Origin: a virus
IMG/VR virus record: IMGVR_UViG_3300011249_000001
Location: 1 to 37,123 of that record
Reading direction: 5' to 3' (one strand)
Length of the DNA stretch: 37,123 bases
Below, piece by piece: positions 1-37,123 of this stretch; position 1 is the stretch's first letter; every line of letters begins with the position of its first letter. The notes under the pieces are model-generated. The model saw only the letters and a list, made by a program, of their open reading frames with translations, ran no database searches and was not told where the DNA came from. The position numbers and the translations under genes are program-made.

Positions 1-120
1 TCTCTTTCGGAAGAAGGAACCAAGTACATGCAAGAAAAATATGCAGAAATACAGAAAAATAACGCATTGATTTCATTGAAAAAAAAGAAAAAAGAAAAAA
101 AACAACCAATACAAAATTAA
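1..120 (+). CDS. C-terminal end of a lysine-rich protein, possibly the replication initiator
   Basis: Open from the first base in frame 1, this gives 39 residues ending in a very lysine-rich tail (KKKKKEKKQPIQN) before a TAA stop. No domain can be recognised in so short a piece. The gene that runs off the right edge of the window is in the same phase, so if the window is a closed circle this is its last part and the joined protein would have about 301 residues. A basic tail would suit a DNA-binding protein. If the window is not circular, this is just the end of an unknown gene. The next gene follows after 12 bases with an AGGAAAG ribosome site. Confidence 0.6.
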   Translation, partial: SLSEEGTKYMQEKYAEIQKNNALISLKKKKKEKKQPIQN

Positions 121-132
121 TTAGGAAAGATT

Positions 133-546
133 ATGGCAATAGAATTTGTAGGATTTATTCCAACACCCAATGAAAAATATTTAGGCATAGCCTCTGTAAA
201 AATCGATAACAAATATATTTTTAGATATAAAATTACTCCAAGCAAAGAAGGTAACGGCTTTTTTTCAACGGAAGCTAGCTATAAAATTGATTCAACAGGA
301 AATTCAAGAGAAGATTATGTCGAAGCTTTTTTACTAGATTCTAACTTTGAAATTCAAGAAATTCGCAAGTTGATTCAAAACCATGTTAAGTATGCCTTAG
401 CCAAACCTACTCAAATTCAAGCAAACGGGTCTTTACACGATCAAAACCAATGGAGCCAAACAAGTACACGTGTTGATCACGCAAACTCAACCAATCAAGC
501 GCAATCGACCCCTGCACATTTTGAAGATTCTAACATTCCATTTTGA
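133..546 (+). CDS. Putative single-stranded DNA-binding (SSB-like) protein
   Basis: A 137-residue protein. About 90 N-terminal residues look like a beta-rich fold (alternating strands such as KYLGIASVKI and KYIFRYKITP). A low-complexity Gln/Asn/Ser/Thr linker follows, and the protein ends in FEDSNIPF. An acidic tip ending in I-P-F is the hallmark of bacterial and phage SSBs, where it docks partner enzymes. The N-terminal part does not show a textbook OB-fold signature, so the call rests mainly on domain order and the tail. The ribosome site AGGAAAG lies just upstream. The next gene begins 6 bases after the stop, so they are likely co-transcribed. An SSB would work with the ERF and exonuclease genes near the right end. 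Confidence 0.6.
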   Translation: MAIEFVGFIPTPNEKYLGIASVKIDNKYIFRYKITPSKEGNGFFSTEASYKIDSTGNSREDYVEAFLLDSNFEIQEIRKLIQNHVKYALAKPTQIQANGSLHDQNQWSQTSTRVDHANSTNQAQSTPAHFEDSNIPF

Positions 547-552
547 GATAAC

Positions 553-816
553 ATGAAAAAATTACCTAAATGGAGAGTTCATATCGCAGTGACTAACTAT
601 CACTGCGTTGACATTGATGATTCGGATGATCATTCTGAGGTGATTAATCAAGCCATTCAAAAGGTTGTTGAAAGCCCAGATTATTATAAAAATTGTGAAA
701 GTATTTGTGTGTCAGGAATTTTCATTAATGATTATGATACAAAATTCTATTACCCTTATATTCCTGAAAAAATACCACATAATAAACCTGAAATTAATTT
801 TGACACAAATGCATAG
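553..816 (+). CDS. Hypothetical acidic 87-residue protein
   Basis: I do not recognise this family. The protein opens with a basic segment (MKKLPKWRVHIAV), then an acidic stretch rich in Asp and His (DIDDSDDHSE), then alternating hydrophobic and polar residues suggesting a small alpha/beta fold. There is no signal peptide or membrane segment. The ATG lies 6 bases after the stop of the SSB-like gene, so it probably belongs to the same transcript and is translated by coupling. Position suggests an early DNA-metabolism accessory role, but this is inference only. Confidence 0.6.
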   Translation: MKKLPKWRVHIAVTNYHCVDIDDSDDHSEVINQAIQKVVESPDYYKNCESICVSGIFINDYDTKFYYPYIPEKIPHNKPEINFDTNA

Positions 817-928
817 TTTTGAAAAACATACACACATAAATGAGTTTTTGTAGACATGACTTTTAGATTTATGAAAAATTAATCTACTCGAGAAAAATGC
901 CAAAGTGCCACCGCATGGAGACAAGCAA

Positions 929-1237
929 ATGAAACATAAATTCGGTGCAATACGTTGTTTAGTCGACGAGATTAAATTCAGCTCAAAACTGGAAGCTCAA
1001 TTTTATAATCAATTGAAATTACGTCAGCTTGCAGGAGATGTCATCTTCTTTCTCATGCAATGTCCATTTAGACTTCCAGGTAAGATTAAGTATGTGGTTG
1101 ATTTCATTGTCTTTTTGTCTAATGGAGATATTGAATTCATTGATGTTAAAGGAATGCGAACACCTATTAGCACTTTGAAAATAAAACAGGTTGAAGAAAT
1201 ATATCCTATCAAGATAAAAATTGTAGAAAAAATTTGA
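929..1237 (+). CDS. DUF1064 family PD-(D/E)XK-type phage nuclease
   Basis: The 102-residue protein matches the DUF1064 pattern found in many phage replication modules. It opens with a basic KHKFGA, then IKFSSKLEAQFYNQLK (the family's F-S-K-x-E-A motif), then a core VDFIVFLSNGDIEFIDVKG. The D of VDF and the E/D-x-D-V-K box would form the metal-binding nuclease centre. The family is thought to act as an endonuclease on DNA intermediates; no substrate is established here. I chose the ATG with GGAG 8 bases upstream. An in-frame GTG 24 bases earlier has no ribosome site. The next gene starts 9 bases downstream. Confidence 0.8.
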   Translation: MKHKFGAIRCLVDEIKFSSKLEAQFYNQLKLRQLAGDVIFFLMQCPFRLPGKIKYVVDFIVFLSNGDIEFIDVKGMRTPISTLKIKQVEEIYPIKIKIVEKI

Positions 1238-1246
1238 AGGAATCTT

Positions 1247-1453
1247 ATGAAAACTGACTTCGCACGTCAAATGTTTGAAACTGCTTGTTGTAATATTATG
1301 CAATATGAAGAAAGCTCTCCCTCATTTAATTTTTGCTTTTCGGTAATCGAGTCATATCGAGCTATGCTAGAAGAAAAAAATTATCATTCAGTTTTAAAAA
1401 AATATGAATATGTCGATCCTTCTTCTGAAAAAATCAAATCCGTCTGTTGCTAA
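1247..1453 (+). CDS. Hypothetical 68-residue protein
   Basis: A small mostly helical protein (FARQMFETACCNIMQYEES, VIESYRAMLEEKNYHSVLKKYEY) with five cysteines that do not form a clear zinc motif. No family is recognised. GAAGG sits 7 bases before the ATG, and the start is 9 bases after the DUF1064 stop, so it is the last gene of the left-hand early group. The partition repeats begin about 20 bases beyond its stop. Confidence 0.55.
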   Translation: MKTDFARQMFETACCNIMQYEESSPSFNFCFSVIESYRAMLEEKNYHSVLKKYEYVDPSSEKIKSVCC

Positions 1454-1475
1454 AAAACACTGGCAAATAAATATA

Positions 1476-1541
1476 TAACACGTATATAACAGGTATTTAA
1501 CACGTATAAACAATATATGTTTCACGTGTTAAATACCTGTA
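1476..1541 (+). repeat. 11-bp repeat array upstream of parA (probable centromere/operator)
   Basis: Three direct 11-bp units run head to tail: TAACACGTATA, TAACAGGTATT and TAACACGTATA. Two further units lie in inverted orientation at 1520-1541. Positions 1489-1505 and 1524-1540 form a perfect 17-bp inverted repeat (ACAGGTATTTAACACGT and its complement). An 11-bp spacing puts each unit on the same face of the helix. That is how ribbon-helix-helix partition proteins of type Ib systems bind centromeres and autoregulate. The array ends about 20 bases before parA, so it would cover the parA promoter. Function is inferred from this arrangement. Confidence 0.75.
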
Positions 1542-1560
1542 AACTATATAGGAGTTATAT

Positions 1561-2208
1561 ATGATAGTGGTTGTTGGTGGAATCAAAGGTGGAAGTGGTA
1601 AAACGACTATAGCAACGAACTTAACAGTATTAAGATCTGCTAGCGGAAAGAAAGTTTTGCTTGTTGATGCTGATGAACAAAGAAGTGCATCTGATTGGGC
1701 ACACGAAAGAGAGAATAGTGGCATTGAAACAAAATGGTCTACAATACAACTTTGTGGTGATGCTGTTTACCCGCAATTAAAACGTATGTCTCTAGATTAC
1801 GATGATATTATTGTCGATGTTGGCGGAAGAGATACAATAAGTCAGCGCTCGGCCCTTAAGATTGCTGACGTCTTATTAGTTCCTTTTAAGCCTAGATCAT
1901 TAGATATATGGACAATCGGCAGCCTAAAAAAACTTCTGTCTGAAATGAAAGTCAGCAATGATAAACTTTTGGCTTATGCAATTATCAATCAAGCGGATTC
2001 ATGTGGTACAGACAATAAAGATTCCCAAGAAATTATTTCCGATTGTCCTTCTTTAAAATGCATCACAATTCCTATTGGACATCGTAAAGCATTTGCTAAT
2101 GCAGCGACTGAAGGTTTAGGTATTTCAGAGCTTAAAATCCAAGATAAAAAAGCACTTCAAGAATTACTTTTTCTTTACAATTCAATATATGATTCAAACG
2201 TAGGATAG
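1561..2208 (+). CDS. parA: ParA-family partition ATPase
   Basis: A 215-residue ATPase with the deviant Walker A motif GGIKGGSGKTT at residues 6-16 and the ParA box VLLVDADEQRSASDW at about 33-47. The Walker B-like segment DDIIVDVGG follows. The size and lack of an N-terminal helix-turn-helix place it with the short type Ib ParA/Soj-like proteins. Those do not bind their operator themselves and rely on a small RHH partner. It would power segregation of the circular genome between daughter cells. AGGAG lies 6 bases before the ATG. Repeat arrays flank the gene on both sides and the RHH partner follows, as in plasmid partition operons. Confidence 0.93.
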   Translation: MIVVVGGIKGGSGKTTIATNLTVLRSASGKKVLLVDADEQRSASDWAHERENSGIETKWSTIQLCGDAVYPQLKRMSLDYDDIIVDVGGRDTISQRSALKIADVLLVPFKPRSLDIWTIGSLKKLLSEMKVSNDKLLAYAIINQADSCGTDNKDSQEIISDCPSLKCITIPIGHRKAFANAATEGLGISELKIQDKKALQELLFLYNSIYDSNVG

Positions 2209-2213
2209 ATATT

Positions 2214-2268
2214 TTTTACATGCATTTAGCATGCGTTTTACATGCATAACACACGTATTTAACAAGCA
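2214..2268 (+). repeat. Second 11-bp repeat array, between parA and the RHH gene
   Basis: Five consecutive 11-bp units follow the parA stop: TTTTACATGCA, TTTAGCATGCG, TTTTACATGCA, TAACACACGTA and TTTAACAAGCA. The last two resemble the units upstream of parA. The final unit overlaps the ribosome site (AGG) of the RHH gene that starts 9 bases later. Binding of the RHH protein here could repress its own translation or transcription, or add to the centromere. Regular helical spacing is seen directly; binding is inferred. Confidence 0.7.
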
Positions 2269-2276
2269 GGATATAT

Positions 2277-2525
2277 ATGACCGTTAAAAGAAAGACTGAA
2301 AGATTAGAGATCGATAAAGATTCTATAATCTATAACGCAGCGCATGCACTTTCGGGTAATGAGAAAATAAAAAATAAGAAAGAATGGATGAATTTTTGTC
2401 TTAGAATTAAGTTAGAAATGTTAGCTCAAATTGACCAAGTTCTTGAGGATCGAGTTGGTATTTCAAAAACAGGATGGATGTTGGAAGCAATTCAAGAAAA
2501 ATTGAAAAGGGCAGAAAATGAATAA
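2277..2525 (+). CDS. RHH partition adaptor / centromere-binding protein (ParG-like)
   Basis: An 82-residue protein with a charged, probably flexible N-terminus of about 38 residues. The C-terminal segment looks like a ribbon-helix-helix: a beta strand (NFCLRIKLEM), helix A (LAQIDQVLEDRV), the turn residues GIS, then helix B (KTGWMLEAIQEKLKR). This layout matches ParG and related partners of short ParA proteins. Its place directly after parA, with 11-bp repeats on both sides of parA, supports a role as the centromere-binding and autoregulatory protein. I name it by architecture, not by close sequence match. Confidence 0.75.
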   Translation: MTVKRKTERLEIDKDSIIYNAAHALSGNEKIKNKKEWMNFCLRIKLEMLAQIDQVLEDRVGISKTGWMLEAIQEKLKRAENE

Positions 2526-2634
2526 TACATTGTCAAATTATTATTACTTATTCGAATTATCATTAGGTGAGATGAGTATTAATCATCTCTTTCTTCAGGT
2601 ATTATTTAAAAATAAAAAACATGAGTTAAAATGA
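2518..2634 (+). CDS. Small 38-residue ORF coupled to both neighbours
   Basis: ATG lies inside the last codons of the RHH gene, and the TGA stop overlaps the next ATG as ATGA. This is the classic layout for translational coupling. The product is MNNTLSNYYYLFELSLGEMS followed by INHLFLQVLFKNKKHELK. It is hydrophobic and aromatic with a basic end and resembles no family I know. It could be a real micro-protein or just a translated spacer that carries ribosomes to the ParB-like start, which lacks a strong ribosome site of its own. Confidence 0.45.
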   Translation: MNNTLSNYYYLFELSLGEMSINHLFLQVLFKNKKHELK

Positions 2635-3191
2635 TCGAAATACAAGAAATTCCCATTAAAGACTTAATTTTACTCGAACGCAATCCTCGAAAGATCTCAA
2701 AAGATCAAATGGATAAGCTTAAAGCTTCTATTCAAGATGATCCTAAATTTTTATGGTGCAGGCCTATTCTTGTTAACCAGGATGCGATTGGATCACCACT
2801 TCAAGTATATGCAGGTAATCAGAGAGTAAGAGCAGCAAAAGCACTTAAACGAAAGACAATCCCATGTATTGTTGAATGTGGCTTATCTGAAACGATTATG
2901 AAAGAACGTATTATTAAAGATAATGTGCATTATGGAACCTTCGACTTCGATATTTTAACTTGCGATTACGATATTCCAGAATTAATTTCATATGGATTCG
3001 AAATGCATGAATTGCACTTGACTCTTGGTGATGATGAATCAAAAGACACTGAAGAATTAAGTTCAGATGATACAGGATCTTTAGGTGTAAAATTTAATAT
3101 ATCAATACCTGAAGAAGATTCAACTTCTTTTAAAAATCAACTTGATGACTTGCTATTAAAGTTTCCTAGAGCTAAATTAAAGAAAAAATAG
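2631..3191 (+). CDS. ParB/Srx-fold protein
   Basis: A 186-residue protein whose first 110 residues form a ParB N-terminal (ParB/sulfiredoxin) domain. It has IPIKDLILLERNPRKIS, then PILVNQD, then the nucleotide-contacting box YAGNQRVRAAKAL, then IPCIV. The usual ParB helix-turn-helix domain is absent, and an acidic tail (DDESKDTEELSSDD) and a basic end (KLKKK) follow instead. Such shortened proteins are common just upstream of phage terminases as well as in plasmid loci. It could assist ParA, or act as a nuclease/CTPase-like DNA-packaging accessory. Position between the par genes and the terminase fits either role. Confidence 0.75.
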   Translation: MIEIQEIPIKDLILLERNPRKISKDQMDKLKASIQDDPKFLWCRPILVNQDAIGSPLQVYAGNQRVRAAKALKRKTIPCIVECGLSETIMKERIIKDNVHYGTFDFDILTCDYDIPELISYGFEMHELHLTLGDDESKDTEELSSDDTGSLGVKFNISIPEEDSTSFKNQLDDLLLKFPRAKLKKK

Positions 3192-3200
3192 GTGTGTTTT

Positions 3201-3332
3201 ATGGATAAAGAATTGCATAAAGTTTCAAAAGATCTTAAAAAATCAGAAAAACAAATTGAACATATTGAAAAGTTAGATAAAAAAAGAGATGGACTTGTCA
3301 AGTTAGGTAAAAAAGCTCAACTCAAGAAATAA
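3201..3332 (+). CDS. Small lysine-rich coiled-coil protein (43 residues)
   Basis: ATG GAT AAA starts 9 bases after the ParB-like stop and the frame ends at TAA. The 43 residues are almost all Lys, Glu, Asp, Leu and Ile in a heptad-like pattern (VSKDLKKSEKQIEHIEKL), so a short amphipathic or coiled-coil helix is likely. There is a weak ribosome site (AGGTG) upstream. No family is recognised. A perfect hairpin follows immediately after the stop, suggesting this ends a transcription unit. Confidence 0.5.
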   Translation: MDKELHKVSKDLKKSEKQIEHIEKLDKKRDGLVKLGKKAQLKK

Positions 3333-3333
3333 C

Positions 3334-3355
3334 TTATACTCAATTCCGAGTATAA
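3334..3355 (+). promoter_or_regulatory. Perfect 8-bp hairpin between the par block and the terminase block
   Basis: TTATACTC and GAGTATAA form an 8-bp stem around a 6-base loop directly after the stop of the small coiled-coil gene. There is no T-run behind it, so it is not a standard intrinsic terminator. It may be an operator palindrome or an mRNA 3'-end stabiliser. Confidence 0.4.
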
Positions 3356-3376
3356 CCAAGTATAGGTAGGTATGTT

Positions 3377-3871
3377 TTGGGTGGTTTAAAAAAATGCGTT
3401 ATCGATGCACAAGAAAAAAAACGTATTACAAGGCCTATTAAACATATAGATTGGGATATTGTTGACACATTCCTAATCAGTGGTTCTTCTGGAACCGAAC
3501 TTGCCGGTCTTTTCGATATGCATCAAGAAACATTTTATGTTAGATTTCAAAAACATCATGGAGTTGGATTTACGGGATATTGTCAACAAAAGAGATCAAA
3601 AGGTGATGCTTACTTAAGACATCAGCAATATTTGAAAGCAATTGGTAAATCAACTGATGGAGATAATACTCTATTAATATGGTTAGGTAAGAATAGACTT
3701 AATCAAAAAGAAACCCCCGACCAGAATGCAGATGAAGAAAGAAAAATGGAATTCAGCGCCATTATGCAACAGCTTTCTGCGCTTCAATCAGATAAAATTA
3801 ATTCTTCAAATCAATCTTCTTCAGAATCTACCTTTAATAAAGAAGAAATGATCAGTAGCAATGAGATGTAA
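3377..3871 (+). CDS. terS: Terminase small subunit
   Basis: A 164-residue protein. An N-terminal helix-turn-helix-like segment (DTFLISGSSGTELAGLFDMH) would bind the packaging site. The middle part ends in TLLIWLGKNRLNQKE, a motif shared by many small terminase proteins of P22-like and related phages. The C-terminal part is a polar linker. It would recognise phage DNA and load the large subunit. The start is a TTG with AGGTAGG upstream; the nearby ATG (3372) is out of frame and closes after five codons. Its last 61 bases overlap the tail of a leftward gene. The large subunit follows after that gene. Confidence 0.8.
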   Translation: MGGLKKCVIDAQEKKRITRPIKHIDWDIVDTFLISGSSGTELAGLFDMHQETFYVRFQKHHGVGFTGYCQQKRSKGDAYLRHQQYLKAIGKSTDGDNTLLIWLGKNRLNQKETPDQNADEERKMEFSAIMQQLSALQSDKINSSNQSSSESTFNKEEMISSNEM

Positions 3872-4218
3872 TCATAATGTGTAATTGGTGTTGACATTAC
3901 ATGAGAAGGTAATTGTTCAATTGTGCTGATGATGTTTTCGATCGAATGCATTATTTTCTTTTTAGACAATACTTCTTTATCTTTTTTATTTTCAGGAGAA
4001 GCGGTAATTTCCGATCCCGATTCTTGAGTTATTTTAGGAACGATGATATTTCCAAGATCATCTATCCGCAAGAAATTATCCCAACTTTTGGCAGCGCATT
4101 TAAGTAAATTAGAGCCTCCATCAATAGATATTTCACCACATTTACAGGTGACGTAATCATTATGAAGAAAGCTTTCTATGATATCTTGGCATAATTTACA
4201 TTTGGCTCTGTTTTTCAT
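3811..4218 (-). CDS. Zinc-binding DUF7695-like protein, leftward
   Basis: A 135-residue protein with an N-terminal zinc ribbon, CKLCQDIIES...CKCGEISIDGG, as in the DUF7695 family of small phage and bacterial proteins of unknown function. The rest is a polar linker and a hydrophobic C-terminal helix (YISLLLIISSLLKV). AAGGATG precedes the ATG on this strand. It lies opposite to and between the two terminase genes, overlaps the small-subunit gene tail to tail, and diverges from the large-subunit gene across about 35 bases. This is typical of an inserted accessory gene (moron). Confidence 0.75.
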   Translation of the reverse strand: MKNRAKCKLCQDIIESFLHNDYVTCKCGEISIDGGSNLLKCAAKSWDNFLRIDDLGNIIVPKITQESGSEITASPENKKDKEVLSKKKIMHSIENIISTIEQLPSHVMSTPITHYDYISLLLIISSLLKVDSEED

Positions 4219-4253
4219 TGCATCCTTAAAATTAATTTCATTATATTGTGATT

Positions 4254-5531
4254 ATGCAAAATCCTTTCGCATCAAAGCAACTAGAATTTTTAACGAATTG
4301 TTTCCGTCATTGGAATCTAGCGCATGGTGCTGTATCCACTGGAAAAACTGTTTGTACGACATTTGGTTTCATGCACGCTGTTGATGAATGTCCAGATTCA
4401 GATATATTCATTGTAGGTCATACGTTCGACACAGCTTATCGTAATGTGGTACGGTTGATAGTCGAGGCTCCTGATGATTCAGTATTAGCATTATATAAGC
4501 CTTTTTGCACATGGTCGGGAAAGAAGCTTTATTTCAAAGATAAAACCATTACCATTCTTGGTGCAAAAGATGAGGGAAGTATTGGTAACTTTCAGGGATT
4601 GACAGCTTCATTAATGCTATGCGATGAGATGACGTTATACCCCGATAGCGTTATAGACATGATCGACACACGCTTAAGAAAGAATCATAGCAAAGGTTTC
4701 GCTGCTATGAACCCATCTCATCCTAACCATAAGTGCAAGCAATGGATAGATAAAGCTGCAGAAGGTGATCCGAATTACTATGCTTTACATTTTGAATTAG
4801 ATGATAACACATTCCTTCCGAAGCATTATAAAGATCGCATTAAAAATAGCGCTACAGGTCTGTTCTATAAGCGTAATGTGCTTGGTTTATGGGTTATGGC
4901 TGAAGGTGCCATATTCGATTTCTTCGACAGAAAGATCCATGTAGTAGATAGACCACCGCGTGCCGCTGAATATTGGATTGCTGGCATTGATTACGGCACA
5001 GCTAACCCATTTTGCTGCCTGCTTATTGGCGTATCCACTGGTAAGTACACCCAGCAAGGTGTGCAAATGTGGGTAGAGAAAGAGTATTACTGGGATCCTA
5101 AGAAGAAAGGTAGACAGAAAGTTAATTCTGAGTTTGCAGATGATGTGCAAGCGTTCTTAGAACCCTATTCAGTTAAGAATATATATCTAGATCCATCTGC
5201 AGAATCATTTCAACTAGAGTTAAGAAAGAAAGGTATGCATGCGACTCACGCTAATAATGATGTTCTTAACGGTATACAGCATCTTTCTACTTTTCTTAGA
5301 AATGGCAAGCTATTGATATGTAGCGAATGCGTCAATACCATACGTGAAATTGAATCTTATGTATGGGATTCTAAGGCAGCTAAGAAAGGTTATGATGAGC
5401 CTATGAAGACCGAAGACCATTGTTGCGATTCCCTCCGCTACGCAATCTTCACTCACAAGCCATCCTCATACGATCCTTACAAGCATAATCCTGATGATTA
5501 TAGAAATAATCGCTTCAAAAGTTCCTTTTGA
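4254..5531 (+). CDS. terL: Terminase large subunit (packaging ATPase and nuclease)
   Basis: A 425-residue motor protein. The N-terminal ATPase has Walker A GAVSTGKT at residues 25-32 and Walker B with its catalytic acid in LMLCDEM near 119-125. The C-terminal RNase H-like nuclease begins at IAGIDYGTANP (about 242-252), with a further acidic site near YLDPSAE and a late EDHCCDSLRYA motif. It pumps DNA into the prohead and cuts it. The size is normal for the family. I chose the ATG; a GTG two codons earlier is also possible, and neither has a clear Shine-Dalgarno sequence. An HNH gene sits between it and the portal. Confidence 0.93.
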   Translation: MQNPFASKQLEFLTNCFRHWNLAHGAVSTGKTVCTTFGFMHAVDECPDSDIFIVGHTFDTAYRNVVRLIVEAPDDSVLALYKPFCTWSGKKLYFKDKTITILGAKDEGSIGNFQGLTASLMLCDEMTLYPDSVIDMIDTRLRKNHSKGFAAMNPSHPNHKCKQWIDKAAEGDPNYYALHFELDDNTFLPKHYKDRIKNSATGLFYKRNVLGLWVMAEGAIFDFFDRKIHVVDRPPRAAEYWIAGIDYGTANPFCCLLIGVSTGKYTQQGVQMWVEKEYYWDPKKKGRQKVNSEFADDVQAFLEPYSVKNIYLDPSAESFQLELRKKGMHATHANNDVLNGIQHLSTFLRNGKLLICSECVNTIREIESYVWDSKAAKKGYDEPMKTEDHCCDSLRYAIFTHKPSSYDPYKHNPDDYRNNRFKSSF

Positions 5532-5563
5532 GATAAAATTCAAGTGGTGATACCATATGATAC

Positions 5564-6157
5564 ATGATAACACATCAAGAACATTTCGGTCGACTGTTTT
5601 ACCAAGACAAAAAAACAGGTTATTGGATATCAACTGATTATCCTCGTATTAGAGCACATAGATGGGTGTGGATTAGTTTACACGGGAAAATACCAATTGG
5701 TTATCATATCCATCATAAGAATGAAAATAAATCTGATAATAGGATTGAAAACATTGAACTGATAGAAGCTTCTAGACATATAAGTCATCATTACACGGAA
5801 GAAAACAGAGAAAGATCTAGATTACTTTGCGAAAAAATTCGCCCATTAACTAAAGCATGGCACGCAAGTGAAGAAGGTTTAGCTTGGCATAAAGCTCACG
5901 GGATTTTAACTTGGATTAATAAAGAACCTATAAAAATAATTTGCAAAGTTTGTCAAAAAGTAGCAGAAACCAAGATGTATCATCAAGAATTCTGCTCTAA
6001 TGCATGTAAAAGCAAATGGCGTAGAAACTCAGGAATTGATGATGTAGAGAAAGTATGCGGTCGTTGTGGAATTAAATTCATGAGCAATAAATATGCAAAA
6101 AATAAATACTGTTCAAAGGATTGCGGAATACGTTTAAGAGCAATTTTTAAAAGTTAA
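5564..6157 (+). CDS. HNH homing endonuclease with two C-terminal zinc fingers
   Basis: A 197-residue protein. The HNH_3-type core IPIGYHIHHKNENKSDNR, followed by IENIELIEASRHISHH, has the His-His pair, the two Asn and the final His of this nuclease family. Two Cys4 fingers follow (CKVCQ...CSNAC and CGRCG...CSKDC), which would add DNA contacts. Such proteins are free-standing or intron-encoded homing endonucleases in phages. No group I core is evident on either side and the flanking terminase and portal genes are whole, so I regard it as free-standing. It may cut intron-less or HNH-less relatives near the terminase-portal boundary. The ribosome site is weak. Confidence 0.87.
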   Translation: MITHQEHFGRLFYQDKKTGYWISTDYPRIRAHRWVWISLHGKIPIGYHIHHKNENKSDNRIENIELIEASRHISHHYTEENRERSRLLCEKIRPLTKAWHASEEGLAWHKAHGILTWINKEPIKIICKVCQKVAETKMYHQEFCSNACKSKWRRNSGIDDVEKVCGRCGIKFMSNKYAKNKYCSKDCGIRLRAIFKS

Positions 6158-6190
6158 ACCTGAAATTAATTCTAAGAAGTGGTGGCAGTT

Positions 6191-6219
6191 TTGGAAATAG
6201 CTTCCTAACTTGCTATAAT
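6191..6219 (+). promoter_or_regulatory. Sigma70-type promoter for the portal gene block
   Basis: TTGGAA, a 17-base spacer and a perfect TATAAT lie in the only non-coding stretch between the HNH gene and the portal. Predicted start is about 6226, giving a leader of about 48 bases before the portal start codon. Confidence 0.6.
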
Positions 6220-6261
6220 AAATAATTTATAGTACATTATCCTATAACCGCTACCAGGTTT

Positions 6262-6276
6262 TAGGAGGCTCTTATT
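6262..6276 (+). promoter_or_regulatory. Perfect Shine-Dalgarno sequence and ATT start of the portal gene
   Basis: TAGGAGG is followed after 5 bases by ATT in the portal frame. No ATG, GTG or TTG occurs in this frame between the upstream stop (6262-6264) and the TTG at 6493, which lies about 73 codons inside clearly portal-like sequence. ATT is a known but rare start codon (for example infC), and it is sensitive to initiation factor IF3. Confidence 0.7.
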
Positions 6277-8391
6277 TCTTTCTATAGTGCACCATGGAAT
6301 AATAATTTAGAGCCAAATCAGGGTAATATTAGACATTGGTTAGATAATTTATATGCTAAATTTCAGCCATTAGAAACGGCACGTTGGAATCAAAGTAATA
6401 TTGACACTCTTTTCTATGCTGGCTCACAAGAATATGTAAATCGTCAATTTAATTTCTCTCAAAAAAGTTCATATCAACAGTATCATTTTAATTTGATTCA
6501 GCAACCAGTCAATATGATTACAGGTTATGAAAGACAACATAGAAAGAATTTTAATTATGTGCCTTGTGAAGGTGCTGATACTAATACCACTGATCAATAT
6601 TCAAGATTAATTACGAATGTGGCCAATGCTGGTTGTATACATGAACAAAAGTCTAAAGCAAAAGAATTAGCTGCTATCTCTGGAATGGTTCTAATGCAGC
6701 CTTATTTAGATTATACTTCAGATGATCAAGCTCAAGGTGATCTTAAAGTTAAAATATGGGAATATAATTCTTTCATTGTTGATCCTTATTTTCGTAATCC
6801 TGATATGTCAGATGCTCAATTTGTTTGGTGCCAAGAGTACATAAGTAAACAAGAAGCTGAAAATAGATTCCCTGATAAGTTTAAAGACATTAAACCCATG
6901 TCAGGTTCACCGCAAAGATATGGTAACTTCTATTTCCTTCCTGAAAATCATAACATGGCCAAAAATGATTTAATGGTCTTGTCATATGTATGGTATAAAT
7001 GGAAAAGGAAAAAGAAAAGACTTTATAGTAGATCTAGAAATCAATTCTTTGATTTCTCTGGTGGAGATGAAAATCTTGAAGCTATTCTTTATAATATTCC
7101 AGATATGGAAGAAATCACTGTTGAAGTTCCTTGTTGGAAATTAGCTGTCGTTTTAAATGATCAACTTATGTTTCAAGGAGAAAACCCACTTGGATTTGAT
7201 GGATGCCCTTTTGTTCCATACTTTTGGAATTATGAACCCCACATTAATCACCATGATTTACGCGTGCGCTCTCTCGTTAGGACTATGCGCGATCCTCAGT
7301 TTTTATATAATTACAAAATTATAACAAATAATGACATCGCAGCAGCTACAGTTAATGCAGGTTGGATGCGTAAGAGTGGTGCAGTTGCTAATGAAGATAA
7401 TCTAAAGAAATCAGGCCAAGGCTGGGATATCATCATTAATGAAGGTTATGAGATGACAGATATTCAGAAGATTATTCCTTCTGCTGTTCCGGAAAGTGAC
7501 CTTGCTTTAGCTCAACAAATGGCTGATTTAATCTATCAAACATCAGGGATTAATTTAGAGAATTGGTCAGGTCAGAATGATAAACAAACATCTGCTCTTA
7601 CTGCTTTAATTAAACAAGCTGCTAACTTAATGGTTTTCCAAAAGTATTTTGATCAATGGGATTTATCTGATAAATTGCTCGGAGAACGACTTATTCAAAT
7701 TGCTTTAAATAATTGGAATGCTGAGAAAGTTAAACTACTCATTGGTGAAGAGCCAACGCCTTATTTTTATAGTAAAGTATTTTGTAAATTTCAAACGATT
7801 GTTGAAGAATCTGATTTAACTCCGACTCAGCAGAATTTGCAAGCCCAACAGATGTTTGAAATTAATGAAAGATTTGGTCGTGAAGTATTCCCTCCTTCAA
7901 TGATTATTCCTAAGTTAAATATCACAGGTAAGGGTGAAGCTATTAAGTTCCTCCAGCAGCAAGAACAGCAACAACAAGCCGTTCAAGCAGAAGGTCAAAA
8001 TATTCAACATGCCTTTGAAAATGCTAAGTTACAAGAACTGATGACTAAAGCTATGAGTAATATTGCTAGAGCAAGAGAAGATCATTCAAGATCTGAATCT
8101 AATCTAGGCTTGTATGAAGAAAGATTATCAATGATCGAAAGAAATAGAGCTATGTCATTGAAAGAAAAACAATCAGCTCTTACATCATTACTTGAAAATA
8201 TTCAGAGATTTGGAGAAATAGAAACAGATCATCGTCAATTGCAATTAGATATTCAAAATCAAAAAATGATGCAGGAAGAAGAATTTGAAAAACGTGATGT
8301 TGAAAGCAGGACAGAATCTAACAAGTTTTTGCAAGAAATACTAGGACAAGCAATGCAGCCTATGCAACAACAAGCTAATGGACAACAATAA
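6274..8391 (+). CDS. Portal protein, P22-like
   Basis: About 705 residues from the ATT start, close to the roughly 725 of P22 portal. The N-terminal part contains LYAKFQPLETARWNQSNIDT and LIQQPVNMITGYERQHRK, typical of P22-type portals. The middle has the conserved TSGINLENWSGQNDKQTSAL. The C-terminal third is a long helical, Gln-rich barrel-like region (QQQEQQQQAVQ, later coiled-coil). The dodecamer would form the DNA entry vertex and dock the terminase and tail. Starting at the first conventional codon (TTG, 6493) would lose some 73 residues of conserved sequence. The gene follows a strong promoter. Confidence 0.9.
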   Translation: MSFYSAPWNNNLEPNQGNIRHWLDNLYAKFQPLETARWNQSNIDTLFYAGSQEYVNRQFNFSQKSSYQQYHFNLIQQPVNMITGYERQHRKNFNYVPCEGADTNTTDQYSRLITNVANAGCIHEQKSKAKELAAISGMVLMQPYLDYTSDDQAQGDLKVKIWEYNSFIVDPYFRNPDMSDAQFVWCQEYISKQEAENRFPDKFKDIKPMSGSPQRYGNFYFLPENHNMAKNDLMVLSYVWYKWKRKKKRLYSRSRNQFFDFSGGDENLEAILYNIPDMEEITVEVPCWKLAVVLNDQLMFQGENPLGFDGCPFVPYFWNYEPHINHHDLRVRSLVRTMRDPQFLYNYKIITNNDIAAATVNAGWMRKSGAVANEDNLKKSGQGWDIIINEGYEMTDIQKIIPSAVPESDLALAQQMADLIYQTSGINLENWSGQNDKQTSALTALIKQAANLMVFQKYFDQWDLSDKLLGERLIQIALNNWNAEKVKLLIGEEPTPYFYSKVFCKFQTIVEESDLTPTQQNLQAQQMFEINERFGREVFPPSMIIPKLNITGKGEAIKFLQQQEQQQQAVQAEGQNIQHAFENAKLQELMTKAMSNIARAREDHSRSESNLGLYEERLSMIERNRAMSLKEKQSALTSLLENIQRFGEIETDHRQLQLDIQNQKMMQEEEFEKRDVESRTESNKFLQEILGQAMQPMQQQANGQQ

Positions 8392-8430
8392 ATCTATAAC
8401 GAAAATAAATTACACTACTGTAAGGAATTT

Positions 8431-8530
8431 CTTGAATTATACGAATTCAAGATGCTTAATAGAGATTAAACAAAGTCAAAAAATGCTTATAAATAGCATG
8501 TAAGAAAAACAAAAAAAGCCCTCATGGCTT
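8431..8530 (+). other. Non-coding spacer with small hairpins after the portal
   Basis: The 152 bases between portal and the next gene hold no convincing ORF. They contain CTTGAATT/AATTCAAG (8431-8451), ATGCT/AGCAT (8483-8499) and AAGCC/GGCTT (8516-8530). Read leftward, the last hairpin is followed by seven Ts, so it could be a weak leftward terminator; no leftward gene needs one here. Confidence 0.35.
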
Positions 8531-8543
8531 AAATGGAGTAGTT

Positions 8544-8804
8544 ATGAAACAACACGATGATTCTAGTAAAGGATCTTTTAAGAGTGATGGAAGAAGGATT
8601 GATGATCATTCATTTTGGGCTGGAAAAGCTGGCAAAGACATGGTTCTTCCTATGGGAGTACATACCAAATCTGAGTCATCTGCAAGAAATGCTGGTGATG
8701 TAGATAAATATCTTGATAAAACAGAAGTAATTAAAAAAGTTCAAGATGGAAAAGCTGCCAAAATTAAAGGCCATCAAGGTAAACTTCCTGAATATAGAAA
8801 TTAA
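8544..8804 (+). CDS. Hypothetical small head-region protein (86 residues)
   Basis: A polar, basic protein (MKQHDDSSKGSFKSDGRRID..., LDKTEVIKKVQDGKAAKIKG) without membrane segments or known motifs. A GGAG ribosome site precedes the ATG. It lies with two other small polar genes between portal and scaffold, where P22-like phages often have short virion or assembly proteins. Function unknown. Confidence 0.6.
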   Translation: MKQHDDSSKGSFKSDGRRIDDHSFWAGKAGKDMVLPMGVHTKSESSARNAGDVDKYLDKTEVIKKVQDGKAAKIKGHQGKLPEYRN

Positions 8805-8809
8805 TTTTT

Positions 8810-8852
8810 GGAGAGAGATAGCCTACTAAAAGCGTGCGCAGGCTTCCTCTCC
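8810..8852 (+). other. Two-tier RNA hairpin between small head genes
   Basis: Outer arms GGAGAG/CTCTCC and inner arms AGCCT/AGGCT enclose a loop containing GCGTGCGC. It fills the 64-base gap between two genes and ends 16 bases before the next ATG. No T-run follows, so a translational or mRNA-processing element is more likely than a terminator. Confidence 0.35.
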
Positions 8853-8868
8853 ATTTTAAGAGGTAAAT

Positions 8869-9165
8869 ATGACTAAACTAAGAAAAACTGAATTTAAAAA
8901 AGAAATCAGTGAAAAAGCACATTTTTCTAATCCCGATAAAATTAAATATCAGAAAGAAGAATGTAAACCAGAGGATGGTAAGAAATCCCCGTGGGACTTT
9001 CGCTGTCCTCAATATGATCAAAGATCCAGTAATTTTGTTAATGCTGGAACACATTATGGAGTTGGTATCAATCAACCTGTAGGCCATCATGGTAATCCTA
9101 AAGAAAAAGTTGATGTGTTACCTTATGGAAGAGTTAATACAATGAGAATTGATCAAGAGGGATAA
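8869..9165 (+). CDS. Hypothetical 98-residue head-region protein
   Basis: A polar protein with a basic N-terminus (TKLRKTEFKKEIS) and a Gly/His/Pro-containing second half (SPWDFRCPQYDQRSS, HYGVGINQPVGHHG). There is no recognised family. AGAGG lies 7 bases before the ATG. The stop overlaps the next start (TAATG), so the two are translationally coupled. Probably a minor virion or assembly protein, judged from position only. Confidence 0.6.
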   Translation: MTKLRKTEFKKEISEKAHFSNPDKIKYQKEECKPEDGKKSPWDFRCPQYDQRSSNFVNAGTHYGVGINQPVGHHGNPKEKVDVLPYGRVNTMRIDQEG

Positions 9166-9332
9166 TGGATAATAAAAAACCAATTAAAAATACACCTAAT
9201 TCAAAAATGGGTATGGGTGATTTTTACGGTTCTGGCATAAAGCAGAAAGTTGGATCTATGCAAAGAGGCTATGTCGGAATTAATTCCATGACATCAAAAA
9301 AAATTGGTAAGCCGCCTAAATCTCTTGCATAG
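9165..9332 (+). CDS. Small Gly/Lys-rich protein (55 residues), coupled to the upstream gene
   Basis: The ATG overlaps the stop of the preceding gene as TAATG. The product opens MDNKKPIKNTPNSKMGMGDF and is rich in Gly, Lys, Ser and Met, with no domain I recognise. Composition resembles its two upstream neighbours, suggesting a set of small basic head proteins. It converges with a leftward gene and overlaps it by 17 bases at their ends. Confidence 0.6.
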   Translation: MDNKKPIKNTPNSKMGMGDFYGSGIKQKVGSMQRGYVGINSMTSKKIGKPPKSLA

Positions 9333-9852
9333 GTAAAATTAATTCCTTAGGTTTTATATATAATTTATCCATCATCTTTTGTTGGTCGATTTCTCTTGCA
9401 ATATCTTTTAATACTTCTGCTATTTTCTCATTATTGAAATCTTCAAAATATGGGGACTCTAATGCTAATCTATTGTTTTTATATTGATGAATACTCCAAG
9501 TAATATGATCGCTTTCTGTGACATTTCCTTTTTCATATTGTTTCCACATTTCAAAAGGAGGTATCATCCAGCAAATTTCTAGATTGTCAGAATAAGATTG
9601 TGCTCTAAATAAATAAGAGTTGGTTTGAGCTGCAGGTTTTCCAAGTCTCGGTTGCCATAACATACGTTTATTAACGCCATCATCAGCAGTTCTAGGATGA
9701 GCAAATATATAAATATAAGGTGATCTTTCTTGTAAAGCTAATGATAAAGGATTTTTCTTTAAACAATCATTACATCCTTGAGCAATTATATCTGATTGAT
9801 CTTTCTTAAAATGTAACAACCTATCATGTGTGTCAAGTCTATCTAATTTCAT
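9316..9852 (-). CDS. Hypothetical leftward protein (178 residues) between portal and scaffold
   Basis: A soluble protein with mixed helix and strand, four Cys residues including CNDCLKKN, and aromatic-rich segments (SPYIYIFAHPRT, RMLWQPRLGKP, WMIPPFEMWKQYEKG). The regular composition argues for a real gene rather than a shadow, and no other frame here is open. The family is not recognised. It is one of the few leftward genes inside the rightward head block and is probably an accessory gene. It ends 17 bases inside the small Gly/Lys-rich gene. Confidence 0.7.
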   Translation of the reverse strand: MKLDRLDTHDRLLHFKKDQSDIIAQGCNDCLKKNPLSLALQERSPYIYIFAHPRTADDGVNKRMLWQPRLGKPAAQTNSYLFRAQSYSDNLEICWMIPPFEMWKQYEKGNVTESDHITWSIHQYKNNRLALESPYFEDFNNEKIAEVLKDIAREIDQQKMMDKLYIKPKELILPMQEI

Positions 9853-9925
9853 GTATTGCTCATAATTAAAAATTTATGTTTAATATAAAGAGTACAGCAA
9901 CCCATCGCCAAGAGAATATATAGAT

Positions 9926-10576
9926 ATGACAGATCAGGCACAAGTTAGTCAAGAGCAGAAAACTTCAGACAAAGAACTTAATTTCAGAGCATTGGAACAA
10001 AGGTATCAAAAACAACTTGATCAAGCTAATGCACGTGTTCTAGAAGCTGAAAGAATTGTTCAAGAAGTGAATTTTAGAAAACAAGAAGTTCAAGACGATG
10101 ATGATAACTCAGAACCTTATGTTGATCATAAAAAATTAGAAAAGAAACTCGCTAAGTATGGTCAATCTACTCAGTCAGAAATTCAAAAAGCAATGGAAAT
10201 AGCAAAAAATAAAGCTAAAGAAGAAATTAAACAAGAGATGTGGTTAGAAAATAATTCTGATTTTTCTGATGTTATGCAAAATGCTGATAAATTATATCAA
10301 AAAGATAGGCATCTTGCCGAATCAATTTTAGCTATGCCAGAATCTTTCGAAAGACAAAAGCTGGTTTATCAAAATATTAAAGCTTTAGGTCTTCATAGAC
10401 CTGAACAAAAAATTGCTTCAATTCAAGAAAAAATAGATTTAAATAGAAAAAGCCCATATTACCAACCTTCCGGCATCGGCACTGCACCCTATTCAACCGT
10501 CAGCGATTTTAGCGAAACAGGTCAAAAAAATGCGTATCAAAAAATGCAAGAACTTAAAAAATCACTAAGGTTATAA
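9926..10576 (+). CDS. Scaffold protein
   Basis: A 216-residue, highly charged helical protein directly upstream of the capsid region. An N-terminal coiled-coil (LEQRYQKQLDQANARVLEAERIVQEV), an acidic hinge (QDDDDNSEP), more helices, and a basic C-terminal helix (NAYQKMQELKKSLRL). This layout and the position between portal and coat match P22-type scaffold proteins, whose basic C-terminal helix-turn-helix binds coat. It would guide prohead assembly and then leave. The sequence is too diverged for a motif-level match. Confidence 0.75.
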   Translation: MTDQAQVSQEQKTSDKELNFRALEQRYQKQLDQANARVLEAERIVQEVNFRKQEVQDDDDNSEPYVDHKKLEKKLAKYGQSTQSEIQKAMEIAKNKAKEEIKQEMWLENNSDFSDVMQNADKLYQKDRHLAESILAMPESFERQKLVYQNIKALGLHRPEQKIASIQEKIDLNRKSPYYQPSGIGTAPYSTVSDFSETGQKNAYQKMQELKKSLRL

Positions 10577-10585
10577 GGAGACACC

Positions 10586-10645
10586 ATGAAACATAAAGAT
10601 GACAAAAAGCCTATGCCTAAACCAGAAGAAAAGAAAAAGAAGTAA
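10586..10645 (+). CDS. Possible 19-residue lysine-rich peptide
   Basis: A strong AAGGAG ribosome site 7 bases before an ATG starts MKHKDDKKPMPKPEEKKKK, ending at TAA just upstream of a terminator. The site is better than many real ones in this window, so translation is plausible. A product of this size has no recognisable function. Confidence 0.4.
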   Translation: MKHKDDKKPMPKPEEKKKK

Positions 10646-10659
10646 TAAATTTTCAATTA

Positions 10660-10704
10660 TAGGGGTTGCAAATGTGAATTTGAACCCCTATATGTTATTT
10701 TTTT
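10660..10704 (+). terminator. Intrinsic terminator after the scaffold block
   Basis: Stem TAGGGGTT/AACCCCTA, one bulged G, then CAAAT/ATTTG closed by a GTGA tetraloop, followed by TATGTTATTTTTTT. This strong rightward terminator separates scaffold from capsid transcription. The leftward HNH gene ends within the T-run. Confidence 0.85.
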
Positions 10705-11357
10705 GGATTTGGTTTATTCTCTTGTTTTTGATAAGCACATTTGCGGCATTGAGTGCTTTTTCCAGATCTAAGATAATATCCGTTAACTTCTTTTTCATGC
10801 CCACAATGGCATCTACATAAATAAGTATTTCCTATACATCTTTTATATGAAACGAATTTTAGAACTGTCCATTTTCCCATTGTCTTTCCAATAATTTCAT
10901 CTTTATCAACAGGTATATTAGTTATTTCTGGCAAAGTTCCTTTCTTGAAGTTTTCTAAAATCCAATCAATGCCATATTGATCTTTAAACCATCTAAATTG
11001 ATTTTTTGTCCATCCAATCTTCTCTAAAAGAACTTGTTGGACTATTTCTTCAGAATTAATTTTATGTTTTTTTGTGGATCTTCTATTCCTAGAATTTATT
11101 TTCTTAGTAGTCCATCTGCAATTTTTTTTGCAATATCCTTTATTATTATCGATACGATCAATTTCAAACCCATCAGGACAATTTCCCATGTCAGAATAAA
11201 AGTTCACAAATTCTAACCATTCATTACTCACAGTTATTCCACGACCGCCATAATCTTTAAATTGAACATTTTTTTCATTCATACATCTATTTTTAAATGC
11301 TCTCCAACATTGATATTCTTTTGTTTTACACATGCCATGTGTTTTTCTAGGTGCCAT
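10695..11357 (-). CDS. Free-standing HNH-type endonuclease, leftward
   Basis: A 220-residue protein of a family common in phages. It has EYQCWRAFKNRCMNEKN, KDYGGRGITVSNEW, DMGNCPDGFEIDRIDNNKGY and the CRWTTKKINSRNRR ending of the HNH-like core. The C-terminal part has a separate zinc ribbon (CRCHCGHEKEV...CRKCA). Members are homing endonucleases or DNA-binding relatives. It lies only about 160 bases upstream of the intron-containing capsid gene and on the opposite strand. It could provide mobility to the ORF-less first intron; that is inference. A second, degenerate member of the family is at 34024-34494. Confidence 0.85.
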   Translation of the reverse strand: MAPRKTHGMCKTKEYQCWRAFKNRCMNEKNVQFKDYGGRGITVSNEWLEFVNFYSDMGNCPDGFEIDRIDNNKGYCKKNCRWTTKKINSRNRRSTKKHKINSEEIVQQVLLEKIGWTKNQFRWFKDQYGIDWILENFKKGTLPEITNIPVDKDEIIGKTMGKWTVLKFVSYKRCIGNTYLCRCHCGHEKEVNGYYLRSGKSTQCRKCAYQKQENKPNPKK

Positions 11358-11518
11358 AAAATATTTACTATGATATATGTTAAATTTCAGTTTACATGAC
11401 TGTTATCATGTTTCGCGTAGTGGGTTCGCATCCATAATCGATATGTTAAAAAACGGACGTATTACGTCTTCGTCCACGGATTTAACAAATCTAGTAATTA
11501 GACAAAGGAATTAAAATA
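11358..11518 (+). promoter_or_regulatory. Capsid upstream region with hairpins
   Basis: No gene is seen. ACATGA/TCATGT form a hairpin at 11394-11411. GACGT/ACGTC (11456-11468) and GGACG/CGTCC (11455-11475) form alternative hairpins about 45 bases before the capsid start. This region must hold the capsid promoter, as a terminator lies upstream, but no clean -35/-10 pair stands out. AAAGGAA lies 9 bases before the ATG. Confidence 0.4.
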
Positions 11519-11604
11519 ATGTCTATTACGACTACAGGGAACCTGGGTCCCATGATCCTACAAAGTTTAGCTCCAGCTATGCTTTATGTTCCTACCCCAA
11601 CGAT
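11519..11604 (+). CDS. Capsid exon 1
   Basis: Codes for the first 28 residues plus two bases of a codon, ending CAACGAT. The unspliced frame reads only three codons beyond the exon before a TAA. The 5' splice site is set by pairing of CAACGAT with GTCGTTG at 11650-11656, with U.G at the cut. Confidence 0.8.
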
Positions 11605-13943
11605 GGCAGTTTAACTATATCATGCACAAATGTTTTGTGCAATATATTCGTCGTTGTAAAATCTCTTCTGATGGACTTGAATCCCTGACCAAGTAATGTT
11701 GAAGGCAACAAGGCGCAAGCCGGCGAAAGCTTTGCAGCGTGAACGTAGCAAGCGAAGAGACCACTTAATTAAGTGGATGCGGTGCTCTGAACTCTATGGA
11801 AACATAGAGAATTCGACAGAAATGATCGGATAGGTACTTAAGTACCTTAACAACAAGGAATTACATTACTGTGTGTGACAAAGTATCAATGCCAGCTAAT
11901 GGCGGTACTACTTGCAGATTTATGCGCCCTCGTGCGATACAGCCACCTACTGTACAATTAGGTAATGCGGGTATTGATCCACCTGCACAGGTACCACAAA
12001 GGGATATAATTGATGCTCAGATGGCGTTTTTCGGTTGCATTGCCAGTGCCGAAATGATCCTAGATTATGCTTATAGACTGGCTGCATAATCAACGAACAA
12101 GTCATTTTGCAAGACCAAGAGGGAGTTCTCGCTTGGGTTTCAGAAAGACTTGCCGTAGCCATGCGTCAAGCAGAGGATTTGATTTTACGAGATTATATCG
12201 TATCAGCAGCTTCTCAGATTAACGCAGGTGGTGGATCCAACGGTAGAGTTATTGCCGTTGTAAAATCAGACCTAATCGACTTGGAACTCTTACCACGTCA
12301 TGGTGAAGACAACAAGGCGGAACCCGAAAGGGACCGTGAACGACTAAAGCGGTCAGACACCGAAAGGTGAAGCGATAGTCTAATCTCATAGGAAACTATG
12401 AGAGGTGGCAGAAATGACCACCCGCTTAAATGTTTAAATACCTTTACGATTAAGAATATGAACTTTATGAAAAATAGTGTCCCTCATAGTGAGTATATCA
12501 GCATAGAATTCTTTAAATTTTGGAGAATTTCTGCTTATGTTTCCTTGCAATGGAGTCGTTGTTTCATAAAATTTCATCAGTTCAACACAAACAATTTTTT
12601 TGTGTTTGATATAAGGAAATATTCTTGGAAGCAACTCACCGAGAGATTTACTGGAAATTCTGTAAGTCAAAAAATCTCGATGATTAATGTTTTTGGAACG
12701 ACGTTCTACAAAATGAACTTGTCCTCCAAATCGCTCAAGAAGCCATTTAAAAATGGGAAGTTTGGTATTGCCACATTGAAGAAGGATTTTGTAAATAAAG
12801 TTATCGCGATTTTTAGAGTTGTACCTAAATACACCAAGTGCACATTCAGCATCTATAAAACCTGCGAAATAAGCAAAATCCAAATCACTAGGGCACAAAG
12901 TCAAGATACACTCTTGAAGATTATTCTTATGAGATTTTTTGACCAAATTACATTCATTTTTAACTTCCTTAAGTCGATTCATCAGAATCTCTTTTTCTTC
13001 ACGAGAAAAAGATTTAATGAATTTGCAGTAAATTTCAGCTTCTTCTCGTTTTTCAATAAGAAATGGCAAAATTTGCTGAACAAATTTAATGGATTTTTTT
13101 CCTCTAATCACAAAATGATGTTGAGGTTTCCATATAGAAGATCTTTTTCCATTATGCACTATGCGTCGAATACCTGGGAAAGTCTTTACAAGGAACTCAA
13201 TAATATCAGTATCTGTAGAAGAGATGATGAAAGAACAAGAATATTTGGCTATACCAGTAGATTTTCGGATTGTTTTTCTTATATGAAAACATCCATCTCC
13301 ATCGGTGTAACCAGCTGTGTAAGCTAAAGTGTATTTATCGATCATGTTATTATTGTAACAAGATCAAGCGTTTAAGTCAACAAGTAATAGAATGTATAAC
13401 CCAACTAACTTAGGAGTCTCAGACTTCTCATTAGTTGCTACAACTCTTGATAGTAACAATGCTTATAAATTCATGTCTGGTATTGAAGGCATGGATAGAT
13501 TTGGAACAGGTCCAGTTCGTTCAGCATATTTTATGCTTAGTTCGACTGAACTTCAGTCCGATTTTGATTCTTTAGTGGGTGCAGGATTCCTTTCACAATG
13601 GAACTATCCTACGAATGCATCTGCTTTGGCAAGTGAATATGGATCAATATTTAATATCCGTATTTTGACAAGTTCGGAAGCACCTGTAGCAAGAAATAGT
13701 GTTGCAAATAACGTTGGTACTTTGAATGACGTATATTACAACACAGTTTTAGGTAAACAGGCTATTACGCATATTAATCAGGATGGTTTCTCGATGAATT
13801 TAATTTATCGTGATCCTTATTACTCTGGTATGCTAGCTCAGAATGCAACCTTGGCAGTTAAATTTGCTCAAGCTCAAGCTATTACGCAAGATACGGCTAT
13901 CCGTAATTTGTTAAGTACACGCTTAAGCAATTTGGGGGTATAA
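11519..13943 (+). CDS. Major capsid (coat) protein, split gene of four exons
   Basis: Exons 11519-11604, 11858-12035, 12077-12244 and 13395-13943 join in frame to a protein of about 326 residues. It opens MSITTTGNLGPMILQSLAP, continues VSMPANGGTT, then IDAQMAFFG, INEQV, and FGTGPVRSAYF. These are the landmarks of the P22-coat/N4-gp56-like family found in phages of this type, and the joined length fits the family as I know it. Each junction is supported by reading frame, alignment to the family pattern and pairing of an intron guide with both exons. Without removal of the second interruption translation would stop at TAA 12087-12089. Located after scaffold, as expected. Confidence 0.85.
11605..11857 (+). 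ncRNA. Group I intron 1 in the capsid gene (253 nt, no ORF)
   Basis: P1: exon CAACGAT pairs with GTCGTTG (11650-11656), U.G at the splice site. P10: ATTC (11646-11649) pairs with the first four bases of exon 2, GAAT. The last intron base is G, as required. Core-like elements include a GGC-GCAA-GCC hairpin at 11712-11721, a 16-bp palindrome CCACTTAATTAAGTGG (11761-11776), and CTCTATG-GAAA-CATAGAG (11792-11809) followed by GACAGAAATGATC. A 14-bp palindrome lies at 11833-11846. It strongly resembles intron 3. It holds no reading frame. Exact P3-P8 pairing needs a covariance search. Confidence 0.85.
11858..12035 (+). CDS. Capsid exon 2
   Basis: The first base completes an ATG codon with the last two bases of exon 1, then NYITVCDKVSMPANGGTT follows. 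The spacing between VPTPT and MPANGG then matches the family. A splice at G11875 would also be in frame but drops six residues and loses the P10 pairing. The exon ends MAFFG with TTTCGGT. Confidence 0.75.
12036..12076 (+). other. 41-nt frame-breaking interruption with a group I-like guide but no core
   Basis: After exon TTTCGGT come 41 bases that shift the frame. Within them GCCGAAA (12048-12054) pairs with TTTCGGT over 7 bp with U.G at the cut. The adjacent GCCAGT (12042-12047) pairs perfectly with ACTGGC, the next six bases after the interruption. It ends in G. The guide is thus complementary to the ligated junction, exactly as P1 and P10 of a group I intron. Only 22 bases follow the guide, so there is no room for a catalytic core. 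Nine bases (GAAATGATC) equal a segment near the end of intron 1. Removal restores FFG-TGCIINEQV, the length expected for the family. Confidence 0.7.
12077..12244 (+). CDS. Capsid exon 3
   Basis: Fifty-six codons from TGCIINEQVILQDQEG to QINAGGGSNG, entirely open and matching the coat family's central segment (INEQV, then a helix with RQAEDLILRDY). It ends CAACGGT, which is almost the same sequence that ends exon 1 (CAACGAT). Confidence 0.8.
12245..13394 (+). ncRNA. Group I intron 3 in the capsid gene (1150 nt) with an antisense LAGLIDADG gene
   Basis: P1: exon CAACGGT pairs with GCCGTTG (12254-12260), U.G at the cut. P10: GTTAT (12248-12252) pairs with ATAAC at bases 2-6 of exon 4. The intron ends in G. 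Core-like hairpins are CCC-GAAA-GGG (12323-12332), CACC-GAAA-GGTG (12358-12369) and CTCATAG-GAAA-CTATGAG (12385-12402), then GGCAGAAATGACC. CAGAC and GTCT around the second hairpin would make P7, the guanosine site. A LAGLIDADG gene on the other strand fills the 3' part. Confidence 0.9.
12434..13345 (-). CDS. LAGLIDADG homing endonuclease, antisense inside intron 3
   Basis: A 303-residue, two-motif (monomeric) LAGLIDADG protein. Motif one is LAYTAGYTDGDGCF at residues 7-20 and motif two FAYFAGFIDAECALG at 157-171. The catalytic acids are D of TDGDG and D/E of IDAE. It would cut intron-less capsid alleles at the exon 3/exon 4 junction and so spread the intron. It is encoded on the strand opposite to the intron, so it cannot be made from the capsid pre-mRNA and needs its own leftward promoter near the 3' end of the intron. 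The ribosome site is weak. The frame is intact, suggesting recent activity. Confidence 0.92.
   Translation of the reverse strand: MIDKYTLAYTAGYTDGDGCFHIRKTIRKSTGIAKYSCSFIISSTDTDIIEFLVKTFPGIRRIVHNGKRSSIWKPQHHFVIRGKKSIKFVQQILPFLIEKREEAEIYCKFIKSFSREEKEILMNRLKEVKNECNLVKKSHKNNLQECILTLCPSDLDFAYFAGFIDAECALGVFRYNSKNRDNFIYKILLQCGNTKLPIFKWLLERFGGQVHFVERRSKNINHRDFLTYRISSKSLGELLPRIFPYIKHKKIVCVELMKFYETTTPLQGNISRNSPKFKEFYADILTMRDTIFHKVHILNRKGI
13395..13943 (+). CDS. Capsid exon 4
   Basis: Codes for 182 residues from YNPTNLGVSDFS to the C-terminus. Includes the family's strongest segments (MDRFGTGPVRSAYFML, then a SEYGSIFNIRIL motif, then NQDGFSMNLIYRDPYYSG). An ATG overlaps the end of the intron (13392) and could be mistaken for a gene start. 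The next gene begins one base after the stop. Confidence 0.88.
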   Translation, partial: YNPTNLGVSDFSLVATTLDSNNAYKFMSGIEGMDRFGTGPVRSAYFMLSSTELQSDFDSLVGAGFLSQWNYPTNASALASEYGSIFNIRILTSSEAPVARNSVANNVGTLNDVYYNTVLGKQAITHINQDGFSMNLIYRDPYYSGMLAQNATLAVKFAQAQAITQDTAIRNLLSTRLSNLGV

Positions 13944-13944
13944 A

Positions 13945-15084
13945 ATGACTGAATATTCAAGAATGGCGAAGGGTAATTTTATTGCAACAGGTACAAGTGC
14001 AGTAATTAATTTACCTTTTATACCTGATTATGTTGAGTTATGGAACTATAGTAACATTAAGACAGCAGCTATCCATAGCGTTACAAGAGCTTGGTGGGAT
14101 TCTAGGTTGCTTGATGGTTCTAATAATCCAACAATGATTGAGTTGTATGCAGGATCTAGCACTTCAAGCGTGTTTGATACAATACCAAACTCAGCAGCAC
14201 AGCAGGCAATAAATCCTTTTTCAGCAGGTTTATTGACTCAATTTGGTCCAACTAAGCAAATTGTTAGTTCGACTGCTGCAAACCCTACTGTATTTACAGT
14301 AACAGCGCACGGTTACCAAATTGGTGATACAGTTTTGTTGAATGGATTATTCCAGACAACAACTACTGGTCAACCGCAAATGGCAGGTATACCTTTTACT
14401 ATTTCAGCAGTAACTGCTAATACATTTACAGTTAAATGGGATAGTAGTGGAAGTAATTATACAGCATTAAGCGGCTCACCAGCTAACGCGACTGTAAAGA
14501 AAATTCTTTATCCTTGGTTGTATCTTCCTGGATCAGCGTTTATAAGCGCTCTTACTTTGGGAGCTACAACAACTGTGGTTACAACTAGTAATCATCAGTT
14601 TCAGGTAGGACAAGAAATTGCATTTAGAGTACCGCAAGCTTGGAAAACGACAGCATTGAATTCATTACCAAATATACTTATTCCAGGATCACCGATCTAT
14701 GGATATGTTGTATCTGTTACTGATAACTTTACATTTGTTGTTAATATTAATTCTGTAGGTTTTACAGCCTTTAGTGTTAATCAAACTGTCGCAAGTGTAC
14801 CTGGTCTTAGCTTCCCTCAAGTGGTAGCAGTAGGTGATGTGAATACAGGTGGAGTGCAAATTTCTGCAGGATCACAATTGTATCCAGCACCTCAATATTC
14901 AGTAGCTTCAAAAAATGATAGCAGTACTATTAATGGTCCTGCTGTTATAGGTGCGTATGTAAATAACACATCTCAAGGCTTTACAATCGGTGCTGGTTTA
15001 GCAGCAGTAGATGGTATAGCAACTTTGATTGCTAATACGAATATTGTGTACTGGCATGCATATATGCATGATATTGGTTCATAG
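13945..15084 (+). CDS. Virion structural protein with FCCH-like beta domains
   Basis: A 379-residue, Ser/Thr/Asn-rich, beta-strand protein. The middle contains a repeat of the ubiquitin-activating-enzyme FCCH-like type seen in many phage structural proteins: FTVTAHGYQIGDTVLLNG ... FTISAVTANTFTV. A second, looser copy is at TTSNHQFQVGQEIAFRVP ... YGYVVSVTDNFTFVV, followed by VAVGDVNTG. The ATG is one base after the capsid stop with GGGGGT upstream, so it is co-expressed with capsid and is likely an abundant or decoration-type virion protein. A strong terminator follows. The neighbouring 143-residue protein repeats its second half. Confidence 0.75.
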   Translation: MTEYSRMAKGNFIATGTSAVINLPFIPDYVELWNYSNIKTAAIHSVTRAWWDSRLLDGSNNPTMIELYAGSSTSSVFDTIPNSAAQQAINPFSAGLLTQFGPTKQIVSSTAANPTVFTVTAHGYQIGDTVLLNGLFQTTTTGQPQMAGIPFTISAVTANTFTVKWDSSGSNYTALSGSPANATVKKILYPWLYLPGSAFISALTLGATTTVVTTSNHQFQVGQEIAFRVPQAWKTTALNSLPNILIPGSPIYGYVVSVTDNFTFVVNINSVGFTAFSVNQTVASVPGLSFPQVVAVGDVNTGGVQISAGSQLYPAPQYSVASKNDSSTINGPAVIGAYVNNTSQGFTIGAGLAAVDGIATLIANTNIVYWHAYMHDIGS

Positions 15085-15092
15085 TAAATGAT

Positions 15093-15126
15093 AAAACACT
15101 CCTCCTTAAAAAAGAGGAGTGTTTTT
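15093..15126 (+). terminator. Intrinsic terminator after the capsid block
   Basis: A perfect 12-bp stem AAAACACTCCTC/GAGGAGTGTTTT with a 9-base loop, running into TTTTT. It would end the high-level capsid transcript. Confidence 0.9.
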
Positions 15127-15165
15127 AATAAATTTGTGTAAAAAAATTTTAAAAAGAAAGTTTTT

Positions 15166-15597
15166 ATGGTGATTCTTAAAGGTGTAGTATCATATCCCAT
15201 TCCTTTGTATTCCAATCCTCCGATCCAATCAAATTTCTATCAACCGAATCTTTTTGTGATATCTGGAGTTTCGTTAGGAATAAATACGACTATTAGCACA
15301 TCTGTTGCACATAATTTTGTGATTGGTCAGTTGGTGCGTTTATTGATCCCATCTTCATTTGGTTGTATTCAATTGAACGAGACTCAAGGATATGTATTAT
15401 CCATCCCAACAAGTACGCAAGTATTAGTAGGAATTAATTCTTCGCAAAATGTTGATGCATATATTTCATCTTCATCAACTACAGTTGCGCAAATATTCTC
15501 GATCGGTGATGTGAATACTGGACAGACAAACAATAATGGTATAAATTCAACTTTAAATTACATACCAGGAAGCTTTTTAAACATAAGTCCATTATAG
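15166..15597 (+). CDS. Small structural protein related to the preceding beta protein
   Basis: A 143-residue beta-rich protein. The part AHNFVIGQLVRLLIPSSFG ... QGYVLSIPTSTQVLVGINS ... IFSIGDVNTG follows the same order as NHQFQVGQEIAFRVP ... YGYVVSVTDNFTFVVNINS ... VVAVGDVNTG in the larger upstream protein. The two therefore look like paralogous domains. It is probably a virion protein. It starts 40 bases after the terminator; AAAGAAAG upstream may be the ribosome site. Likely start of the tail and connector transcript. Confidence 0.7.
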   Translation: MVILKGVVSYPIPLYSNPPIQSNFYQPNLFVISGVSLGINTTISTSVAHNFVIGQLVRLLIPSSFGCIQLNETQGYVLSIPTSTQVLVGINSSQNVDAYISSSSTTVAQIFSIGDVNTGQTNNNGINSTLNYIPGSFLNISPL

Positions 15598-15605
15598 AGG
15601 TAAAT

Positions 15606-16187
15606 ATGAGTGAAAAAATTAAAAATAATCCTTCGATAGCGGAAAAAGAATTAGAAAAGTTGGATAAACAATTTAAAGAATTTGATTCAGAAGTCCAGAA
15701 AATGACATTAGATCGTATGAATTCGGCACCAAAACAAGAAATGGAGCCACAAACAAAACTTTCTCAATCTGAAATTGCAAAATCTAAAGATTTATATTTA
15801 AAACCATTTAGATCTATTGGAAGCAAAGAAAAATTTAATGAAAGCTATCGAGATGAATTTAATTTTAAGAAAGAATATGTCCATTTCACAGCTGAAAATA
15901 TAGAGATCATCGGTGAAGATATTGATCTGTGGACAAAACCTTTTGCTGGTATGCCGGCTGAAAACTGGAAAGTTCCAGTTAATAAACCTATATGGGGACC
16001 AAGATATTTAGCAGAGCAGATTAGAGGTTGCAAATACCACCGTTTAATCATGCAGCAACATACGAATACTGCATCTGATGGTATGGGTCAATATTATGGA
16101 TCGATGGCAGTAGATAAAACAATTCAAAGATTAAATGCCGAACCTGTAAGTGATAGAAAATCTGTTTTCATGGGTGCTAGTTTTTAG
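15606..16187 (+). CDS. Hypothetical structural protein with N-terminal coiled-coil
   Basis: A 193-residue protein. The first 40 residues are heptad-like (AEKELEKLDKQFKEFDSEVQKM). The remainder is a compact aromatic-rich domain (KEYVHFTAENIEIIGEDIDLW, KVPVNKPIWGPRYLAEQIRG, RLIMQQHTN). GAGG sits 5 bases before the ATG. It lies directly before the connector gene, where P22-like phages carry head-completion genes. I do not recognise the family. Confidence 0.65.
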   Translation: MSEKIKNNPSIAEKELEKLDKQFKEFDSEVQKMTLDRMNSAPKQEMEPQTKLSQSEIAKSKDLYLKPFRSIGSKEKFNESYRDEFNFKKEYVHFTAENIEIIGEDIDLWTKPFAGMPAENWKVPVNKPIWGPRYLAEQIRGCKYHRLIMQQHTNTASDGMGQYYGSMAVDKTIQRLNAEPVSDRKSVFMGASF

Positions 16188-16195
16188 GAAAATAA

Positions 16196-17404
16196 ATGAA
16201 TATATTAAGTGATATAATAACATACATTAGAAGAATTGTTAAAACACCTTCTAATGCTGTCTTAAGTGACAATCTAATTATCGATTATATTAATCGCTTT
16301 TGGATTATGGATGTTGATGCAAGGATTCAATTATTTGATCTTAAAACAACGTATCAGTTTCAGACAAGTCCCGGTATAGATCAGTATAACATGCCATTGT
16401 ATGATGTTCAAACGGAATCCGGCAATCAAAAAATTGCATCATATCCTGTTTATCAAGGTTTTTTAGGGCCTGCTTATATCAATGGAATTCCAGTTTCATT
16501 TCAAACTGAAAAAGGTTTATTTTTTAATAGCTGGACAAATGTAGTTCAGCAAATGAATGTTGTTGCGGTTGGTAATGGAACATCTGGACCTTATACTTTC
16601 TCTTTCCCTATTGCTCCAGTAAATAATTCTCCTTTAAATCCACCTATTCAAGCAATTTTGAGAGGACATGTGGATATGGCAGGTATTATTGCAACAGGTG
16701 CAAATATTGATCCTCCATTAGGAACTAATTTAAATCTTAGTATCCCTTCTACAAGTATAATTCCAGCAGTTTACATCACTTCTAATGATAATAACGGTAC
16801 TAATATCATTGTGCAAGATAGTGGTCAGTTTTTAACAAGTTCACCTAACTATGGGTTGTTAATGACTCCTGGAACCGCACCATTTGGTTATACTGCATTA
16901 CCAAATGGAGGATCTTTACCAACACCTTATTCAACGACTCAAAATACGATAAATTATCTGACAGGTTCTGTCATTAATCTTTATTTTCCATCTTCAATAC
17001 CATCAGGTGTTAACATAAGTGCTCAGTGTCACTTTTTTCAATGCGGTTTGCCTCGTGCTATTCTATTCTATAATAACACATTAACGCTTCGTAATCCTCC
17101 GGATAAACAATATTTAGTTGAATTAGAGGCATATCTTTCTCCTTCAGCTTTTTTAAATACAGCAAATGCTATTCCATTTGCTTATATGGCTGAATACATC
17201 GCACGAGGAGCTGCTAGAAAATTGTTATCTGATACAGGAGATATTGAGCAATTTATGTTTTATGAAACTTTATTCAAAGAACAGGAAATGCTTGTTTGGA
17301 AAAGAAGCCAAAGACAATGGACTTCAACGAGAACACAAACGATATATAGTCAAAGTCAAAATACAGGGCAATCAGGATCTAATCAGGGCGGAACAACTTT
17401 TTAA
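16196..17404 (+). CDS. Head-tail connector / tail accessory protein
   Basis: A 402-residue protein. N-terminus LSDNLIIDYINRFWIMDVDARIQLFDLKTTYQF resembles the helical head-to-tail connector domain of P22 gp4-like adaptors. A large beta-rich insert follows. The C-terminal part has RNPPDKQYLVELEAYLSPSAFL and FAYMAEYIARGAARKLLSDTGD, typical of proteins at this place in P22-like genomes. The end is Gln/Ser-rich. It likely binds under the portal to start tail assembly. The stretch between the terminator and this gene is rightward and closely spaced. Confidence 0.65.
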   Translation: MNILSDIITYIRRIVKTPSNAVLSDNLIIDYINRFWIMDVDARIQLFDLKTTYQFQTSPGIDQYNMPLYDVQTESGNQKIASYPVYQGFLGPAYINGIPVSFQTEKGLFFNSWTNVVQQMNVVAVGNGTSGPYTFSFPIAPVNNSPLNPPIQAILRGHVDMAGIIATGANIDPPLGTNLNLSIPSTSIIPAVYITSNDNNGTNIIVQDSGQFLTSSPNYGLLMTPGTAPFGYTALPNGGSLPTPYSTTQNTINYLTGSVINLYFPSSIPSGVNISAQCHFFQCGLPRAILFYNNTLTLRNPPDKQYLVELEAYLSPSAFLNTANAIPFAYMAEYIARGAARKLLSDTGDIEQFMFYETLFKEQEMLVWKRSQRQWTSTRTQTIYSQSQNTGQSGSNQGGTTF

Positions 17405-17416
17405 GGAATTAATTTC

Positions 17417-17995
17417 ATGACGATCAATTATAATTTAAATATCCCGGCCGGTGCTAATAATCCTTCAGCTGATAGACCTTTAATGACAATCAATACTAAT
17501 GCCGTAGATTCTTTATTAGCTGTTGATCATTATAACTTTAATCTTTCTTCTTCAACTCCTGGTGGATTTCATAAACATGTCCATTTGATTAATGAGGCAG
17601 CACCTGGATTAAGTAGTGCAGATGCTGCTATGTATGCTAATATAGTCAATGGACAATCATGGCCAATTTGGCAAAATGCATTAGGTTCAACAGTTATCAT
17701 TTCTTCACCAACAACAGCAACACCATTAAATGGTACAACTTCACTAGCTGGTGGGATATTATTAAAATGGGGTAAGGTTTCTCCTCTTGTTTCAGATTCA
17801 AATATACTTGTTTCATTTAGTCCAGCATTTCCTACTGCTTGTTTTGTTGTTACAACAACTTTGATAAATGCGGGCAATACTACAAATGCTCAAACTTTAT
17901 CTGTTGGTAAAACAATAAATGCGAGTGGTTTTTTTTATAATTATACAGGTGGAACAGCTTATAATGGTTTTTATTGGGTGGCATTGGGTAATTAA
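17417..17995 (+). CDS. Tail-fibre-like protein with gp53-type C-terminal domain
   Basis: A 192-residue protein. N-terminal motif NNPSADRPLMTINTNAVDSLL and VDHYNFNLSSSTPGGFHKHV are recurring in phage tail proteins. The C-terminal segment GGILLKWGKVSPL ... NILVSFSPAFPTACFVV ... FYNYTGGTAYNGFYWVALGN matches the tail fibre gp53-like C-terminal fold, ending with the characteristic W-x-A-x-G. It would be part of the tail tip or a short fibre. Its stop overlaps the next start (TAATG). Confidence 0.75.
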   Translation: MTINYNLNIPAGANNPSADRPLMTINTNAVDSLLAVDHYNFNLSSSTPGGFHKHVHLINEAAPGLSSADAAMYANIVNGQSWPIWQNALGSTVIISSPTTATPLNGTTSLAGGILLKWGKVSPLVSDSNILVSFSPAFPTACFVVTTTLINAGNTTNAQTLSVGKTINASGFFYNYTGGTAYNGFYWVALGN

Positions 17996-20949
17996 TGGGA
18001 CAAAAACTTACTGTAGGACCTATTGATAAAGGTCTAAAAAATGATAGACTTCCATTTAATATAGACAATGATTCTTTTCCTGTTTTAATTAATTCTTATC
18101 AATGGCGTGGACGAATAAAACGAAAGCGCGGAACTCAATTATTATGTCGTTTACAGCGTTTTCTTGGTACTACAGATGTCTCAGGTAATCTCACAGTTAC
18201 AATAAGCCCCCAACCGATCATTTCCGGTATATCCACATTCACTATTGGAACAGATATTTTTATTGATCAAGGCGGAGCAAATCCAGTTAATCTTTTAACT
18301 AATAGTTTAAGTGGAACTGGTGTATTAAATAGATCAACAGGTGTATTAATTATTTTAGGATCTGTAGCATTAACCAATGTGTTTTATTACCCTACTCTGC
18401 CGGTTATGGGTCTTGAAGAAGATGTCACAACTTCCGGTTCATTCTCAAGTACTATAGCTTTTGATACGACATATGCTTATAATATTCTCACATCAACACC
18501 TTATTCAGCTTATGATGTTAGTTTTTATAAAAATATAGCAACAGCTACAGTTGGATATCCCGGATATGTTCAAAAATCAACTTGGACAACAATTTCCTGG
18601 AATGGTCAAAATTATCAGCAATTCTGGTCGACCAATTTTCAAGGAGCTTTTTGGGTTACGAATGGTATAAATATTCCATTCAATATCACAAATATAGGTA
18701 TGCAATTTAAACCGATAACAGCAATAACGGGTATTGGTGGTCCTCCTGCAATTACAAATTTAACAATTACTGGTCATGGACTTGTGGTCGGTGATTTTAT
18801 ATTTGTAAATGAGGTCAAAGGAATTAATGGAATTAATTTTCAAACCGGTTATGTAACTGTTGTTGTTGATGCAAATACCGTCACTGTAGAATTTCCAAAT
18901 GCAACATTGAGCGGAGTCTACACTAGTAACGGAATAGCTCAATATTTAACTAATAGATCAGATAAGACCAAAGATTGCATTCGCTGGTATGATGGTGATC
19001 CTACTAATGGAAGTGCTTTGGCTCCTGGATTTTCGCCTGGATTCGGTTGGGTTAATTTCATGCCACCACTTAGTCAACAAGCATTTTCTATATCTGATTT
19101 GCCTCCTGCTATTTATTATTTAGTTAGTGCTCGAATGATTATACCTTTTAAAGATCGGCTTGTTTTTATCGGTGTGGTGATCCAATCATCATCTAGTAAC
19201 CCAATTTATTTGCAAGATACAGTCATTTATAGTCAAAATGGAACGCCTTACTACACAGGTTCGTACACAAGTACGGGAAATGACCCTAGAATTGCCACAG
19301 TAACACCTTTACTTGTACCGGTAAATCAAACTGCAACTCCATCAGCTTTTTTCGAAGATTCAACTGGATTTGGAGGTTTTCAAACAGTAGGTATTGATCA
19401 ACCGATTAATACTGCATATCCAAACCAAGACGTCATTATTTTAGGTTTTAGAAATGCAGAAGCTAAAATGGTTTATACCGGTGATGACATCGTCCCATTC
19501 AATTTCTATATTATAAATTCTGAATTAGGATCTAGTAGCACATTCTCAGGAATAGTCATGAATGAAGGTGTCCTCACAAGAGGAGATCGAGGATTTATTA
19601 TGACTAATCAAACCTCTGCTTCTAGATTCGATTTAGATATACCTGATGAAGTGTTTGAGATGTCTTTAACCAATAATGGCGTTGAAAGAGTCTGTGCGCA
19701 ACGAGATTATATAAATGAATGGATTTATTTCACATACCCTGTCAATGAAGATTTTTATACATTCCCAGACCAAACGTTACAATATAATTACAGAGATCAA
19801 TCTTGGGCGATATTCAGAGAAAGTTATACTACCTATGGTCAATTCAAAAGACAGACAGGGTTTACATGGAATACTGTAGGACTTACTTATCCAACTTGGA
19901 ATGCATGGAATGATCCTTGGAATGCTGGAGAATCAAGTTTATTACAACCACAAATAATTGGTGGAAATCAACAAGGTTTTGTTTTAATAAAAGGCATAGG
20001 AACAGGTGAAGGAACTTCCATAGCAATTCAAAACATTGTTGCAAATCTAGTGACAAGCCCTAACCATAGTTTGAATGAAGGTGATTATATAATCATAACA
20101 GATGTACAGGGTACACTGTCAGGTCAGGTAAATGGTTATATTTTTCAAGTCGGTATACCAAATGCAAATACATTTACATTGATTGCACCTGTTGTACCTA
20201 CAACAGGAACTTATTTTGGTGGTGGAGTTATCACGCGTATTTATGTGCCATTTATTCAGACAAAACAATTCCCTTTAGGTTGGGATAGTGCAAGAAAGAC
20301 TAGAATTGGTCCTCAGATGTATCTTTTAAGTTCTACACCTAATTCACAGATAACTTTACAAATATATCTCAGTCAAGATGCAAATAATCCTTATAATATT
20401 GGCACTATTGTACCAAGTGCTGTATCTTTAAATAATTCTTTAATATACAGCTCAGTTCTTTACACATGTCCTGAAAGTACTAATTTAGGATTAACGCCTT
20501 CTAACATTAACATACAGTCTGTAACAGCAAATACACAGTCTCAAATATGGCATAGAGTTAATACTTCATTAATTGGTGATACTGTTCAACTAGGCTTTAC
20601 GATGTCAGATGCTCAGGTTAGGGATTTAGAAACAAATGGTGTTTCTTTTATTATTACTAATGCAAGTAATTCTACTAATTGTATACTTACATGTGCTTCA
20701 CAAGGTCTTTTACCGAATGGAAGTCTTATCATTATTCAAGGTGTTTTAGGTATGACACAACTTAATAATAATGTTTATAATGTGATTGCATCCGATGCTA
20801 CTACTGTAACGATAGGAGTTAATTCCATTTCTTTTACACCTTATATTTCAGGTGGCATTCTGATGCAAGAATCAGCAATAAATGCTTTTTCAGAAATTGA
20901 ACTACATGGATTTATTTTAGATGTATCTCCTTCAATGGTTTTGGCATGA
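17995..20949 (+). CDS. Large P22 gp10-like tail stabilisation protein with FCCH-like repeats
   Basis: A 984-residue, beta-rich protein. The N-terminus (VGPIDKGLKNDRLPFNIDND, SYQWRGRIKRKRGTQLL) matches the start of phage stabilisation proteins related to P22 gp10. The middle has ERVCAQRDYINEWIYFTYP and YNYRDQSWAIFRE. At least three FCCH-like segments are inserted (TITGHGLVVGDFIFVNEV; SPNHSLNEGDYIIITDVQG; LPNGSLIIIQGVLGMTQLNN). It would plug the head and connect to fibres. P22 gp10 has about 470 residues, so this is roughly twice as long because of the inserted domains. Coupled to genes on both sides (TAATG and ATGA). Confidence 0.75.
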   Translation: MGQKLTVGPIDKGLKNDRLPFNIDNDSFPVLINSYQWRGRIKRKRGTQLLCRLQRFLGTTDVSGNLTVTISPQPIISGISTFTIGTDIFIDQGGANPVNLLTNSLSGTGVLNRSTGVLIILGSVALTNVFYYPTLPVMGLEEDVTTSGSFSSTIAFDTTYAYNILTSTPYSAYDVSFYKNIATATVGYPGYVQKSTWTTISWNGQNYQQFWSTNFQGAFWVTNGINIPFNITNIGMQFKPITAITGIGGPPAITNLTITGHGLVVGDFIFVNEVKGINGINFQTGYVTVVVDANTVTVEFPNATLSGVYTSNGIAQYLTNRSDKTKDCIRWYDGDPTNGSALAPGFSPGFGWVNFMPPLSQQAFSISDLPPAIYYLVSARMIIPFKDRLVFIGVVIQSSSSNPIYLQDTVIYSQNGTPYYTGSYTSTGNDPRIATVTPLLVPVNQTATPSAFFEDSTGFGGFQTVGIDQPINTAYPNQDVIILGFRNAEAKMVYTGDDIVPFNFYIINSELGSSSTFSGIVMNEGVLTRGDRGFIMTNQTSASRFDLDIPDEVFEMSLTNNGVERVCAQRDYINEWIYFTYPVNEDFYTFPDQTLQYNYRDQSWAIFRESYTTYGQFKRQTGFTWNTVGLTYPTWNAWNDPWNAGESSLLQPQIIGGNQQGFVLIKGIGTGEGTSIAIQNIVANLVTSPNHSLNEGDYIIITDVQGTLSGQVNGYIFQVGIPNANTFTLIAPVVPTTGTYFGGGVITRIYVPFIQTKQFPLGWDSARKTRIGPQMYLLSSTPNSQITLQIYLSQDANNPYNIGTIVPSAVSLNNSLIYSSVLYTCPESTNLGLTPSNINIQSVTANTQSQIWHRVNTSLIGDTVQLGFTMSDAQVRDLETNGVSFIITNASNSTNCILTCASQGLLPNGSLIIIQGVLGMTQLNNNVYNVIASDATTVTIGVNSISFTPYISGGILMQESAINAFSEIELHGFILDVSPSMVLA

Positions 20950-21407
20950 GTTCAAATATTGTTAATCAAATACCTTATCTCAGAACATCAAGAGATTTTC
21001 CAGAAGATGCCAAGCAATTATCAACTGAACTTAGCAAAGCGTATATAGATACAGCCAATGTTGTAAATGCTAGGATAATCGGTATATTTCCAACTACAAG
21101 ACCAGCCATCACAGGTGAGGCATGGTACTTAGTCAATAATCAAAAGCAGCAAACTTTTAGACAGGCATATGTCTTTACTACTACGGCGAGCATCCCACAT
21201 AATATAAGCACTAGCAATATCTACAACTTCTCACGATGTTGGGGAGTTTATTATGATGGCACTAACTGGAATGGAATTATTTTCTCCAATAGCGCAGGAA
21301 TCGCCGGACAGTTAACTTTTTATTTGACTTCGACTAATATCGTTTTTGTTGGTGCTGCAACAATCGTTAAAGCACAAATTGTTTTGGAATGGCTTAGTTT
21401 GCCTTAA
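20946..21407 (+). CDS. Conserved-type virion protein (153 residues)
   Basis: Begins inside the stop of the preceding gene (ATGA), so co-translated. An N-terminal helical part (RTSRDFPEDAKQLSTELSKAYIDTANVVNARIIGIFP) and TTRPAITGEAWYLV, then a C-terminal beta domain (RCWGVYYDGTNWNGIIF, QIVLEWLSLP). I recall this arrangement in several uncultured P22-like phages next to the gp10-like gene, but cannot name a family. Probable tail or baseplate-like part. Confidence 0.65.
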   Translation: MSSNIVNQIPYLRTSRDFPEDAKQLSTELSKAYIDTANVVNARIIGIFPTTRPAITGEAWYLVNNQKQQTFRQAYVFTTTASIPHNISTSNIYNFSRCWGVYYDGTNWNGIIFSNSAGIAGQLTFYLTSTNIVFVGAATIVKAQIVLEWLSLP

Positions 21408-21417
21408 GGGGGTTTAA

Positions 21418-22200
21418 ATGAATTCTATGATGGGAAGTGCGGGCGTGATGGGCCCTAACGGAAAAGCTGGTAATAAATTACCTTCTGGATACCGCCAATA
21501 TCAAATGCAGAATTATACACCTGAGCAAATGGGTTTATTTAAACAGGCTTTTTCGCATGTAGGACCTGAAAGTTATTTATCTAAATTAGCAAGTGGCGAT
21601 CAATCTCAATTTGATCAGATGGAAGAACCTGCAATGAGACAATTTTCTCAAATGCAAGGTCAAATGGGTTCAAGGTTTAGTGGAATGGGTGGAACGGGTT
21701 CAAGAAAAAGCAGTGGATTCCAAAATTCAGCTAATCAAGCCAGTTCTGATTTTGCTCAAGATCTAGCAGGAAGAAGACAGACGCTCCAGAGACAGGCTAT
21801 AAATGATCTTATGGGCATGAGTAATCAATTGCTTGGGCAAAAACCTTATGACCAAGGCATCATGCAGAAACAACAGAAAGAAGGCTTTAACTGGGGTGGT
21901 TTAGCAGGTGGCGCAATAGGTGGTGTTGGAGGATTTCTTGCAGGAGGTCCAATGGGTGCAATATCTGGCGCTGGTATGGGTTACAATATGGGTTCTGGAT
22001 TATCTGGTAAGGGTGGTGGAAATAATCAAGTCAGTATGCCTAACTTTTCATCTTTAGGTGGTTTGGGTGGTAATAATGGAGGCGGTGGTGGAATGGGTGG
22101 AATGGGTGGAGGAAGCTCATGGGGTGGAATGGGTGGAGGATCTAGCTACTCAGCTACCAATATGGGTGGTTTAGGAACTTTCGGAAATTCAATCGGATAG
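21418..22200 (+). CDS. Gly/Met-rich putative DNA-ejection protein
   Basis: A 260-residue protein. A Met/Gln-rich helical first half (YRQYQMQNYTPEQMGLFKQA; MEEPAMRQFSQMQGQMG) is followed by a glycine-zipper-like hydrophobic stretch (GGLAGGAIGGVGGFLAGG) and a C-terminal tail of GGMGG repeats. A helical region with a Gly-zipper segment suits ejection or pilot proteins that insert into the host envelope. It sits in the slot of P22 gp7/gp20/gp16, just before two further candidates. Sequence itself gives no family match. GGGGG lies 7 bases before the ATG. Confidence 0.6.
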   Translation: MNSMMGSAGVMGPNGKAGNKLPSGYRQYQMQNYTPEQMGLFKQAFSHVGPESYLSKLASGDQSQFDQMEEPAMRQFSQMQGQMGSRFSGMGGTGSRKSSGFQNSANQASSDFAQDLAGRRQTLQRQAINDLMGMSNQLLGQKPYDQGIMQKQQKEGFNWGGLAGGAIGGVGGFLAGGPMGAISGAGMGYNMGSGLSGKGGGNNQVSMPNFSSLGGLGGNNGGGGGMGGMGGGSSWGGMGGGSSYSATNMGGLGTFGNSIG

Positions 22201-22209
22201 GAGAATAAT

Positions 22210-23454
22210 ATGTTACCATTACTACAAGAAAACAGAAAACCAACCTTTTCAGAGAGGATAAATTCTGGCATGCAACAAAGTGTTCAGACTGCAATGACTG
22301 GTTTAGATAAATACCAGCAATTTCAAGATAAAGAGAAAGAAAATCAAAAACAACAGCAACAACAGCAAGCTATTGAAAAATATTTAGGTCCAGAATCCAG
22401 GGATATGCCAAAAGAATTTCAACAAAAGATGCTTGAAGGAAATATCCAACAAAGAAATAAAGCTTCGGAATTATCAGGAAATCATGAAATAGAAACTAGA
22501 GATTTCAATATTATAAAAGATAATTTTGGTGAAAAGTTTGCAAATGTTTGGAGATCATCGCCGGTTGGTGGAAGGACTGAATTATTAAAACATGCGATCG
22601 ATGCTTCCCAAAGAGGAATTAATTTAGAAGAAGTTTTATCAGGAGTAAATCCTCAAGAAAATCAAATTCCTGATCATAATGATTTCGGAGAAACCGATCA
22701 ATCTAACAAACCTCAAATGAAAAATAATAAAATCTCTTCTGATTACAAATGGCCTAATTTTTCTCATCGACCTTCTGGATATACACCTAAAGAATGGGCT
22801 GATACTAGAAAAGATTGGAGAAAAGAAAACGTGCCTGTTTTTACAGAAAATAAGAAAAAGTTAAAGAATAGAAAACAGGATGTTTTATCTACTAAAAAAT
22901 TAACACAATTAAATAGTAAGATGCCTGACGGAATTGAGAGAATGCTTATCAATCCTGAAACGAATGATTTTTATGGACCAGCACAAGTAGCAGGATTTAA
23001 ATCCCCTCAAGCACAAGAATGGTCTAAAGTCATTTCGAGATTTCAAACTAGAGCTAAGGATACATTTGGTTCTAGAGTCACTAATTTTGATCTCCAATCA
23101 TACATGCAACAATTTCCAGGCCTTTTAAATACACAAGAAGGTAGATCGAAAATTCTAAGAATGATGGATATAAATTATTCTCTAGACGATCTTTATGATC
23201 AAGCATTAGATCAAGTTTATAAAAAATATGGACTTGATGGTGTTGCTCAAGAAGAAGCTGATAAAATTGCTTCAGAATTAATTTCAGATGAAACAAAAAG
23301 ATTAGAAGATGAATTTCTTGGACTAGAAAATCAATCTGAACCAAAGAAATTATCAGGAAAAATGATTGATGTTATAGGACCAGATGGTCAAACTTATGAA
23401 TTAGATCAAAGTGAAGTTGAAGAACTTCCAGAAGGCTTTAGGTTAGTTTCATGA
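22210..23454 (+). CDS. Putative DNA-ejection protein, Gln-rich and helical
   Basis: A 414-residue soluble, helical protein. N-terminal poly-Gln (KQQQQQQAIEKYLG), a disordered basic centre, a helical C-terminal half (TNFDLQSYMQQFPGLLNT; YDQALDQVYKKYGLDG), and an end GPDGQTYELDQSEVEELPEG. The last element recurs in phage virion proteins. It lies second of three in the ejection-protein slot. The next start overlaps its stop (ATGA). AGGAG precedes the ATG. Role inferred from position. Confidence 0.6.
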   Translation: MLPLLQENRKPTFSERINSGMQQSVQTAMTGLDKYQQFQDKEKENQKQQQQQQAIEKYLGPESRDMPKEFQQKMLEGNIQQRNKASELSGNHEIETRDFNIIKDNFGEKFANVWRSSPVGGRTELLKHAIDASQRGINLEEVLSGVNPQENQIPDHNDFGETDQSNKPQMKNNKISSDYKWPNFSHRPSGYTPKEWADTRKDWRKENVPVFTENKKKLKNRKQDVLSTKKLTQLNSKMPDGIERMLINPETNDFYGPAQVAGFKSPQAQEWSKVISRFQTRAKDTFGSRVTNFDLQSYMQQFPGLLNTQEGRSKILRMMDINYSLDDLYDQALDQVYKKYGLDGVAQEEADKIASELISDETKRLEDEFLGLENQSEPKKLSGKMIDVIGPDGQTYELDQSEVEELPEGFRLVS

Positions 23455-24737
23455 CAATGCCATCGTCATTAAAGTTAAAAAAAGCTCCTGAACAAAATCA
23501 AACATCCCAATCTTTTTCTCAATCAAGCTTTCCTTCCACTTTAAAACCAAAAAAACAAATACAAAATAATCAAGAATTTCCTTCCGAAGAAGAGGAAGAA
23601 AAAGAATACGAAAGACATCAATCAAGATTCCTGAGTAGGGTTTTAGAAGGAACTTTAGGTGTTCCAGGTGATATAGCTTCATTTGGAGCAGGATTATTTG
23701 GAAAAGAACAAAATGTATTACCAACATCACAAAAACTCAAAGAATTTAGTCAAGAAGCAAGTCAAGGTTATACAAAACCTAAAAATGAATTTGAAGAAAA
23801 TATAGATGAACTAGCTTCTGATATTGGATCAATGGCTTTTCCTGGAGGTGGTCATTATAAATTGGCAAGAAATATTGGAATTCCTATTGTTTCTAACTTA
23901 GTTAAAGAAGGATTAAAATATTCGAATGCAGATGAAAAAAATCAAGCATATGGAAAAGTAGGGGCAATGGTTGCTTTAGATTTAATTTCACGTAGATCTG
24001 GTGGTGTTAAATCTCATTTAAATTCTTTATACGATAAAGCAGAAAAATCACTTCCAAATGGCGTTTCCATAAAAGCAACTGAGCTCGAAAGATCTCTCAA
24101 TAAACTTGAAAATACTTTAACAGCTGGTGGATCTCGACCAACTACCAAAAAATCTTTAGAAAAAATCATCGAAATTAAAAATGAAATTAAAAATGGAAAA
24201 GTAGATGTTAAACGTCTTGTTGCCTATAGACCATCTATCAATGAAGCGATAACAGAATTGGGTGGGTTTAACGCAGAAGTTCCAATGAAACTTGCTCCAA
24301 AAGCGATAAAAAATTTAAATGATGTGAAATCAGAAGTGATAAAAACATTAAATCAATATGGAGAAAAATTTAATCCTGAATTTTTAAAGAATTGGCATGA
24401 TGCAAACGAAGGTTATGCAGCTTATGCAAAAAGTAATGTGATAGCTAATTTTTTGCATAATAAAATTCCATACGCACCAAAAAGCAAAGCTGTTCAATCT
24501 TTATTTTCATATGCTCCTACCGCTGCAATAGTAGCAGCTACAAAATTAAGTCCTGTTGGAGCGGCTGGCGCAGCTGCGGGTTATTCAGCATATCAAGGCT
24601 TTAAAGTTCTTCATAGAATAAAAAATAGCCCGACATTGTCAAAATATTATTCAGGAATTTTAAAAGAAGCAGCTTTAGGTAACGTTCCAGAAGCTACAAA
24701 AAATTTAAAAGCTCTTGATGAAAATCTAAAAGAATGA
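23451..24737 (+). CDS. Putative DNA-ejection protein with C-terminal hydrophobic stretch
   Basis: A 428-residue protein coupled to the preceding gene by ATGA. N-terminal disordered Ser/Gln/Pro/Lys region and an acidic patch (PSEEEEEKEYERH), then FLSRVLEGTLGVPGDIASFG and a helical core. A hydrophobic Ala-rich segment near residues 350-380 (YAPTAAIVAATKLSPVGAAG) could cross a membrane. The order of disordered head, helices and one hydrophobic segment resembles internal virion proteins that form an ejection channel. It ends the long rightward structural block. No terminator is evident after it. Confidence 0.6.
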   Translation: MTMPSSLKLKKAPEQNQTSQSFSQSSFPSTLKPKKQIQNNQEFPSEEEEEKEYERHQSRFLSRVLEGTLGVPGDIASFGAGLFGKEQNVLPTSQKLKEFSQEASQGYTKPKNEFEENIDELASDIGSMAFPGGGHYKLARNIGIPIVSNLVKEGLKYSNADEKNQAYGKVGAMVALDLISRRSGGVKSHLNSLYDKAEKSLPNGVSIKATELERSLNKLENTLTAGGSRPTTKKSLEKIIEIKNEIKNGKVDVKRLVAYRPSINEAITELGGFNAEVPMKLAPKAIKNLNDVKSEVIKTLNQYGEKFNPEFLKNWHDANEGYAAYAKSNVIANFLHNKIPYAPKSKAVQSLFSYAPTAAIVAATKLSPVGAAGAAAGYSAYQGFKVLHRIKNSPTLSKYYSGILKEAALGNVPEATKNLKALDENLKE

Positions 24738-24745
24738 AATTAATT

Positions 24746-24826
24746 TTAAAAAGGTTCAACGGGTGGACTTGGGGGAAAAAAAATAGCCAACCCAAACCAT
24801 ATAGCAAATATCATTAGCCAACTCAT
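24746..24826 (-). CDS. 26-residue single-span membrane peptide
   Basis: MSWLMIFAIWFGLAIFF followed by PPSPPVEPF: one membrane span and a proline-rich end. The ribosome site AGAGGAGG lies 7 bases upstream on this strand, and the ATG overlaps the stop of the upstream zinc-ribbon gene (TAATG). The strong signal and coupling support real expression. Small membrane peptides in phages can be holin-like or anti-exclusion factors; nothing here distinguishes these. Confidence 0.6.
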   Translation of the reverse strand: MSWLMIFAIWFGLAIFFPPSPPVEPF

Positions 24827-24960
24827 TATTTTTCCTCCTCTGAAATTAATTCGTCACACTTATCACACACATTTCCAAATGTCTCATTAGGATGCGCATT
24901 GCATCCGTCATAATTTGCGTCGCATGTGCAATCGCATTTTTTGCATCGGTATATGCTCAT
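24826..24960 (-). CDS. 44-residue Cys-rich zinc-ribbon protein
   Basis: MSIYRCKKCDCTCDANYDGC ... NVCDKCDELISEEEK. The CxxC pairs (CKKC, CDKC) plus a CDC-TC cluster suggest one or two zinc sites, and the C-terminus is acidic. GGAAAG lies upstream. Its final codons contain the ribosome site of the membrane-peptide gene, so the two are expressed together. Function unknown. Confidence 0.6.
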   Translation of the reverse strand: MSIYRCKKCDCTCDANYDGCNAHPNETFGNVCDKCDELISEEEK

Positions 24961-25065
24961 TAATACTTTCCTTTTTTAAATATGCTTCCATCTTTTTCTA
25001 AGTAAAATTATAAATTCATCAATCTTCTTTCTTTGTAACTTAATTCCTTAAATACAAAAAATTTA

Positions 25066-25317
25066 TCAGACATTTTGGTTTTTTTCTTTTAGTTTTTTTT
25101 CAACCATAATATTAATCATGTCTTCAAGATCTACTACACCTATTCGGTGAAGTTCACTTACAGGTATGCTATAACTTGCCTTTTTTCCGTGACCAATTCT
25201 TATAGCATTAATACGATTGCTTTTTATTGCCCTTCGAATACTTGAAGGATGCTTTCCTAATTTTTTAGCAAAATCGTTAACTGATAAATATGTTTTTTCA
25301 ATCTCTTCCATGAGCAT
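25066..25317 (-). CDS. Excisionase/MerR-type helix-turn-helix regulator
   Basis: An 83-residue protein with a helix-turn-helix at the N-terminus: TYLSVNDFAKKLGKHPSSIRRAIKSNRINAIRIG, followed by the wing YSIPVSELHRIG. This is the HTH_17/excisionase-like pattern (helix, KHPSSIRRAI recognition helix, then a strand with basic residues). The C-terminus is a lysine-rich helix. There is no integrase in the window, so a transcriptional regulator is more likely than a recombination directionality factor. It diverges from the tail fibre gene across 135 AT-rich bases, where it may act. Confidence 0.75.
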   Translation of the reverse strand: MLMEEIEKTYLSVNDFAKKLGKHPSSIRRAIKSNRINAIRIGHGKKASYSIPVSELHRIGVVDLEDMINIMVEKKLKEKNQNV

Positions 25318-25452
25318 AATATAACATATTCGTTAATTATGGTCAATATTGATTACTAATTAAAGAATTTTATTGTAAGTATTCATTTAAAGTTTTAAAT
25401 TTAATATATAACATCATAAACACCCTAATGGGTAAGTACAAAGGATTTTACT
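25318..25452 (+). promoter_or_regulatory. Divergent intergenic region between the HTH gene and tail fibre gene
   Basis: A very AT-rich stretch with a small ACCC/GGGT hairpin (25422-25433) just before the AAGGA ribosome site of the fibre gene. It must drive the fibre gene and probably the leftward regulator. No unambiguous promoter pair can be picked. Confidence 0.35.
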
Positions 25453-27192
25453 ATGAGCGGTCTCTGCTATGGAATCGGGGGACTCATAAGTGTGTCTCCA
25501 AAAGCAATTACAGGTTTCGGCGCACCTTCACCAAGTTTTAAACCAGCTTTAGGTGCTCAATATTTTGATACTTCTACAACTCCTCCTACTGAATACATTT
25601 TTAATAGTCAAACTTGGAACGCAGCAGGTGGCGCACCGGCAACAGCAGCAACATTTGGTACTGTTCAACTTTCAACTTTAGCTCAACTACAGACTGGAAC
25701 AGCCCCAGCCGGTTCCTTTCTTTCTTTAACAAACGATATTGCTACAGTTATTGCAAGTGTTGTTGCAGGAGCAGGTGTTCCAGCAACAGTAGCTCAACAA
25801 GGATACGTATTTCTTCAAACTGATGCTAATGCGGTGCTTGGAACTTCACCAAATCCAAATACAGCTTTACAACCAAGCAACATTGCAGCTGTATTTGCAG
25901 CTCCTCCTGTTGGTGGATTTGGTAGCATAACCCCTCGTCCTGTTGCAGCGACAACATTATCAGCAACTGGGGCAACAGCATTATCAACTTCATTAACAGT
26001 TGGTACAACTTTAGGCGTTACTGGTGCTTCAACATTAGCAGCATTAAGCGCAACGACCGGAACATTCTCAAGTACATTGGGTGTTACAGGTGTAACAACT
26101 TTAGGTGTTGTAAATGCTAGTAATGGTACTTTCAGTGGAACACTAGGTGTTACCGGTGCTTCAACAATAGCTGCACTTTCTGCAACTTCTGGAACATTCT
26201 CTACCACGCTTGGAGTAACTGGTGCTTCAACCTTCTCCTCTGGTACTTTCAGTACAACACTCGGAGTGACTGGATTAGCTTCATTTTCTTCGGCTACATT
26301 TAGTACAACTGTAGGTATTACAGGATTGGCTACCTTAGCAGCTCTAACTCAGGTTGGAATAGCTAACATAAATGCATCAGGTGCAGCTGCGACTACAATC
26401 GCAACAGGTGGAACAGGAACTTTAGCTCTCGGTAATGCAACAGGTAATACTATCTTAACTGGTGCTCTAACCATCAGTACAACATTGGGTGTGACAGGAA
26501 CAACGACCTTAGCAGCTCTTACTCAAGTCGGTACTTCAAATATAAATGCGTCAGGTGCAGCAGTTACTAATATTTCAACTGGTGGTACTGGTGCTTTAAA
26601 TATTGGTAACGCAACAGGTAATACAGCTTTGACAGGTGCTTTAACTATTAGTACAACCTTAGGTGTAACTGGATTATCCACACTTGCTGCATTAACACAA
26701 GTTGGGACTACCTTGATTAACGCATCAGGTGCTGCAGTAACGACAATTGGAACTGGTGGTACAGGCGTTGTGAATATTGGTAACGCAACTGGTAATACTG
26801 CAGTTACTGGATCATTGACTGCTTCTACTTCATTGACTGCTACCTTAGGAAATATTACTGCTACAAATGGTAATTTAGTATTAGTTGCAGCTGGAAATAA
26901 GATCAACCGTACAAGTGTAGCTACAACAATAGCAGCTGGTGCGAATAGTATGGGAACAGTTGTTTTAGTTGGCGGTACAGCTACAATTTCTACAACTTCC
27001 GTTACCACAAATTCTCTAATCATGATATGGAGACAATCTGTTGGTGCAACAGGAGCTGCAGCATTAGGTGAAATAAGTGTTGGTACAATTGTAAACGGAA
27101 CAAGTTTTGTTATAAATTCTTGGACTCCTGCAAATGCTACTGTCTTACAAGCTTCTGATGTTTCAGTAATTGGTTGGGAAATAACAAACTAA
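25453..27192 (+). CDS. Tail fibre with tandem beta repeats
   Basis: A 579-residue, Thr/Gly/Ala/Ser-rich protein. The N-terminal 150 residues (FDTSTTPPTEYIFNSQTWNA; GTVQLSTLAQLQTGTAP) look like a virion-attachment domain. Then come many TLGVTG-type units (STLAALSATTGTFS), followed by longer units containing NINASGAA, TGGTG, IGNATGNT, LTGALTIS. The C-terminal domain (NSLIMIWRQSVGATGAAALG ... WEITN) is the likely trimer tip. Such repeats make long beta-structured shafts. Expected at the tail, binding the host surface. Unit number may vary between relatives by recombination. Confidence 0.8.
   Translation: MSGLCYGIGGLISVSPKAITGFGAPSPSFKPALGAQYFDTSTTPPTEYIFNSQTWNAAGGAPATAATFGTVQLSTLAQLQTGTAPAGSFLSLTNDIATVIASVVAGAGVPATVAQQGYVFLQTDANAVLGTSPNPNTALQPSNIAAVFAAPPVGGFGSITPRPVAATTLSATGATALSTSLTVGTTLGVTGASTLAALSATTGTFSSTLGVTGVTTLGVVNASNGTFSGTLGVTGASTIAALSATSGTFSTTLGVTGASTFSSGTFSTTLGVTGLASFSSATFSTTVGITGLATLAALTQVGIANINASGAAATTIATGGTGTLALGNATGNTILTGALTISTTLGVTGTTTLAALTQVGTSNINASGAAVTNISTGGTGALNIGNATGNTALTGALTISTTLGVTGLSTLAALTQVGTTLINASGAAVTTIGTGGTGVVNIGNATGNTAVTGSLTASTSLTATLGNITATNGNLVLVAAGNKINRTSVATTIAAGANSMGTVVLVGGTATISTTSVTTNSLIMIWRQSVGATGAAALGEISVGTIVNGTSFVINSWTPANATVLQASDVSVIGWEITN
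26350..26815 (+). repeat. Tandem 174-bp coding repeat in the tail fibre
   Basis: Units begin at 26350, 26524 and 26698, exactly 174 bases (58 codons) apart; the third is incomplete. Each codes for QVG-x-x-x-INASGAA ... TGGTG ... GNATGNT ... LTGALTISTTLGVTG. Shorter TLGVTG units precede them. Confidence 0.85.
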
Positions 27193-27210
27193 GATTTTAG
27201 GAATTAATTT

Positions 27211-27543
27211 ATGTCATATACACAAAGAATTTCTTGGGAGAATCTTAGAAGTATTAATTCAGCTACTTTTACAGGTTTATATCAAAATCTAGGAATACCA
27301 CTACTTAATCCTGGATATATTGTAAAATTAGTAAATACTTCAAATGTTCTCGTTACTATATCTATAGATGGAATAAATGATATGGATGTTGCTCCTGCCA
27401 ATTCATACTGGCTATATGATGAAACTAAAGCCGGCTTTAATTCTTCTTCCCAATCATTACCACAAGGAACACAGGTGATGGTTAAAGGAGTTGCAGGTGT
27501 TGGTTTAGTCTATTTAGTTTCTCAATTTATCATACAAACATAG
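27211..27543 (+). CDS. Small tail-associated protein (110 residues)
   Basis: A compact beta-rich protein (ISWENLRSINSATFTGLYQNLG; GYIVKLVNTSNVLVTISIDG; GTQVMVKGV). The middle resembles small beta-sandwich proteins that accompany tail fibres. No family name is assigned. AGGAATT precedes the ATG, and the gene is 18 bases after the fibre gene and 7 bases before the next, so they form one cluster. Confidence 0.65.
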   Translation: MSYTQRISWENLRSINSATFTGLYQNLGIPLLNPGYIVKLVNTSNVLVTISIDGINDMDVAPANSYWLYDETKAGFNSSSQSLPQGTQVMVKGVAGVGLVYLVSQFIIQT

Positions 27544-27550
27544 GTGAATT

Positions 27551-28051
27551 TTGAGTCAAGCAGGTCAAATCAATTCGGCAGTTGGTCCAGTTCCTCCAAC
27601 AGTTGCAACTAGTTATGTTACCGATGCGGGGACTGCTGTTCCTGCATTGAACATATTAAATGTATTTGGTGGTGTAGGAACTGCAACATCAGCTTCAGGC
27701 AATACCCTTGTTGTAACAATAAAAAATGAAGGTTTTGCTTGGTCTGAGCAGAACGTAAGTTTTAATGCTGCGATTCAAAATGGTTACTTTTGTAATGCTG
27801 CATTAACCGTAACATTGCCTGCAACAGCTGGTTTGGTTATTGGAAATACTTTAATTATTTATGTCGATACAGCTTCTACTGTGATTGTTCAAGCTAATGC
27901 TGGTCAAATGATTCAAATAGGTGCAAATATATCTGCTATTGCAGGTACAGCATCTAGTAGTACTAGAGGAGCAATTCTCGAATTAATCTTCAAGCCATCA
28001 GATTTAACTTGGCATACTCAATCATCACTTGGTGTCTTTAACGTAGTTTAA
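27551..28051 (+). CDS. Tail fibre-like beta protein (166 residues)
   Basis: Starts at TTG with TAGGTG upstream; no ATG fits. The N-terminal half ([36 protein letters not shown]) is a motif frequent in phage fibre and spike proteins. The C-terminal half ([38 protein letters not shown]) is a small beta domain. The following gene has a similar N-terminal element (FQAGTGITISNADG), so both may be shaft or adhesion modules. Confidence 0.65.
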
Positions 28052-28064
28052 AAAGGTATATATA

Positions 28065-29699
28065 ATGGTTGCAAGTAATGACCTTAACATTAGCCAAAGT
28101 GGTTATGTTGTTTTTGACGGAACGTCGACTTTTACAGGTCGTGCATTTCAAGCAGGAACTGGAATAACTATTTCTAATGCTGACGGAACAGTTGGAAATA
28201 CGACAATCTCTTTAACAGGGGGTGCCGTAGCTGTTCAGCATTTAACAGGTGATACAGGTGGTCAACTTAATCCAGATGGTTCTAATAACTTTAATCTATT
28301 AGGTCAAAAAGCTGGCACAATACCTGTTTTTGATACAGTAGGATCAGCAAGTACTATAAGTTTAGAAGATAGAGCTTGGTTAACTCAATTTGTAGTTGAT
28401 CCTTCAGCAGTAGTCGGTCTAAGAGCAACTTTTACAACAATTCAAGCAGCTATAACAGCTTCCGTTAATGGTCAAACAATTTTTATTCGTCCAGGGACTT
28501 ATACTGAAAATCTAACATTAAAAGCCGGTGTGAATTTAACAGCTTTTTTAGGTGACAGCTTAGTACCCAATGTTACGATAATTGGAAAAGCGACTTTTAA
28601 CACAGCTGGCATTTGTTCTATTAGTAATATACAATTACAGACGAATGCAGATTTCTTTTTAGCAGTAACTGGAACACTCGCTTCCATAGTGCAAGTAAAT
28701 AATTGTAATTTAATTTGCTCAAATAACACAGGTATTTCTCATACAGTATCAAATACACTTTCTATTATTGGCATAAATAATTGCTTTGGTAACATAGCAA
28801 CTACAGGTATTGCACTGTTCTCTTCATCTAGCACAGGTACAATAAATATTGATTATTCGATCATTTCAAATACAGTCTTAAGTACGACAGCATGCACAAT
28901 GAGTGCCGGAACAATAAATCTTTTTTATACAATTTTGAATATCCCTATCACGACAAGTTCTACTGGAGCATTGGGAATATTAAACTCAACCGTTGATACT
29001 TCTTTAATGAATACAACTTCGTTAACATTAAATGGATCAGGAAGCAATTTTATCGTTTCATCATATATTAATTCCAATACTGCTTCGGCAATTTCTATTA
29101 ATGGAATAAGTAATAACATATCTAATTCTGTCGTTAACAGTACAAATACCAATGCCATTACAGGAACAGGCACATTAACCTATTCAGGAATATCTTTTAA
29201 CAATACCTCTTCAAAAATAAATACTACAACATTGGTTGCTAGAAATACTGATACGGGAGGGATTTCTTTTGATGGTGGGACAAATACCTTAAATGTATTT
29301 ACTCAAGGAACTTTCACTCCTACTATTGTTGGATCAACTGCAGCCGGAGCAATAACTTATACAATTCAAATAGGTAGATATCAACGTGTGGGTCGAATAG
29401 TCAGTCTATATATTCATGTTGCTTATTCAGGTAATACAGGCGGAACTGGAAATATTCAAATACAGGGACTTCCTTTCATTAGTGCTAATATTGCTAACTT
29501 AAATTCTGATACTCCAATTAGCGCTGGTTCAACTCAATTATCTATTTTTACCAATACTTTTCCTTTGGTCACTGTTGTTAATAATACTTCACAATATATT
29601 GTACAGTCTTTTTCTCCAACAACAGGTGCTAGAACCATTGAAAGTTTAACTGGTCGAACAACCGGTGATTACATAATTAATAGTCAATACGAGGTCTAA
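28065..29699 (+). CDS. Tail spike-like protein with beta-helix domain
   Basis: A 544-residue protein. The segment YTENLTLKAGVNLTAFLGDS begins a right-handed beta-helix typical of pectin-lyase-like spikes, preceded by RATFTTIQAAITASVNGQTIFIRPGT, the usual entry motif. Asn/Ser/Thr-rich rungs follow to about residue 390. The C-terminal domain GTFTPTIVGSTAAGAITYTI ... GRYQRVGRIVSLYIHVAY is a recurrent fibre tip. It likely binds or cleaves a host surface glycan; catalytic residues cannot be assigned. It closes the rightward fibre cluster. Confidence 0.75.
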   Translation: MVASNDLNISQSGYVVFDGTSTFTGRAFQAGTGITISNADGTVGNTTISLTGGAVAVQHLTGDTGGQLNPDGSNNFNLLGQKAGTIPVFDTVGSASTISLEDRAWLTQFVVDPSAVVGLRATFTTIQAAITASVNGQTIFIRPGTYTENLTLKAGVNLTAFLGDSLVPNVTIIGKATFNTAGICSISNIQLQTNADFFLAVTGTLASIVQVNNCNLICSNNTGISHTVSNTLSIIGINNCFGNIATTGIALFSSSSTGTINIDYSIISNTVLSTTACTMSAGTINLFYTILNIPITTSSTGALGILNSTVDTSLMNTTSLTLNGSGSNFIVSSYINSNTASAISINGISNNISNSVVNSTNTNAITGTGTLTYSGISFNNTSSKINTTTLVARNTDTGGISFDGGTNTLNVFTQGTFTPTIVGSTAAGAITYTIQIGRYQRVGRIVSLYIHVAYSGNTGGTGNIQIQGLPFISANIANLNSDTPISAGSTQLSIFTNTFPLVTVVNNTSQYIVQSFSPTTGARTIESLTGRTTGDYIINSQYEV

Positions 29700-29700
29700 A

Positions 29701-29967
29701 ATGGATTTATTTGAATCTAAAGATTTATTTAGAAATATGCATCCTGATAAAAATTTGACTTTTTCTTTCGATGATAAATGTATTCGAAAATGCGAAATAG
29801 TTTTTACAGATGGGAAGCCTAATGAAATAAATCATGTAGAAAATGATAAGGTAAAAATTTTTATTGAAGATCAAGAAGCCTTTTATGTTCCTATTGATTC
29901 TCATCGAGAATGTTGTGATATTGAATTTATTCTGAGTAAAATTCAAAATAATGCATCGATTTCATGA
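29701..29967 (+). CDS. Hypothetical acidic protein (88 residues)
   Basis: ATG follows the spike stop by one base, so it is likely co-translated. The protein is acidic and mixed in secondary structure (KNLTFSFDDKCIRKCEIVF; EINHVENDKVKIFIEDQEAFYV), with no known motif. Small proteins downstream of spikes are often chaperones or attachment factors, which is only a positional guess. It overlaps the leftward glycosyltransferase gene by 25 bases at their 3' ends. Confidence 0.6.
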   Translation: MDLFESKDLFRNMHPDKNLTFSFDDKCIRKCEIVFTDGKPNEINHVENDKVKIFIEDQEAFYVPIDSHRECCDIEFILSKIQNNASIS

Positions 29968-30764
29968 TTCATATCATGACCTGCTTTTATAATATCTTCT
30001 GGATTTACCCCCCATTTTTCATATCTGGGGGCTTTTATATTAAGTAAAAACCATTCATCCCGAGCCCAATAATGATTTATTCTTAATATATCAATATATA
30101 CGCCTGTATTTTGCATTCCTATAGCTTCATTATTTGTATTTACATGATAAAATCCTGGTAAATATAAACAATAATGGGGATTTACGCATTTTTCCACACA
30201 ATCAAGCCTAACAATTGATTTATAATATAAATTTCTAGAATGATCGAACGGTAATTTATATATTAATGATTTTAACAAAGATTGTCCCGGCTTTAAAAAA
30301 ATTGATGATGTTCCATAGCATTGCCAATTTACACAAACACCAGAAGCTTTAGGGAAATACTTTTCTAAAGTCAAATAAATAGACTTATCTTTCATTGAAA
30401 TCAAAAATTCATCGGTATCAATAATGGCAAGCCATTTTGTTTTTTCTTTTAAGAGTTCTATTGCATGATTATAAGCACCTGGTTGAACGGTAAAAGAAAA
30501 ATATTCAAATTCATTTTTTTGTGTTTCTGATGGCCAATCAATCAAATCAACAATATTTCTTTGAATGTAAGGTTTTAAAATTAATTCATAATCATCTGTG
30601 CTATTGTTATTATATAAAACAAAGTGTTCCACACCAACAGATAGGTGATGATCAATCCATTCTTTGAGATAGGGTGATTCATTTTGAAATATAGTGGTAA
30701 CACATACATTATAATTTGCTTCCAAAGACATAAATGTAAGCATAAATAAAATTATTTTTTTCAT
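29943..30764 (-). CDS. Family 92-like glycosyltransferase with signal peptide
   Basis: A 273-residue protein. A hydrophobic start (MKKIILFMLTFMSLEA) looks like a signal peptide or anchor. The domain TIFQNESPYLKEWIDHHLSVG, then EHFVLYNNNSTDDY, matches the family 92 (DUF23) glycosyltransferase entry. The metal-binding DTD motif is in WLAIIDTDEF at residues 111-120. Later CVNWQCYGTSS and the final INHYWARDEWFL also fit. It would transfer a sugar to surface glycans, acting in the envelope or periplasm. As a lone leftward gene it is probably lysogenic-conversion cargo altering the host surface. Confidence 0.8.
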   Translation of the reverse strand: MKKIILFMLTFMSLEANYNVCVTTIFQNESPYLKEWIDHHLSVGVEHFVLYNNNSTDDYELILKPYIQRNIVDLIDWPSETQKNEFEYFSFTVQPGAYNHAIELLKEKTKWLAIIDTDEFLISMKDKSIYLTLEKYFPKASGVCVNWQCYGTSSIFLKPGQSLLKSLIYKLPFDHSRNLYYKSIVRLDCVEKCVNPHYCLYLPGFYHVNTNNEAIGMQNTGVYIDILRINHYWARDEWFLLNIKAPRYEKWGVNPEDIIKAGHDMNHEIDALF

Positions 30765-30839
30765 TGAATTTACCTGTTAAATAAAAAAATATTTATATAA
30801 AGTTTAATTTGATAAATATTTTAAAATACAAGGGGTTTT

Positions 30840-30971
30840 ATGCCATTGCTTAAAGGTAAAAATAATATCGGAAAAAATATTAAGCAAGAAGAAGAATCGG
30901 GTAAATCTAAAAAACAAGCGATAGCAATTGCTCTGAATGTAGCAGGAAAATCAAAAAACAAAGGTAAATAA
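30840..30971 (+). CDS. Small DUF6496-like basic protein (43 residues)
   Basis: MPLLKGKNNIGKNIKQEEES then GKSKKQAIAIALNVAGKSKNKGK. The SKKQAIAIAL segment is the signature of small basic DUF6496-type proteins common in phages and uncultured bacteria. The function is unknown; high charge suggests nucleic-acid binding. AGGGG lies 6 bases before the ATG. It begins the small rightward cluster after the glycosyltransferase gene and sits one base before the next gene. Confidence 0.7.
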   Translation: MPLLKGKNNIGKNIKQEEESGKSKKQAIAIALNVAGKSKNKGK

Positions 30972-30972
30972 T

Positions 30973-31155
30973 ATGTTTAATGCTCTATTTGCATTGTGTT
31001 TGAAATATGCATCAATGCATTCCATGACACTATCAGTGGGATATATAACAAAATTAATCGAGTTATTTGAAGAAGAATTCTCTGCAGATAAAGACGCAAA
31101 AAATGCTGCGATCGATTCAGTCATTCAAATTTTACAAAATCATAAAGATAAATAA
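30973..31155 (+). CDS. Hypothetical 60-residue helical protein
   Basis: Two amphipathic helices (MFNALFALCLKYASMHSMTL, then YITKLIELFEEEFSADKDAK) and an Ala/Lys helix. The first is moderately hydrophobic, but not a clear membrane span. It starts one base after the DUF6496-like stop and ends one base before the next gene. No family is recognised. Its place between fibres and a small lipoprotein is where lysis genes might be, but the sequence does not support a lysis function. Confidence 0.55.
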   Translation: MFNALFALCLKYASMHSMTLSVGYITKLIELFEEEFSADKDAKNAAIDSVIQILQNHKDK

Positions 31156-31156
31156 T

Positions 31157-31342
31157 ATGTTAAATATTTTTGTAAAATCTGTCAAACCTGAACTCGGGTT
31201 TAGGACTATTACAGATATTACATATTCATTGAATTCACTTATTGAAAATCTTAATGAGAATAATTTTATAAAATTATCTTGTCGAGATGAAGTTCTAGAT
31301 TACATCATCAATCTATTAGAAAGAGAAAAAACGTATGAATAA
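31157..31342 (+). CDS. Hypothetical 61-residue protein
   Basis: I chose the ATG one base after the previous stop (TAATATG); longer versions would overlap the upstream gene deeply. The product MLNIFVKSVKPELGFRTITD, then ITYSLNSLIENLNENNFIKL, is helical and charged with no known motif. Its last eight bases overlap the lipoprotein gene. Translationally coupled within a four-gene cluster. Confidence 0.55.
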   Translation: MLNIFVKSVKPELGFRTITDITYSLNSLIENLNENNFIKLSCRDEVLDYIINLLEREKTYE

Positions 31343-31493
31343 AATTATATGTAGCCTATTGGCTATTATTTTAGGAAGCTGTTCCTATTCAATCAATATG
31401 GTTCATACTCAAGGTACCGCTTCCGATGTTGTAGATGAACAACAATCACCGTCAGCGGATATTAGTCCAGACATCAAGGTAAGTCCGATTTAA
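31335..31493 (+). CDS. Small outer-membrane-type lipoprotein (52 residues)
   Basis: MNKIICSLLAIILGSCSYSI has a short basic start, a hydrophobic core and a lipobox LGSC, so signal peptidase II would cut before Cys16. The mature part is about 37 polar residues (GTASDVVDEQQSPSADISPD). It could be an Rz1-like spanin partner by size and lipidation, but it is not proline-rich and lacks an overlapping Rz partner. I recall similar short lipoproteins next to tail genes in uncultured phages. It converges with the ERF gene, overlapping by 4 bases. Confidence 0.7.
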   Translation: MNKIICSLLAIILGSCSYSINMVHTQGTASDVVDEQQSPSADISPDIKVSPI

Positions 31494-32104
31494 TTTTCGA
31501 CTTCGTCCATTGAGCTTGGTTTTTTAGATTGCCATTTTTCATATGCATCATTAAAACGATCCATATTAACAAAAATTTGTGATATAATGTCCGAGATGGA
31601 TTTTCCGCTATTTTTAGAAATTACTTTTATATATTCGTATTTTTCTGGATTCTCTTGAATAAAATTTTCAAACTCGACGCTTAGTTTATTTATCTGTACG
31701 GTTGGCTTACCTACTGCATGATTTGCATCATCATCATCTCCCGATGATACGACACCGACAGCTGCACAAAGAGCATAGCGTTTACCATAAGAAATAGCAG
31801 ATCCAACACCATGGGCATCTAATTTAGACATAGGTACACATAAAGGTCCAAATTCAACCCACTGACCGGAAGTATGAATAATTCTAGTAGTGACAGAAAC
31901 TTTTTTATCTTCAGTGGTGACATCTTGCCATATAGTTAGACCATTAGATGCAATAGGTTCACGAATGGCATCCCATACGGATGACATATCGGAATATTTG
32001 CTTTTAAAATGTGGATTAATAGAATCCTTAATGGCAGGTTTCAATTGTAGTTGAGCAATTGACATAGCTTTAGCAATTTCATTTATATTTTCTGATGTTT
32101 TCAT
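31490..32104 (-). CDS. erf: ERF-family single-strand annealing recombinase
   Basis: A 204-residue protein. The N-terminal 130 residues carry the ERF signature: AIKDSINPHFKSKYSDMSSV, then EPIASNGLTIWQDV, HTSGQWVEF, and SAISYGKRYALCAAVGV, ending GDDDDAN. The family, named after P22 Erf, binds single strands and anneals homologous DNA, for example to circularise the genome after entry. The C-terminal domain is diverged. Last gene of a leftward operon with an exonuclease and two small proteins. GGAAAAA precedes the ATG. Confidence 0.92.
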   Translation of the reverse strand: MKTSENINEIAKAMSIAQLQLKPAIKDSINPHFKSKYSDMSSVWDAIREPIASNGLTIWQDVTTEDKKVSVTTRIIHTSGQWVEFGPLCVPMSKLDAHGVGSAISYGKRYALCAAVGVVSSGDDDDANHAVGKPTVQINKLSVEFENFIQENPEKYEYIKVISKNSGKSISDIISQIFVNMDRFNDAYEKWQSKKPSSMDEVEN

Positions 32105-32111
32105 TTTTTCC

Positions 32112-32282
32112 TTAATAATCTACCATTAAACAATAATTACAGCCTCCAGAACACCTAGGACATCCATCATTTTGATCAATATCTTGATCATCGCTTAGAT
32201 ATTCATCATCATCATCATCTTCGATTTCAATAACCCCAAGAATATCATCAATCTGATCAGCATATTGATGGAAATAATTCAA
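32112..32282 (-). CDS. 56-residue acidic protein with zinc-ribbon-like tail
   Basis: Begins at TTG overlapping the upstream stop (TTGA). The product has a helical start (NYFHQYADQIDDILGVI), a poly-Asp stretch (EIEDDDDDEYLSDDQDID) and CPRCSGGCNYC near the end. Four Cys in CxxC-GG-CxxC could bind one metal. No upstream ATG or GTG exists in frame, so the TTG and coupling are the only reading. It sits 7 bases before ERF. Unknown function. Confidence 0.5.
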   Translation of the reverse strand: MNYFHQYADQIDDILGVIEIEDDDDDEYLSDDQDIDQNDGCPRCSGGCNYCLMVDY

Positions 32283-32458
32283 GATATGTAATCTCTTATC
32301 TCTGTTAGATTTATTCTTATTTTTTGAGTATTTAAATTTATTTTATCTAATTCAATTAATACATTTAATGAAAATTCTTTATCTTTCTTAATAATTTCAT
32401 CTAATGAAAAGCATAATTTGTTTGCTGTATAAATTAATTCTTGTATATGTGTATTCAT
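32279..32458 (-). CDS. 59-residue hypothetical protein in the recombination operon
   Basis: ATG with AAAGGAAAA upstream on this strand. The product MNTHIQELIYTANKLCFSLD, then EIIKKDKEFSLNVLIELDKI, is a charged helical protein that would form a hairpin or short coiled-coil. No family is recognised. Its stop overlaps the TTG start of the next gene. It lies between exonuclease and ERF, so an early-expressed helper is likely. Confidence 0.55.
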   Translation of the reverse strand: MNTHIQELIYTANKLCFSLDEIIKKDKEFSLNVLIELDKINLNTQKIRINLTEIRDYIS

Positions 32459-32479
32459 GTGTTTTCCTTTGTGTTATTT

Positions 32480-32548
32480 ATCAAAACTTTAAGCTACAAC
32501 CTGCTCGGCTCACTAAGTCCAAGTCACCAGGGAGACTGTTGTTTTGAT
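32480..32548 (-). other. Inverted repeat enclosing a possible structured leader
   Basis: ATCAAAAC and GTTTTGAT are exact complements 53 bases apart. The enclosed DNA is noticeably richer in G and C than its surroundings and holds CCTG/CAGG arms. No gene fits. Read leftward it lies just upstream of the 59-residue gene and could be a structured RNA element. Confidence 0.3.
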
Positions 32549-32573
32549 ATTCACAATATAATCGAAATACAAT

Positions 32574-33194
32574 TTAAAGATCAAGAAGAAAGTCATTTTG
32601 AATGAAAATATTTTCATCCGGAATTGTTTTTTTGATGCTTTTTGTCGGCGTAATATAGCGATAAAGTTCCAAACAATTTAAATATAATCTTATATCATTT
32701 TCATAATTTAAATAATCTATCGTTTTAGCCTTATCACCTTTTTTTGGTAACCTTACGGCTATCCTTTTATTTATGTCGATTTGATCAACATGTTTTAAAA
32801 GCATTTGATAAGCTGCTGTCTGTAGTGCCCAATTCTTATGCGGTTGAGAAGTTGTTTTGATATCTATTAAACAAGGTTTTTCTTCATTTTTTAATATTGC
32901 TACCATGTCAATGCATCCAGTTAACAGAAGTTCGTCATGATTGAATCTTTTTTCCATAAATATTACTTCTTGTACATTTTCAAGATACCATCTTTCAAAA
33001 CAATTAAAATAATTTTTACAATCTTCATCAGGAATAAAAAAGATGTTTTTTACATATAGTTCACAAAATTTATGTGTTCTAGTTCCTCTATCTGCTGCGT
33101 TTTTTAATATATCAGGTGGAATGCTTTCATAATTAGAAAAGGCTTTCAATGGCTCTGTAACACGTGTATAACCGTCTGGTATAGAATTATTCAT
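32574..33194 (-). CDS. PD-(D/E)XK exonuclease (Cas4/RecB-like)
   Basis: A 206-residue nuclease. Motifs in order: a helix with RGTRTHKFCELYV (His/Glu), then LLTGCIDMVAIL (catalytic Asp), CLIDIKTTSQPH (D-x-K), and ALQTAAYQML (the Gln-Tyr motif of the RecB/Cas4 clade). It would resect double-stranded ends to give 3' single strands for ERF. First sizeable gene of the leftward recombination operon. AAAAGGA lies 3 bases before the ATG, and an 18-codon leader ORF ends over this start. Confidence 0.87.
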   Translation of the reverse strand: MNNSIPDGYTRVTEPLKAFSNYESIPPDILKNAADRGTRTHKFCELYVKNIFFIPDEDCKNYFNCFERWYLENVQEVIFMEKRFNHDELLLTGCIDMVAILKNEEKPCLIDIKTTSQPHKNWALQTAAYQMLLKHVDQIDINKRIAVRLPKKGDKAKTIDYLNYENDIRLYLNCLELYRYITPTKSIKKTIPDENIFIQNDFLLDL

Positions 33195-33243
33195 GATTCC
33201 TTTTGATGTAATTAATTTTTGTGATATTATGAATTTTTCTCAT
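33187..33243 (-). CDS. Possible 18-residue leader peptide coupled to the exonuclease gene
   Basis: AAAGGATACA precedes an ATG that codes MRKIHNITKINYIKRNHE. Its TAA overlaps the exonuclease start (ATGAATAA). Size and layout suit a translational-coupling leader. Evidence is only the ribosome site and overlap. Confidence 0.35.
   Translation of the reverse strand: MRKIHNITKINYIKRNHE
33203..33230 (+). promoter_or_regulatory. Sigma70-like rightward promoter ahead of a short terminated transcript
   Basis: TTGATG, 16 bases, TATTAT. Predicted start near 33237, only about 28 bases before a strong terminator. It faces the leader of the exonuclease mRNA. Confidence 0.4.
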
Positions 33244-33264
33244 TGTATCCTTTAAAACGTAAAG

Positions 33265-33289
33265 CCCACAAATCTTGTGGGTTTTTTTT
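33265..33289 (+). terminator. Strong rightward intrinsic terminator
   Basis: CCCACAA/TTGTGGG with a 3-base loop followed by eight Ts. No rightward gene precedes it closely; it would end the short transcript described above or any read-through. Confidence 0.85.
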
Positions 33290-33325
33290 ATTCTATCTTA
33301 AATCGAATTATATTTCAATATTATA

Positions 33326-33355
33326 TTGACAAATTAACATTCAAGAAGATATTAT
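33326..33355 (+). promoter_or_regulatory. Consensus sigma70 promoter for the regulator block
   Basis: A perfect TTGACA -35, 18-base spacer and TATTAT -10. Start near 33362, leaving almost no leader before the GTG of the HTH gene. One of the best promoters in the window. Confidence 0.75.
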
Positions 33356-33372
33356 TTTAATTGAGGTGCAAG

Positions 33373-33570
33373 GTGGATTTGGAAACATGGCTAAGACAAA
33401 AAAATATGACAACGATTTCCTTTGCTAAAAAGGTTGGTTGCTCACGTCCTGTTATAAATAAAGTTAAAAATGGAATTCCTATTTGCCCTAAATATGCTAA
33501 TAAAATAATCGAATTGACAGAAAGTGCTGTTAAACCTTCGACAGAAAACATCGGACGAAAACCGCTATGA
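33373..33570 (+). CDS. Cro/YdaS-like helix-turn-helix regulator
   Basis: A 65-residue protein: LETWLRQKNMTTISFAKKVG, then CSRPVINKVKNGIPICPKYA and NKIIELTES. This is a short lambda-repressor-like HTH (helix 2 ISFAKKVG, recognition helix SRPVINKVKNG). The start is GTG with GAGG 6 bases upstream. A TTG four codons earlier leaves no leader for the promoter. It follows a consensus promoter and overlaps the next gene (ATGA). It would be an early repressor or Cro-type switch for the divergent recombination operon and its own block. Confidence 0.75.
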   Translation: MDLETWLRQKNMTTISFAKKVGCSRPVINKVKNGIPICPKYANKIIELTESAVKPSTENIGRKPL

Positions 33571-34229
33571 AATTTGAATACACAATTAATTACGATAGAA
33601 TCTTACAGGTTAAAAGACGCAGATTCTCCAGAAATATTGCATCAAAGGCAATAAGAAACAGAGAACTCATTAAACCAAGTACTTGTGAATCATGCAAAAA
33701 TATATGTTTTGATATTGAGTCACACCATATTGATTATGGAAAACCTTTAGATGTTATGTGGCTATGTCGTAAATGTCATGGTAAGGCTCATCGCAAAAAT
33801 AGCAAGCTAAACCCTGATAATAATCCGCAAACACCCATACAATTTTTAGATAATATTCATAAAAATATTAATGTATCTTTCACCTTACCCATCAAAGATT
33901 TTGTAAATTTACTGCATATATCGCAGTTAAAAGGAAAATCTATGTCAAAACTACTGAAAGATATAGTGATGAAAGAATACCCATTAAAATCAAATCAATT
34001 AGAATTTAATTTTGAGGTAAAAAATGACGAGTCACAATTCAAGCCACTCCAAAGAATATCAAGCATGGCAAAGAATGAAGTCATGTGTGAAGAACCCCAA
34101 ATTCTTGAGTTACCCAAAATATGGGGCACTAGGAATAACCATTTGTCCGGAGTGGTTAGAAAGTTTTGGGGCATTCATCACAGACATGGGCACGATACCT
34201 CCTCACTGCGACGGATTGGAGCTCATTGA
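33567..34229 (+). CDS. HNH endonuclease with RHH-like segment and overprinted tail
   Basis: Coupled to the regulator gene by ATGA. Residues 36-80 hold an HNH/zinc fold: CESCKNICFDIESHHIDYGK, then VMWLCRKCHGKAHRK, with paired CxxC and the H-H-D active-site pattern. Residues about 103-140 (VSFTLPIKDFVNLLHI, then KGKSMSKLLKDIVMKEYP) look like a ribbon-helix-helix. The last about 68 residues overlap the next gene in another frame and have no family character, so the ancestral protein probably ended near LEFNFE. It may be a DNA-binding nuclease; activity unproven. Confidence 0.7.
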   Translation: MKFEYTINYDRILQVKRRRFSRNIASKAIRNRELIKPSTCESCKNICFDIESHHIDYGKPLDVMWLCRKCHGKAHRKNSKLNPDNNPQTPIQFLDNIHKNINVSFTLPIKDFVNLLHISQLKGKSMSKLLKDIVMKEYPLKSNQLEFNFEVKNDESQFKPLQRISSMAKNEVMCEEPQILELPKIWGTRNNHLSGVVRKFWGIHHRHGHDTSSLRRIGAH

Positions 34230-34494
34230 AGGTAATATTTTCAAAAAAGATAAATGCGCCTGGGTGAAAAAAAGAGTAGGCAGACAGATGGGATTAAAAA
34301 CACCAATTATTAATTCACAGTTTGGATCAAAGTCTATCTGCTTACTTCTGCCTATAGCACAATATAATATGATTCAGAAAAAAGCCCTTGAGGAGACAAA
34401 AAAAAGAAATAAGCCCATATCCATACCAATGATCGTAAGAGAAGCTTTGAAAGTCTCCTTTCCATTTATGGATCAAAAAGATTTATTTGAATGA
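34024..34494 (+). CDS. Degenerate HNH-family protein fused to an RHH domain
   Basis: A 156-residue protein. Its first 90 residues follow the phage HNH family represented at 10695-11357: EYQAWQRMKSCVKNPKFL, YGALGITICPEW, DMGTIPP and CAWVKKRVGRQ. The usual EIDRIDNN catalytic stretch has become ELIEGNIF, so nuclease activity is doubtful. The C-terminal part SICLLLPIAQYNMIQKKALE then ISIPMIVREALKV is a ribbon-helix-helix. This suggests a nuclease converted into a DNA-binding regulator. GAGG lies 6 bases before the ATG. It overlaps the preceding gene by 206 bases. Confidence 0.75.
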   Translation: MTSHNSSHSKEYQAWQRMKSCVKNPKFLSYPKYGALGITICPEWLESFGAFITDMGTIPPHCDGLELIEGNIFKKDKCAWVKKRVGRQMGLKTPIINSQFGSKSICLLLPIAQYNMIQKKALEETKKRNKPISIPMIVREALKVSFPFMDQKDLFE

Positions 34495-34536
34495 CAATGA
34501 GTCGAAACTGCCATATAAAATAAACATTGTACTTTA

Positions 34537-34552
34537 TATAATATACGTATAT
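34537..34552 (+). promoter_or_regulatory. TATAAT box and 12-bp palindrome upstream of the toxin-antitoxin pair
   Basis: TATAAT (34537-34542) overlaps the palindrome ATATACGTATAT (34541-34552). The placement is right for an operator bound by the antitoxin or toxin-antitoxin complex. No good -35 is seen. Confidence 0.55.
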
Positions 34553-34580
34553 GATACATAGTATGGACCAAGGAGAATAT

Positions 34581-34823
34581 ATGAGAAAAGTTCCAATCAC
34601 TATTACTTTACCTGAGAATTTGATAAGAGATTTACATTCCTATATTCCAGGAAGAGGGATAAGTGGTTTTGTCTCAATTCTTATTCAGAAAGGATTAGAA
34701 GAAAAAAAATGCAGTGTTGCTAAGCAATATAGAGAAGCTGCTGCTGATGAAGAAAGAAATAAAGAAGCCGCTGAATGGGATATATTTATAGGGGACGGTT
34801 TGGATGAAACAAACGAATATTAA
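34581..34823 (+). CDS. Antitoxin with RHH domain
   Basis: An 80-residue protein starting at the ATG with AAGGAG 5 bases upstream; an in-frame ATG 30 bases earlier lies in the operator and lacks a ribosome site. KVPITITLPENLIRDLHSYI and GISGFVSILIQKGLEEKK give a ribbon-helix-helix fold for DNA binding. The acidic C-terminal part (AADEERNKEAAEWDIFIG) would wrap around and block the toxin. It overlaps the toxin gene by 20 bases. Together they form a type II module with autorepression at the upstream palindrome. Confidence 0.85.
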   Translation: MRKVPITITLPENLIRDLHSYIPGRGISGFVSILIQKGLEEKKCSVAKQYREAAADEERNKEAAEWDIFIGDGLDETNEY

Positions 34824-35145
34824 ACGCGGTGATATATTTTGGGTTGATTTTGATCCTTCGACTGGCACTGAGACAAGAAAGAAAAGACCCGCATTGATCT
34901 GCTCCCATGATGATATGAATGAAAATTCAAATAGAGTGATCGTTGCACCTATAACATCGAAACTAAAGAAAGTATACGCCTTTGAATATGAAATTTCTGA
35001 TCATTCTTTTGTGACTGGGAAGGCAATGATCGATCAGCTCAAAGCCGTAGATAAAACAAGAATAGGTACAAAAATTGGAAGCCTTCATTTAAAAGAGATG
35101 AATGAGGTTGATACAATTATTAAATTTGTTTTGGGGTTAAAATGA
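34804..35145 (+). CDS. PemK/MazF-family toxin
   Basis: A 113-residue protein with the family markers IKRGDIFWVDFDPSTGTETRK, KRPALICSHDD, RVIVAPITSK and KAMIDQLKAVDKTRI. The conserved Arg of KKRPALI and the Thr/Ser of APITS are present. PemK/MazF toxins cut mRNA at short sequences in the cytoplasm, stopping growth when the antitoxin decays. The module would keep the circular genome in its host or protect against other phages. Length is normal and the frame intact. Confidence 0.9.
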   Translation: MKQTNIKRGDIFWVDFDPSTGTETRKKRPALICSHDDMNENSNRVIVAPITSKLKKVYAFEYEISDHSFVTGKAMIDQLKAVDKTRIGTKIGSLHLKEMNEVDTIIKFVLGLK

Positions 35146-35226
35146 GTCGAAGTTTATCAATCGCAAATTAGTAAAATTGAGATCGGCCAATTCTTGAAAA
35201 ACGAAAATATCAAAAGTATTAGATAA

Positions 35227-35475
35227 ATGAAACATAGATGTTATGAATGTAAGCACTTGGAAGACGAGAGTGCTAAGAAGTTTTATGAACGCACACGCGT
35301 TGATTTTTGTGCTAAATTTTTCTGCAAAGCTTGTCAAAAAAACACCATGCCTGAAAGCGCTTGTGAAGGCGATGTGAAAATAAACTTTACTTCCAAAATA
35401 GTAGAAATATCTGAATTCAAGCCCACGAATATGCTAGAACGACAATTACTCAGATATAAAGCTAACATAATATAA
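35227..35475 (+). CDS. Cys-rich zinc-binding protein (82 residues)
   Basis: MKHRCYECKHLEDESAKKFY, DFCAKFFCKACQK and ESACEGD contain six Cys in CxxC-type pairs that could bind two metals. The C-terminal half is helical (MLERQLLRYKANII). There is no known family. About 80 bases after the toxin gene; no clear ribosome site. A plausible small regulator or unknown. Confidence 0.6.
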   Translation: MKHRCYECKHLEDESAKKFYERTRVDFCAKFFCKACQKNTMPESACEGDVKINFTSKIVEISEFKPTNMLERQLLRYKANII

Positions 35476-35647
35476 ATTATCAGACGTTCACAAGTAATTA
35501 TGTGTGCATGACAAGATATTGACTCTTTAGAGTAACCGATTTGATGAAGTATTTTCAGACTATGTAAATAAAATTTTTTGGTTTGATGTTTCAAAAGAAT
35601 GAAATGGAAAAATAAAACATCATCAATCATGAAAAAAAGGAAAAATC

Positions 35648-35851
35648 ATGAAAAATTATTTATTAATGGTTAATGAAGAAGCTATGACATATATGAAAGC
35701 TATTGTTCCATGCCTTCAATTCATAGATGTGAAAGGAATCAACGTAAAAGAATTTCCTTCAGACTTATTCCTAACGACTGTGTATATTAAACCTGCTGAA
35801 GAAGTAGTGCAACCTATAGTAAATGAATTGATAGCAGATGAAGTAAAGTAG
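35648..35851 (+). CDS. Hypothetical 67-residue protein
   Basis: AAAAGGAAAAATC precedes the ATG. The product MKNYLLMVNEEAMTYMKAIV, then FIDVKGINVKEFPSDLFLTT, looks like a small alpha/beta protein with an acidic end. No match to any family I know. It is the last gene before a hairpin-rich leader. The 172 bases upstream (35476-35647) contain no supportable gene. Confidence 0.6.
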   Translation: MKNYLLMVNEEAMTYMKAIVPCLQFIDVKGINVKEFPSDLFLTTVYIKPAEEVVQPIVNELIADEVK

Positions 35852-35863
35852 TTATTTATGCAT

Positions 35864-35890
35864 AAAAAAAAGACCGGGATTCAACCGGCC
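35864..35890 (-). terminator. Leftward intrinsic terminator
   Basis: Read leftward, GGCCGG pairs with CCGGTC (one G.U) around a 7-base loop and is followed by eight Ts. It would stop leftward transcription leaving the replication leader. Confidence 0.65.
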
Positions 35891-36081
35891 TGAAAAGAAG
35901 TCCGTCCTATGAAAACGGATTGGTGTTCAAAATATCAATGGAAAACTGATATCTTGATTTTACCTATCCATAAAAAAAAACTCAACAAAAATAAATTTGT
36001 TAAGAAAATATTTTAAATTTCCTTAATAAGTTCAATTTTGTTTTTTAAAAATATACGTTTAAAAAAAATAAGGGGATTTTT

Positions 36082-36147
36082 ATGCTCATAAGTTGTAGTT
36101 TAAGTTCTTGTGAAAAAAAAAAGAAAGGCCCCTCATTCGATTTATGA
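36082..36147 (+). CDS. Possible 21-residue leader peptide
   Basis: AGGGG lies 6 bases before an ATG coding MLISCSLSSCEKKKKGPSFD plus Leu. The 3' half of the ORF lies within the 5' arm of a large stem (36127-36183). It could be a regulatory leader peptide for the replication gene. Weak evidence. Confidence 0.3.
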   Translation: MLISCSLSSCEKKKKGPSFDL

Positions 36148-36280
36148 AAACCTTCAAACGAATGCATTGACAAATGAGGGGTCTATTATGAATCTATCGA
36201 TACAGTAAAAAACGTATCGCATTCCCGAAATTTAAGGTTTTCGGGAAACGTAAGATATATAAATAATTCACCTTTGTAGG
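36111..36280 (-). ncRNA. Predicted antisense RNA opposite the replication leader
   Basis: On the leftward strand, TTGAAT (complement of 36311-36316), a 17-base spacer and TATAAA (complement of 36288-36293) form a promoter with start near 36280. About 100 bases later GACCCCTCATT and AATGAGGGGCC (36127-36183) pair and run into a TTTCTTTTTTTTTT tract ending near 36111. The product would be about 170 nt, complementary to the leader of the replication gene, in the manner of plasmid copy-control RNAs. All inferred from signals. Confidence 0.45.
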
Positions 36281-36337
36281 TGCTTTATTTATATCATTTT
36301 ACAAACATTAATTCAATTAATTTTGTAGGTTAAATAA

Positions 36338-37123
36338 ATGACTTGTCAAAACTCTTCTCGCTCCGAACTGTATGCTTATCATTTTCAGAATTCAGAACCC
36401 AAGTTTTATACTCGTATTCCTAATATCGTTGATTACCTTACTTATAAATTTACTGATAAAAAAGGTGTTGTTACGACAAGGAGACTAAGCGTTTATGCTA
36501 AAGTGCTTTATAGAATAATTAGAATGATTGCCAGTGATAATAATGTGTGCTGGTACACAACGAAATCATTAGCCGAAAAAGCAAATTGCTCTGTTGGATC
36601 GATAGTAAATGCAAAAAAAGAATTGCTAATGTCAATGGATCAATTGGATGGAAATCCTTTGATAATTGAAAAAAGAAAAATGATTTCAAAAAAACAAAAC
36701 GATGTGATTACTAGCAAACGAGAGCTATGTACCTACACCATTTTCGATATATGGCGTTGGAATAATGCGTTTATGTCGACATTGAATCATTCTAAATCTT
36801 TGGGGATCGGAATCGGGATTGGAGTTGGCGTCAATCCAAATGAATATCAAATCGAGACCGATTCATGTGGTGAATCTGTCCCCCCGACCGATTCATGTGG
36901 TGAATCTGTCCCCCAGGAGACCGATTCATGTGGTGAACCTATAAAGAACCCATATAACAATATCCCTCTGTATAGAGAACAACAACCCACGGCCAAGGCC
37001 GATCCTGCTATTTCTTCAAATAAAAAAAGAAAGCTGTTTCCTGCGGATAATCCCGTTATTCAACAAAAAGCTCTTGATTGGCTCATTCAAAAAGGATGTC
37101 CACCGCTCAACGCAAAATCTATA
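36338..37123 (+). CDS. Replication-initiator-like winged-helix protein, runs off the edge
   Basis: 262 codons are open to the end of the window. KFYTRIPNIVDYLTYKFTDK, VVTTRRLSVYAKVLYRIIR and SLAEKANCSVGSIVNAKKEL form a winged-helix DNA-binding domain, followed by the wing LIIEKRKMISK. IFDIWRWNNAFM then ends the conserved part. This layout is common in plasmid and phage replication or regulatory proteins of Gammaproteobacteria and chlamydia-like bacteria. A GIGIGIGVGV stretch and three TDSCGE repeats follow. It is likely the initiator, given the structured leader upstream and no other replication gene. TAGG lies 9-12 bases before the ATG. Confidence 0.65.
   Translation, partial: MTCQNSSRSELYAYHFQNSEPKFYTRIPNIVDYLTYKFTDKKGVVTTRRLSVYAKVLYRIIRMIASDNNVCWYTTKSLAEKANCSVGSIVNAKKELLMSMDQLDGNPLIIEKRKMISKKQNDVITSKRELCTYTIFDIWRWNNAFMSTLNHSKSLGIGIGIGVGVNPNEYQIETDSCGESVPPTDSCGESVPQETDSCGEPIKNPYNNIPLYREQQPTAKADPAISSNKKRKLFPADNPVIQQKALDWLIQKGCPPLNAKSI
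36857..36940 (+). repeat. Three short tandem coding repeats in the replication gene
   Basis: ACCGATTCATGTGGTGAATC begins at 36857 and 36887, and a near copy at 36920, 30 and 33 bases apart. They code TDSCGESVPP, TDSCGESVPQE and TDSCGEPIK. The frame is kept. Confidence 0.85.

Follow-up and report, generated by a model that had tools for sequence, protein, structure and literature searches.

Organization of the capsid gene

The window, which is the whole stretch of DNA analysed here (37,123 nucleotides, positions 1 to 37,123 of IMG/VR record IMGVR_UViG_3300011249_000001), carries a gene that matches PHROG 1357, a phage major head protein family. The frame of this gene is broken by 41 bases at positions 12036-12076, flanked by TTTCGGT (to 12035) and ACTGGC (from 12077). 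We refer to this insert as a mini-intron, and it lies between two full group I introns, intron 1 upstream and intron 3 downstream. The predicted features are as follows.

11519-11604, + strand: capsid exon 1, ending CAACGAT^ (pairs with GTCGTTG in P1; splicing gives PTMNYITVCDK, which intact relatives also have)
11605-11857, + strand: intron 1, full group I intron of 253 nt, core match at 11655-11793 (core model R1, E = 8e-15)
11858-12035, + strand: capsid exon 2, its final 7 nt, TTTCGGT (12029-12035), forming the P1 exon strand
12036-12076, + strand: mini-intron, core-less, 41 nt, terminal G (family comparison, boundary rule, guide pairing)
12042-12054, + strand: guide of 13 nt, GCCAGT (P10′) plus GCCGAAA (P1′, G opposite exon U) (pairing, covariation)
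12056-12060, + strand: docking segment D, GATCC, complementary to exon GGATC at 12233-12237 (5 bp only here)
12063-12070, + strand: GATTATGC, pairing with exon GCATAATC at 12084-12091 in a local hairpin that encloses the 3′ splice site
12077-12244, + strand: capsid exon 3, with ACTGGC at 12077-12082 (P10) and GGATC at 12233-12237 (docking target)
12078-12089, + strand: end of the unspliced frame, CTG GCT GCA TAA, giving ...DYAYRLAA-stop, an ssrA-like tail
12238-12244, + strand: end of exon 3, CAACGGT, the P1 exon strand of intron 3
12245-13394, + strand: intron 3, the partner full group I intron, internal guide sequence (IGS) GCCGTTG at 12254-12260, core match at 12259-12386
12434-13345, − strand: LAGLIDADG homing endonuclease ORF within intron 3 (Pfam PF00961, E = 8e-8)
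13395-13943, + strand: capsid exon 4 (PHROG 1357 major head protein)

The coordinates of the interruption and the pairings of its two-part guide, first proposed from the letters of this DNA, were reproduced in the window: GCCAGT pairs with ACTGGC at 12077-12082 (P10) and GCCGAAA with TTTCGGT at 12029-12035 (P1), with a U·G pair at the cut. The sequence-only reading had also taken GAAATGATC, common to the mini-intron and intron 1, as a sign of descent; it is better explained by GAAA belonging to the guide and GATCC to the docking segment.

Elsewhere in the window, two free-standing HNH endonuclease genes were observed, one before the portal gene (5564-6157) and a minus-strand one immediately ahead of the capsid gene (10695-11357). 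Genes for a ParA-like ATPase, a ParB_N protein and a PemK/MazF-like toxin with a ribbon-helix-helix partner (1561-3191 and 34551-35145) suggest a plasmid-like prophage state.

Mini-introns occur at four sites in related capsid genes

The joined protein, used to scan IMG/VR, returned 207 related stretches, 80 of which were kept. All 80 of these insert-less relatives read GGT^ACN continuously and encode an unbroken FFGTG, so exact excision of 41 nt restores the family protein at the very junction that had been predicted. A pattern requiring a non-A base after FFG matched 26 contigs, in 25 of which a short insert occupies precisely this site, and a second, guide-based pattern yielded further mini-intron contigs together with L108, in which a full-length group I intron of 712 nt occupies the mini-intron's own site (residue 84). 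The comparison of related phages with and without the 41 bases thus yielded both kinds, 80 uninterrupted and approximately 35 loci interrupted at the exact site, and the presence of the same architecture in contigs from many metagenomes rules out an assembly error.

We then ran a purpose-written spliced aligner (protein against DNA, introns permitted anywhere) on 227 loci. It placed mini-introns in the capsid gene at residues 84 (35 loci), 88 (11), 100 (8) and 110 (2); long introns occupied over 30 distinct sites. Approximately 45 other phages carry a 29-79-nt insert at one of the four mini-intron sites, and removal of duplicates left 51 mini-introns for analysis, 29-79 nt long and spread over 46 genes, that of the window among them. 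Five candidates proved to be unrelated genes (L098, L110, L113, L115 and L120) and one to be aligner noise within an endonuclease ORF (L135); small 'introns' at sites 86, 90, 96, 118, 121, 143-149, 177 and 179 were contig ends or noise and were left uncounted. In most site-84 members, the two inserts are separated by a microexon of 26-39 nt, which cannot be a separate gene.

Several further observations concern the relatives. In the related loci (L002-L232), the capsid gene is an intron hotspot, unlike the portal and terminase genes: no similar insert was found in 104 full-length matches to the portal gene, and the same check of the terminase gene gave one interrupted case (L217). L108 has tandem group I introns (712 and 502 nt) at residues 84 and 93 that are partly near-identical, the first of which looks internally duplicated; this arrangement is a plausible ancestor state for core loss. 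Searches for relatives among GenBank phages, by DNA and by protein, found none. Capsid relatives were also present in metagenome-assembled genome (MAG) contigs labelled Nitrospiraceae, Bacteroidales, Chlamydiia, Pseudomonadota and Peregrinibacteria (L233-L237), and because five different host groups came out, these contigs are probably misbinned.

Boundaries and guides follow group I rules

Each of the 51 mini-introns can be positioned such that a U precedes the insert and a G ends it while the spliced protein is left unchanged (chance approximately 0.28 each), and in all 51 a guide G lies opposite the exon U. An insert found at the exact site in approximately 35 loci, at three further sites and with this boundary rule in every member is not a product of chance. 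The guides formed a mean of 10.7 Watson-Crick pairs with their own flanks, compared with 8.4 for same-site flanks taken from other phages and 2.95 for shuffled inserts, and own flanks paired better than those of others in 48 of 51 cases. P1 spans 6-9 bp in all mini-introns and P10 4-9 bp in 49 of 51. The guide also changes with the exon at synonymous positions: the Thr codon, for example, may end in T, A, G or C, and the guide matches this base in 29 of 29. These comparisons establish the exact site, the boundaries and the covarying guide. Many site-84 members also have the 3′ splice site within a local hairpin, formed in the window by GATTATGC and GCATAATC.

Mini-introns therefore resemble group I introns (Rfam RF00028) in having a U·G at the 5′ splice site, a guide forming P1 and P10 and a terminal guanosine. 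They differ in lacking the catalytic core P3-P8, as 29-79 nt leaves no space for a core of 117 positions, and in an extra pairing to the 5′ exon of a downstream group I intron. The GUGYG boundary of group II and group III introns is absent from their 5′ ends, which vary (TGCATT, CGATTG, GGTTCC and others), and their last base is G. By this membership test, the mini-intron is not a group I intron, its core being absent, and it would instead work like one with a borrowed core.

The same data bear on two other readings that had been raised for the window. One is a core-deleted intron that killed the gene, leaving a dead remnant. The insert does lack a core and is followed by an in-frame stop; yet approximately 45 other phages carry the insert with intact downstream frames that show purifying selection, and compensatory changes keep the guide covarying with its exons. 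Of the differences seen in the microexon region of mini-bearing genes, 96% affect the third base of a codon. As the downstream exons of such genes keep coding selection, the capsid gene is not dead, and we give a dead remnant practically no credence.

The other is a ribosomal bypass as in T4 gene 60, in which ribosomes would exit at GGT and land downstream, with the insert kept in the mRNA. Like the gene 60 element, an insert of approximately 50 nt that breaks a phage gene, some mini-introns are close to 47-50 nt long; structure connects the take-off and landing regions, and a GGC is present at 12080. The landing triplets, however, never match the take-off codon: the three nucleotides before ACN are AAG, TAG, GCG, TTG, AGG, ACG or ATG, and in 0 of 31 site-84 inserts do they form a Gly codon. 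Landing at GGC would lose the Thr-Gly that is conserved in 80 of 80 relatives. Inserts at site 88 interrupt a codon, that for Ile, such that codon-wise landing would read AGA or TGA (Arg or stop). Bypass also leaves the terminal G, the U·G pair and the obligatory downstream group I intron unexplained, and we regard it as highly improbable. Mini-introns thus differ from the gene 60 element in having no matched codons, in an inferred removal at the RNA level and in that the insert may fall inside a codon.

Mini-introns occur together with a downstream group I intron

A long intron lies downstream in 38 of 38 complete genes with a mini-intron, compared with 23 of 97 genes without one (22 of 84 in a less selected sample), and the nearest such intron is 21-168 nt away. 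None of the nine genes with upstream long introns only has a mini-intron. A FastTree tree of 135 genes shows 31 changes in mini-intron presence; in independent pairs on this tree, the downstream intron goes the same way in approximately 12.6 and the opposite way in none. The comparison thereby establishes a partner intron as obligatory.

At the gathering threshold, Rfam reported nothing in the window or in 11 loci. Because a group I match appeared weakly below that threshold (L084, E = 0.019), we built a core model for the purpose. An alignment of 20 long introns gave P3-P6 of the group I core, with double-sided changes in 17 of 20 pairs, and P7 strands (GACTA...TAGTC) are visible in long introns that the model misses. 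The partner's core is the only one that the model, which misses ORF-split cores, found in the L084 and L109 contigs, and a scan of six insert-less relatives with the same model, again subject to its missing ORF-split cores, found no core. Since model R1 misses such cores, some genomes may contain group I cores in other places. A weak match, below gathering, to the LOOT RNA (RF03000, E = 0.0027) in a segment of the L084 partner intron (L084:2945-3057) prompts one to ask whether LOOT RNA overlaps with pieces of group I introns.

These distributions speak to whether the mini-intron could itself be a small ribozyme that splices itself, with guide, docking helix and exon as its parts and no need of the neighbour's core. 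Its compact, covarying pairing with both exons would suit such an activity. A full group I intron downstream in every complete gene, the lack of mini-introns in genes with upstream introns only, a 3′ half that follows the partner's site (see below) and members as short as 29 nt all argue against it, and we consider self-splicing improbable.

An alternative reason for the co-occurrence is joint spread as one homing cassette, in which the mini-intron blocks re-cleavage and is removed by unspecified means. Strict co-occurrence would follow from such spread, the window's partner intron contains an endonuclease ORF, and the T4 gene 60 insert is reportedly part of a homing cassette. The combinations are nevertheless modular: site-84 mini-introns pair with introns at 93, 95, 98, 116, 119 and 140, and the intron at 119 occurs with mini-introns at 84, 88, 100 and 110. 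Co-transfer alone also does not predict partner-specific pairing. We therefore view a homing cassette as an unlikely explanation, if somewhat less so than self-splicing.

Mini-introns are complementary to the partner's 5′ exon

The 3′ half of the mini-intron, from the guide to the terminal G, includes a segment that is complementary to an exon stretch that abuts the exon strand of the partner's P1. This docking complementarity is present whether the partner lies at residue 93, 95, 98, 113, 116, 119 or 140. With near partners, it averaged 7.6 Watson-Crick bp compared with 2.9 for shuffled sequences (200 shuffles, maximum 3.7), and with far partners 5.7 compared with 1.8 (maximum 2.8). When all candidate sites of each gene were scored, the true partner was strictly best in 31 of 46 pairs, compared with 10.4 for permuted partners (5,000 permutations, maximum 21), in a matching test that reuses the data that suggested docking. 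The docking score, window and slack were picked after the pattern had been seen. Another candidate site outscored that of the partner in 10 of 46 pairs, mostly since the local hairpin overlaps the site-93 target. In the window, the docking segment is only 5 bp (GATCC:GGATC), and the local hairpin with the exon is longer; L109, a relative of the window, has the docking segment GAACC with a matching change in the exon. The complementarity is thus established as partner-dependent across the family.

The sequence-only reading had offered, as one possibility, that the core of either neighbouring intron cuts the mini-intron. The occurrence of a downstream partner in 38 of 38 genes and the docking pairing strongly support removal by a neighbour, with intron 3 (12245-13394) rather than intron 1 as the partner.

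Unspliced reading frames end in a degron-like tail

Read unspliced and in frame, 44 of 51 mini-introns lead to a product ending ...AA-stop and five more to one ending in a single A; in each of the other two frames, 0 of 51 end ...AA-stop. Long introns show the same ending in 64 of 143 cases in frame, compared with 1 of 144 in each other frame, and an in-frame ...AA-stop is thereby established for both kinds of element. Some tails read ...AEQYALAA or ...EYALLAAA, much like the tmRNA tag. In two loci, L176 (site 75) and L178 (site 213), the P6 loop within the group I core is expanded and encodes ...AQAEQYALAA-stop, replacing the usual GAAA loop.

The tail was found in 0 of 20 introns before residue 40. 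Among later long introns, it was present in 50 of 62 without a tagged element in the preceding 180 nt and in 14 of 57 with one; from these counts, the mini-intron seems to carry the tag both for itself and for its partner. The window conforms, as its unspliced product ends ...DYAYRLAA (stop at 12087-12089), whereas intron 1, which is early, and intron 3, which follows the mini-intron, are both untagged. With an in-frame C-terminal end of the LAA type, the tail is a putative ssrA-like degron and would be expected to direct the truncated capsid protein to ClpXP-type proteases. It resembles the ssrA tag in its C-terminal ...LAA or ...YALAA; that tag is added by trans-translation, whereas here it is encoded in frame by the mRNA's own intron.

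A model for a satellite intron

The mini-intron is probably a satellite (non-autonomous) intron that follows group I chemistry by means of the core of the downstream intron 3 and additionally carries a degradation tag. From sequence comparison and knowledge of group I introns, we infer its splicing, its use of the partner's core, the order of events and proteolysis. The mini-intron would contribute only the parts of a substrate, namely the terminal G and a guide that pairs with the 5′ exon as P1 and with the 3′ exon as P10. Pairing of its 3′ half beside the partner's P1 would hold the mini-intron's P1 near the partner core, which would perform both steps on the mini-intron and then splice itself out, all within one transcript. 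The mini-intron would be expected to leave before the partner intron, because the core departs with the latter. Before removal, ribosomes on the nascent RNA would stop in or just after the mini-intron and yield a truncated capsid protein ending ...LAA.

Removal could also be protein-based, by an endonuclease and an RNA ligase with the guide as a splint that brings the exon ends into line for ligation. Neither an RNA ligase nor a splicing endonuclease was found among the ten non-structural window proteins scanned, and such a route leaves the group I boundary rules and the partner intron unexplained; we hold it to be improbable, slightly more so than self-splicing and slightly less so than bypass.

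On balance, we lean towards a broader interpretation of the satellite intron, in which it belongs to a natural two-part system: one core would remove two introns in order, the docked satellite would carry a degron, and full group I introns in the gene would use degrons too. Trans-splicing group I ribozymes have been engineered, and split group I introns occur in organelles; the literature retrieved on such systems consisted mainly of engineered cases. As in those systems, the core would act on a splice site not directly joined to it; here, in contrast, the guide lies in the substrate and there are two separate excision units in one natural mRNA. To our knowledge, only in vitro work has shown a core using a P1 hairpin that lacks the usual connection to it. 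The group III introns of Euglena chloroplasts are degenerate group II introns and offer another parallel, being tiny, having lost their core and being thought to receive parts from elsewhere, although they belong to the group II lineage and follow other boundary rules. A search of the open-access literature found neither a natural core-less group I intron nor an intron-encoded degron.

If this model is correct, no introns of group I type smaller than these would be known, and mini-introns would form the group I equivalent of the degenerate group III introns; we know of no earlier natural intron of group I type that borrows the catalytic core of another intron. They would show that the substrate and core of a ribozyme can separate and still function; proposals for how the spliceosome arose often include such a step. 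Where translation is coupled to transcription, ribosomes read unspliced mRNA, and how phages deal with this is an old question. The ...LAA tails suggest how they cope with such ribosomes: the faulty capsid fragment is tagged in frame.
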